Positions 1 to 64,000 of a stretch of 64,000 nucleotides of DNA are shown here, piece after piece. A model generated the notes under the pieces. The model had not been told where the DNA came from. It did no database searches and saw nothing but the letters and a program-made list of their open reading frames with translations. This stretch comes from Halichondria panicea (taxonomy: Eukaryota; Porifera; Demospongiae; Suberitida; Halichondriidae). A program made the position numbers and the translations under genes. The stretch covers positions 1,433,001-1,497,000 of the forward strand of contig NC_087387.1 in NCBI RefSeq assembly GCF_963675165.1. The letters are read 5' to 3'. Positions within the stretch are counted from its first letter, which is position 1, and each line of letters begins with the position of its first letter.

Positions 1-786
1 AGCACATGCACATACGTAGTTCAGAGCTGAGAGGTCCAGCAAACTTTGATAGAGGCCACGATTATCGGAGTACAAGTAAACTTGAGAGATGTAACCACAC
101 GACATGACTACAGATGTAGCTACGTAGAGCTAACACGAACAGCTGCCTCCACTCACACACTACACAAGTTACACACACACACACACTAGCTATACTCTCC
201 TAATACTGGCTACAGTAGCACCTAGGTCATTCCCACTAACTGTCACTATGGGTAACAGCATCATCTCGCACGTTCAAAAGCAGCCCAACCTATTAACACA
301 TACTTGAATATTTCACAGCGATTACGATGCGTGCATACAACAAAACATGCGACACATTTAACACTTGACATACTGTAAGCTCACTGTGTGTGAATTACTG
401 TTTTCACCTTCCATATTAACAAATTTGCACTGCTTAGCATTCGTTAAATTTATGTTAACGGACATTCAACAATTCATTGAAAAGGATCGCAAACAATTAA
501 ACAAACTACATGAGTTGGGATACATGATACCGTATAGCGGGTATATTTCGACGGTATAAATGTTTGTGGTTTTCGCGGATTAAGCACGTACCGCGAACAT
601 TTATACCCTCGAATTTACTATCGCATGCATGCATGCATGCTGCAAAAGGCTGCTATTCCGCGAAAATGAAATCTGCGAAAACCTTTCTAAAGGCATATCC
701 GCGAAAATTTATACCCTCAAAATAATATACCCGCTATACGGTAGTTACATGGCTGCTTGTAGATGCATGTACAAGGCGTAACTCAC
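1..786. other. CLASP intron, no exon seen
   Basis: No coding segment resembling the next CLASP exons was recognised. The stretch holds a TACCGTATAGCGGGTA-ended inverted-repeat element at 528-743 and short CA-rich sequence near 170-185. Confidence 0.6.
528..743. mobile_element. MITE, TACCGTATAGCGGGTA family, type 1
   Basis: Perfect 20-bp terminal inverted repeats (TACCGTATAGCGGGTATATT and its complement) bound 216 bp with no coding capacity. The interior carries GCATGCATGCATGC and TTCGCGGATT/CCGCGAAAA blocks shared with the copies at 35064, 53343 and 58264. Ends suggest a TA target duplication, so Tc1/mariner-like mobilisation is possible but unproven. Confidence 0.8.
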
Positions 787-3700
787 GGTGACAGGCTGTG
801 TGTATCTGGCGTAGGGGTTGACGGACACTTCACTGGAGATGGAATATGAGCTCCTCTCAGAAGAAACACTGCCGGCATCTTCATCGTCGTCACGATCTTT
901 GTTGCCTTTGCCATAGCCCTGAACACATGCAGTTTACAGACGAGTAATAAATAAGTCATAATAACTCAATGCTCAACTGTTTAATTAATGTGTTGCAAAG
1001 ATTCTGAAAACTCTGTAGAATCTTTCTAGAAAAAGTCCTTAAAATTTCTTTCAATTCAATTTCGGTACATGTTATGGCTACTCACGTATAGCTTCATCAT
1101 GTCCTCCGTAGTGAGGCTATCTCCGAGTTTCTGTTTCCCTGACGATGAGTTGGTCACGCCCCTTAAGCCAGTGGGACTGGTATCTCGACTGAGGAAGAGA
1201 CGTGAATATAAGATTACGAAATGTAACTGGCTGAAATCAATTAGAAACCAGAAACCAAATTACATGTAGTACCGCATATCGGGTTTCGAAAGCGAGGTTC
1301 TTTCGATTGCAAACTTCGAGTTTTTGCATACAAAAGACATGCATGCAAGAGTGAGCATGCGCATACATAAAACTCACAATACAGTTAGAAACGCAATACG
1401 GCTTGTACAGTACTAGTGTCATTTGCAAATATTAACTACGCGTTCGAAACCCAATATACTAGCTGTCTATACTTCATACCCCTGAGGCAAACCAGGTGCT
1501 CACCTGACAGCAGGACTGGGCTGACAGCTGCGTGAGAGACGACCAGAACGTGAGGCGGGTCTCTTCAGGTCATGACCTGAGGATCTCTTCTCCAGGCCGC
1601 CCCGCACACCAGTGCGAGAGGCTGGACGAACGTTAGACCTGTGAACCTAGAGGGAGGGGCAGGGGAACAGAGATTGTAAGATAGGTAATCGACTGATAAT
1701 ATTGATTGGGAACTGCTCCAACATGTACAGTACTGTGTATTGGTGCCTACAGTATTACTTCTCCACAAAATCCATCAAGGTACATGTGTTAGGGGGATGT
1801 GCCCAGAGTTATCTAAGTGGTGGCTTTTTTCAATCCTCCATCTCACAAAATAATGTGCGCTTTTTTATAGCCTAACATGTGGTCAGCTAGGCCTAAAGCT
1901 TGGTTTAGTGCCGACCACAGTGTGGGCCTCTGAGGTACAAGTTTCTTACTGCATGCACTAAGAGCTTTGTCCAACTTGGACAGGATTGTACAGCGGCCCA
2001 GTGTATACCTGTACATGTATACATGGCACATGACACAAAAAACCAATTAAAAAACTTCCTATAAATTTATTTACCAAATTTCTTCCGACTACAGTGTGTG
2101 TGTTCACCTCTGTCCTGCTGGGTGGGCGTGGTATGGGGGAGGTGCTAGTACCATCCTTGTCAATCATGTTCTCCATGCTACTAGCACTACGCAGGACCTT
2201 ACTCGACTCCGCCCTCCGAGGGGAGCGGATAGTCGGCCGAATGAGACGAACGGAGGGGACATGTGAGGCTGTGGGGGGTGAGGTGGGGCGATGAAACACT
2301 TCTGGGGGATGGGGGAGAAAGAAAATTGAAATCGAAGCATGTTAAAAATTGTTTAACTGACCTTCTGAAGCTGCATGGGCGAGTGGTTTCTTCTTTGGTC
2401 TAGGGAGGGACCTATATTGAGGAGGGGGGGGGGTGAACGCATGATCAGTTAGCTACCGTATAGCCGGTAATTTTCGTGGGGGCAAAATATTCGTGACGTG
2501 GTTGAAGCTCTGACCACGAATATTTTACCCACGAATGAAGCGACCTTGCCTACCTTTACCTGCAGTGCAAGCAGCAACCACGAAAATATTATCCACGAAG
2601 TGACTAAATATTGCTCAACCACGAATGTTTCGAAAATTCCCCGCTATACGGTACATGTATATCACTGTCACACGACTACCCACATGACTAGCTAGAGTAC
2701 ATGATCACACGACTCACATGGAGGAGTACTTAGTGCCGGAGGGTGGGAGAGTGATGCTCCGCCCACCATCACCCTTGGCATCGTTGATGTGCTTCTGTAG
2801 CTGGGGGTCAAAAGAGTCCAACATTCTACTCGCGTTGTTCGGGAGATGAGTGTTGTACAGCCAGAATGCCCTGGGGATACACGCACAATAAGTGAGTGAA
2901 GATAAACTAACAAGTTTCCCTCCTCTAGAGGGCGAAACTTTATGACCCCCCACACACAAATTCTCCCACTTAGAGGAAAAAGCAATACAGGTCAGCAACA
3001 CTGTCAGTGGAGTGGTGGTCATGAGAGTTGATTCCAGCACGCTCTATACAGTACATGTATGGAGGTACAATGCACAATCATGTACATGACTTCAGACTAG
3101 TTCAATGCCGTAGAGATTGTGACACAAGCAAAACCTGTTTTTTAATACTTACATGTATATACATGTACGTGCATAAAACTGACTGCGTGCACATGTACAG
3201 TACAATGTTATCCCTACAGCTACTGTAACACTGCACTCACACACACCACCCTCTCTCTACACTTATCACACCCTCCTCCCTCTCTCTCTACACTTATCAC
3301 ACACACCACCCACACACCACCCTCTCTCTACACATATCACACACACCACCCACACACCACCCTCTCTCTACACATATCACACACACCACCCAGACACCAC
3401 CCTCTCTCTACACTTATCACACACACCACCCTCTCTCTACACTTACTGTCTTGAGTTCTTCCTTGTGATAGAGTCTTGGTCCAACAGCCCCTTCTTTAGC
3501 ATGGACTCCACAATAGGTATGCCCTTCCTCTCCAGTACAGCTGTGCTCCACCAAGAGAGGATGAGCCCAAACACCTCAGAGCAGTGCCTGGGGGGAGGGG
3601 GGTGGGGGAGGGGGTGTGATCATCATAATTATGCACACTAACTGTAGTACATATAATTATGTGTAGCCATCAACAGTATGCAGGCTTGTTGAGTTATGCG

Positions 3701-6700
3701 GAAAATGATGTAACTACGTGGAGGACTACAAGATGAGTACATGCATGTACATGGGGGACCACGAGATGAGCACATGCATGTACATGGGGGACCGCGAGAT
3801 TACATGCATGCACACGGGGGACCACGAGATTACATGCATGTACATGGGGGACCACGAGATTACATGCATGTACACGGGGGACCACGAGATTACATGCATG
3901 TACATGGGGGACCACGAGATTACATGCATGTACATGGGGGACCACGAGATTACATGCATGTACATGAGGGACCACGAGATGAGCACATGCATGTACATGG
4001 GGGACCACGAGATTACATGCATGTACATGGGGGACCACGAGATTACATGCATGTACATGAGGGACCACGAGATTACATGCATGTACATGGGGGACCACGA
4101 GATGAGCACATGCATGTACATGGGGGACCACGAGATTACATGCATGTACATGGGGGACCACAAGATTACATGCATGTACATGGGGGACCACAAGATTACA
4201 TGCATGTACATGGGGGACCACAAGATTACATGCATGTACATGGGGGACCACGAGATGAGTACATGCATGTACATGGGGGACCACGAGATTACATGCATGT
4301 ACATGGGGGACCACAAGATTACATGCATGTACATGGGGGACCACGAGATGAGTACATGCATGTACATGGGGGACCACAAGATGAGTACATGCATGTACAT
4401 GGGGGACCACGAGATAAGTACATGCATGTACATGGGGGACCACGAGATAAGTACATGCATGTACATGGAGGACCACGAGATAAGTACATGCATGTACATG
4501 GGGGACCACGAGATGAGTACATGCATGTGACTACGCGGGGGACCACGAGAGGACACTGCTCGGGCCTCTATATTTCCCCATATGCGTGTGTGATTTTACA
4601 GGTCTGTGTCAAGTACGTGCAGGAAGGGGCTCCAAACAAAGTCTGGTACGTAGCAGTCACCTTCTAATGACGGGAGACTTGGAGGCGAGTCCAATGGTGG
4701 AGAGAGGGTTGAGGAGCCGGTAGTTGGGTGAGTACTGTGTGTGTGTGTGTGTGTGTGGGCGTGAAGTGATGGAATGCCAGCTGCTCTAGGAGTGAATACG
4801 AGACGAACATTACTGTTGAGAGTGTGTGGACACAAACAACACCCTAGCTCAGCATACATCACAGGGGCACATCATCAATTGACATCCGAACGATTTCATA
4901 ATTATTATCACTCCGACAACAGACAGACTTAATGAGCATCAGGTGACTATTTTACATGTACAGGCAATGTTGATTGATATGTGTACATACACCTTCACAC
5001 TCCACACACCACACACACTCCACACACTAGCTCACCTTGACGATCATCTTGAGGCAGACCTCAGCAGAGGAGGCCATGACTTTTGCTGAGTTAGAGAGCA
5101 AGGCAATGAGTTGAGGGAGCATGAGTTCAGCAAAGAAAGAGAACTCTGACGTGAAGAGAGTGGCCATCAGACTCAGAGTGATGGACGCCTCTCGCACCAC
5201 TTGAGAGCGGAGGTCCTTCAACTGTGTGTGTGTGGTGTGTGTGGTGTGTGTGTGGTGTGTGTGTGTGTCAGGTGGCGGTTAAACGCATGTAAATGTATAA
5301 ATGGTGTAAATTCAAAATTTCAAAATTTCAAACTAAATCCACATCGAAAGTGAAAGGGTTAATAGAAGACATACTGTACATGTGGGTAAATACGTACGAT
5401 TGTGTCGGTACTCAGTACTTCTCTATAGGAGCTGCATGTGTGACAAGGTGTGCATGAAATAGACTCACCGACAGTACCATAGCTTCATCCATGGACCTGA
5501 TTAAAGACAGGATGTGGGTGTGGTCACTCGTCTCGTTCTTAACAACAGTCCGTAACTGCTTCAACTGCATTGAATAGACAATTAAAACAAAGCAAACATG
5601 ATACCATGTGCCATATTCCCGGGAAGTCAATGACAACTGTTGGCTAGGTTTCAAAAGATCGTAACTAGCCGTAAGCAAGTATACAGTAGTGTACAAACAT
5701 GTACTTCTATAGTGTGCTTACAAACTAATTGGCAAGACAACAATTAATGCTGTCAGTGAGGTATATACAATTTAATATGTAATTATACAGTACATGTATA
5801 ATTTGTCTAGTGCATGCAAACCTGTACAGTACATTTTCATTTATAATCAGTGCAAGGAACTTAATTATATACAGTCTGTGGAATGTGACGAACACGATGT
5901 CCAGTATTCGGCAGCACTAGCTACATTGTACAACATACATGTACGTATGTTGCACACGATGGCTAACTCACTGCGGTGATTCTTGTCTCCCAAGGCTTGC
6001 GTGTGTCGATCAATGTCGCTGTGATGGCCGCCGCGGCTTTCTCCACATCGTGAAGTGTGAACAGCTGTGTGTGTGTGTGTGTGTGTGGAGTGAGAACACT
6101 TTGTATCAAGGCTGGATACAAGTGCAGGGTAAAAATAGTACATGTACATTCGGGAATACTACTTCACATATTATCAGGTACAGGGTAATTGGTTTTTGTT
6201 GATACAAATGTTCGTACAGATATGTACATGTAGATCACCCAGTTGTTAACAGGCCACATTTTCATACAGCTCAAAAGTGATGAGATGTAATATGTATGCA
6301 CAGTCATGTCTAAACAGCAGTGCACGTGGCTTAATGAGCCAGTACCCTTGAGGGGATGTATACATGTCATGTGACACTCACATTCATGCTGGGAGCGTCC
6401 TCAAAGCTCTTGGTGAAGTCCTCCTCACTGACTGCCCCGCTGCCTCCCTTACTGGCAGCTGTGGGGGGTGGTCTGGACCGACCCCCTGTAGAGTGGGTGG
6501 AGCCTAATGTCCGGGCACTAACGTTGCTGCTACCAGCCGAGTTCAGTGAGGCACGGTCGTCATCAACATCTACATCCTGACCACATCAAAGGTTGTGTGT
6601 GCATGTAGGTGTGACCACATCAAAGGGTGATCGTTACCACATCAAACTGTGTATTGTGTATGAACATTGCATTGTATTGTGTGTAATATACATACATTTA

Positions 6701-9339
6701 CACTTAGCTGGTGGGCGTGGCTCGGCCAACCGTTCTGACGGGTGGCCGGGGGGACACGTTTATATATGATTTGTACTACTGCGTTATGCAGGTCTGTAAG
6801 CATCATGAATAAAATTAAAAGCCGCATGTCCGGTTATGAATATCAATATTTGAGTCATGAATAACGTTATGTGAAATACTGAATCTGATTGGGCTGCACT
6901 GAGAAGTGCAGCAGTACAAATCCTATATAAGCATGTCCCCGGCCACCCGTCAGAACGGATGGCCTGGCCACGCCCACCAGCTAATTCACACTGTGCATCT
7001 GTATGTGTTATGCGTTGATGCAATTGATGGTATTTGAGCGTACAATTAGACACATAATGCTAGTAATTAGAAGAACAAAAGCAAGCTTGTATAGCTCGTC
7101 CATATACAGTCCACGTAAGCACACTTGCACACACCACACGCAGGCATGATTGTTAGTCCACACCCATACAATAAACAACACTTTTACTTCCATACAAGAG
7201 CCACAAAACCTCACATATCAAAACCAACACATCAGCACATCCTGCCTCACTATATAGATTCAGAATCTACGTCCTTACTTTCTACGCCCTTACTTTGCAT
7301 TTGTACGTATAATTATAAGTACTGTTACAATAACAGCATAATTATAGCTGGTATTTTCTGGGAATAAATTATTCGTGGTTGAAGCTCTGACCACGAATAT
7401 TTTACCCACAAATGAACGACCTTGCCTACCTTTACCACCTTTACTGCAGTGCAAGCAGCAACCACGAAAATAATATCCACAAAGTGACTAAAATATTGCT
7501 CAACCACGAATATTTTGCCACCCGAAAATTACCTGCTATTACGTTATAAATTATGGTTGCCATGGTCACTTACAAGTGCATGTACGCCAGTTTCAGTGGT
7601 TTCAGTGGAACCAGTAGTTGCATCAACTGCGTCAAATCGAGCAGTGAGTTGACTCATTCTTGACGAAGGTAGATTTCTTCGGGAGAGATCGATTCGCACT
7701 TTGACCCCCACATGACGGTATATGTCAACGAGTGTTTCCATGGCACAGGAGCGGACTTGAGAGTTGGCATCACTTAGGAGATTACATATCTCTGACATGT
7801 GCCGACTCACTGAGATTTGTCCGGAACCAAAGCTGTGTGTGGGGTGATGTGTGTGTGTATGTGTGTGGTCTGTGATGTGTGATGTGTGTGTGGTGTGCGT
7901 GGAATGACAGTGTTCGGAATGTACATGTAAGATCAATTGATTACAATGTACATGTTCATAAACAAGAAATAACATAAGATACACATTCTTTTGAAGTAAT
8001 TATGGCATAAAGTAAATTCTGTTCAAATATCAAATACCTTCACATTCAAACATTGGTCATTCTGATTACCACACAACCCCACCCCCTCCACACACACACG
8101 TGCACGCGCTGTGGTTGGCTAAGTTATAATTATACAAAGCTTTGAAAAGGTTGCATGGACAAGCTACAGCTAGGTCTTCATAATTGCAAATGTGAAAATT
8201 AATGTGATAAAAATAATTACTCACTAGTTGAGTGTCCTAGACACACAGAGGAGGCCCTGTTCCTTCACTCTCCAGTTCTTGTGCACCAGACACGTCTCCA
8301 TGAGCTTGTCCAGAAATCCCTGAGGCGCTGACACCACGTCCATCTGGATCTGCTGAATCAGCGTCTGAGCCTGCTCTCGCACTTGCTCTTTGGCGTCCCC
8401 GAGTTTCTCACGAAGATGAGGGAAGACTGTGTGTGTGTGGGGGGGGGGGGAGGGGGGAGGGGGAAGGGGTTGGTTTGGCTAGCTATCATTATTTTAAGAT
8501 CTATAATTATCCATAAATTCAGTAGACTTGAAAAACAAATCAACTCCAGAGGTTACCAAATAATTATTTGTGAGACAGGCCAAAAGCCGTTCGTTTTAGA
8601 GGGTGCACAGTGAGTGTACATGTGTACAACCCAGTGGAAGTGAAGGCATGTATCAATGGGTGCAATTCTTTCCTGGACACCTTACACACTTCATACAATG
8701 CAACTAATCTAGGAAGTTATAGATCATAACAAACAAAGCAAGGGTTTCACAATAATCGTTGCATTGCAAATCTATACATGTATAGTATCGACCCCCAACC
8801 AAGCTTGTACTTACTTGTCGGAATGTGTTGCTTAAAGGAGCCCTTCGTCTTACTAGCTATCAAAGTAAATATTTCCATAGAACTTCCAGAAACCTGCGTG
8901 TGTGTGTGTGCGGGGTGGGGGTGGGGGTGTGGCTTTTCAAATTAGTACTGCGAGTGAAATATCTCATCGCACCGTTTGAGAGGTGTAAAGTTACGAATTA
9001 TTATTTATATTTTAATTGTAGGATTGCAAAAAAAACCAGCTTCGTGAATATGAGCTTAGTTAAACCCAACTATATCATATCTAATGTCTATATAAAGTTG
9101 TACGAGATTGAGAGTTTATCATTACAAATAGCCTCACAAGCAAATCACATAATTCTTATAGGCACCTTGAAGTTAGAGCTTCCCATCCAGACAGCTAGTC
9201 CACTAACAAGACGGTCTAACTCCTGGAACTCTTCTATGCCTTGATCATTGTTTTTGAAGAAATCTGTCAGGTCATCGGCAACCTGAAGTCTCTTGTGTGT
9301 GTCCGTCTGTGTCACTCCCGCTAATAGCTTGGCTTCCAT
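787..9339 (-). CDS. CLASP: CLIP-associating protein (CLASP), 5' two-thirds, partial at left edge
   Basis: Microtubule plus-end protein of the CLASP family; it stabilises microtubules through TOG domains and is carried by EB1. Sixteen exons, all in consistent phase, give about 758 residues: 9339-9166, 8893-8815, 8426-8225, 7832-7574, 6576-6382, 6064-5972, 5564-5469, 5221-5036, 4734-4661, 3587-3447, 2870-2718, 2411-2362, 2301-2108, 1646-1504, 1188-1086, 918-787. Exons 1-4 form TOG1 (ends with SQVRSCAMETLVDIYRHVG), exons 6-11 TOG2 (KDLRSQVVREA, NSAKVMAS). Exon 13 holds SPIPRPPSR, an SxIP EB1-binding motif, followed by a Ser/Arg-rich stretch (SRDTSPT). The last visible exon matches the segment just before TOG3, so the rest (TOG3, C-terminal domain) lies beyond position 1. 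The ATG at 9339 starts directly at the TOG1 helix, as in short CLASP isoforms. Family assignment is firm; exon edges are hand-read. Confidence 0.93.
2454..2653. mobile_element. MITE, TACCGTATAGC family, type 2
   Basis: Starts TACCGTATAGCCGGTAATTT and ends with the imperfect complement CCCCGCTATACGGTA. The interior (GGTTGAAGCTCTGACCACGA and GACCTTGCCTACC) is shared with the copy at 7358. Lies in a CLASP intron. Confidence 0.75.
3240..3446. repeat. CACACCACC / CTCTCTCTACAC tandem repeat
   Basis: Repeated blocks of CCCTCTCTCTACAC(T/A)TATCACACACACCACC lie just downstream of a CLASP splice donor. Simple intronic tandem repeat. Confidence 0.8.
3720..4545. repeat. Minisatellite, 30- and 33-bp units, in a CLASP intron
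   Basis: About 26 head-to-tail units of two lengths, 30 bp (GATTACATGCATGTACATGG followed by GGGACCACGA) and 33 bp with an extra GAGT/GAGC triplet. Units share TGCATGTACATGGGGGACCACGA. Because unit lengths are multiples of three and contain no stops, several frames on both strands stay open for 75-308 codons. These are not taken as genes, because the array lies between two phased CLASP exons (4661 and 3587). Confidence 0.9.
6706..6982. mobile_element. Long-TIR MITE (AGCTGGTGGGCGTGGC ends)
   Basis: Terminal inverted repeats of roughly 75 bp begin AGCTGGTGGGCGTGGC and include CCGTTCTGACGGGTGGCCGG on both arms. No coding capacity. The flanks TTTACAC and TTCACAC next to TTAGCTGG/CCAGCTAA could be a 7-bp target duplication with one mismatch. 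Lies in a CLASP intron. Confidence 0.8.
7358..7550. mobile_element. Degenerate MITE, same interior as the 2454 copy
   Basis: Shares GGTTGAAGCTCTGACCACGA, GACCTTGCCTACC and GCAAGCAGCAACCACGAAAA with the 2454-2653 element in the same order. Its terminal repeats are eroded (CCTGCTATTACG at the right end), which suggests an older insertion. Confidence 0.65.
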
Positions 9340-9832
9340 GGCTGCAAAAGCGGTGACAATCTATAACTAGCTGTATAGCAACAGGCAACCTTCAAATCTT
9401 GTGTTGAATATTGGCACTGGTAAAGATTTCCATCACCGCAAATCACTATTGGACGGATTTTAAAATCTATTATTGGTTCATGGTAAGGATTGCCATCACT
9501 ACAAATCACTATTAGACGCTTGGAAGGGAAGACCCCTCTGTCTCGATTCCAGGCCGCATTTTTACTCGGCCTGGGATCGAGGCTAACCCCCCCTCCGACG
9601 CGACGATCAAGCCCCACCCCTCTTTACTTGTAAAGTATCTATAGCTAGCTCTGTCTCATGGACAGCAAGCTTGTTTTCCATGCATATAACTGGTAAGTTG
9701 CTCTTGCAAAGCTAGTATTTGAGCCCACAATTCTGACAGCACATTAATAATCTGAAAATAATCGAGCAACGAAATCATAGGAACACACATGGCAATGAAC
9801 AGGATCAGGAGTGCTAGAAACATCTACACAAG
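9340..9832. other. Intergenic, CLASP 5' / phafin 3'
   Basis: No gene seen. Contains a direct duplication: CCATCACCGCAAATCACTAT near 9431 recurs as CCATCACTACAAATCACTAT near 9492. Also holds a dispersed hairpin at 9542-9585. CLASP promoter elements and the phafin 3' UTR must lie here but no convincing signals were found. Confidence 0.5.
9542..9585. repeat. Dispersed short hairpin (CTCGATTCCAGGCCG)
   Basis: CTCGATTCCAGGCCG, a short AT loop, then CGGCCTGGGATCGAGGCTA. One of five relatives in this window (15580, 41617, 43000, 45805). Confidence 0.75.
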
Positions 9833-10432
9833 TCAGTCTTGGGGCGTGATAGGTTTAAACTTATTTCTTCTTCGTCCACTACGTCTGCCGGCAGCGTTAA
9901 CACTCGGTGAGTAGTCTCCTCTTTCCTTTATAGCCTCTCCACTTTCACTTACTCCTACGTTTTCAGTTTCATTATTAGATACGGTGATTGAAACAGATTC
10001 TTGAACAGTTTGTTGAGCTTTGATTGGTTCCCCATCAACATCGTCATGAGCTTCACTCTTCACACTATCACCAGGTCCACCCTCCACATTGTCACCAGGT
10101 CCACCCTCCACACCGTCACCAGCTCCACTCTCCACTCCCTCACCAGGTCCACCCTCCACTCCCTCACCAGCTCCACCCTCCACGCCGTCACGATATTCAT
10201 TCACCACAATTTTTGGAGGCTGATCAACCCCAAGAGCCGCAGTTTCATCATCTATGGTAGCAACAGAGTCTTCAGGTGCTTTTGTATCTTCAAGAGGTCT
10301 ATATAAATGAAAGCAACACCACATATCAATTTGTATAAGACTACATACAAGCAAAGATAGGGGGAACCAAGAGTCATGCGAATGTACATTGAAGTCTGCA
10401 CTCCCCCCCCCCATTATCACACACGCACGCAT

Positions 10433-10511
<79 letters not shown>

Positions 10512-13500
10512 TCACTTGAACTTGTTCTTTCTCCGAGTTTTCTTGTTGTTAGGTGAATCATCAGATTGTCCATCGGTCTTGGTTTCCTCGTCAACAGCTG
10601 GTTCTTGTTGCTCCTTCAATTTCTGTTTCATCTGCTTCTTCTTGCGGGGAGGAGGTGTGGGTTGTGCCTCATCTTCTTCGTCTGCAATCTGATTGGACGC
10701 CTTTAGCTCAAGGGTGGGGCTAGATTCGGTACTGGGCGACTTTAATGATCGTCTAGCAACAGGAACTGGGGGTGTGGTATCCCCTTTAAGATTCTGTCTG
10801 GCTTTTGGAACAGGCCTTTGCACTTCAGTATTCTCCATGCTGGTTGGCGAAGGGGTTTTTTGTTGGGCCTCCTGTAATTAAATTTATTAATTTGTCACAC
10901 TTTGTTTGTGCAAAGAGAACGGAGCAGTTGGGATAAATGAAAAAGTTATGCAGTGGGTGAATGTAAGGGCAATACTGTTATGAGATGCTTCAATTAGCGA
11001 GTGCAAAACAATCCAAGATGTGATATTTTAATTTTGGTTTAAAGTATGGCCAGTAGGAAACAATTATGATCTAACTATTAAGATAATGCTACAGCGAGTT
11101 AATCTCTGACAAAAGTATGGCTATAAATTATCAGTATATCAATGAAAGTCAGTGTTACAAATAGATCACCTGCTCATTCCCAGAGTCATCTGAGTCCTCA
11201 GTGTCTGTTGAGGTGTCCACACCGTCAGGGGAATCCCCCTCCTTCTCTTTAGGAGGTGTAGTGATAGTGCGCAGGGCGTCCGAGACAATCTGGGCAGCCA
11301 CAGTTGGAGGTGGTGGTCGAGCAGGGGCGCTCTTGATGAATGTGTACTTATTAGTGCTGCTCCCCACAGAGTTGGCTGTATGGTCAGGTGTGTGTGAAAA
11401 GAGAAGAGGGATGGTACCAGAGGTCCGACATGCGTGCACGAATCACTACAAGTGCTAGTGCATTTGGCCTGCATGTTATCACATGACATGACCGCAATGA
11501 CATCAATGCACTGAACTTGTAGTGATTCGTGCACGCATGTCAGACCTCCTCTGGGATGATACTGAATACTACGACACCAAGTTTGTGGTATTCAAGCGTG
11601 AATTTTGCGAGAGTTAAACATCATGTAAGAGACTAATGATGCATGAAAGGTGTATTACAAAGAAGCCATAGGACAGTAGGTAGTTGTATACTTGAATACA
11701 TACCTCTAGTGTGCACGGCTGTCATTTCCTTGAAGCACTCTCTACACGTCCTCTCCAGTTTCCCTCCTCCCTCTCCGCCCCCAGAGACCACACTCCCTTC
11801 TCCGGTGACGAGGGACACACGATGAGGGGAACAAGACGTGCACACAACACGCCCACACCGACGACAATGGTGCTTCCGTTGAAACGCCGAGAATTTGGTA
11901 GAGCAGATCATACACTCTTTAGACATAGAGTCTGGTACCCATACTGGGCGTGTGATCACCTGCTGCTGGCTGTCCGACACTGCGTGGGTGGGTGTGAGGA
12001 GTGAGGGGTGTGTGGGGTGTGGGTGGAGGAGGTACATGTATATATGGAAACCTTCAACAGAGAGTGATCATTCAAGGGTTTAAAGAATGCATCTAGGCAT
12101 GTAATTGTTTAACACTGAAGTTGAATGTACATGTACGTACATTTTATTGTATAAGAATAATAAACAAGTTATGATAATAATGATTAATATAGATGACTCA
12201 CAAGTCTTTGCAACCCTTGATATGTGCTTCTGAAGATTGGCTATCCAGTTGGCTTTGTCAGCAGCAGATTGTCCGAATACATGAAATGATTTGTTGGCAT
12301 GACTGATTTGAAAGGCATTAGCCACATCTGTGCAAGGGAGGAGACAAACGACCAAACAAGGACGTGTGTTATTAGCAGTGTAAACACAGATCATACAAGT
12401 TCTGGGAGTATTTACAGCCTATAATACACTAAGTGAATTCTTTGAAGTCTTTTGCTACCCATTCTATTTTTTAACAGCTTTTTCGATTACATACTGTGGC
12501 CATGATTGGTTGTAGTGTCCCAAATCCCAGGGATGAGGGACACTGTAATTGGTATAACTGGCAGCTTAGATAGTAAGGAGCGGCTTTTAGGCACACACAA
12601 AAGCAACTAATAATGTTAGCATAAAATTTAATTACCACAAGTAAACAAACAAAAGCATTAATGGTTGCTCTGTGCAATATAATTGTATGGAAACCAATCC
12701 ACACACTACATGTAATTACGTAAAAGGCTTACAACTACTATTTGTATTTTTTAACCTACATGTATTTTGTACTCTACCACAGTAGTCGGTTAATATAATT
12801 ATAACACCCGCTACTTCCAATGCACACTGTACATACACCACCATCTGATACTATAATTAGGTCAACACCACCAGCACAGTAAGCTACACACGATCTGAAC
12901 CACCAGCACAGTAAAGGTACACACGATCTGAACCACCAGCACAGTAAAGCTACACACGATCTGAACCACCAGCACAGTAAAGGTACACACGATCTGAACC
13001 ACCAGCACAGTAAAGCTACACACGATCTGAACCACCAGCACAGTAAAGGTACACACGATCTGAACCACCAGCACAGTAAAGCTACACACGATCTGAACCA
13101 CCAGCACAGTAAAGCTACACCACCAGCACAGTAAGCTACACACGATCTGAACCACCAGCACAGTAAAGCTACACCACCAGCACAGTAAGCTACACACGAT
13201 CTGAACCACCAGCACAGTAAGCTACACCACCAGCACAGTAAAGCTACACACGATCTGAACCACCAGCACAGTAAGCTACACCACCAGCACAGTAAAGCTA
13301 CACACGATCTGAACCACCAGCACAGTAAAGCTACACACGATCTGAACCACCAGCACAGTAAAGGTACACACGATCTGAACCACCAGCACAGTAAAGGTAC
13401 ACACGATCTGAACCACCAGCACAGTAAAGCTACACACGATCTGAACCACCAGCACAGTAAAGCTACACACGATCTGAACCACCAGCACAGTAAAGGTACA

Positions 13501-14584
13501 CACGATCTGAACCACCAGCACAGTAAAGCTACACACGATCTGAACCACCAGCACAGTAAAGGTACACACGATCTGAACCACCAGCACAGTAAAGGTACAC
13601 ACGATCTGAACCACCAGCACAGTAAAGCTACACACGATCTGAACCACCAGCACAGTAAAGCTACACCACCAGCACAGTAAAGCTACACCACCAGCACAGT
13701 AAAGCTACACCACCAGCACAGTAAGCTACACCACCAGCACAGTAAGCTACACCGTACATACACGATCTGAACCACCAGCACAGTAAGCTACACTGTACAT
13801 ACACGATCTGAACCACTAGCACAGCAAGCTACACCACCAGCACAGTAAGCTACACCGTACATACACGATCTGAACCACTAGCACAGTAAAGCTACACTGT
13901 ACACACGATCTGAACTATCAGCACAGTAAAGCTACACCGTACATACACGAATGATCTGATGCTAGTATATAGGTCGAGGACTCGTCCCCATAGTCTCACC
14001 TAGATTATCCTCATCTGTCTCAGAGGCGAAGTCAGCATCTACTCTGGGCTGATAGAAACAGTCTGCACTCACTGACATTTGAGAGAGGGGCAGAATCACT
14101 TGATTGCTATAGAGACCCGCGACAATTTTTCCATATACCTGCAAAATGGGAAAAAGCTAATAAATCTTGGGACGATATCCATTGCTTGTGCGAAAGCATG
14201 CGCGTATTTTTTTTAACTCGATGATATAGCTGATGTACATTTGTATGCTGATCAACTTACTAGTATGTCATTGAACAAGAAAAACTGTCGTTTCTTGAGT
14301 CCTTTACGGCATACTTTATACAACACCCCTTCGCGTATAAATATCCTCCCTGGAACCAATAGCACCGCTCCCCCAGCAAACTTGTTCTGAATCTCAGTGA
14401 TCTTCTCGATGTTGAAGTCAGATTGAGCCAAGGCTGCCTCAGCCTGCACAAAATACACAATTTATGAAAACTACTCAAACATGTCAAAGATATAAATTGT
14501 GTGGGTAGCTGAAGCTATCCTTACCTCGGTCATATGAACATTGGCTGCATTTACTTGACCTCCTTTCTTCTTGAATATGCTCAT
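9833..14584 (-). CDS. Phafin-like PH-FYVE protein with long C-terminal extension
   Basis: Endosomal phosphoinositide-binding protein of the PLEKHF (phafin) type. Eight phased exons give 603 residues: 14584-14525, 14443-14261, 14138-14000, 12327-12202, 11979-11704, 11375-11170, 10871-10516, 10298-9833. A PH domain spans about residues 35-165 (VPGRIFIREGVLYKVCRKG, RQFFLFNDILVYG, ending NLQKHISRV). A FYVE zinc finger follows at about 180-250, with WVPDS, CxxC, RKHHCRRCG and VVC: the PI(3)P-binding signature. Vertebrate phafins end soon after the FYVE domain (about 250-280 residues). Here some 340 further residues follow, low-complexity: a proline-rich part (RPPPPT), a Lys-rich stretch (PPPRKKKQMKQKLKEQ), a GxGVEGGPG repeat array around residues 475-515, and a basic end (GRRSGRRRNKFK). 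Start lies 188 bp from the divergent XPNPEP1 ATG. Confidence 0.88.
10422..10508. repeat. (GCAC)n / (CA)n microsatellite
   Basis: About 50 bp of GCAC units grade into about 36 bp of CA repeats, a few bases from the splice donor of phafin exon 7. Confidence 0.9.
11417..11554. mobile_element. hAT-like MITE, AGAGGAGGT family, copy 1
   Basis: Terminal inverted repeats of about 38 bp: CCAGAGGTCCGACATGCGTG at the left, the complement of CCAGAGGAGGTCTGACATGC at the right, continuing through CACGAATCACTACAAG. Flanks GATGGTA and GATGATA match 6 of 7, consistent with a short target duplication. In a phafin intron. Confidence 0.75.
12866..13960. repeat. Minisatellite, 33-bp and about 18-bp units, in a phafin intron
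   Basis: Over 1 kb of head-to-tail units built from ACCACCAGCACAGTAAAGCT followed by ACACACGATCTGA (33 bp), with AAAGG/AAAGC variants. Interspersed 18-19-bp units lack the CACGATCTGA half. The right end degrades into longer units with TGTACATACACGATC. The reverse strand stays open for over 100 codons (repeating VVQIVCSFTVL), a side effect of the period. It lies between phased exons at 14000 and 12327. Confidence 0.92.
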
Positions 14585-14771
14585 TTTGCACTGAACTACT
14601 AGTAAAATCGATAGCTCTGTCTGGTCTCTCGATTTCTTTCAAGTCAACTTGTACTCCCACACCCACTTTTTGGTCATAAGTATGTATGGTAAACATCGTC
14701 AATTTCTACAGTGCAGGAAATTTGGTAAAGATCGTTAACGTCATTTAATCAGGGCCAAGCAAAAGCTAAAG
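14585..14771. promoter_or_regulatory. Divergent promoter, phafin / XPNPEP1
   Basis: Only 187 bp separate two opposed start codons, so both promoters must fit or overlap here. No TATA box is obvious; a CRE half site (AACGTCAT) lies near 14737. Confidence 0.55.
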
Positions 14772-17700
14772 ATGGAGAAACGTTTAGAAGGTGTAAGGAG
14801 CTGCATGCGAGACACTAAGCTTGTTCCAGCTCCCCTCTCAGCTTTCATCATCCCTACTGACGATGCTCATCAGGTACTTCAATGCATATCTGTCGCCTTT
14901 GTCTAGATAGATAAAAAAATAAAAAGTAATCAAAAGTAAAAGATGATCTACTGTAAAATTCAGTGAGTGAGTGAGACGTACAATTTAATACAATGCAGTG
15001 AAGTACTGTACCACTGGCATCAGTTTTAAGCACCTAATCATTTCCCTTGAACACGAAAGAAATAGTGCATTTATATATAAATACGGTTGATACGATCATC
15101 AATTTTTGCATTCAATTTTTGCGTGCAGAGTGAGTACATAGCGGACTGTGACAAGAGGAGAGAGTTCATATCAGGGTTCACTGGTTCTGCAGGGACTGCC
15201 GTGGTTACTGCTGACCATGCACTCCTATGGACGGATGGCCGCTATTTTCTCCAGGCCTCTCAGCAGCTCGATGGCAACTGGACACTCATGAAAATGGGTG
15301 TGTGAAGGGTGGGATGGGGTGTGTGTGTGCACCTTCGTGACAGACATTTGTATTCAAGTTCGATCTATACAGAATATAGACTATTGAAGTAAACTATCTG
15401 TCGTTTACAATATGTACAGTAGACTCTTGTTAATACGGCCACCCTTGGGAAATTGCAGAAAACGATCTAACTAATTTTGCTGTAGCTGATCTACTGCTTG
15501 TGCGTATTTTACCAGCCTAACTTTGAGTTTTAATAGTTAAACGTGTACAGAATGTATGGATACAAGCTCCAGAGTGTTACTAGCCTCGCTCCCGGCCTGA
15601 CTTTTCTCTATTGTAACGGTCTCCTTTCTCCTTCAAGAAAATTGGCCTGAGCGAGGCTAGAGTGTTATAACGTTATAGGTAAAGTAATGAGGATGTAAAG
15701 ATGTTGTTTCGTGTTTCTTGAAAGACTCAGTTCTTGTTCACAATATTGCTCCCTTAGGGCTTTGACCACATTAGAATCCCCTCCATCTGTCATGTATTCA
15801 TACTTACATGTATATACTGTAGGGTTTCTTGTGGTTTTCACTTAAAAATCAATTTGTTATGCCGCCTCGGTTAGCACATGTATGGGTGCCACTATAATTT
15901 CTTGTTTGATAATCTCTTACATTATTGTAGGCAATCCTGGTGTGCCTAGTTTGGAGGCGTGGCTTGCAAAGGAACTCCCGTTGGGGTCAAAGGTTGGATT
16001 TGACCCCTCCCTAACCTCGGAGCTCACCTTTAAGCAGTACTCTCAAGTGAGTCTCTGTACATTATTACGTGATTGACGTGTTATAATTATGACCTTTGAC
16101 CTTTAGGCTCTAGAGTGTGCCGGCATTGACCTTTTGCCAGTGACGACGAACCTCATTGATGTTGTGTGGGGAGGGGAGAAACCATCTCGCCCCTGTAATC
16201 AACTCATGGTGCTGCCAATCAAATACTCCGGTAGGTCACATTACGTACTTGTAGGACAATTTTCAGACCCAATAAAAAAAAATGTCGCTAAAACTATATT
16301 TGCAGGACGTTCTTGGCAGGATAAAGTGTGTGATATACGTGAGAAGATGAAAGATGCTAATGCTTCGGTGGTCATGGTCACTGCATTGGATGAAGTAGCT
16401 TGTGAGTTTCTCCCGTTATGTGCAAAGCCCTCATCCACCCACACATTCATTTATCCATTCATCCACCCACTCATCCACCCATTCATCCACCCACTCATCC
16501 ACCCACTCATCCATCCACTCATCCATTCATTCATTCACAGGGCTGTTTAACTTGAGAGGATCGGACATTGAGTACAACCCACTGTTCTTTGCCTACGCCA
16601 TAATCAGCACTGAGGAAGTGAGGTAAGAATTGTGCAGTTAGTAATATAGTGAAACCTGTCTATTGTGGTCACCCTAATAAATGTTCGAAGAGCCCCAAAG
16701 CCTGTACACACATAGCATAGCGTGTGTTAGCAGGCCTCCTCTTTATTACAGCCACTGTTTGATCTGCTCTAGGGTGACTTCTATTTAAGCTGATTCAGAA
16801 TGGCTTGACCAAACATGTAATGGGTATATAACTGTGCTATGCATAACCGACGGTTATTATAATATTACTTTTACAGACTCTTTATCAGAGAGGAGCAATT
16901 AAGCCCAGACGTACTGGAGCATTTATGTGCCGGCAAAGAGGGCGGGGTCAAGACCTTCCCATACGAGGCTGCGTCATCACACTTGTCACAGCTTGTGGGG
17001 AGTGTAGAGGGGAAGGTGTGGCTGAGTGGGAAGTCAAGCCACGCCCTCTACTCCATCGTACCCTCGGCCAAGAAAAAGGACATTCTCTCACCAATACAGC
17101 TATTGAAGGCAATAAAGAATGAAACAGAGATACAAGGAATGAGATATTCTCATGTGAGTTGCTCTTATCATCATTATTGCAGAATGAGCTGCTGGCTTTA
17201 AGTGTTGTCAAATCTTGTATTCTTTAATGATTAATAATACCACCTCAGTGAATACTTTTGAGTCATTCGAAAGACTACTGTATTACTAGAATGTTTTGCG
17301 AGCATCAAACATATACGAACTTTGCGAGGGTTGATCAATTCGCAAAAATAAAATCGCAAAACCTAAATTATTACTTGTAAATACTAGTTAGATCGCAAAG
17401 GGTAAGTTTTTCATCCGCAAAATATTTTAGTAATACGGTATACAGCTAGCTACATGTAGCAATGAATCCTTGTACCTGAGTGTATAAGCAAACCAGTAGA
17501 TTCACGGTGATACTAGTAACTCTTGCACACACACCATGCTCTACCTACAGATCCGAGATGCAGCTGCCTTGTGCGAGTACCTGTGGTGGCTGGAGACAGA
17601 GGTATCACCATCCCTATAATAATATTTATGTAATAGAGCTGGTACTAAATATACTTCTCCTTCAGGTGGACAAGGGAGAGCTGAATGAAGTGACTGCTGC

Positions 17701-20487
17701 TGATAAACTCGAGGAACTGAGGAGGTGAGATAGACCTGGGAGAGTATACCTGTATAATTATATTGTATGTATGATGCCCCAAACCTACAGTATGTGCTAG
17801 CAGAGTGAACATGTCCTTGTCTGATAATTTTACACGAAATAACCGTCTTAAGAATTAAGCTTACAAAAGTATTGCGAATTGTGTAGTATCAAGCATACTA
17901 TTATCTGTTCATGTACGTACATTTATCCACCCCCCCCCCCTCCCCCCAGTGAACAGCCTGACTACGTGTCTCTGAGTTTCCCCACAATCTCATCGTCAGG
18001 GCCCAATGGAGCCGTGATCCACTATCGTCCTATACCGGCCACGGCTCGTACCCTCTCACGGGCGGAGCTCTACCTCTGTGACAGCGGGGGACAGTACAAG
18101 GACGGGACCACTGATGTCACCAGGACCATCTCACTGGGATCTCCATCTCAGAAAGAAAAGGTACTGTTACAGTAAGAAGACATATTGATTAGTGAGGGTA
18201 CCTAACCTGCCTCCAGATATGACTGTATGATGTGTAAGGCTTGAATTAGCTGATGCGGTAATTCCCTCGCATAGTTACAAAGCTCGCCAATTCTAAATAC
18301 AGTCACTGTTCTCATTGAATGAGTTCCTTTATTAGACCTGAAACCTCTACGCACCCATTAATGAGAGAAAGTCAAACTTCCCTGTTATAGCTTAGAAGCT
18401 CATAGACACGTAATAACTTTAAACTGTACTCTAAAGCATGTATTTAGTGAATGTCGTGATTGCTGGGACTCTATGTTTCTCTTGACCTTCAGGAATGCTT
18501 CACACTGGTGCTCAAGGGCCACATTGCACTGTGCTCTGCTGTCTTCCCCAACAAGACAGCTGGTAGTCGTATCGACGCCCTGGCTCGACTCCCGCTGTGG
18601 GGGGCGGGGTTAGACTACAAGCACGGGACAGGGCACGGAGTTGGTGCATTCCTCAATGTACACGAGGGACCACAGAGCATTGGGACAAAGGCGGGAGCCC
18701 AACCCCGCTATTCTGAGCCTCTTCAAGCTGGCATGTTTGTTAGTGATGGTGAGTGGAGCAGCTACATAGAGTTTGAATGGAAAGAGGTGCTTTTTATAAC
18801 GTAACCCCGTAACTCAGTAATCTAGAGTATCCAAAGACCGACTGTCTGTAACAGTTCTATAGTTATTATGTACTGTATTGTATGATAACCTATCTCCCCC
18901 TTTTGTTCCCTCTATCCCAACTCTCTCCCTTTCTTTCCAATATCCCTCACTCTTCCTCACTATCACTATCCCCTATCAGCCCCTATCAGTGCTAACAGAG
19001 CCAAAATCCATGCCTAGTTATTGAGTACAGTACTTCCCTCTTTGGTTGTTGAGGTTTTTCAATATTCTCTCGCTCTATTACAGAGCCTGGCTACTATGAG
19101 GACGGGAAGTTTGGTATCCGCATTGAGAACGTGGTAGTGGTGGTTCCCACGGAAACTAAGTACGGTAGCGGCTACCTGACCATGGAGCCAGTCACCTTGG
19201 TGAGTATGTCATTGCTTGATTGATGTGTGTACTCATTACGAAGCCTGTGTTTGTATTATTTATAATCATGTAATTGAGAGTTTCGTATAGGATATACCAC
19301 ACCTAAGAGGAGGATATGCACCCATATATCCTCCGCTACCATGGTTACTCCGAGGCGGAGCCGAGGGGTATGTAACCATGGTAGCGGAGGATATATAGGG
19401 TGCATATCCTCCGAGTAGGTGTGGCATATCTGACTTATACCACGTGACCGCAGCACTATAAAAGGACCTCCCCCTAGCAACAATTCAATCGCAATGCAGA
19501 CTGCAAAAAAGAACAAGACTATGCCGGATTTTGCAGCCGTCAAAGAGCTAGTTGAGCAACATGTTGACTCCTACAGATGCTCAAGAGTTTCCTTGGTCCA
19601 AGCGTTGACCATTCGACGTCCCTTACTGGAGTTGCAAGCTCTTCTTGGATAAAATGTATCTAAACCGCGCCCATGGACCCATGGAAGCTTAGCCATCTTG
19701 TTGGAGAGCACCTTCCGTGTTTCTGCCGTCGCTTTGAGTCTTAGTACCGTCAAGCATGGCTCTTTTCTCTTTGCTTACTTTCTTGAACAAATGAAAAGCA
19801 ACTTGAAAAACTGTGCATGCCTGGGGCTGTATGCTAATATTCTATATATCCTACAGCTGTTGACCAATGAGATCAATTTGTGGTGACGTAAGTGTGGTAT
19901 AAATTCCATTCTTGTGCAGGTTCCCATTCAAATGAAGATGGTGGAACCAAGCTTACTCACAGCTGATGAGGTAAGTCATGCAGTACATACGTGGCTGTAG
20001 GTTAATTCTCAATGCATACTCTTTCGATTTGTTGTCTAAGCACTTTACAGAGTAAAATCAATTTTCGTGGCGGTAAAAAATTCGTTCAACTCGAACACGG
20101 TGATTTTCGTGAGCAAACATTTCGTTTGACTTCATTCCCTGCACTGCATTGCATGCGTTTTGGTAAACCACGCCTACGTTTTCGTGGAGGTCAGCTTTCC
20201 CACGAAAATAACAAACATTTATATACCCCACAAAAATTACTGCTATCAGGTGCCCGCTATACAGTAGTAGCTGCTCGATCTCAAAGATTGTATGCTTTAA
20301 ATACAGTGTCTGCTGTGTCTGTATCAGTGTTGTGTTGTCATTGATCGTGCATTGTTTGTACTTACAGATCTCATGGATCAACCATTACCACAGCGAGTGT
20401 TTGGACAAGGTGGGAAATTACCTAGGTGACAGTGGAAAAACGGAGGTTCTGAAGTGGTTGCAGAGAGAAACACAACCACTTGGTTAA
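14772..20487 (+). CDS. XPNPEP1: Xaa-Pro aminopeptidase 1 (cytosolic aminopeptidase P)
   Basis: Manganese-dependent M24B peptidase that removes the N-terminal residue from X-Pro peptides in the cytosol. Fourteen phased exons give 609 residues (human about 623): 14772-14873, 15129-15297, 15931-16046, 16107-16230, 16306-16401, 16541-16622, 16877-17153, 17551-17601, 17666-17724, 17950-18160, 18493-18748, 19084-19199, 19920-19970, 20368-20487. Two creatinase-like N-terminal domains ([28 protein letters not shown]) precede the catalytic pita-bread fold. Metal ligands are present: both Asp in [17 protein letters not shown], His in [14 protein letters not shown], and both Glu in [18 protein letters not shown] polyadenylation signal AATAAA lies near 20727. 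Nothing looks broken, and the active site appears functional. Confidence 0.96.
15580..15661. repeat. Dispersed hairpin (CTAGCCTCGCTC arms)
   Basis: CTAGCCTCGCTCCCGGCC and, 40 bp on, GGCCTGAGCGAGGCTAG form inverted arms. Relative of the 9542 hairpin; in an XPNPEP1 intron. Confidence 0.7.
16438..16535. repeat. CATCCACCCACT tandem repeat
   Basis: Degenerate 12-bp units (ATCCACCCACTC) fill the short intron between XPNPEP1 exons 5 and 6 right up to the acceptor at 16540. Confidence 0.85.
17275..17440. mobile_element. Inverted-repeat element (TACGGTATTACTA type ends)
   Basis: CTGTATTACTAGAATGTTTT at the left pairs imperfectly with AAAATATTTTAGTAATACGG at the right. The interior repeats GCGAG/TTCGCAAAA motifs. 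A partial relative (AGAATGTTTTGCGAG) lies near 28419. In an XPNPEP1 intron. Confidence 0.6.
19290..19905. mobile_element. Composite repeat with large palindrome, TATA box and small reading frame
   Basis: Ends ATATACCACACCTAA and TTACGTAAGTGTGGTAT-like are inverted. The left part (19291-19430) is a near-perfect hairpin whose arms share GGATATGCACC, TATATCCTCCGCTACCATGG and GTGTGG. Just after it, CACTATAAAAGG resembles a core promoter. About 40 bp on, an ATG at about 19494 opens 52 codons (begins MQTAKKNKT, ends ELQALLG). Lies wholly inside an XPNPEP1 intron. Function of the frame unknown. Confidence 0.5.
20050..20270. mobile_element. Degenerate MITE related to the TAGCGGGTA family
   Basis: Interior CGTGGCGGTAAAAAATTCG and ACGAAAATAACA blocks lie between an eroded left end and GCCCGCTATACAGTAG at the right. 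In the last XPNPEP1 intron. Confidence 0.55.
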
Positions 20488-20807
20488 CTCTAACTCTCTA
20501 AGTACTAATAGCAATTTCAGAGTGAACAGCTTTATATGAACATGCAGCTTTATATGCATGCATGCACGTAGAATTTATATTCATAGTTCTACATACAATA
20601 TCATGTATTCACAAAACGTATATTTTGTCATAGACTTTGGCTGAATGTGAAAACACCAATTAAGGGGTAGACATGTGACATTGTGCAATGTACAATTCAA
20701 GTTGCATCAACTTGAGAGCTACAGTACAAATAAAAACAGATGTATACACAATTGCAACACATAGCTGCATATGGTAGAGTTAGTGAATGAGCTACCTAGG
20801 TGAGACT
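20488..20807. other. Convergent intergenic, XPNPEP1 / ATF2-type
   Basis: Tail-to-tail 320 bp. AATAAA near 20727 on the plus strand suits XPNPEP1, so its 3' UTR reaches to within about 100 bp of the opposing stop codon. No other feature seen. Confidence 0.5.
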
Positions 20808-23534
20808 TCAAAGTCGTTCAGATAGACTATCCGACTCAGACGACTCCATACAGATCTCCACATCAGTGGCCACCTGGAAGGGACACAGACGTATAATTAT
20901 GTGAACCATGCATGCATATACAGTTCAAAAGAGAGTAAGCATTTCTACTTCAAAGAGATGCGCCTGTACTAGCCTGAAGAGTGCCTACATTACAACCCTT
21001 CTGCCCCTCTAATTATAAAACAGGAAGTAGTTAGAGGAGGTACGACATCCGCGTGTCATCCGCATGTCTTTAACACACACATTTCGAACTTTGACCTAAG
21101 GAATGTGTGTCTAAAACGTTTTCTTTGACACGCGGATGTCGTACCTCCTCTGGGAAGTACTGGTGCTTTGTGCAAGTATTGGCACAGTCAGACTATAATA
21201 CATGTATGCGCTGTGGTACTGCTAACTCGATCTCCTCACCTCTGGAGTCTGTTGCTGTGTCACGAGAGAGGACTGTGAGATGTTGGGGACTACAGAGCCC
21301 ACCAGAGGCACAGGACTGGAGATGAGGGGAGACATGGAGGGCATGTTGGACAGTTGGGTAAGGAGTGTCACATTACCACCTTCAGATTCAACACTGCACT
21401 CTGTGTATGAGGGGGTGGGTGAATAGTACTGTAATGAACCATACACTGTGCATTGATAGGGAAGTGTGGGCACGCATGACTGATGTACACGTAGTTAAGT
21501 TATTCTACAAATAGAGCAGACATGTTTTTGATAACACTGCCGGTGCCAGCCAGGTGCTCTCAGCAGTGATGTTGCCTGGCTATTTTCAATCTACACACAT
21601 TTGCCTCCTATATACCTATAATTATAGCCTATATAAACTTTATTGTGTGGTAAACTAGGCTCCAACCACCACCAACCATGTGGGCACGTCCCTGACACAG
21701 TACAGTACACAGTGTCTACACCAATACACATGTACAATCATACCTTTCCCCCCAGGGACCTGATGTACAATCAGAGGGCAGTCCTTGTGAGCAACCAGGA
21801 TGGACTTGAGTTGCTGCACCTCTGACCGAAGCATTATCACCTCTTGGTGAAGGTTGTGATTCACAACGGTTATATCTTTAGACTTCTTTTCCAAGTCCTC
21901 GACCCACACCTTCTTTTTAGCTCGACATCTTGAAGCAGCCGCCCTGTTTCGCTCCAGGAACTTCTGTCTCTTCACTTCAGGGGTGTCATCGTCAGGTTTA
22001 CGCCCTCGCTTTCTGGGGGGAGGCAATCACAAAAGACGAAAACCTCTTAGACATGTACATGTACATAAATGGTGGTTCAAGGCTGCAAATAAAGATAGGA
22101 ACAAGACAAAAAAAGCCTCACCTTCGTAGAGGTTGTGAGGGTACAGCAAAATTTCCATCATCAGGGTCGCCAACGGTAACGATGGTGGTAGCGTTCTCTG
22201 ACATCTGTGAGAAAAAAAAGACACCAGTGACAAAACGGATTTACATTGTATCCATCAAGACTTGACAACCTGCGATTAATTGAAAAGTTCATGTACGTGC
22301 AGGAGCCCATAAACTATATAATAACAATGGGCTCCTGGTACCCGCTATACGGCTCAACTCTTCCAGGATTAACTGATGTAGGTACAAGCAGTTCACTCAC
22401 TGGTGATATGTTTTTGAGAGCTTGAGCCAGTAACTCTGAGCTCGTCATGCCACCGCCACTACCTCCCAACTGTTGACTGATGGCCTGCTCCAAGAGCTTC
22501 TGTTGTTCCTTCATCTGGATGGTTTGCAGTAGCTTCTGCTTGGTGAGCGCAGATGTGCTGTTAACGTGTGTGGGAGCCGATGCCATGGCAACCGGTTTGT
22601 CTGGGTTTACGAGAGTAGGGGGTGGGGCCACGGGGATGGTAACAAGGTTAGCGATATTCTCAGCAGACGAAAAGGCGTCTGCATAGGTGATCAAGATAAG
22701 ATAACTAAATGGGCGAAGGCAACAACATTGTTAAAAATGAAAGTCTACTGCCATACACACCCCTTAGTTACCAATGCTGTTGTTGGTGTCTTCACTGTCA
22801 GTGTCTCCATTGGGCTTAGTCGTGGCAGAGTGGAAGTCCTGGTCAAACGGGTTGTCCAGATCTTGGAACAGTCCCGCCTCTTCGCAATTGCGTAGAAAAC
22901 GGGTGGGCGTAGGCGTCTGGTCTGCGGAGGAAAGTTAAATATGAGATCAGTTTTAGGCTTGTATGTACCTACCTACAGTGTGTAGGCACTTAACAAACTA
23001 CGATGTACAAGTCAAACATACTGCAAGCTTTTAGGCTTTGCTCAAGGCTTTTAAGCTTTTAGGCTTTTTTGTACAGGTATAAAGTAGCTAAGGGTTCTCA
23101 CTTACCAACCACCAGGGCATCAACTCCCTTGAACTTGAGAGTGAACTCGTGTCTTGCCTGATGAGTTTGAAGGTGGTCATGATTAGCAAACCTCTGCATT
23201 TAGGGATTAGTGGAATGATGTAAGTCTATAAGAGAAGGTGACATCATGGCTAGCTACACAAAATGATGTAACTAAATTTTTGACAGAATCAAGTAGTGTT
23301 CAGCTATTCTCCATCTGTCCATCGTGGATAGTATGTCTACGACAAAAATAATAATATATACTGTTGTAGTTTACGGTAGCTCTTGATATATTGGCTTTCT
23401 TCTTGGCCTAGGCCTTTGCTTTATAGCACTATACAAACTACTATACTAGCAACTATCTAGACTACGTTTTTTAGCTTTACCTGGCCACAACCAGAGGTAG
23501 GACATATAAACGGTTTCTCACTGTCACTAGACAT
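20808..23534 (-). CDS. ATF2/ATF7/CREB5-type bZIP transcription factor
   Basis: Stress-responsive CRE-binding factor of the ATF2 group. Eight phased exons give 382 residues: 23534-23481, 23193-23106, 22921-22772, 22678-22401, 22204-22122, 22012-21744, 21400-21240, 20873-20808. An N-terminal C2H2 finger (CPTSGCGQRF..HDHLQTHQARH, split by an intron) precedes DQTPTPTRFLRNCEEAGLF, the docking and Thr-Pro segment phosphorylated by JNK/p38 in ATF2. After a Gln/Ser linker comes the basic region (KFLERNRAAASRCRAKKKVW, about 233-252), a leucine zipper (LEKKSKD..LRSEVQQLKSIL) and the family mark HKDCP. Shorter than human ATF2 (505), mainly in the linker. The single gene presumably stands for the vertebrate ATF2, ATF7 and CREB5 together. 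Its own upstream region carries a perfect CRE. Confidence 0.95.
21031..21152. mobile_element. hAT-like MITE, AGAGGAGGT family, copy 2
   Basis: AGAGGAGGTACGACATCCGC at the left is mirrored by GCGGATGTCGTACCTCCTCT at the right. Flanks GGAAGTAG and GGAAGTAC match 7 of 8, as expected for an 8-bp target duplication. In an intron of the ATF2-type gene. Confidence 0.8.
22302..22337. repeat. Short hairpin AGGAGCCCAT / ATGGGCTCCT
   Basis: Perfect 10-bp arms with a 16-bp AT-rich loop, followed directly by CCCGCTATACGG, a remnant of the TAGCGGGTA repeat end. Confidence 0.5.
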
Positions 23535-23590
23535 CGTGAAAGCTTCTAACTTTGAAAAGGAACGTACAAAACTGGAACTTGTGTGAAATA

Positions 23591-23632
23591 ATGACGTCAT
23601 GCGTCACCATTCTGACGTGATTGATGACATCA
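23591..23632. promoter_or_regulatory. CRE cluster upstream of the ATF2-type gene
   Basis: ATGACGTCAT, a perfect palindromic CRE, lies 57 bp before the ATG. TGACGTGA (23613) and TGACATCA (23625) follow within 35 bp. ATF2-family dimers bind TGACGTCA, so autoregulation is a natural inference, not shown. Confidence 0.65.
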
Positions 23633-23731
23633 CATGATTATAAAATAAACATTGAAACACACATCAACACACATCAATGAAAATAAAACTGCACAGTTTG
23701 TCTATAGCACTAGGTACATGTAGCTACGGTA

Positions 23732-26700
23732 TCAGTGTGGTAAAGGTGGTAGGGGCATCGATACTCTCCGAGAATGGGGTTCTGTAATGTTCTGCATTGA
23801 CATCTCTATGAAACGTCTTCTCTCTTGAAGAGTGTGATATTGCTGACGCAGCATTAAGAGACGTCCATGGGCACTGGGAAAGTAAAAATAAAAATAATGC
23901 GTATACAGGGTAGTCAACGTAAGCAACTGATTGTCACATGACAGCATTGTCAACTACACTGCAGCATCAGTTTAATCACTCTTATTCTCTTATTTATGGG
24001 CTCATGGTATAATGTACACCCTCGACTTACTCTTGCAAGCTTTGTTTCCTTCTTTGTTTCTCCCTCTTGCTACAAGGAATGTCGGCCAGGCGTCTCGCTG
24101 CCTCTATAATCCTCTCCTCAATTTCCAGCTCCTTTTGCAACAGTGATATGCTCTCGTCTGATATGTCTGCCGTATACAGGTCTACACTGTGGGGGCGTGT
24201 TGCTCCCAGTAAGGGGTGGGCGGAGCCTCGTTGATCATCCTCCCCCACTGTTGTTGACCGTTGTATTGATTTACGTCCTGCATGTGGGCAGAGAATACAA
24301 TAACACATAGTACCGTGTGTACATGTACGGATGTAGCATGGCCTTTGCTTACACAGCATGCATGCTACAAAAACATGAATGGAGGAAATTATCACAAAAC
24401 AACTCCACCCCAAGTTTTTAAATCAACAATGTAATCATACGTATAATTATGTATAGTACATGACAGTTTATAGCTATGCTCCTCTATTCATTCAATGCCT
24501 CTTACTCTTGTGTAATTTTTTTATGGATTGCTGAGGTCTTTTGATTGATGAGAAGTTGTTCCTTCGCGGCGGGGGCAGTGGAGGGGGGAAATCATCATCA
24601 GAGGAGGAGTCCTGAGAAACACACATTTTGTATCATGTAATGTACATAATTATCGTGATGACAGGTACACATTTAAGGTACATGCAGAAAATTTAACGGT
24701 AGTTATATAGACATGCAGTTTGAGGTACATGTAAAATGGACAATTGTGAAAAGCTCCTTGCTGTACAAGTAAAATCTGCAAAACCCCACTGCTACTTAGA
24801 CTCGCCAGCCAGCCCTTCTTCGGGGTAAGGGACTGGTGGATTTCCTATCTGAGAGTTGTGCCGGTGGAATTTTAATGAGTTGCATGACATCATGTATGAC
24901 ATCATCATGTGGTTTGTAATGTCTATATGCGATATGCGTGGGTTGCAAACAGCTACACAATTACAAATAAGCTCCTCTTGCTTAGTTTGTGGCAGAGAAA
25001 CCAAGAAACATTGAGAACTGGTGGTAGAAGGCTACTGTCAAGCCCTTTCCATCCCCACATACTTTCAGACTGGAAAGATTTTCTCAAATGTAAGACAAGT
25101 GGTGCAAATCATCTACATACTAAAGTCACTGGAGGATTTGTCTCAATTGCAGCTTGATTGATAAGCTCTGCTTGGTCGCTTAATCTTGCACTAGCACAGT
25201 CTTGCCCATCCATTATTTTGTTATTATCATGCGTTCTACCACAAAGAAACTAACTAAGCGATACTGTGGGCCTAAGAATGTCACATGACATTGATACTGC
25301 ACTCTGATTGGTCATTACCAGATTCAAGTAACGGCACAACTCTCAGATAGGCAATCCACCAGTCCCTTACCCCGAGGAAGGGCTGGCTGGCGAGTCTAAC
25401 TGCTACTGTATACCGCACACACACACACCTTATTAGGACATGGTGTGGTGAGTAGCTCCCCATCAGCTGACAGACAATGCTCAGAGTAGTAATCAATCAG
25501 TTCACTCAGTCTCAGAAACGATCTTTTGGCTCCAAACAGCTCGTAACGTGTCTTTACCCCTTGCTTTGTGTCTATCCTGTAGTGCTTGACTTTGCCGTTG
25601 TGTGTGAGTGACAGTGAGTGCTCCCCCTCACGATTTTGTGACTCTCGAACCAGAAAACAATCGGACTTGACGGATCCGAGTGCTTTTTCAGCTGCTGGTC
25701 GAGAAATCATACCATGGTACCAACTGTGAGGAAAGAACAGAAAAAATAATAACACATAGCGGGTAATTTTCGTATGAACTACCCATTTAAATATGACGTA
25801 TGTTGAATCTATTGCGGTATAATTTTCGTATGATGTGCTCTTCAATACGAATTATACGAACATTTCCATCAGACGAAAATACCCCGCTATACTGTACATA
25901 CACACTGGAAATTAAACTATACTAAGTATATAATATGCAAATATAGACATACCTAATACCCAAGTGATCCATCACACACGTACAATGGCCACATGCAGTA
26001 CGCATAATTATTAAAACAGTTTGAATAGTTGTCAGTGCTATTTCCACTCACGTGTAGGAGGAGTGGTGTTTGTGCAGAGGAGAAGAGGGCGTGGCAGCTG
26101 CTTGAGGCCCTGACGTACGCACGTCTTTCCCCCAGCTCCTCTTTTTAGCTCCTGCATGTCCGCTCTTAGCAGGGGACTTTGGAGAGGCTGGTGAGGCTCG
26201 TGACGGTGACATCTGTGGCGGAGAGAGGTGTGGTCGTGCATGGAGTGGGGGGTGTGACTGCGAGGCTGGGGAGCTCGGTGGGAGGGTCAATAATGGAGGC
26301 TCATTCTCCACCTGTACAGAGGGTCATGTGATAGTCATGTGACTGGTTGGGTGGTATAGTTATATCAGAGGAGGTCTGACACGAGTACCTCGATTAAGCT
26401 AATTTGAGGTAATGCCTTTACTGTTGCATTTGCACATGACCAAGCCTATCTAATCGAGGTACTTGTGTCGGACCACCTCTGTATAGTCATGTGATATATC
26501 TTACAGGAGGGATGGAGGTGACTGAGGAAGGGGAGGAGCAGCCAGAGTCTTCATCAGAGTCTTCAGAGATAACAGGTTGCCGGATCATACTGAGAGCCTT
26601 CTCCTATAGCAACAGATCTATCAATATAATATATATACACACGCCATTTGCAGATTGCATATGCTAGCTTTATTATTTAAGTTGCGAGCTCTCAAAGCTA

Positions 26701-29163
26701 ATGTAAGTGTGCTCTTACCATCCTCAGCCTGTCTGAATTCCGACGAGTATAACTGCGTCTAAACGCTGCAAAAAACACAAACAAAAGAACTTCAATAATA
26801 CACGTAATAACTCCACCACACAGGCACTGTAATGTGCTTCTTCTTAAATGGCATTTTCAAGGTCAACACAATGTACATGCACTGGTTTCTGGCTCACCCT
26901 GCTGTAGTTTCCTAGCCGAGGTGTGGATCACAGAGAGGGCGACTTGCAACTGACCAAGATGCCATGGCTTCAACAAAACCTGCAGTGATGCATGTGTATG
27001 GGTTATAGTTATATATTTATTATATATAGTTTAAGCGAATATACGATAAATGCACAGAGAAAAGAAACTAGCTGCACGTATATTATGGCATGAGTTCATT
27101 CAGGGTGGGTAATTTGAACCATTCAATGTTGTGATTAGGAAAACTGCATAGAAGTAAAAAAAAAACCATAGGCCTTTAGTGTTCCATGCTAGGTCATAAA
27201 GTATATATAAATACACAACAGAGCCTGAGGGTACTGTATAGCGGGTAATTTTGGTTGGTGCAAATTTTCGTACGAACTATAAAAAATTATATTCATTAAA
27301 TATTTAAATATTCGTACAGCTCAGGATAGTGACGTTGAACCTATTGAGCCAGAAAAAATTCGCAGTTTATTTTCGTACGTGTTCTACTGACAAAAAAAAA
27401 CACGAAAATGTTTACCCTAAATGTGCATTGTGATTGGAATGCTTTCATTTAATTATTCATTGCATGTTTTGTAAACCACAAACACAACATTCCACAAACA
27501 TAACATTCCTGTGATGTATCAGTATAAATAGTTATAGTGTAACATAAACACTTGTAGGCTAATTGTCCAAAATGAAATCAAACAGAAAACAAACAAATCA
27601 AAAAACAGTACGAAAAGAAACGGAAAAAAAAAGAAAAAAAGGCAGAAAAAGAATTCAATAATAAACTAACAATAAGCATTTGAACAAGGGCCGGTGGTCT
27701 ATAGTATTTGGACACTCTTTGGGAGAGTTGTCCATTGTGGATTTATTTATTTTTAAACCTTTTGACAACATGCAGCCCTTAATGGTGTTTCTATCCTGAG
27801 TTAGGTCATTTCGCTAAATTAATTATTATAACATTGAGGTAGAAAATTAGACAATCAAAACTTCAAGTTATGAGCACTCAAAGTTAGCTACGAATAAAAA
27901 CTACGAATAAAAACACCAATGGTAGCGATCTTTCTCTGCCGCCATTTCACAACTACTTACACTTCTTATCACTCCCTCGCCCAAAAAAGTCTTGGCAGGC
28001 AAGATTGTTTCTTTACTGTGAGCTAAGACTTTTAAGTCTCGGCTTTACATTTATACGTATATAAACTACACTTTTTCTTCAAAATTGGAACAGCACATAA
28101 ATATCACAATAAAAAGGATCGAGGTCGTAAATATGAAAAAGCTGGGAGCAGCCCACTGTTGACTCTAGCTCACCTGATGTGAGCCCACTAGATAGTCCTC
28201 TAGCTGGGCGGCCTGGATGAGTGCTCGACAAGTCTCCGAGGGAGAGTGGGTGGAGTTCTTACAGATGAGCAGGGGGGAGTACGAGTCTATGAACTTGTCA
28301 TGTGATATTCGGACGGGGTAGCCACAAGATTGGATGAGGGCTGTGTCCAGAACACGAAGGTGTTGGAGCTGAGTCAGCACGTGGGAGGAGTCAAATTTTT
28401 TATCCTGGAACAACAAAAATATAGAATGTTTTGCGAGCCATCAAACATATTTTGTGTACTTGTGGTGATGATGTTATCGTTACATTCCACACAAATAATA
28501 TGTGCATGCATGTACATGTAACTAATTATATAATCGCATGTACTGATCAGGTGTGTAACATGAGTAAGGTAACATGAGTAATTGCAGGGTGGGGTGTTAG
28601 AAATGAGTATGTGTGTGAAAAATAAAACGTATGTCAATAAAAGGGTGACGACGAAATTGATACAACAAGATCAATGATACCCAAACACACACACAGTACA
28701 TGTACGTGGTGGCATTGAAGAATGCTGCTTATAGCCACGCGGTTGGAAAAGTGCCATAATTATAATTATGCCTTATTATATATTTACACTGTACTTCGGT
28801 AGGTAGGCGGGGGGGGGGGGGACATGATATTCATGTGCACAGCACGTACACAAGCTGTCATTTATTACCCTAAAGAATGCTCTAATATGCCTCTTGTTTA
28901 CTACCCATGCACCTTTCTGGTTCTCACCACAACACATGGTGATAGAGTCGGACAATAAAACCTAATAGGGAGCTAGGAATGTACACTCCAGCTGGTGTAC
29001 AATTGAATTATGCAGCACAAAGGGCACACTGTATTACATGTAAGCACTGAAATGTTATTGCTGCAAAAGCCTACTAATGCTCATAGTCCAGTTTTCAAAA
29101 TGTGCCCTAACTGTACACATATCACTGGCTACAGTAATACAGTATTCAGCACACCCACGCACG

Positions 29164-29202
<39 letters not shown>

Positions 29203-29203
29203 C

Positions 29204-29257
<54 letters not shown>

Positions 29258-32200
29258 CGTACTGTCTCCTCTTCTCCAGTACATAGAGTGAGCACAAAGT
29301 GTGGTTGACAAAAGGTCACCTCCTCGCACACTCTACTCATACAGTCTCTCGCTCGGTTCGTCAGAGAGTGGGCGTGGTCAGGCAGAATAACATCAGGACT
29401 AGACTCCATCATCATCTGTAAATAGATCGACTGATAATAACCGTCACCTCGCAAACATTCTAGGTACATACGGTAAATAATTATAGTTCTGTATTTGGTA
29501 AGCAATTAAAATCTTGTGCACACCAAGATCTTAATAATATCTACATAATAATTATACATGTACAGTGAGTATAATACATGTACGTACAGAAACAGATTTG
29601 CTAGTCTTAAGAGTGGTATAATTATGTTTTAAGTAACAGATGTGTCAAACCTTTGAGATATCTTGGAGTACACTGTTAGTAGAGGTGCGGAGGAGGCGTG
29701 TCAGGTCATGTGACACTGAGTGTAGCTTATTCATTCTCGGCCAATTTTCAGTCACCACATAACTCTGCTCTCCAGTAAAGTGGGACACCACAAAAGTATC
29801 AGACTGCAGAGAGATTGCGAGTAAATATATCAAAGCAACATTGTAACATGATAAAATGGAACTAATTATGAAAGGCAAAACACTGCTATAGTAATAGGTA
29901 TGGTCATTACTGAGAGTTCAAAAAGGTCATCTCCCAAAGATCACTTTCTCTAGAAGCTCACAGTTAGAAAACTCAGCCTATAAAACTATTGCATAAATTA
30001 TATGTACTACTAAACTCAAACAAAATAATGACCTCATTCACACAAATACATATCACGTACGTCTGTTTCGTAGCATGTGTCTCCACTTCCATCACAAGTG
30101 GTGGAGAGCGCAGTGAGTAGCTCATGAGTGGAGTCCAGACCAACACTCTGCAGTAACCCATCCGTCTGTGGGGGGTACGTGGGTGTGGGGGGTACGTGGG
30201 TGTGGGGAGTACGTGGGGGCAAAGGTCAATACATACATGCAGGGATGTGTCCACACTAGTACTGGTCGGTGGTGGTTGGTACTAACCACCTCTTAATTAC
30301 CACATGTTGTTATAAGGGAAAATTTGTTTAGCCACAAACTTAGGCATATCGATATACATTGTGCATACCTCAGTCTAGCGTGGATGGTTTTACATGTACA
30401 TGTAGTTACTTATACAGTAGTACATTTTAAGGCCTCATTTGTAGCGAAATAATTATACAAGTTGCATCATGCTTAATTAACCGTCTAAAGTGATGCTGCT
30501 ACATTCTTCAGAGTCCACACCCAGATATAAAAATGGGACAAAGACGCTTATATATTTCTACTTGCGAGCAAACTTCAAGTCTTCAGGTGTGACTGTGCTC
30601 ACCTTGTGAAAGGTATCCATGAGTGTTTGGTTGAACTCCACTGGGACTGTCTCCCACTCCACACCTTCCTCTTCGTATTGCTCCTGTGTGGAGGAGGGAG
30701 GGGCATAGCATCAGGTGAATCACATGTATGATCATGTGATCTAGCTATTACACAAACTGACTTTGAGACCCCAAAAAGAGATCACCACTCTATTAACAAT
30801 AATTATTATCTCCAAGAAGCATACAATTACATGTATATGCATGTTGATTGGCTACACATTTGTACACTGCCTAAGCCTTGTTGTGTTGTACTGTCTCCAG
30901 GACAACTACTGAGCATGCATGGGTGCACACAAACAGTGACTTGTACTGTCGTTCTCAAAAGTGCAGACTAGCACATAAATTATAAGGTTCAATTAGGGGT
31001 GAAATACGTTCTCTCAAGGGTGATCAACCTAAACCAACAGGATAGCAACACATAGATAGTAGGAGTGCATGAATACACTCCTGATAGTAGCTAGTTTAAC
31101 CCTCACCTGTTCCCACACGAAAAGCCTTTGACAGTAGAGGTTGTGCAGTGCCTCTGAGCAATAGCGGCCCACCAAGTCAGGGAGGGTGTTACGGTAACTG
31201 TCTGTCCACATTCCAGGCTGATTCACACACAGCACTCGACGGGGGGTCTCAGTGGGGGGTGGGGCAAGTTCAGAGTTCAACCAGCTCACTGGATAACCAA
31301 AATGCAATTGTAACTTGGCAGTAGCACTATATTTTTAGCCAAGTACTTAATTGTAGGTATATAAACAAACTACCTACCAAACATATTTCCCATTAAAAAA
31401 TCCCTTTCACTTACCTGTCCAAGCCACAAGATAGGTGTACAGCTGTTGTGCCAAGATGGTGCCTGACTCAGTGTGTAGTTGCACTCCTAGGTAACTGCTA
31501 GCTTCACCTCCCTCCAATAGTAGCCTCACTGCACTCATCAGCGCCAGGTAATTGTCTCTTAATGGCAGGGGCATACCCAATTCCTCCAGTTTTTCCCTCA
31601 CAACTTCATTATGTGCCAGCACCTGCGAAAATGCAATTTGCTGTTAATTAAGTGAAAAATTGGGGCAATAAGAGGAATATTCAAAATAGCACAATAATAC
31701 ACCTTTGATGCTATAACTAGAACGTAATAATTATGTTCACTAGAGTAATAATAATTATTGTAAGAGAGTTAGTAAACAAAACAATGAGCGACACCTCCTA
31801 CACATTTTCGTTTCCTAAAGAGCAAAGGAAATAATAATGGTGTCAGGGGTAAGATTTCATGGTATGCTTAATAGGTACAAACTAGGAAACCAAGTACAAA
31901 CAGGATGTCTGGCTATACTAAACACTGCGGTTGGGGAGAGAACCAAGTTACTGGGCCAGCCTGTAAACACACCATACAGAGCTAACCTAGTGTTGATGGG
32001 TAATCACACTTATATTAGTTCAAACAAACTTGTGATTTAAGGGGACCAATTATTATGAAGACCTTATAAGACTCCAATTCAAATTATATAGTAATGAATA
32101 AGTTTATGATTGCAGTGCAAAAAGCGTATCAAATATACAGCTCTTAATTATAATACCTCGAAATTATTCAGTGTTTTGGTGTTCAGTAGCATACAGGAGA

Positions 32201-32746
32201 AGTGCCCTCCAGTGGTCTCCATGGTAGCAGGGTCCACATAGAGAGAGGTAGTGAGCACACACTCGGGTAGTCCCTCATGGCTTGTCAGTAGAGAGAGCAA
32301 CTGAACTGCAGCCATTAGTGTGCCTGTGTGTTTGGAGCTGGCTTGAGAGAGGAGAGAGGCAACCACACTCTGGAATATAGCAGTCTTGTGTGCAGCCTTG
32401 CAGCCATAGAGTAGCAGACACTGATCGTCTTCTTGCATTTTCAGGTCGTGCAGAATGTTTGCAGCAAGTCTGTTGGCTTGCACGGGGATGGTGTGGGTAG
32501 ATGGGGACAGGTAGAGAGATACATTCCTACCAATGTGTGCCTGTGCAGAGGAATGATATGAGTGCTGCATGCAGTGAGCTTTACATGTGTGCAGAGATAT
32601 ATAGTTTATTCATGGCTAGCTAAAGCATGAATATGACTACTGCTCACATGCTGTATTCCTCGCATGTAGCGACTTTCTAAGCACGATAGTAGATTGCTGT
32701 CACTGAGCTCTTGGAGAGTGCACAGATCATCGCCATGGCATTCCAT
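23732..32746 (-). CDS. Myosin-like degenerate motor + IQ + SH2 protein
   Basis: Seventeen exons in unbroken phase give 957 residues: 32746-32648, 32540-32157, 31622-31415, 31288-31107, 30683-30603, 30165-30061, 29803-29651, 29415-29263, 28404-28174, 26979-26898, 26765-26719, 26603-26505, 26311-26052, 25723-25429, 24611-24506, 24277-24031, 23873-23732. Residues 1-532 track a myosin head in order: DDLCTLQELSDSNLLSCLESRY at the start, an LLLYGCKAAHKT segment where the P-loop belongs (79-86), a relay-helix match (YCSEALHNLYCQRLFVWEQEQYEEEGVEW), a HFTGEQSYVV match, and LRVLDTALIQSCGYPVRISHDKF. The P-loop GESGAGKT, switch I and switch II DIxGFE are not recognisable, so ATPase activity is doubtful. 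LQQAFRRSYTRR (across exons 10/11) fits an IQ motif. A Pro/Ser linker leads to an SH2 domain (695-793) with WYHG and FLVRES including the phosphotyrosine Arg. The tail has a PPPLPPPRR SH3-type ligand and a Glu/Arg coiled segment. Starts 266 bp from divergent SEC61G. Confidence 0.85.
24796..25398. mobile_element. Mutator-like non-autonomous element, long TIRs, 9-bp target duplication
   Basis: Inverted ends of about 68 bp begin TAGACTCGCCAGCCAGCCCT and run through GGGACTGGTGGAT and CAACTCTCAGATAGG. The 9-bp sequence ACTGCTACT flanks both sides exactly (24787-24795 and 25399-25407). A perfect 9-bp duplication with long TIRs is characteristic of Mutator-like elements. No transposase frame inside about 600 bp. 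It sits 22 bp beyond the donor of the SH2 exon. Confidence 0.85.
25753..25897. mobile_element. MITE, TAGCGGGTAATTTTCGTA type
   Basis: CATAGCGGGTAATTTTCGTA at the left mirrors CGAAAATACCCCGCTATACT at the right. Interior GTTGAATCTATTGCGGTA is shared with copies at 27233 and 42343. In an intron next to the SH2 exon. Confidence 0.7.
26366..26481. mobile_element. hAT-like MITE, AGAGGAGGT family, copy 3
   Basis: CAGAGGAGGTCTGACACGAG and TACCTCGATTA arms are mirrored at the right end (TCGAGGTACTTGTGTCGGAC, CACCTCTG). Flanks TATAGTTA and TATAGTCA match 7 of 8. In an intron of the myosin-SH2 gene. Confidence 0.75.
27233..27419. mobile_element. MITE, TAGCGGGTAATTTTCG type, eroded
   Basis: Begins ACTGTATAGCGGGTAATTTT and ends ACGAAAATGTTTACCCT. 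The interior (CAGCTCAGGATAGTGACGTT) is identical to part of the 42343 copy. In the 1.2-kb intron after the myosin-head exons; the remainder of that intron is A-rich and holds nothing recognised. Confidence 0.65.
29152..29256. repeat. (CA)n microsatellite
   Basis: About 100 bp of CA repeats with a few GCAC/CCAC interruptions, ending six bases before a splice donor of the myosin-SH2 gene. Confidence 0.9.
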
Positions 32747-33011
32747 TATGATTTCTTTGGACTGTTTCTAGCTAGCTAGCTATAGATTTATTTGCTGATA
32801 CTGGATTTTGAGTTGTAGTACAGTGCTAGTGCTAATAATAATTATAGTCGATCTAGGTCAAAGGTCAAGCAAGACGCCCCCTTACTGAAGTTTCGTTTAA
32901 TTGAAAAAGAATTTTTGAAATAACACGTTGACCAAAGTGAAGAAAAAAAGCCTTTGTTCCTCAGTCTGATCCTTTGCTTACCCAGTATCTGTTGATTGAA
33001 AAAGAAAAAAG
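32747..33011. promoter_or_regulatory. Divergent promoter, myosin-SH2 / SEC61G
   Basis: 265 bp between opposed ATGs. No TATA box or named site recognised with confidence. Confidence 0.45.
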
Positions 33012-33376
<365 letters not shown>

Positions 33377-33683
33377 CTTGGGGATTCAGAAGCATAGTTT
33401 ATTATACATGACAGCATTTCGGCAATCTACAATAGTAATGACTGTATATATAAATAATTATATTTATATAGCGCAATATTTTTGATTGTCACTGTTCTGT
33501 TTTATTTGCTGTCTGTTTGAATGTAATTAGTAGCCATAAGACGAGAGAGAACACACTAACAGCTCTTGTGAAGTGGAGTAGCATCCCTGTGTGGTGGGAG
33601 GAGGCGGTTATATATTGTGTGGTGTGGGCGGATGTGCATGTGTGCATGGTGGTAATTTAATTAGATAAAGGTTTCAATTAAGG

Positions 33684-36600
33684 CTAATAAATGGTATGGG
33701 GGTTTACTGTAGTGGTTAAGAGATAGAGGAAAGAATACCTGTGATGACGGTGTGTGGTGTCAGTGCATAGTCCACAGCCAATAAGATAATCAGTCTCAAC
33801 ACCTCGATCTTAGCACTCATGGGACTGTAGAAAATGTCGTGAATTTGTTCACACACATTATGATGTAACGACTACACTATATGTATTAAAAATAGGCACA
33901 CAATGGCAGTGATACCAGTACTAAATTAAAGGAAGAAAGCTTCGTATACGGCCAAAAATACGCTTGGATCAAGCACAGTTTCTACTTTAGCACCCATGCA
34001 CAGTGTAAGATACACATACATGCAAGTATAGATGAGATGGAGTGCATATGTTACACTGTGACAACTCTTACTTGAGATCAAACAAAAGCCCAATGTTTGT
34101 AAAATAAAGAATCAGGTAAAAAATGACCAACAGGGAGACAAAATAGGGGGCTTTCAGTTTGTCCAGCTCCAGAGATAAGTAGACTGCAGTAGTGAATTGA
34201 ATGCCGGTGTAGACAGTGAGCCACCACGAAGTAGGCTTGCCAAATCTTGACTTCAAATGTGCGGATACCTAATGTGAGGGAATTATAGACTTGTTTATGT
34301 GTTGTCTAGACAAACATACAAACAGAGGCAAACACAATTGAATCACTGCGCAGTCACTACCAACAATGCACAACTTACATAAACAAAGACAAGGGCTGGA
34401 AGCAGTTCAATTGAATAGCATAATCTATGTACAAATATTATGTTTCCACTCACACATTTATAAGAGGGGTAGTTAGTTCCCAAGGCTGCATACGCCACTT
34501 ACTAAAGGATAAACATTCTTGCACATACACGATATGAGTTGTGTATACAGTACAGTCACTCACGGGTGGGTAAGGTTCGGAGTAGACGAAACCCATTCTC
34601 CCGTGACCAGGAGTCCAACTGGGAGAGTAGAACAGAAACCTCAACTTCTCCGTAATGCCTTTGTGGGACCATACTCTCCGAATAATGTGAGCAAACACAA
34701 AGAACTGAGCATAAATGGGGTTCCAAGTTTTGGGCTGGTGCATTAGTCCATAGTAGACCTTCTCCTTCTCCTCGGCAAATGTTCCAAACATTCGGTCCCA
34801 GATGATCAGCACACCAGCTGAAGATGGAGAGTAACGCTCAAATAAATTAATGGTGAAAATATTTATAATAACAACAGTACATGAGGCACAATGTATGTGC
34901 GATCAAATAGTTCGGATACTGTAATACTGAAAGCTTTTTGTGTGTGAGGAACTACTGGCAGTTGATAATTTGATAGTCCCTCCTTTATACAAACAAACAG
35001 AGCGCGCACACACAATAGCTAGTATATAGAATCAAGATGTCTGTAGCCTAATTTAAATACGTATACCGTATAGTGGGTATATTTTGGGTATAATATTCAC
35101 GGTTTTCGCTGATTATAGTGATAAGCATGTACTCCAAACAATTTATACCCACGGCTTTAATATTGCATGCATGCATGCTGCAAAAGGCTTTTCCGCGAAA
35201 ACCTTTCAAACGGTCTTTCCGCAAAAGTTTATACCCGCTATATGGTATACCGTTTGTTAGTGGACCACGCACGCACCATAGTTCTTGTCAATGCAGTAAG
35301 GGTTAGTGCCGTGATGCACTCGGTGATGAGACGGAGTGTTGAGGAACCATTCTAGAGGGCCCAGTTTGTTCACTACCTCCGTATGGATCCAGAACTGGTA
35401 GAGCAGGTTAAACTGCTTGTGAACCACGTACATTGCAGGTGGCATAAAGAAAGCCATCGGTAAATAGAACATCTGTATAATAAAGATAATAAAATAAATG
35501 AGAGCATGGTGGAAATTGAATAAATAATCAAGGGCATGGTGGTGGAAGTTGGTGTCTTAGTTCTCTACCACAAAGGGCGTAGGGAAGGCTGCTGTGTTGC
35601 TGCAGTAACCAGGGTTACTAATTAATGTATTAGCTCAGGAATGAGTGAACAACAATGTCAGACACGCTACATGTAAGTGTGTGAATTGTAGGAATGTGCC
35701 AATATTAGAGGTTTCAATACTAGATGTAAACCAATTTTCAAGGTACTAAATTTTGGTCAATCCTCGAAAGCCTCGAAAATTTCGTGCCTCGAAAATAACC
35801 AGCTATACAATAGTACATTAACTTGCACACAATAGCTAGCTTGCAAGATGTTAAAACTCACCCAAGAGCTGAATCGCTGCATGACAGACTGTCTGAGTGC
35901 AGTGGAGAGTGTGTAGTCCTGTGAGCTGTGATGCACTTGATGTGCCGCCCAGAACAGATTGATCTCTGAGATTGAAGTGTGCGGGAAAACAGTTTAATAC
36001 TCTGACAGAGATTTTGTATCCTACATGTATCAATCTTTGTATGCTATTCAAACTCTCCTAAATGTACAATAGCTCAAACAAAGTTACGAAAAGCGATTAC
36101 TATAGACCAGGCAATAGATTAAAAGCGTGGAGGAGTACAAAGGCAGTAATTGTTGTAATTCTCTGGGTAAGGAAGACCACACCAATTATCTGCTTCTACA
36201 ATCAAACTTCATTGAAATACTGTACAATTTTGTTTTGCATTATATATTTACCATGAGCCATCCTGTGGAACCAATAATAGAAGAAATCGATCAAGATCAT
36301 AGCAATCCACCAGGTAGCCGCAGAGTCCCAGGGCAGGGGATAGAAATAGAAGTTCTCGTAGATCCAGGCATAGATGACAATCTCAAATGTTCCAATAATT
36401 GCTCGACCAAACATGAGGAAGGTACCGGCCGTGAGAGAACTGATACTGTCATTGACTCGTGGCAGTGGTTTGTCTTGAAACCATCGCACAACAGCCTCCA
36501 AGGCAATCAACACAAAGAAATAGGGCACCACCTACACAGACACAGAGGAGCATGTATGTATAACAGAGCTGCACTGCACTGTATACTCATATAATAGTGA

Positions 36601-36733
36601 TAATAAAACAACTCACTTGTTGAACATAGTCTGGGACCTCACTCAAGTGTTTAAATGAAGACTGGCTTGGTGAAACCAAGTAGAATAAAGGGAAGAATCC
36701 TTTGGCCACCTTCAGCACTGCTGTGGAGTTCAT
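33684..36733 (-). CDS. AGMO: Alkylglycerol monooxygenase (AGMO/TMEM195-like)
   Basis: Tetrahydrobiopterin-dependent, di-iron membrane enzyme that cleaves ether lipids at the O-alkyl bond in the ER. Eight phased exons give 418 residues (human 445): 36733-36617, 36531-36252, 35965-35862, 35472-35277, 34817-34564, 34268-34072, 33824-33739, 33706-33684. All histidine boxes of the fatty acid hydroxylase superfamily are present: FHRMAHE, HQVHHSS, and HHRVHHGTN, with AGMO-specific context QFWIHTEV and CIDKNYAGVLIIWDRMFGTF. Several hydrophobic segments flank them, including a C-terminal pair (APYFVSLLVIFYLILYFTN). The final exon encodes seven residues and the stop; its boundaries are the least certain part. 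Starts 173 bp from the divergent NIFK-like gene. Confidence 0.94.
35064..35247. mobile_element. MITE, TACCGTATAG family, type 1
   Basis: TACCGTATAGTGGGTATATT at the left and TTATACCCGCTATATGGTA at the right. Shares the GCATGCATGCATGCTGCAAAAGG core with 528-743. It ends about 30 bp from the donor of AGMO exon 4. Confidence 0.75.
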
Positions 36734-36863
36734 TGCGTCCCTCAAGCTCTAAGCAAGTAACAGCCAGTCTCTGAGCCAGTCCACTGTTTGTTGTTTAAGT
36801 ACGCCCACCTATACACACCCTCACTTTTGCATGTTGCCTAATGCGCACGCGCAAGTGTTCGCC

Positions 36864-36893
36864 CACGTGGCTTTCACATTTGCTGACTCAGCG
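36864..36893. promoter_or_regulatory. E-box and Maf/CNC recognition element between AGMO and NIFK
   Basis: CACGTG at 36864 and TGCTGACTCAGC at 36881, the latter matching 12 of 13 positions of the palindromic Maf recognition element, lie in the 172-bp divergent promoter, within 45 bp of the NIFK-like ATG. Confidence 0.55.
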
Positions 36894-36905
36894 GAAAATT
36901 TTGAG

Positions 36906-38805
36906 ATGGCAGAGCTAATGGAGAGCAATCCTCTCGTTCTAGTGGATAATGTGCGCAAGAAGAAGTCTAAAAAAGGAAAAATAGAGGAAGTGGAAGAGCC
37001 CATGAGGCCAGGGATTGTGTATGTTGGTCGCATTCCACATGGATTCTATGAGAAAGAGATGGAAGGATTTTTCTCACAATTTGGCGAAGTGAAGAGAATC
37101 AAAGTATCAAGGAATAAGAAGGTATGGATCAAATAGTGTCATATGATTTGGTATGTACGGCACCGATGTAATATAGCGTGGCAGAGAGAAGGTTAGGGGT
37201 AGGTAGAGGCGTTTCCACGTCTGAGCTCTATAATTATGGGCTCTACATGCGATTTAATCTGTTACATGTCACAATTGTTACTATACGAGCTCTTGTATAA
37301 TGTGTGCACGAATATTTAAAGTAGTTCTCGTTTGGGGGAAACCCCTAGCTGAGGGCCTCCCTTACAAAAACCCACTACAGCTGAGACCTTCCTTGCATGC
37401 TGTATCTTATAGCTTGTAGCAAGAGTGCGTAAATATTCATACACTCTTGCTTGTAGGTATCTAAAAGGTCCATAATTATCACACTTTATTCATGAGAGGT
37501 TTATTACACTTTATTCATGAGAGGTTTATCACACTTATTCATGAGGTACATGAATATCACAGCCACGTAATTTACAGCTATTATCCCATCCATCCCACTC
37601 ACAATAGTCAATCCTCCTCATAATAGACACTATGTGTGCGTCTCCCTCTTTCTCTGTCTTTCCCTGATACAGTTGTAATGTCCATTGATTGTTTTTACAG
37701 ACTGGAAGATGCAAAGGTTTTGCTTTTGTAGAGTTTGCGTGTGATGAAGTGGCCAAGATAGCAGCGGAGACAATGAACAACTACCTCATGTTCAACAAGC
37801 TATTAAAATGTAAGTGAATATTCTTATATGTGGTTACACGTGTAACTAGTTCCCAGCCAGACCAAAGAGTTCTATTGTAGTACTTCTATTGTAGTACTGT
37901 GTTACCAATATCCTGTATTGCTGTTATTGTGGTTTGACCCTTTTATTAAATATTGTATGGACCCTGAATGCATTTATTGTGGTTTGACCCTTTTATTAAA
38001 TATTGTATGACCAGTTTTGACAGAGAGCTTTGTTTGGTGGGTTTTCTTAAATCTATTCTGTGAAATCCATCATTCTCTCTCTTATAGTGTTTTACCACTG
38101 CATACTATCTGCAATCATACGAATGCACAATGCTATATAGTCCTAGCTGGAAATTTACCGAAACAACGGCATTGTACTTGTAATTGTGGCTACACAATGG
38201 CATGTAGTGTTATGGTATCAACCCACTTGCATGTGAGGTAGGCCAGTATGTGGACGGCTCTCGAGTTCATCCCGGGATGATGGGGGGTAGGAGGAGGCTG
38301 ACAGAACTGAGGGCCACCATTAGACTCAAGAAGGCACAGAGGAAACACAACAAGGTCAAGTTATTTTACTGTCAGCGGTGCAGTATTACACTAGTGTGTG
38401 TAGGTGTGCTAACCATCCTGTGAAATGTGAGCTGTTGACCTCAGATAATATTTCTTCACAGGTTCATTTTTAGGGCATCTACTTTGCTATCAAATGTTGT
38501 GTTCAGATCTACTAGATTTGTGTATTCATATTTTTGTAAATACATGACTAGGTGCTTCATGTATTTCTAGTACAGTGTGTTTCCTGTAGTGATTGGCAAT
38601 TTCTCTTCTGCAGGTTAGAAGTGCAGAAGAATACCAAAGAAGAATCTGTCATCTGCTCTCTATTGAGAAAAGAAAGAGAAGAAAACTGGAATCTCTCGGG
38701 ATTGACTACGAGTTCCCTGGCTATACAAAGTTGGCTGAGAACTCAGGACAACATAAACCGCCCACTCACACAGTTTTTGTAAACTCTGACTCTGATAGCG
38801 AATAA
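36906..38805 (+). CDS. NIFK: NIFK-like nucleolar RRM protein (ribosome biogenesis)
   Basis: Homolog of the MKI67 FHA-interacting nucleolar phosphoprotein / yeast Nop15, a pre-60S assembly factor. Four phased exons, 36906-37121, 37701-37809, 38242-38354 and 38614-38805, give 209 residues. An RRM spans about residues 35-112 with RNP2 (IVYVGRIP) and RNP1 (KGFAFVEF). After it come a basic stretch and the conserved [13 protein letters not shown] motif (GIDYDFP in human). The protein stops soon after, with an acidic end (NSDSDSE), so the long basic tail of human NIFK (293 residues) and its phospho-FHA ligand region are not obvious. An upstream in-frame ATG at 36831 would add 25 residues, but would put the E-box and Maf-type site in coding sequence, so 36906 is preferred. 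Confidence 0.9.
37484..37550. repeat. ACACTTTATTCATGAGAGGTTTAT tandem repeat
   Basis: Two full and one partial copy of a 24-26-bp unit in the first NIFK intron. Confidence 0.8.
37922..38011. repeat. Direct duplication in NIFK intron 2
   Basis: TTATTGTGGTTTGACCCTTT and the following 16 bases occur twice, 53 bp apart. Confidence 0.8.
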
Positions 38806-39289
38806 TTGATTAGAAGATTCTAGATAGAGTCACATGCTTTGGCATGAATACCGTTAATGTTTCCATGTGATGCAACCTTGAATAATCTTACAATGGTTGG
38901 TTAGTGATGACTGAACTCTTATGTAACTTATTATGCTCGATGTCATAATTTCATTCCACAAGAACATGATTGTTTGAACAGAGACAGTAGCCACAATGAT
39001 AAGCCAAGCATTATGTGGCTGCCAAATTCCCATAGGATTTTTGATTAGTTAGGGAGACAAAACTGCATGGCAGCATGTGACCTTTCCGATATTCATGCAT
39101 GGTGGTCTGACCTCTCTTTAAGTATGGTGTATGCCATTATGTTTGAGTGTCCATGCAATAATAAAATAATGTTGAAAATCACTTTTTTATTCTGTCAAAC
39201 ATAACAGAACGATGCTGCCATGCAGACTATAGATAAACACAAAGAGGACAAATTGAACATGAGGGTTAAAACATTGCTTAATGACAACG
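38806..39289. other. Convergent intergenic, NIFK / CNC-bZIP
   Basis: Both 3' UTRs. AATAAA at about 39160 (+) suits NIFK and AATAAA on the minus strand at about 39186-39191 suits the bZIP gene, so the two transcripts probably end within or just past each other. Confidence 0.55.
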
Positions 39290-40891
39290 CTAATTGACAG
39301 AAATAATCTGAGAATTGATCTTGGGAACAAGCAACAATTTGTTGCCTTGGGCAACATGAATGAGATGTGTGTCACGTGACACTGACTGTCCAGAGCTACG
39401 ACTGTATTTTTTGTACACCCTTCTCTCGGCTGCTAAACTCCTCTCCTTGAGAGACTTTATTTGCGATCGAAGTTGATCGTACCGCGTGTGCAGTTCTGTC
39501 TTCTGTTGTCTCATAACCTCTACTTCCGATTCAAGACCACCCACTTCTTCTCTCTTTCTCTTTCGAGCGACTTGAGCAGCGGTCTTGTTCTTTCCTCGCC
39601 GACGCCACTCTTTCATAAATGCCACCTCAATATCGTTCAGTTTAGCTAGGTCCAACAGATGGTTGAACTCTTCGACAGGCATTGAGATCAATTTACTACG
39701 AGAAGTGGGCTTGCTTGGAGTGGAAAGGTTGGGTACCAGCAGCTTGTGTATAATGTCATCTTCATGCTTTCCAAACAAAATTGTGCTCTTTGTTTTCGTT
39801 TGCTCTGCAGATGGACTCTGTTTTGGTTTTGGTTTTACATAATCATCGTTGTCAGTAGAACTCGGAGATGGAGCTTCGTAACTAGTTTCTGGAGAAGAGG
39901 GATACTGCGGAGACATCATCGTCACTGGTTCAGGAGAATCGTTAATTCTTTTCGGAGGTGGCGGAAGAAAAAGGTCCATATCGAGGTTCAAAGAAGAGCC
40001 CCAAAGTTGTTGTAAGTTATTCTCCTCCCAGGGCGAGTCTTGGTTCATTGGTGAAGATACTGTAGCAGCGCTTACTGGACTGCTTTGTCCGGAGGTGTCA
40101 GTCAGCAAACTATCGGTGGACGGGGCTGGATACAATCTAGGCTGCATCCGGAAGTCATTGACGAACGGATCAACTTGTTTTTCGGTATTCTGAAACACAT
40201 CCATCGAAGATTCTTTGGAAACAGCTTCTCCCCAAATTCCAGTGGAATTGTCAGTAATGTTTTCATTCTCGACTGGTGCAGAGTTTCCGTAACTGAACTG
40301 AAGTGGCTGATCAGGAATTAAATAATCAGGTGCAGCTTCTTGTTTAAGAAAAGGATTCGCCAATAGCGCTGACAAATCAAAATCGAGTTTGCCTGGGATG
40401 GTGTTATCAAAAGAAAAAGTATCCTTTTCAAACGGATTGAAAATGTTGCTTGCATCTTTTTGAGGGATGAAGTTGTTCGATGATGTGGTTTGGATTATGT
40501 TCTCGTTGTCCACTGGGTATGCTTGAATATTAGGGTCATAGTAATTGTTCTGCTGTGGGACAGTGGCAAAAACATCAGTATAGGTGCTCAAATACTTCCA
40601 CGATTTGTCCATAGGTATGTCGTAAGTCTTTGGTCGAGAATAGTCATTTCCGAAGGAATGCGTCTGCTTGTTTAAGTATGCAGTATCGCTCCCAGAGCCA
40701 ACTTGTTTCAGTGTGTTGAAAGCCTGCAATAAAAAAAACATGGTTAAATTCCTGACAATATAAATCTATAACAATGCTAAAGTTGCATGATTTCATCAAT
40801 ATTATTTGAGTTATCTCACCTTTGTAATTTCACTATCCTCTGGTTGAGGTTTGATGATAGGCTGAGCCAGTAGAGGGCCTGTAATGACCAT
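39290..40891 (-). CDS. CNC-type bZIP transcription factor (NFE2L/NRF-like)
   Basis: Cap'n'collar bZIP factor; relatives dimerise with small Maf proteins on Maf/antioxidant response elements. Two exons, 40891-40820 and a large 40723-39290, give 501 residues. The CNC segment (LISMPVEEFNHLL..LAKLNDIEVAFMKEWRRRGKNK, about 366-403) directly precedes the basic region KTAAQVARKRKREE and a leucine zipper. The end has HVAQGNKLLLVPK, matching the Neh3-type GNxxLVPK motif of NRF proteins. The basic region reads NKTAAQVARKRK where vertebrate CNC proteins have NxxAAQxCRKRK: the redox-sensitive Cys is Ala. No ETGE or DLG KEAP1 degron is visible in the acidic, Asn/Ser/Pro-rich N-terminal half, though DSPEPVTMMSPQYPSSP resembles a phosphodegron. 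Divergent from COPZ1. Confidence 0.92.
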
Positions 40892-41195
40892 GATTTTGCT
40901 TGCTTGATTGAGCTTGCAATAGCTGCAGAGACACTAGAGTAACACTACTTTCTGCAGAGAATTGTTTTACACTTCAGCATGGACATGCAGTTTATAACAG
41001 CAGCTACGCCCCCTCAATTGTTGTTTTACGGGATTATACGGTAAGTTTCCTGATAGATTTTTCTAGGGATGACGTATTTGTTGCTATATATAGAATAACG
41101 GATGCAGCAAAAATGTGTGAAACGTCACCATCAAGGCTTGTGACGTCAGAGATCATGTCTCTAATTTTTTGCTTACTCAGCACTTTTTCACCAAA
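40892..41195. promoter_or_regulatory. Divergent promoter, CNC-bZIP / COPZ1
   Basis: 304 bp. A perfect CRE TGACGTCA (41141), a second half site in AACGTCACC (41121), ATGACGTA (41068), and TGCTTACTCAGCA (41170), a Maf-element relative with two mismatches, 14 bp before the COPZ1 ATG. CTATATATAGAA at about 41084 could serve as a TATA-like box. Confidence 0.6.
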
Positions 41196-43249
41196 ATGGA
41201 GCCACTAAATCCTGTAAGTTTCTATAGCCATAAGAGCGACTGCTATGTTGCTCATCTATTGTCATAGTTATTGTATATAATGCCTATTACCAGGAGCCGT
41301 CTCTGTTGTCTGTAAAAGCCATTTTAATTCTGGATAATGATGGAAAGAGGCTTGTTTGTAAGGTAGTCGAATACTGTACTCTGGTAGCTAGTGATACTTC
41401 TAGTTGCATGTGCATATGCATAGTAACTTCACTGTAGCTTTACTGCATTCATTTAATTTTATACGTGTAATTTTGTATACCGTACTTATTCGATTTAAAG
41501 CGACCCTCCAAATATGCGACATCCTTGATCTTTTCCAATTTTCTGACCTCTAAAAATAGCGACTGCAGCGTTCACAATTATTTTTTTATGTCGTGTCCTA
41601 AATAGAGGTCAACCACAGCCTCGATTCCAGGCCGCAAGAAACAATGTAATTTAAGCGGCCTATAATCGAGGACAGTAGAATAACCTCCAATTAGATGCGA
41701 CCCTCTAAATATGCGACACCAGGACTTCAACATAATTTTTCAACCTCCAAAAGAAACGACCTCTGGCTTTGTAATTATTTAAAAGTGTCGCTTTAAATCG
41801 AATAAGTACGGTAGTTTACTTGTCATGAATCTTTTTAATGCCCATTTTTATTGTCTGCGCTTTATACAGTACTATGACGACACGTTTCCTACACTGAAGG
41901 AACAGACTAAGTTCGAGGAATCACTTTTCAACAAAACCAAACGCTCCAATGGTACATCTGAATCTTGATGGAGCCTTTTTAGCTATTGCATACAATATCC
42001 ACTAGATGTTGTCAGAGCAGGCAAATCATTATTCAGTTATTGTGTGGTATTCTGCTCTGACTGTTTTATCCCTCTCAGATGAGATCATCATGCACGAGGG
42101 CGTGACAGCTGTCTACAAGGTCAACGTGGACTTGTTCTTTGCCGTGTTGGGTGCTCAGAATGAAAATGAGGTACGTTATTTACGTTCGGTTTAGGAGCTC
42201 CACAAATGTCAAGTGTCTGTAATAATTATGGTGTATATGCCCCCCTCCTCACACAGCTGATGCTGGTGGGTGTCCTGAATGCTCTCTACGACTCAATCAG
42301 TCAGTTGCTACGGTAAGTGTGGCTCTACTAATGTTTAAGTATTACCGTATAGCGAGTAATTTTCGTTGGTGCACGTTTTCGTATGAACTACCTATTAAAT
42401 AATTTAAAGTTTAAATATTCATACAGCTCAGGATAGTGACGTTGAATCTATTGCGGTAGAATAATTTCTAATTTTCGTATGATGCTCCTCAATACAAAAT
42501 ACGAAAATAGCCTGCTATATACAAATGTATGGTATTTGATTTTACTCACAATCTTGCTTATTTAGAACAATTATATTTTTGTGTCCCATAATATTGATAT
42601 AACTATGTTGCTTTTGTGTAGGAAGAATGTTGAGAAGAGAAGTCTATTACCTCACTTGGAGTCTCTGTTTCTCATCGTAGACGAACTGGTCGAATGTGGG
42701 TGAGTACTATCTGTGTGTGTGTCTCTCTAGAGGAGGTACGACATGAGTACCTCGATTTAGCAATTAGCCTTTGCGATAGCTTGGGCAGATAAGAGTATCT
42801 GCCTTCCCTGTATATATTGGTGCAAGATGAGGATTATAATTATATAATATATATTTTTCACAGAGTGATTGTTGAAACAGACCCACAGGTCATTGTACAG
42901 AGGATAGCAACCAAGGTACACTATGCACTATAATTTATTGGTAGAGCTTGCCTGAGTAAAGATTCGTAATTATGGTTGCATGGATTATGGATGGATGATT
43001 AGCCTCGGTCCCAGGTCAACTTTTATGTAAAAATTCCACCTGGCCCGAGGCTATGTCTATTAGTATAAAGTAAAGTGTAGTCTGATGTGATTGCCTACTA
43101 TAACTGGACACACTCTATTTTTTTGTGGACGGGTAGCTTTTACTTTGTTTCCCGGCCTGCAGATTGACGACAACCCCTTCTCTGAGAGTGCCATGAAACA
43201 GGTGTTGCAGTCGGCCAAGGAGAACATCAAGTGGTCGCTCCTCAAATAA
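41196..43249 (+). CDS. COPZ1: Coatomer subunit zeta
   Basis: Small adaptin-like subunit of the COPI coat on Golgi vesicles, partner of gamma-COP. Eight phased exons give 177 residues, equal to human COPZ1: 41196-41213, 41294-41362, 41870-41951, 42079-42170, 42257-42312, 42622-42699, 42864-42915, 43163-43249. The longin-type fold is recognisable throughout: [59 protein letters not shown], and the ending VLQSAKENIKWSLLK. The first coding exon is only 18 nt (MEPLNP). Nothing unusual in the coding sequence; introns carry three repeat elements. Confidence 0.97.
41478..41813. mobile_element. Inverted-repeat element with perfect 27-bp ends and nested hairpin
   Basis: Ends TACCGTACTTATTCGATTTA continuing AAGCGAC, perfectly complementary at the right. 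Internal ATATGCGACA motifs are also mirrored. The centre is interrupted by a nested AGCCTCGATTCCAGGCCG hairpin (41617-41672), so one element inserted into another. In COPZ1 intron 2. Confidence 0.85.
41617..41672. repeat. Dispersed hairpin nested in a larger element
   Basis: AGCCTCGATTCCAGGCCGC and GCGGCCTATAATCGAGG arms. Same family as 9542, 15580, 43000 and 45805. Confidence 0.75.
42343..42523. mobile_element. MITE, TACCGTATAGCGAGTAATTT type
   Basis: Left end TACCGTATAGCGAGTAATTT, right end CGAAAATAGCCTGCTATATA; interior CAGCTCAGGATAGTGACGTT is shared with 27233. In COPZ1 intron 5. Confidence 0.7.
42728..42760. repeat. Solo end of the AGAGGAGGT family
   Basis: AGAGGAGGTACGACATGAGT then ACCTCGATTTA closely matches the left arm of the 26366 element, but no matching right arm is seen nearby. 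Confidence 0.6.
43000..43053. repeat. Dispersed hairpin (TAGCCTCGGTCCCAGGT arms)
   Basis: TAGCCTCGGTCCCAGGT and ACCTGGCCCGAGGCTA arms with a 20-bp loop, in the last COPZ1 intron. Confidence 0.7.
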
Positions 43250-43759
43250 ACTGAAACTCTCTAGATATGATATTATTATGCTCAACATTGCAATATTCAA
43301 CTTGTACAAATTGTTTTTGAAGGCTAAGAATTAAAGCTACAATAATACATGAGAGTGTACATCACACCCATGGCATTCTGTTACGATTTCTATGAGCGTT
43401 TTATTACAAATCATTCTATGTCTATAAAAATTAATATTTGCCGTTGAGTTTGGTTAAATTAGGCCATGCCCATTTAACAGTTTGTACTGCATTCACGTTC
43501 AGCGTTTAGTTACAAATGATTCTATGTTTAATATTTGCTGTTGAGTTTGGTTAATAATCGTAGGGTATTTGGGGCGTGGTCACGATATTGGCCATGCCCC
43601 GTTTGTACTGCATTCACGTTCACACTGATAGGGATGAATATATTTGATAAAACTGTAATCGTTGGGTTACAAAAAAAACAGCAATATTAATGCTATATAA
43701 CTGTGCTTTCAATAACTCCCTGTAAGAATAAATATATGCTATGTGTGCACACTAGTGTG
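43250..43759. repeat. Convergent intergenic with imperfect 115-bp tandem duplication
   Basis: Between COPZ1 and TBC1D15-type stops. A block containing TACAAATCATTCTATG, TTTGGTTAA and TTTGTACTGCATTCACGTTC (43390-43503) is repeated at about 43507-43622. ATTAAA near 43330 may end COPZ1 transcripts. No gene seen. Confidence 0.6.
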
Positions 43760-43982
43760 TCAGTTGCTGGGCACTGCCCGCATGTTAGGGTCACACACGA
43801 TAGTGTCCTCAGTTCTCCGAACAGCTGCACTCCCGGGGATCGGCCGAGAGGGCAAAGGTCGAATCAGGAGTGGCTGAAGGTCTTCGGGTAAACTTCGACA
43901 GCTTCCCATTTGCCGGCAAAGTGACTCAGCAGTTTCCAGTAGGGAGTTGACGGGGAGCTGCTTGGAGAGGCCGTTGATGTGC

Positions 43983-44013
<31 letters not shown>

Positions 44014-47000
44014 GTGTGTGTGTGGGTGTGTATGTGTGTGATGTGTGTGGGTGTAGGGAGGAGCTAGTAGTAATGTGCTTTTAGTGCTCTGAAACTACAG
44101 TATATGATAAATTAAGGGGATTCGAAGCACACACATGGAGTAGTTTTAGACATACATGTAACTATTGCTATAAAATTGTCTGATTCGTTATTTATAAGTA
44201 CCGTACCGCAAACTGTGCATATATAATTATATTATACCTGTAAAATGTCGCTAAAGTCGTATCGGTCATTTTCGAGATCTTTCTTCTCACGCTGTAGAAT
44301 AGCCAGAGCTATGAATAGTGAAAAGTCCGTGGAAAGGAAGTTGGTCCATGTCACCTGAGTGTCACATGATGAACACACAGCTATCACATGATCTGTACAC
44401 ACTTACCTCCCATATCTTGTAGATGTCTTCATATGAAAATTCTCGTTTGAAGTTGACGAGAAGCCAGCGGAAACAAAAGTACAAGTTGTGCGTTTCTTTC
44501 TCCTCTGCAAAAAACAATTGGAGCGCATAATTATAAGTGCGTGCATGCATGTACTCAACAGTAGATAAGAGTCTACTGAATAAATTATGTGGGAGACTAG
44601 AGCCCGGCAAACTGGCAGACTAACCAACCAATAGAAGCACAGCACAAAGATTCTAATAAGATTTTCAAGAGGTCAAAAAGGATATACAACATAAAATACG
44701 AAGTAAGGACGAATGTACATACTCACTCAAGAAACTGTAGAAGTCTGGATCAGTGATATTGAGAAGTGCTCTGAGTTGCTTGAGTCTCTGTCGCATTCCG
44801 GCCTGGCTCAACTCAAAGTGGTGGCCCTGAGATTACAAGAGATTACTATAAAATACAGGAGATTACTGATAGTTTACTAGTTCATACCACAATTTCCATG
44901 AGTCCAGCAAAGCACCAGAAAGCGTCGACCTCGTTATCCATAATGCTGAGCAGTGGGGCAAGTAGGTCACTCATTCCTTGAACATAACCTAGTCAGTATA
45001 AGGGGAAATTATAAGTACAGCTAGTTACCTGTGCATTATGTCATGTGTACATATAAGTTACCTGTGCATTATAATATAATTATGTCATGTGTACATATAA
45101 GTACAGTCAATTACACACAGCCACTACGTACAATCCCTGATCAGGGGAAGTCCCTAGCTGACATAGGGGGAGTCCCCACTTACCTAGATCAAAATTGTAC
45201 ATGACATAGGTCCGGAGTATATTTTCCAGCTGAGTGAGCTTGGTGCTAGTGACATCATTGTACATTTCCAATTCTCTGTCAGTGCGCAAAACATCCTTAT
45301 CTGTAGAAACAAAAGATCGATAAATTCTTTCCAGTCAACTGTGTATAAAAGACGACCATTCAGGCAGGTATTGTTTATAAACAGTCTTTACCAGTGCCTC
45401 GTGCTGTTATTGGGGGAAATTTCTAGGTAAGCCGCCTCTTAGAGATATTTTTGTCTTGATTTCATATAATTATGCCTCGGTGTGCATGCGCAAGTGATGT
45501 ATCTACGGTAGCTATAGTGTGCTGTGTAAATGTAAGTGTAGGTAGGATAAATGAACTGCAAGTTATATAATAGTTAGACACTGTTTAGGAAGTTTCTACA
45601 TGATTTAGAAGCCCAAAGGGCTGGTTGTAGTATCCCGAATGCAGTGAGGGTTCTACTAGCCCTGAGGACTTCTAAATCATGTGGAAACTTCCTAAACAGT
45701 GTCTAAGCATTTTAGATCATAGCATCAGTATTTAGCCAATCAGATTTATCTAATCTTTGCTACATGATTTTCTAAGTGGAGTACATGATTTTCTAAGTAA
45801 GTACTAGCCTCGATTCCAGGCCGCTAAGAGAGGGCCTGGTATCGACTGTTTGCGCATGCGCCACCTATTACCCAGAAAGTGGGTAATTCGGATACCATTG
45901 TATTTTGCTCAGTAAAACAATGACGTCACAACGAACGGAAGTGGATTGAAGAAAGTGGATAGAAGAGCCCGTGTGATAGCATTCTAATAGCTACCCTTAG
46001 CCTACTATGTTAACAAAGGACTCACAGCAACAGTGTGGATAACAATCCTCTGAACGGAGGGGAAGGCTGACAATAGCCTATATGGATAGGCCACGCCCAT
46101 CTGACACTAACCTTGGTGAAAGTCGACTCTATCAGAAAGAAATTGCTGCTGTAACCAATACAGCTCTGTCTCTAGCTAGCTAGCTATATAGCTCAGTGTC
46201 TGACTTTATGAAGAGTATTCTTTGTCGGTATATGTTATTCAGGATATAATTCGGGTAAAAATTCAGTTTAATGGGAAACATTACGGGAATATTATCCAAT
46301 AATTTTGCGCATGCGCAAGCAGTCAGTAGCAGGCCTAATTGTTTAGGCCTTGTGAAGGAGGCTAAGTAAGTACATGATTTTCTAAGTTGGATAGAACACT
46401 TCCTTCAGCCAATCAAATTGCAGTATTTATGGCAAACATGATCTAAAGGCTTTTAGTAACATTTTCTATTTGTGGATTTGCAAAAATGCTTCGTTTGAGT
46501 TATGCCTACTTGGAATGCCATTGCAGCCTTTTCAGAAGAGTACGTAGCAAAAACTTGTCCATGCATGGAGTGTTGCTACTCTACTTAGCTCTGTACTAGA
46601 ACGCTAGCTATTGGTATAGCTGCAAGAGTGAGAAGGGAACTGCAAGGCTCTGCTGATGCAGCATAAATGGACGTGGCCCATCTATAGATGCAGCCATTAC
46701 TTTGTACTTTAGGCATCTTTTTAGTATCAATCAAGTCGATTGTTTCCCACTCTTTGAGTTTCCCTGCTATTACAGATTAGCCCTGCATGTACTGGACTTT
46801 GGAATCTTTGCAACACACATAGAGTAGAGCCTTTTAGTGGCAATGTAAACTGTGGTCAAACAATGTAAACATTGTTATGTAATCATCATTTAATGGATTG
46901 TAGCAGATTTGAAAAGTCTCAGTATAGCTAGCTATGGCCTATTCATGTGAAGAGAAGAGATCTAAGTCATACCAAGGGCGTATAATACTCCTCAGATTTA

Positions 47001-50000
47001 AGATGGAGAATGATCTACCAAGTAGAAGTAGTTGGTCTACCCAATAGAAAGGTAGCTGCTAATCTCCTTGTGGATCCATCTACAGTGCATAGAACAGTGT
47101 GTCTATTCAGAGCTACTGGGAACGTTAAACCTAGTCAATATCCTCCTAATCAGGGAACTGCTAAACTCACTGCTATAGATAAAGTGATGATAGTGGCTGT
47201 GCAAAAATCTATGATATGTGTACATACAAATTATATAATACTAATCTACTAATGGATGCATGGACTGCTAAAAATGTGTTTGGGGTATCACCCAGGTATC
47301 TCGTGGATCATACGGTTGTTTCTATAATCTGGGAGTGTTCTTCTACGATCGATATTTTCATATTTCTCATTTCCATACCTGGCGACGGGGTTTCATCGCT
47401 ACTTAGGCACTGGCAAGGTTTACATAGATCTATATCTTGGTCTACAGCATAATGCCAAGGAATCAACATTGAAAAAGCTACTGAGCATGGGTGCCCCAAA
47501 AACGATATCCAGTCACCAGTTCTTCTCAGCGTACTTGCCGTATTCTTGTCAACAAGTTTAGCGTATAAGGCAATGAAGCCAATTAACATGATTACCGCAC
47601 ACCCACACTGAATTATTGGCCATATTTTACGTTTGTGTTTACGACAACAGCTACAGAAACATTTTGTGTAGAAGAATATGCTGGTATAAGCAATGATGAC
47701 AGTTTCGAGTACGGTAGCACTTAAAAGCCCCCCCATTGTTGAAGCAGCCCCTGAAAAATCTAGTACAATCGCGTAACATACTGCAGTAAAGTTACGGCTA
47801 TCGATAAAATCAGAGCAGTTGGTAATGGGAAGCTGAGTATAGTTATCATCAAAAATGTAACAATCACGACTAGCATCGCATGAAAGGTCTGAATCCACAA
47901 AGAATAGATCCACTCCAGTTGCAAAACAGAATCCGAAAAACAGTAGCACTTTCATTGCAAGCATAAAATGAAGGAGATGTGCCGATTCCACAACAGAATA
48001 TTCATTGATGAATAATCGCTCACGCCCAAATCTATCAGCAGTAGTCCTCTGTGGAAACTCCCGAACGAGTCCCAATTTTCCTCCAAACAATAGTTTAACT
48101 AGTGAGTTACCACAGTTCAACACAGAAAATATTATAAATTTGACCATTTTGTCAATAATAGCATCATCTGATTTTGGGTTTTTTTTAACAGTAAATCGAG
48201 TAGTACCATAAGTGGCTGAATGCTCAGTAAGTTGCGAGGGGGAATTGTACTCAGGCTTGCACCTGTAACATCCTCGTATGGAATGACAAATGTGGTGTGA
48301 ACTTGAGCACTCTTCACAGCTTTTACAATCTTGGCATTTTAGTCGACCGCATGCATGGCAGTGGCATTTGGGACACTGACACGAGTTCTCAAAACGTTCG
48401 CTATTAAGACAGCACAAGCATAAGTAAGAGATTACCAATATGATAATAACAACGATAACCAATATCCAAACAACAAGAATGGGAATGATATCCAAAAACA
48501 GATAAAAATCTTCAGAACAACTGTTTTCATCTAGAATTCCTGAGCAGCGTTGGAAGACCATTGTATGTAGAATCCTATGTTATAGTTAAACTGCGCCTCG
48601 TGGTTTATCAGATTACTCGAGCGTGTAAATCAAATATACCACTCGAGGCCATAGTTTAACTGGCTTGTACTATGTTTAGAATTGTACTACTATGTTTAGC
48701 TACTTCCTGTCATGCTTCTTCAATGAATATGCTTATAACTACTGTTTGACGTCACTGTTGCTATAGCTATGCAATGAATTTGCTATCTTTTTAAAAAGCA
48801 ATGGCTGATTCAAGCAAGCGTCTATGATTCAAGCAAGCAATTGTGAAGGCTGTGTTTCTGCATCTTTATAGAAGGCACTTCAAGAAAGTACACTGGTGCT
48901 ACTTGTCTACAAAGAGTGCAAATGTACCCGAAAATATCATTCCACAAGCCTACTGTACTGGCCCAGTGCAGTGCAGTCTCTTTAGTCTGAGAAACACTTG
49001 GCAGTCTGGACCCTTCTTACTGCTCCTGGTCCCATGCACCAATGTAATAAGCAGGTTGTGACAACCAATGTTGAAAGTTGAAAAAAAGCAACACAAACAA
49101 ACCAGTATCGTTCGGTTCACGGAGTTCTTCCAAATTTGCCTCCTTTTTGGAACTATTCATAGCTCGAACTTGGCTCTTTTTATGTTGACTAAAATCATTA
49201 GTAGTCTGTTTTGTATTGAATTCTCTCTAGCTCTAATATTGCTAATATTGATTGAATTGAGTAGTGTGTCATTGTTTTAATTGAAACAGTGTGTCAATTT
49301 TGTTGCAAAGGTGGGATACTGTATTCAGTTCTAGCTGTACATGTAGTTTGACCACAAGCTATGGTATATGGCAGTTATACACTAGGGTATAACTGCCATA
49401 TACCATGGCTGTGGTCAGACAGGTTGTATAAGTAGTATAAACTACAACTGAAGCCTTTGATCTTTGGTGCAACCATAGTACAAAGTAACTATAATTTTGT
49501 TCTGCATGGATATATACATACTTGTCTTTTATAGAGGGGGTCCATAGGCACGTGCGACTTATTCCTCTAATAATAATTATGAATATCAGACTAGCTGGCA
49601 CATGCGACTTATTCCTCTGATAATAATTATAGACTAGCTGGCACATGCAACTTATTCCTCTGATAATAATTATGAATATCAGACTAGCTGGCACATGTCA
49701 CAGCAAGTGTGCATAATGAATTTTATATATACCCCACTTAGCATCTATAGGTGCATGGGGTTTAAATTCCAGCCCAGAGCACACATGCACTGATTGATGA
49801 ATAATAACCATCAAAAAGGGGCGAGGCTCGCTAGACATTCTTATCTATAATTTTTGCGCATGCAAGGCCAGTAACCTGACTTTGATTAGAGTTGTGAGCC
49901 ATATTATAGTTTATATGTAGTGTTTTGAAAATCTAATCAATAACAATAATTATCAAGAGTATAAATTATGATAGAGAAGAGAGTATCGAACGTAGGCATA

Positions 50001-51245
50001 CTGTATTTTTTGTGCCACAAGCAGTTGTTAATAAAACCACGTGAAGGGAGTAAGATATAGTCTCACAAGTAGCTGTCAGAAGGGGGAAAGGACGTCTGGT
50101 CGAACCCGCCACTTTTCCATGATACTCAGGAATGTGATATGTGTATAAATATCATTACCGTTGTTATATCACGAGACTATAATTGAGATAAATGTCAAAT
50201 GTTGTCAGAACACGTCATAATACTGAACAAAATTAATGTTTAAAAAGAAAAGCACAGTATTTTTTAATAGTCTGCGAAGAGTATTGTTCTCTACAAGAAG
50301 AAAGAATAGTACAGAGTCCCACTACAGAACACATTGTTCCCTCAAGAGCTGCTCCCAGACAAACAACACGTCTCTAGATCTACACACATTTCTTTCAAAA
50401 CTTTTTGTTTGGGTTTAAGCTGGAACAGACAAACAGTCTGACACACACACAGTCAGCTTTACCGTATCCTCGTGCGGCTACACCTCGAGGCATAATTATG
50501 ATGGTACAGACCACAATTAAATTCCTCATGCTCTAAAGAGACTGCAATGGCATTCAAAGTAGAGAACAATAAAGCTTTATTTTGCAAATTAATATAAAAA
50601 AAAACGTTACTAGAAGCCTATAGAAGCTCTTACTTGGGCTTCATTGATCAGTGAGCAGCTGTAGCAGCTAGCCTAGACAGACACACTACCATATACCTCG
50701 CTTGCGCATGTGCACCGAGCCATAATTACTACGCATACCAATAAACTATACACGTACTGTACATGTACAATCCTGTATGTGGCATTCATGCTCCAGCAAT
50801 TCAAAGCAAGCTACATGTACATCAATTTTTAACGACACTCTTCATATCCGGAAACAGTCTAAGACTAAAGAGAACGTACTGATAAGACGTTTTGTTTCCC
50901 TCCACTTTGAGAACCGACTCTCCTGATCAGGTGTGAACGCTTCCCATTGCCTCTTCATACGCCAGTAGTCCTCCTCCCTCGTCTGTGACAGTGTGAGGGT
51001 AGTGTGCATGTGGAGTGGGCATATTGGTGGAGAATGGTATATACTACATAATTATATATACGTACATGTAAGAGGTAAGTTTCTACTTCAAATTTTTATG
51101 GCTATCCATTTTCAAGTTACAATGAAAACAGTATCCTAGCTCACCACTCTTAGGTCCATTCTCTCTATGTCAGTGTCTCCAAATGGCATGTAGCCAAGCA
51201 GATACTTCCATGCTTCTTTGCGGAGTTTCTCCTCTATCCCCTGTG

Positions 51246-51323
<78 letters not shown>

Positions 51324-51829
51324 ACAGGGTTTGATAAAATTGATAGCATAAGTATTGATGGCCAGAGAATACACAAGACAATCAATAAGACAGGGAGCAT
51401 TCATACAAGCTTAGATTCACAGTGTCACATAGATCATCTTCTTAATGTGGCAATGTCTACATACATACATACATTAGTACAACCAGTAAATAGGATTGAC
51501 AGTGCTTCATGGTCGATCATTACCCACTCTTTGAGTTTGCATGCAGCAAATTGAAAAAATGTTCATCATGTGTCTAAAACTAAGGTACTATTGTATGTGT
51601 GTTCACAAATGTTCATACATGATAGCAAATGACTCCTTTATTACCAAATAGGGTATAATGTGATAACGAGGTAATAACTGACCCCGTACATGACCCTCCC
51701 TCTGAATCTGAGCTCCTTCTCGGGTGTGATCCTCCCCCAGTCGTCACGGAAACACTCCCACTCATCCACAGAGACGGGTGGCTGGCGAGGATGGATGGCA
51801 GGACGCACTGGGAGCTTGCCCTGTGAGGT

Positions 51830-51873
<44 letters not shown>

Positions 51874-54800
51874 GTGTGTACGTGGTGTGTGTGTGTGAGA
51901 GAGAGAGAGAGGAAGAATGTTAATCTAAAGCAATAAGCTAAGGTCTAGTGTCTGTCAGAGCAATTTATAAAATGAAAGATTTCCCTGAATTAATTGAATA
52001 GCCTCCTACACAGGCCTCTCGACCAAGCAATTAATAAGGAGCTTGAAGTATCAACCGAAGTGGGTGTGGGGACGAGACTAGTATTAGATTCAAAAGGCAA
52101 GTAGTTGGTTGTACAGTGTAGGGTGGAACTATAGCAACATGACAAGCTATCAATCTCACCCTAATGTCAGTGATGATTTGAAAGTCAGAGATGAGAGATG
52201 CCTCAGGGTCATCAGGGGATTTCCCCTTACCCCCGGCTTGTGGGGGTGGGCTGCGACCAGACTTCATGTCACTCAGTACCACAGTCTGTATAGTCTCTTC
52301 AAGGTCATCGTTCTCTGTGCCCGGTCGCACCTACAGGAACATGTGACATGCACACTTGCTATTGCATGTATATCTGTTGCTACATGTACATACGTAAATA
52401 TACACAAAGCAATGGATTTTTAACCAGCCCCAAATCATCAATTAAAATCTTGAAACTAGCCACTCTTGATTGAACGCAATTTTAATCAATCATTGAAATA
52501 ATAATAATTATGTAAGTCCATTTGCCTTTGCTTTCTTCAAAACTTGATCAAAAAGCTACTAAATTATTGGAAATTATTTATGGGCTCTCAAAGTTAGCTA
52601 GTGACACAGGGCGTACTGCATAATTATATACGAAGTAGCACTTACATCCAATAGTTTCTTGTCTGGCAGTAGATGTTGTCTCACGGCTCTGGTGATGCCC
52701 ACGAATCCAGACACTGCATCTTGGAGCAGGTTCTCCACGCCTGGCTTGTTTGGTTTGCTGTTCTGTAGGGCCGGGGAGTCCGTCTTTGTCTGAGGGGGGG
52801 CGAGCTTGGAACGGGAGGATTTGTTGAATGTGGTTACTCGATATAGAAATGGATTAGTGGAGTCCCTGCAAGCATGGAGATGTGTAACCATGGAGATAGG
52901 AAGTACAGAATTATAAATTTTCAGCATTTCGATTTACTAGTATTTACACGAACGGATTTATTTGAATTTGTACAATCAAAGTATGCTAATCCGCCAGTTT
53001 CAGAGCAAATGACATGTTTTATAACTGCCATAGGCTACAAATGACATGTGCTAGCTTTAGGCAACGTGTTGTTGGTGTGTACCTGATGAGGTAGGTGTAT
53101 CTCTGCAGGGACTGAATGAGTCCCCCCGTCCCTCCATCGTGGAAATGGAGGGTGGGCAACTCACGGCCGTCGGTCAGGAAGAATGTCAGACACCTGTGCA
53201 ACAGAGAACACGTAATGTTATAACCACAAGAGCACCGTTAGCAAAACGTATAGACTAGAATTTCTATTCTGAAATGAGATGACTCAGTAACAGTATACGT
53301 AGGTACAGGGTTCAACACTAACATACATCTTTGTACTTTATGTACCGTATAGTGGGTATATTTAGAGGGTATAAACGTTTGCGGAAAGACCAATTAAAAG
53401 TTTTTGCAGATTTAATTTTCGCAGCCTTTCGGCAGCATGCATACATGCATGTGATATTAAATTCGTGGAAATCGCAAACATTTATACCCTCAAAATATAC
53501 GGTATCAAGTTCTATTGTACACAACTGACAGTTGCAATATTGAAAGCTAACACGATCTCACTCACTTCTTTGACTGACTGGATTCTTTAATTGAGTGTAT
53601 TTTCGAAATAGGGAAATTGACGGTGTCTGCCCTGGGGTGCTCCTTGGAGGTGAGGCGTGTGGGTGTGGTAGTGGACACTATACCAGTCACCCGTGCATCT
53701 CCGTCTGATCTGTACCGTACACCTGAGGGTATAGTGATACATGTACATGTGGTTACATGTGCCGTAGTATTACTTTATGGATGAGGGAGGGGAAAACATT
53801 GCAATTGTCCAAACACTTAGTGAAGGCTATCAAAATTAAACGGGAGATCTTTGGTTGTTATTTGAAAACGAAATCTGCTTACTTATCTTTACTGGACATA
53901 CATGTACCCATGCATACAGTTAGAAGCATATGCTCCTGGTACAGTATACACACGTACATACACACACACACGTGTACACAACATTGGTTTATCAAAAATC
54001 ACAAATCAAAAATACCATGCAAAAATCAACAAACTTTAATCTCACCTTGATCCTTGATATGCACATGTGACTGTGTTGTTGGGCTGGTTGCTTGGTTACC
54101 AGGGGAGCTGAGTATCGAGTCAGGGCCCTCTAAGTTAGAGAGCTTGTAGTCTCTATCGGGATACTTGAGCTCCTGAGAGTCTATCATCTCAGGTGGCTCC
54201 ACTGGGGGGGGGGGGGGGCATATAATTATACTTAGAGGGAACACATGGACCCAGAGACTATTACTGCCCAAGTTTATATTGACAGCTCTGTCAGAGAGGT
54301 CCATTTGTACCAACAAGGAGTAATATATGCAACTTGGAGGATAAGTTTTATAAGACTTGGGGCTCTAAGATCAAAGATGTTTTTCAAAACAACTGTTAAT
54401 TTATGCAGTGTGCGTGTGGAGTTGTCCCCTGTGCCAGGATCTAATTGGCGCCGCCAATCAGATCGTAGATTGTAAAACGTCATTATCAACCCACTGTTAA
54501 TTACGCTGAAAATAGGCTCACAAGCTCAACAGTTATGATATTTAATTATTGCGATCAGGTATATATCAATAGATCTAGACTGGGGGTGGCTTAGAGCTAC
54601 AGAATAACATGTAGACAGACTGATTATTACCCGGCCCTCACCTATCTCGTCGACCATGGCCCAACCGTCGGCCTGTGCTGAGTAGAGGGAGGCCACGTCA
54701 TCGTGAGACAAGTCATTTGGCTTCCAGTTCAAGTAGAACTCTGTACCCTACAAGTACACGTACACAAAGGAGGGGGAAGAACCTTTCATTGATTATACAA

Positions 54801-55263
54801 CACAAATAGAAACTAATGCAGTTCACAACAAAGTATTAAGCATGCATCAGATCACACACGCAACACTACATGTACTGCAACTAATGCTGGTCAAAGGTAA
54901 GTTTACAAATCTTCAACGACCATCATTGTATAATTATACAATGCGACTACTAATTTCCATGCTGTATCCACGTCCACCATTTAATATATGCACCTTGTCT
55001 GTGATTCGTACCACTCCGCAAATTTTGAGTTCAAAACCAGCAGCTGACAGTTCGGCAGGTATGTAGATGTACACCTCATGGACTTCGTACACTACCACCC
55101 CCGGCTGACCACCAGACGTCTCAATCTCATAGTGGACCTGACCTCCGGAACTCGGCTTGCTGGGTGCACTAGCATTGGCACTGGGGTAGGTAGCACTGGG
55201 GTAGGTAGCACTCGCATAGGACCCAGGGGTAACTTCTTGTTTAAACTTGTTTGCAGCAGACAT
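43760..55263 (-). CDS. TBC1D15/TBC1D17-type Rab GTPase-activating protein
   Basis: Rab GAP acting on late endosome/mitochondria-linked Rabs in animals. Sixteen phased exons give 760 residues: 55263-54994, 54747-54642, 54201-54046, 53722-53566, 53193-53083, 52865-52646, 52330-52160, 51820-51683, 51240-51145, 50982-50880, 45300-45184, 44988-44888, 44826-44727, 44504-44407, 44354-44238, 43981-43760. The N-terminal half matches the DUF3548/PH-like region ([19 protein letters not shown]). The TBC domain starts near residue 440 and keeps the catalytic motifs: RKEAW, INKDVLR (finger Arg) and YVQGMSDLL (finger Gln), then [14 protein letters not shown] and [17 protein letters not shown] repeated [13 protein letters not shown] segment lies near the N-terminus. 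Intron 10 is 5.6 kb and holds another gene on the same strand. Divergent from MSRB1, 297 bp away. Confidence 0.94.
43982..44048. repeat. (GT)n microsatellite
   Basis: GT repeats abut the acceptor of the last coding exon of the TBC1D15-type gene. Confidence 0.85.
45020..45106. repeat. TTACCTGTGCATTAT..GTCATGTGTACATATAAG duplication
   Basis: Two tandem copies of about 40 bp, the second with an inserted AATATAATTAT. Confidence 0.7.
45575..45705. mobile_element. Inverted-repeat element (TAGACACTGTTTAGGAAG ends)
   Basis: Arms of about 38 bp: TAGACACTGTTTAGGAAGTT then TCTACATGATTTAGAAG, mirrored at the right (CTTCTAAATCATGTGGAAAC). TA at both edges is compatible with a TA target site. In the large TBC1D15-type intron. 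Confidence 0.8.
45706..46452. repeat. Degenerate inverted element with nested hairpin
   Basis: AAGCATTTTAGATCAT at the left and ATGATCTAAAGGCTT at the right are inverted, each followed inward by an ATACTG..CAATCAGAT-like stretch. The repeated TACATGATTTTCTAAGT motif occurs at 45762, 45782 and 46370. A dispersed AGCCTCGATTCCAGGCCGC hairpin sits at 45805-45845. Confidence 0.5.
46945..47250 (+). pseudogene. Transposase N-terminal fragment (Tc1/IS630-like helix-turn-helix), frameshifted
   Basis: From ATG 46945 one frame reads [20 protein letters not shown] and breaks near 46995. The next frame continues [53 protein letters not shown]. This is the HTH plus linker pattern of Tc1-like transposases (R-K-V-A...P-S-T-V..R, T-G, L-T..D). 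No DDE catalytic domain follows. A decayed fragment inside the TBC1D15-type intron. The superfamily call is tentative. Confidence 0.55.
47308..48561 (-). CDS. Intronless multi-pass membrane protein of unknown function
   Basis: A single uninterrupted 417-codon frame inside intron 10 of the TBC1D15-type gene, on the same strand. Not recognised as any family. Strong hydrophobic segments lie at about residues 20-52, 138-160, 195-223, 258-300 (one long or two) and 313-336, with a weaker one at 352-372. Between the first and second is a Cys/His cluster (61-101: [19 protein letters not shown] and [18 protein letters not shown]) that could bind zinc. The loop at 224-259 has three N-glycosylation sequons (NYT, NCS, NFT) and paired cysteines, so it is probably extracellular or lumenal. 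A CFCSCC motif at 301 suits palmitoylation. It could be a retrocopy or a lineage-specific receptor or channel-like protein; no evidence decides. Real coding is inferred from length, composition and coherent topology. Confidence 0.7.
   Translation of the reverse strand: MVFQRCSGILDENSCSEDFYLFLDIIPILVVWILVIVVIIILVISYLCLCCLNSERFENSCQCPKCHCHACGRLKCQDCKSCEECSSSHHICHSIRGCYRCKPEYNSPSQLTEHSATYGTTRFTVKKNPKSDDAIIDKMVKFIIFSVLNCGNSLVKLLFGGKLGLVREFPQRTTADRFGRERLFINEYSVVESAHLLHFMLAMKVLLFFGFCFATGVDLFFVDSDLSCDASRDCYIFDDNYTQLPITNCSDFIDSRNFTAVCYAIVLDFSGAASTMGGLLSATVLETVIIAYTSIFFYTKCFCSCCRKHKRKIWPIIQCGCAVIMLIGFIALYAKLVDKNTASTLRRTGDWISFLGHPCSVAFSMLIPWHYAVDQDIDLCKPCQCLSSDETPSPGMEMRNMKISIVEEHSQIIETTV
48584..48661. 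repeat. Palindrome next to the nested membrane gene start
   Basis: AGTTAAACTGCGCCTCGTGG and CCACTCGAGGCCATAGTTTA arms, about 25 bp upstream of the ATG of the nested gene. Could be a MITE remnant or part of its promoter. Confidence 0.6.
49349..49417. repeat. Near-perfect 33-bp-arm hairpin
   Basis: TGACCACAAGCTATGGTATA then TGGCAGTTATAC is mirrored almost exactly after a 4-6-bp loop (GTATAACTGCCATATACCAT). Likely a very short foldback element. Confidence 0.75.
49553..49700. repeat. GACTTATTCCTCT-AATAATAATTAT tandem repeat
   Basis: Three tandem copies of about 45-60 bp with GGCACATGCGACTTATTCCT, TAATAATTAT and GACTAGCT. Confidence 0.8.
51247..51322. repeat. (GT)n microsatellite
   Basis: About 75 bp of uninterrupted GT beginning six bases from the acceptor of a TBC1D15-type exon (on the minus strand a polypyrimidine-like CA run). 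Confidence 0.9.
51832..51912. repeat. (GT)n(GA)n microsatellite
   Basis: GT repeats with a short ACGTGG interruption, then GA repeats, abutting an exon acceptor of the TBC1D15-type gene. Confidence 0.85.
53343..53504. mobile_element. MITE, TACCGTATAG family, type 1
   Basis: TACCGTATAGTGGGTATATT at the left; the right end TATACCCTCAAAATATACGG lacks the GCGGG block. The core GCATGCATACATGCATG matches the 528 copy. In a TBC1D15-type intron. Confidence 0.7.
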
Positions 55264-55559
55264 TGATAACGTTTGGTGGATTTGTGATTGGACAGTACTT
55301 TCTCAGACGTTAGTTGGCTTTGATATCAGGTCACTGATGCAATTTGGGACCGCGTGGTTACAGTCTAGAACTAACTCTTGCTTGATCATGTGTCTTCTAT
55401 TGGAACTATAAATTATTGTTATTGCAACGCAGGGGGCGTGGCACGACCCTTTCAACTTTTACCACAACACATGAAGTCACTGTCACATGTGGTAGACTAG
55501 AGTCTCTCATATCACCAGAACAAGTGATAAGGATCTCCCATATCCCCTGTTTCACCAGC
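55264..55559. promoter_or_regulatory. Divergent promoter, TBC1D15-type / MSRB1
   Basis: 296 bp between opposed ATGs. TGATGCAAT at 55335-55343 is a consensus C/EBP-ATF response element, the type ATF4 complexes use in stress and amino-acid responses. Use of the site is inference. Confidence 0.5.
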
Positions 55560-55940
55560 ATGACTTTCTGTGGCTACAATAGAGAGCACTTTAGAGATCA
55601 TTTTGAAGAAGGTAAACTTGACAAAAATTCATTATGACATACACGTACACATACACGACACATACATGCAGGTACTTACGTGTGTGTGAAATGTGGACAC
55701 CAGTTGTTTGAGAGCACCCGTAAATTCGATCACCCCTCCGCCTGGCCCGCCTTCTCCAAGACTGTGAGCCCAGAGAGTGTAAGAAAGGAACAAGAGACGG
55801 CCACTGCATTCAGAGTATCCTGTGGTCAATGTGGGCAGAGGCTGGGACACGAGTTTCTGCATGATGGGCCAAGTCGTGAACAATCAAGGTTCTGAATAAC
55901 ATCTTCCACCCTGTCTTTCAAACAAAAGGACAGTAAATAA
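55560..55940 (+). CDS. MSRB1: Selenoprotein methionine-R-sulfoxide reductase B1 (in-frame UGA = Sec)
   Basis: Reduces methionine-R-sulfoxide in proteins. Two phased exons, 55560-55611 and 55672-55940, give 106 residues if the TGA at 55893-55895 is read as selenocysteine (human MSRB1, 116). The SelR/MsrB fold is complete: start MTFCGYNREHFRDHFEEG, zinc cysteines VCVKCG and SCGQCG, SAWPAF, GHEFLHDGP, and QSRF immediately before the TGA. Mammalian MSRB1 has Sec at exactly this position (QSRF-Sec), where other MsrBs have catalytic Cys. After the TGA the frame continues ITSSTLSFKQKDSK to TAA, mirroring the short tail after Sec in MSRB1. A stop reading would delete the catalytic residue from an otherwise well-conserved enzyme. 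A candidate SECIS lies 75 bp past the TAA. Confidence 0.93.
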
Positions 55941-56015
55941 CTTGTAGGGGGCTTGTGTCATGAGGGAGGGAGGGGGGGGGGTATCTGAACTTGTTTTTGT
56001 TTGTCGTTTTTAATG

Positions 56016-56089
56016 GAGCTGGTTATGAGATTGTAACTCTTAAATCTGCCACACACAGAGAGGTTACAGTTGATGATTTTACACAGCTC
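56016..56089 (+). promoter_or_regulatory. Candidate SECIS element in the MSRB1 3' UTR
   Basis: Core ATGA at 56025-56028 and TGAT at 56071-56074 can form the non-Watson-Crick quartet. Lower stem GAGCTG/CAGCTC is perfect; upper stem GTAAC..TCT pairs with AGAG..GTTAC; the apical loop begins with AAA at 56042-56044, 13 nt after ATGA. This fits eukaryotic SECIS form. Internal-loop asymmetry is larger than usual. A polyadenylation signal AATAAA follows at 56265. Confidence 0.75.
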
Positions 56090-56147
56090 TTGATATTATT
56101 ATGTGTTTTTTAATTTTTATACGGTATAAATTCTGTGTGAACATTAC

Positions 56148-56270
56148 TTTATTTGTCAACAATTATTGATTGTCTACACAAGACAAGTAATGATTTCGAT
56201 CTACAGTAGCCTAGGTAACGTACGTGTATGTGTAGCACAACAAAAACAGAATATAAACTGAGCTAATAAA
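56148..56270. terminator. Overlapping polyadenylation signals, MSRB1 (+) and TOLLIP (-)
   Basis: AATAAA on the plus strand at 56265 and on the minus strand at 56148-56153 point past each other, so the two 3' UTRs probably overlap by over 100 bp. Confidence 0.5.
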
Positions 56271-56312
56271 TTTGTGGGTCATGTACATACAGTATATGCA
56301 TTGTTCTGCGCT

Positions 56313-59293
56313 CTAAGAGGTAGTCATTGAGAGGAGGTTAGTGACGGCCTGGTCTATCTGTCCATTGCTAGCCTGGAGGACGGAGACCACCACCTCTTTG
56401 TCCACTGTCGGGAACATTTCCTGCAGCTGTTTGACCTCCTCCTCCTTGATACGTGGCGGCTGGGGGACTGTGCAGGGCGGGGGAGAGAGGGCAAGGGTTA
56501 ATATCACTAGGAGCTGACAATAATGTTAATACAACAGTGGAACCTCCCTTAATGACCACCTCTGATGAAAGGCCAACTGCAATAATTAGGGCCAGACTCC
56601 CAGGTCTCAAATAAACAGCTTGCATACAAACCCCCCTCTCAACAGTGTAATAGCCACAACTTTTTTCCTCCAAGGTAATCAGTTAAACGGACAACATGCA
56701 CAAGACTAAATGATAGGTCATGGGTAATTCAAGTACATGTATATACTCACTTTGAGAGGGTGGTAGTTGCTGAGGGGGTGGCTGTGGCTGTACTTGAGCC
56801 GGGGGGTAGGATGGGTAGACGGGTGGGTAACCACCCTGGTAGTACATCTGGGGGGCGAGGGATGGGGGGTTAGGATTATACGCTATTAAGCCTAAAGTAC
56901 ACAACTCTAAAAATGTGCTAAAGATTATACAGTTATAGCTCTACAGTGAACGGTATACAATGTAGCTACATGTGTCAGAGACACGGATTCACACGAACCT
57001 CTTGTCATCTACAGCCATAGACAAAGTTTAAATTAGTGGTGCTTTGGAACAGACGAACACAATAATACAGATATAATGATGATTGCTCTTGCTAGTGTGG
57101 TCTTACCTGTGGTCTTACCTGTGCTCCAGGCATCTGAGCTGGTACCATGGCAACAGGCTGGTTACCGTAAGCAGTGAGTTGGTACGAGGTTTGTGGGGGA
57201 GCAACCTGGACAGGAACAACAGTTAGAGACAATACACAGTTACAGTGTGTATACACAGCGTAAGCACTGCACATACCAGTTAGTGCACATAGTATTGTAC
57301 AGCTCTGGCCATTAAATTAGTGTTAGAATGCACACTACATTCCTCTACTAAAAAGTAAATTCTATACTGTTACTAGTGAGTGTGAACCACAAAACATTCT
57401 CTAACCTGTAGAGACAAGATAATGTTGATATTCCCTTCCTCCCCATTGCCTTGACGACCATTGAGGGGCACCCACTCCTCCACTGTCTCCCCATTGAACA
57501 GATCCTCAGGGAATTCAAAGTGAGCCCACGCTACACGATCATCCAGAGCCAGGTAGCGCTGTAGGATGTGGGGGGGAGGGACTACACTTATTCCTAGCAC
57601 TCAGTGATGTGAACATACAGTGGAACCACTCGTAAAAGGCTACCCCTAGAGAAGAAAGGCTACCCCTTGAGAAAGGCTACCCCTGAGGAAAGGCTACCCC
57701 TAGAAAAGAAAGGCTATCCTTAGGGAAAGAGGCTACCCCTGGAGAAAGGTCAACTGCGATACACATGTAAAGGCCAGGCACCCAGGTCCTATAAACTTGG
57801 TACAAACAACCCCTCAACAACCTCTCTATGTACGTACGGGAGGATATCCGCTATAAAGGAGTTTCGTTACTGTACCTAGAACTCATTATTTATCATAATA
57901 AGGCTCAATACTGCTGTGTTTTACTTTCATAACAAGGGGGGTAACAGTTACTGACCTCGTTGAAGATCTCCACATACAGACTGTTCACACCTCGAGCAAG
58001 ATTACTGTGTAGAGAAATTTAATATAATAACTTCCACAAACTTTGAGCATGGAATGTCTACGAGGGAAGAACAAGAGTGTGAGCATTGTAGGGACAGTAC
58101 TGAGTGGTCTCAATAGAGAGGTGGTCTCTTTAGGGTTCATACTTCATCATACAAGACCCCACTAAATACGAAGAGTCAACGTTTTAGTGGTGAGTGTAGG
58201 GGCACTTATTAGTGGTTTCAAAAGAGGAAATGGTTGCTTGACCTCAATGGCAGGTTCAGGGTATACCGCATAGCGGGTATATTTAAGGTTTCCGCGGAAT
58301 AGCAGCCTTTTTGTAGCATGCGTGCATGCATGCAATATTAAATTCGGGGGTATAAATGTTCGCGATATATAATGCTTAATCAGCAAAAACCATAAACATT
58401 TATACCATCGAAATATACTCGCTATACAGTATATTAAAAATGGACGTACGTGGCAAACACTTTATTCCATCGAGGATTTTTAGATCCATTGATGTCTGTC
58501 GGTGTCTCATACACAGTGTGGCCAATACGAATACGACAGTACGGATCCATACGAGTGAGACCATAGTTCTTGATCAGTTTGGCCTGCACAAACACACAAA
58601 CACGTACACTATAGTTATAAGCATGGTTACACGAAATTCCCCCACCTGATATGACAAGGGGCTGTGGGTTACTACAACACTATTCACTATTTACTTTTTC
58701 TCGGATATGATCATATGATCGAGCATGGTTACTATACAAATTAGTCTCCTTCCCAAGCCTGTTAAACCAGTAACTGTCCAATCTAATGTACTCGCTATAT
58801 TGACAGAGACGCACACACCTGTGAGACGGTCAACTTGAGTCTGCCCACACTGTTGGGAGGGCCTTGTTGAACCTGTTGCTGTGGGACACCGGCCTGAGGG
58901 GCATAGGTCATCGGGGCAAGATGAGGCTCCCTGTATAGAGCACAAGAGGGAATAAACAGACATTTACGTCTTCAATCTATGGTCGATCGTACAGAATACT
59001 ACAATGTACATACTGACTTGACTAGACACGAAGCACACCCAACACATGTGCTAGCTTCAATATCCGTACGCCATATAGTATACTTAGTAGTGTATTATAA
59101 ACAAGGTATTATCAATACTACACATGTGCCAGTCTAGTATTATTGTTTGCCTTGGTTCTCTGTGCCTAGTGGAACGGGTGGCCTCCACGCAGAGGAAGTC
59201 ATCTGGTAGCTGGGCAGGTAGGTATGCTCTCTCACGCCTAGTCGGCTGTCGACCTTGAGCTTCTGTAGATGCTGAATCTCCAGTTGTAGCCAT
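56313..59293 (-). CDS. TOLLIP: Toll-interacting protein (C2-CUE)
   Basis: Endosomal adaptor that links ubiquitinated cargo and Tom1 to membranes and dampens Toll/IL-1 signalling in vertebrates. Eight phased exons give 318 residues (human 274): 59293-59124, 58930-58819, 58583-58450, 58004-57956, 57558-57406, 57205-57119, 56847-56751, 56467-56313. N-terminal [10 protein letters not shown] matches the Tom1-binding region. The C2 domain (about 86-215) contains [56 protein letters not shown] and [10 protein letters not shown] Pro/Gln/Tyr-rich linker precedes the CUE domain (about 270-315, with MFPTVD). Intron 1 boundaries (donor CACAT|GTGTAG) are the least certain. Exon 6 has two donors 12 nt apart (57119 and 57107), which would add Val-Arg-Pro-Gln. 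Confidence 0.95.
56536..56660. repeat. GTGGAACC..CAACTGC..CCAGGTC dispersed repeat, copy 1
   Basis: ACAGTGGAACCTCCCTTAAT, CAACTGCAATA, GGGCCAGACTCCCAGGTC and CCCCTCTCAACA blocks recur in the same order at 57618-57830. TOLLIP intron. Confidence 0.6.
57618..57830. repeat. Related dispersed repeat with internal GAAAGGCTACCCCT tandem array
   Basis: ACAGTGGAACCACTCGTAAA is followed by six degenerate GAAAGGCTACCCCT units, then CAACTGCGATA and CCCAGGTC as in the 56536 copy. Confidence 0.7.
58264..58431. mobile_element. MITE, TACCGCATAGCGGGTATATT, type 1
   Basis: Left end TACCGCATAGCGGGTATATT, right end AATATACTCGCTATACAGTA; core GCATGCGTGCATGCATGCA. It ends about 19 bp before the donor of TOLLIP exon 3. 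Confidence 0.75.
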
Positions 59294-59554
59294 ACCTCTC
59301 TCACTTAGTACTGGTTCAAGAAAAAAAATTTTTACATGTACACAACACTGTTTATTTTTGCCAAGTTAGCAAAAGGATGAAGTCACGTGCAATGTTTACA
59401 AGCTGACTCTTAGCGACAACGCAGTTCATTGCGCAAATCTTCCAAGCTAGAATTTATACCCCGATCAAATCAGTGTTCACCGTTCTTGATCTTCCAAATC
59501 TTTTGGCCAACAGATCTGTTTACTCTTTCATCAAGCAAGTGCAGAGCTACTACG
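59294..59554. promoter_or_regulatory. Divergent promoter, TOLLIP / orphan gene copy A
   Basis: 261 bp between ATGs. The block TGTTTATTTTTGCCAAG, AGTCACGTGCAATGTTTAC (E-box CACGTG at 59384), TAGCGACAACGC and ATTGCGCAAATCTT is nearly repeated upstream of copy B at 61868-61955. Its conservation in both copies suggests it is promoter or 5' UTR. Confidence 0.6.
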
Positions 59555-61054
59555 ATGCATGGAATTTCTTCTCGACTAAGTGCAAGAAAATCTCGCAGGC
59601 AATCTGCTGGGATCAAACCTCAGCGACAGAAGCTATCTTTTTTCAAAACTCTCAAGTCTGTTCTCCTTTGCTCATTTTACAGCAAAGAAAATGTTGTTAA
59701 TGAGGGGAAATCTGTCGAGGTAAATAAATTGCATTTGATATTCAAGTATTTGCAATTGATATTATTTTTCTGTAGTTTGCTAGCTATAAATGGAGTGAAC
59801 ATGCACAATTTAACATGATACTGATAACAAGTTTATTCTTAACAACACTAGTACATATTATTATTATTATTGTTACAGGAGATTGAACGACAACCTGGCA
59901 ACCTTGAGCCCACTACTAGTACTTTTGACTCCGATTATGATGATAATATCAGTATCATCAGCCTTGGAGAGACCACATACGTAGGAGCTGGCTCCTTGTC
60001 AAGAAGTATAGTATAATTATGTATGACCATAGAATGTTAGCCGAATGATTACGTTGTTAATGTGCTTCTCATAAGTTATACTATATTTTGTTGCTATGCA
60101 GAGTCTCCTTCCTCGTCAGCTACCCCAGGCAAAAAAACGTTGCCTCCCATCAATCACAAGAATGTTAACTCTGCACTGAAAAGTATACCAAAGCACGGGA
60201 GCTGGAAGGTCATTACTTGTGGAAGCTCCTCAACCTCAACAAGCATCAAGGAGCTGTCAGATACCAATATTGTGGCCACGATTGATGAGCTCCAAAAGAA
60301 AATTGATGTGCTTCAGCAGACAAAAAGTGCTAACCTGCAAAAACTGTTGCAGCTGATTGAACAAAATAAGAAAGATGTAAAACCACAAGTACTGCTGAAA
60401 AACCTAAAGGAGACAAAAATAAGTCTAAGAAAACTTCTAAGCGAAAACGAATCCTTTGAAAGCAAACTCAAAGAGCTTGCTAGGTCTTGTTCTAAGACGA
60501 CAGGTATTGAAGAAAGTGGCCCAACAAAATTTGATGGTAGAGCTGTGAGCAACACCACTACAAATCTACCGAGTAGCAGCCAAGTGCATCTGAATACAGT
60601 TGCACCTGCACCTTCGTCAGAAAAAGTGGTGAGATTCAATTCTCTCCCTACAGAGAATGTCCGAGCTCAGTCTTGCCATCCAGATAACGAAATAGGCCTT
60701 CCCCTGCGGCACAGCTCGGCTCTACGAAGATTCCTGTTGGCCCCGAGTGCCAGCACATCATCAAGAAGTGAACGTAGGCTAACTGAAATGAGAAGGGTTG
60801 AGCGAGAGTCGCACGAGCCCATGTTTGGCAAGAGGCCACGAGCTGCCCACCACTCACGCATTCGCAGCGTGACACAGAACATACAAGAATACCTGCCTTA
60901 CGAGTGCGAGCACCTTGATAGTGACTCCGAAGATGAATCCTCAGTCTCAAGGAAGTACGTCAGACAACACCCTGGAAATGAGGGAATGAGGAAATTCGAG
61001 CTTACACAATGTGCAGCTCCCCAAACCACACGTCACTGTGAGAATATAAACTGA
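59555..61054 (+). CDS. Orphan three-exon gene, tandem copy A
   Basis: Not recognised. Exons 59555-59719, 59879-60005 and 60102-61054 join in phase to 414 residues. The N-terminus is basic (SARKSRRQSAGIKPQRQK), then an acidic piece (STFDSDYDDNISIISLG). A likely coiled coil lies at about residues 145-225 (IDELQKKIDVLQQTKSANLQ, LKETKISLRKLLSENESF). A Ser/Arg-rich, Pro-poor half follows with LRRFLLAPSASTSSRSERRL and an acidic DSDSEDESS patch near the end. No membrane segment or signal peptide. An in-frame extension upstream of the ATG (FQIFWPTDLFTLSSSKCRA) is also conserved in copy B but has no ATG in copy A. Intact in both copies with mostly silent or mild changes, which argues for function. Could be a scaffold or nuclear protein; unknown. 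Confidence 0.75.
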
Positions 61055-61800
61055 ATGACTGAACTGCATGCACGTACATAGCAATAGCTAGTTCTCACCC
61101 CCAAACATTCAGTTTAATGTACGTATATTTTTTGCACTGCACGACATACATAGCAATAGCTATAGTCCCCACCCAAAAAAATCAGTTTAATGTTTGTTAT
61201 ATTATTTTTGCACTTTAATGTTTAATTGTAATTGTTGTACCATGGTAAAAATTGTCATATAAAAGAGACAGGGCTAGTCGATACTAGATACTGAATACCT
61301 AAAAACTCAGCGACTTGATATTCAGCGACTTCCTGGCTTCCAATTATATCTTCTGACGACATTTGGCATGTGCATGCATGCATGTAAGAGTAAAATTATA
61401 GGTACGAGCGTAGATACTCGGGGCCCGTACATTCATCAAAGGGTGAACGTATTAGGATGTACAAGTTAAGGATTAGATGCGAGCAAATGGTGCAAATGAG
61501 ACCAACACCACAGGCAGGTAGCCCTCATCAATAAACTGACTGTACTGTTCATAATAGTTGTTACCGTAGTTTCCCCAAACCCCAAAAATTCATTTCATGC
61601 ATGCACATTATTGTCATAAATTTATTTGAAATTCATTTGTACACAAACGTTTTGACAGAAGAGTTGATATAAAAAGTCTGCAACTTTAGCAACCGGCTTC
61701 TTTGTAGGAACAACAAACGGCCTGGTCTCGAGGCTAGAGCTTCTTTGTGTGTGTGCCCATCTTTCTTCACTTCCTTCCTTTCTCTTGTGATATCTTTCTT
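61055..61800. other. 3' flank of copy A and spacer between duplicates
   Basis: 3' UTR blocks (GACTGAACTGCATG, GCAATAGCTAGTTC, CACGACATACATAGCAATA) are shared with copy B, as is CCAAACGTTTTGACAGAA-like sequence to about 61665. About 300 bp between 61270 and 61570 has no counterpart in copy B. No gene seen. Confidence 0.55.
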
Positions 61801-61840
61801 AATGAAGATGCTGTAGCCATACGTACCTCTCACTGTTCAG
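61785..61840 (-). pseudogene. Duplicated TOLLIP start region (truncated)
   Basis: GCTGTAGCCATACGTACCTC, then TCACT, parallels AGTTGTAGCCATACCTCTCTCACT at the real TOLLIP start. On the minus strand this reads ATG GCT ACA and then diverges to a stop within 20 codons. It marks the left edge of the duplicated block, which therefore included the whole divergent promoter. Confidence 0.5.
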
Positions 61841-62049
61841 TGTAAAAACAATTTTTTTTACGGTACACTGTTTATTTTTGCCAAGTCAGCAAAATGATAA
61901 AGTCACGTGCAATGTTTACTTAGCGACAACGCCGCGATCATTGCGCAAATCTTGCAAACTGCCGAATCCTGATCACTGACTGCTGAATGTTCTTCCAAAT
62001 CTTTTGGCCAACAGATCTGTTTACTCTTTCATCAAGCAAGTGCAGAGCT

Positions 62050-63489
62050 ATGATGCATGGAATTTCTCGACTGAGTGCAAGAAAATCTCGCAGGCAATCT
62101 GCTGGGATCAAGTCTCAGCGACAGAAGCTGTCCTTTTTCAAAACTCTCAAGTCTGTTCTCCTTTGCTCATTTTACAGCAAAGATGATGTGGTTGTCCCTT
62201 CTAATGAGGGGAGATCTGCCGAGGTAAATGAATTGTGACTTATTTTTCTGTAGTTTGCTAGCTAAAATAATAGAGTGAACATGCACGATTCTATTATTAG
62301 ATAATAATAATAATTGTTACAGAAGATTGAACAACAACCTGGCAACCTTGAGCCCACTACTAGTACTTTGGACTCCGATTATGATGATGATATCAGTATC
62401 ATCAGCCTTGGAGAGACCACATACGTAGGAGCTGGCTCCTTGTCAAGAAGTATAGTATAATTATGTATGGCCATAGAATGTTAGCTGAATGATTACGTCA
62501 TTAATGTGCTTATCACTATATTTTTTTGCTATGCAGAGTCTCCTTCCTTGTCAGCTACCCCAGGCAAAAAAACGTTGCCTCCCATCAATCACAAGAATGT
62601 TAACTCTGCACTGAAAAGTATACCAAAGCACGGGAGCTGGAAGGTCATTACTTGTGGAAGCTCCTCCACCTCAACAAGCACCAAGGAGCTGTCAGATACC
62701 AATCTTGTGGCCACAATTGATGAGCTCCAAAAGAAAATTGATGTGCTTGAGCAAACAAAAAGTACTAACCTGCAAAAACTGTTGCAGCTGATTGAGCAAA
62801 ATAAGAAAGACGTAAAACCACAAGTACTGCTGAAAAACCTGAAGGAGACAAAAATAAGCCTAAGAAAACTTCTAAGCAAAAACGAATCCTTTGAAAGCAA
62901 ACTCAAAGAGCTTACTAGGTCTTGTTCTAAGACGACAGGTATTGAAGAAAGTGGCCCAACAAAATTTGATGGTAGAGCTGTGAGCAACACCACTACAAAT
63001 CTACCGAGTAGCAGCCAAGTGCATCTGAATACAGTTGCACCTGCACCTTCGTCAGAAAAAGTGGTGAGATTCAATCCACTTCCTACAGAGAATGTCCGAG
63101 CTCAGTCCTGCCATCCAGATAACGAAATAGGCCTTCCCCTACGGCACAGCTCGGCTCTACGAAGATTCCTGTTGGCCCCGAGTGCCAGCACATCATCAAG
63201 AAGTGAACGTAGGCTAAACGAAATGAGGAGGATTGAGCGAGAGTCGCACGAGCCCATGTTTGGCAAGAGGCCACGAGCTGCCCACCACTCACGCATCCGC
63301 AGCGTGACACAGAATGTACAAGAATACCTGCCTTACGAGTGCGAGCACCTTGACAGTGACTCCGAAGATGAATCCTCAGTCTCAAGGAAGTACGTTAGAC
63401 AACACCCTGGAAATGAGGGAATGAGGAAATTTGAGCTTACACAATGTGCAGCTCCCCAAACCACACGTCACTGTGAGAATATGAACTGA
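62050..63489 (+). CDS. Orphan three-exon gene, tandem copy B
   Basis: Paralog of the gene at 59555, same strand. Exons 62050-62223, 62323-62449 and 62537-63489 join in phase to 417 residues. Exons 2 and 3 have exactly the same lengths as in copy A. Exon 1 differs by in-frame indels (MMHGIS instead of MHGISS; a few residues added at KDDVVVPSNEGRSAE). Exon 3 differs at only about a dozen residues, several conservative (for example KKIDVLEQTKSTN against KKIDVLQQTKSAN). Promoter-like and 3' blocks are also duplicated. Introns are shorter than in copy A. Not recognised as a known family. Confidence 0.75.
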
Positions 63490-64000
63490 ATGACTGAACT
63501 GCATGGATTGCACGTACATAGCAATAGCTAGTTCCCACCCCCCAAACATTCAGTTTAATGTACGTATATTTTTTGCACTGCACGACATACATAGCAATAC
63601 CCACCCAAAAAAATCAGTTTAATTATTATTTTTGCACTTCATTGTAATTGTATAAAAATTGTCATTGTTGTATAAAGAGAGAGGGCTAAATACTGAATAC
63701 CTAAAAACCCAAACCCCAAAAATTCGTTTCATGCATGCACATTATTGTTAGAACTTCATTTGTACACGTATAAACCAAACGTTTTGACAGAAAAATTAAA
63801 GAGTTCACTGATGATAAAATGAAAGCACCACGGGTGCTGATGCCTCGGTGGAGGTGCCAAAGCTACATAGCATCCGACTAGAAAAACATTTGCAATGTGA
63901 AAAAATGCTAGGATTGGCCGGGGGAAACACTAAAAAGTGTGGAAACAAGATATCAGACGAGAGCATAACTCCAATCCGTTACAACGTCATAAACATGTAC
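63490..64000. other. 3' flank of copy B
   Basis: Repeats the 3' blocks of copy A to about 63795. Beyond that, nothing recognised to the window edge. Confidence 0.5.

Follow-up and report, generated by a model that had tools for sequence, protein, structure and literature searches.

Background

Class XXVIII myosins, recorded from Xenopus, chicken, some fishes and Nematostella, have a tail composed of an IQ motif, a short coiled coil and an SH2 domain, according to the available sections of PMC2375034. "Myosin III-like" proteins with an SH2 domain, which is C-terminal in filastereans, are described from choanoflagellates and filastereans, and a wider group uniting the MyTH4 myosins with myosin III has been proposed (PMC3942036, in the sections available). 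A myosin head deprived of ATP chemistry is represented by Drosophila Dachs, which does not bind ATP, shows no detectable ATPase activity, binds F-actin and is proposed to be a scaffold; its accumulation correlates with junctional tension, and a myosin-like activity is left open (PMC12828244, in the accessible part). Myosins with an SH2 domain and a myosin dead for ATP are, then, already in print separately, and the combination of the two in an SH2 pseudo-myosin did not turn up in searches of open-licence PMC papers, including the accessible parts of PMC3942036, PMC2375034 and PMC5583752.

Here we analyze a gene from the sponge Halichondria panicea, contained in a 64,000-nucleotide stretch of genomic DNA (the window), that appears to encode such a combination. 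The preliminary description of this locus knew of no SH2 domain in any vertebrate myosin, which is wrong in view of the class XXVIII proteins of Xenopus, chicken and some fishes; its suspicion that SH2 myosins exist in other holozoans was correct for choanoflagellates and filastereans.

Gene structure and domain architecture

The 17 exons of the gene join into a single open frame, 957 codons long before the stop, with GT-AG boundaries at all 16 introns, in agreement with the exon positions and preserved phase originally proposed (Table 1). The closest public protein in the homolog search, with 924 aa and six member sequences, is "uncharacterized protein LOC135343755 isoform X2 [Halichondria panicea]", which is identical to the window protein except for 33 residues skipped at the start of exon 13 and aligns back onto the window exon for exon. 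A more distant relative, P0002, is encoded by a single uninterrupted 904-aa frame on an 8,357-base contig, which suggests a transcript origin, and has the same order of parts: degenerate head, IQ-like helix, SH2 domain and hairpin.

Table 1. Features of the H. panicea SH2 pseudo-myosin gene, in window coordinates
Feature	Position	Strand	Basis
Entire coding gene LOC135343755, 17 exons, 957 aa	23732..32746	-	splice model, public annotation
Degenerate myosin head, exons 1-9, residues 1-532	28174..32746	-	Pfam, alignments, structural model
Former P-loop, residues 79-86, GCKAAHKT in place of GESGAGKT	32382..32405	-	alignment to myosins
Former switch I site, residues 119-127, motif gone	32259..32285	-	alignment to myosins
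Former switch II site, residues 249-258, DIxGFE gone	31206..31235	-	alignment to myosins
Presumed relay helix region, residues 272-306, exons 4-5	30639..31166	-	25/35 identical to P0002
Presumed SH1 helix and converter, residues 456-545, exons 9-10, kept	26941..28404	-	alignments
IQ-like motif, residues 557-568, exons 10-11	26740..26907	-	by eye
Pro/Ser-rich linker, residues 576-694, exons 12-13 (609-641 skipped in isoform X2)	26054..26603	-	
SH2 domain, residues 696-774, exon 14, R721 in intact FLVRES	25486..25722	-	Pfam
Conserved helical hairpin, residues 866-939, exons 16-17, weakly HR1-like	23789..24167	-	structural model, identity to P0002

The Pfam Myosin_head profile matches the window protein with 94.2 bits (cut-off 33.3), the match spanning residues 217-533 only, equivalent to profile positions 334-676. 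The preceding 216 residues, including the former P-loop, give weaker alignments to myosin that are not significant alone, and their myosin origin is suggested by these alignments together with the relative P0002 and the structural model. Up to the lever the head has approximately 545 residues, compared with the 679 positions of the profile, consistent with the shortened myosin-like head of the preliminary description. The predicted structure adopts the myosin motor fold, a likeness that is partly built in because 11 of the 13 rows in the underlying alignment are other myosins.

When the loops were aligned with vertebrate myosins IIIa (P0004) and Ic (P0015) as references, all three elements required of an active motor were found to be lost: the P-loop reads GCKAAHKT (YGCKAAHKT with the preceding residue, exactly as first noted), and the sites of switch I (NDNSSRFGK) and switch II (DI(F/Y)GFE), previously called unrecognizable, align to TSHEGLPEC and CVNQWT, respectively. 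A search of the window in six frames with patterns for the intact P-loop, switch I and switch II retrieved none of the three. Runs of four or more missing residues within the head add up to 177 relative to myosin IIIa and 151 relative to Ic, and the large ones common to both references comprise 18 residues ahead of the P-loop, 11 and 41-45 residues on the N- and C-terminal sides of switch I, respectively, and two further segments of 20-24 and 27 residues, the last of which we take to be the site of the actin-contacting cardiomyopathy loop. The ordinary state elsewhere in the H. panicea genome is an intact GESGAGKT, found at 7 of the 8 loci behind the top 8 among the 96 myosin-head matches listed; the eighth locus (L003) is, judging by its position, another exon of the gene at L002.

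Downstream of the head, a single IQ-like motif, LQQAFRRSYTRR, can be spotted by eye, and the Pfam IQ profile has no match in the 957-residue protein; the IQ motif announced earlier stands as a resemblance and not as a profile match. A Pro/Ser-rich linker separates it from the SH2 domain, as previously described, and this domain is matched over the full profile (1-77 of 77) with 62.3 bits against a cut-off of 21. The arginine of the FLVRES motif, likewise reported as intact, is present both here and in P0002. Among the best 60 of 251 matches, the closest likenesses are the SH2 domains of RasGAP, SYK, PLC-gamma, SHP2 and ABL.

Beyond the SH2 domain, residues 866-939 are predicted to form two helices, with pLDDT values mostly of 80-90, a feature that is absent from the earlier reading of the sequence. 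This hairpin resembles the HR1 repeat, a Rho-binding antiparallel coiled coil, in that both the window protein and P0002 match profile positions 2-63 of 67 (best E 1e-4), that is, most of the HR1 profile, but the score of the window's tail lies below the Pfam threshold (20.6 vs 33.1 bits), and the LemA and Uds1 profiles fit this tail nearly as well. None of 10 control tails (2 reversed and 8 shuffled with the hydrophobic pattern kept) matched HR1 at E 0.1, and one of the 10 matched a different family at E 0.002. We treat the HR1 likeness as a weak lead suggested by the sequence and not as an assignment. A resemblance to the cytohesin-binding CUPID domain was dropped (E 0.07-0.12, covering only profile positions 104-129 of 136), as were the PDB matches of the tail, mostly 20-26 residues of engineered repeat proteins that look like chance. 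The search for homologs of the tail alone returned the gene itself as the sole match among 55 candidates and missed P0002 too, so it says little about absence. Of the SH3-ligand-like tail initially proposed, there remain proline stretches (approximately residues 803-808 and 951-956) without a counterpart in P0002; what is conserved in the tail is the helical hairpin.

Pattern of conservation

P0002 scores 117.4 bits against Myosin_head, its SH2 domain is also above the Pfam cut-off, and 348 of 868 aligned residues (40%) are identical to the window protein. Its P-loop, GYYGTGKK, is less eroded and keeps GxxxxGK, which makes nucleotide binding by P0002 conceivable; switch I and switch II are gone in this protein as well. 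The runs missing from the sponge head relative to both references are largely missing from P0002 too (18 of 18 residues before the P-loop, 5 of 11 before switch I, 38-42 of the 41-45 after it, all of the 20-24-residue run and 19 of 27 in the putative cardiomyopathy-loop run). The comparison, which involves two distinct sequences (the window protein with its isoform X2, and P0002), reveals very uneven identity, with 25 of 35 residues in the presumed relay region, 48 of 76 in the hairpin, 46 of 80 in the SH2 domain, 38 of 89 in the presumed SH1/converter and just 2 of 16 in the switch II region. The frame of the head (presumed relay, SH1/converter, lever), the SH2 domain and the hairpin are kept and the active site is not, an unevenness that would fit the expectation for a scaffold.

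Origin of the SH2 fusion

The succession of myosin head, IQ motif (in the sponge, the IQ-like motif seen by eye) and SH2 domain resembles that of class XXVIII, and head and SH2 are also shared with the myosin III-like proteins of choanoflagellates and filastereans, both groups being compared here by description from the available sections of PMC2375034 and PMC3942036. The sponge protein differs from class XXVIII, whose heads are likewise known here by description, in having lost the nucleotide motifs and extensive parts of the head and in the conserved hairpin after the SH2 domain, which goes unmentioned for the class in those sections of PMC2375034; candidates for the short coiled coil of the class would be, in the structural model, a helix at 537-582 and this hairpin (P0001 numbering). 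The best head matches were myosins VIIa, XV and X and, in the homolog search, IIIa, all within the wider group of PMC3942036, as delineated in its accessible part. No Pfam match was found in the 957 residues to the MyTH4 or FERM domains of myosin VII, X and XV tails or to a protein kinase domain, the N-terminal trait of myosin III. No protein named as class XXVIII was among those obtained in word-filtered homolog searches, and a profile search of the 8000 candidates sharing most words yielded ordinary myosins, with P0002 missing from the list.

We find it reasonably probable that the protein belongs, as a sponge representative with a degenerated motor, to class XXVIII (class 28) or to the myosin III-like SH2 myosins of holozoans, and that the SH2 fusion was inherited. 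The similar tail plan, the holozoan distribution of SH2 myosins and the affinities of the head all point in this direction, and so does the genome: among the matches listed (at least 96 to myosin heads and at least 71 to SH2 domains), no SH2 domain lies nearer to a myosin head than 21 kb (on opposite strands) or 32 kb (on the same strand), because of which this may be the only SH2 myosin of H. panicea. Against this, the list of heads is a lower bound, with 65 of 129 candidates scored, and other equally degenerate heads could be missed, given that the 96 do not include the head encoded in the window itself; moreover, in a tree of 13 heads that covers none of classes VII, X, XV and XXVIII, and in which long branches meet, P0002 and the window protein join on a very long branch and no class is resolved. 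The same divergence leaves room for an independent event in sponges, by which a degenerate myosin from a different class acquired an SH2 exon, as does the hairpin that the available text of PMC2375034 does not mention for class XXVIII. Such a fusion seems unlikely to us, given that a known old class already has SH2 following IQ and that two origins are less economical. The inherited fusion is a proposition on origin and is compatible with the role as an adaptor considered below.

Proposed function

The best explanation of these data, and a likely one, is that the gene encodes a maintained pseudo-myosin with the function of an adaptor. The protein would be a myosin head devoid of the nucleotide motifs and of several large segments, with the relay, SH1/converter and lever kept as a frame and the ATP cycle presumably absent. 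The IQ-like helix probably bears a calmodulin-type light chain; the SH2 domain, in which the phosphate-binding arginine is preserved, could dock onto phosphotyrosines of kinases, receptors or their substrates; and the hairpin might bind a further partner, which could be a Rho-type GTPase should the HR1 likeness be real. From the sequence, we would best infer an adaptor in tyrosine-kinase signaling. Its best functional precedent, by likeness of working and not by kinship, may be Dachs, with which it shares an atypical myosin head and a proposed role as a signaling scaffold; the sponge protein would similarly be an ATP-independent myosin-head scaffold, here addressed by phosphotyrosine. The two differ in that Dachs binds F-actin and no SH2 domain is mentioned for it in the accessible part of PMC12828244. 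The direct link to actin proposed in the preliminary description is unsupported, and F-actin binding is less likely for the sponge protein because the 27-residue segment, putatively the cardiomyopathy loop, is missing.

That the protein retains some weak or unusual motor activity, or binds actin, strikes us as quite improbable. The retention of the relay and SH1/converter, the partial P-loop of P0002 and the ATP-independent binding of F-actin by Dachs (PMC12828244, in the sections available) could be read in this way, but none of the P-loop, switch I and switch II survives, and 151-177 reference residues are missing as well. The long branch of the H. panicea head (1.74, vs 0.62 for P0002, in the 13-head tree) might indicate a decaying pseudogene or a false join of two genes; these readings, hardly credible in our opinion, are rejected because every exon is in frame and the same chain is found in P0002 and in the public annotation. 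The gene is a real, maintained pseudo-myosin, and the preliminary description was right that it is not decayed and that a myosin-derived head with lost loops, an IQ-like motif and an SH2 domain belong to one protein. More tentatively, and with considerable doubt, one may envisage an animal lineage of pseudo-myosins, kept across a long evolutionary distance as tyrosine-kinase-to-Rho adaptors, in which a nucleotide-free and possibly actin-free frame is combined with a phosphotyrosine reader and a Rho-binding-like hairpin. If the preferred reading as a maintained adaptor is true, an early-branching animal has retained a motor solely as a frame and connected it to phosphotyrosine signaling. The protein would then offer a natural case for asking which parts of the head merit keeping without ATP (the relay, converter and lever apparently do, the active site does not) and a sponge test case, alongside Dachs, for ATP-independent myosin scaffolds.

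Other features of the window

Intron 14 contains, just downstream of the SH2 exon, a 604-base element (24796-25399) with 68-base inverted ends (97% complementary) that looks like a MITE. On the opposite strand, a SEC61G-like gene (33012-33268; SecE family, E 8e-15) begins at a distance of 266 bases from the start codon of the myosin, an arrangement that suggests a divergent promoter region shared by the two genes. Two open frames, 60041-61054 and 62485-63489, which have no Pfam match at E 0.01, are 96.7% identical over 980 aligned bases and are apparently a recent tandem duplicate. A Maf-type bZIP domain (E 3e-13) is encoded in a long frame without interruptions at 39290-40765 on the minus strand, and minisatellite arrays at 3715-4550 and 12867-13666, with 30- and 33-base units in about 26 and 25 copies, have several frames open.
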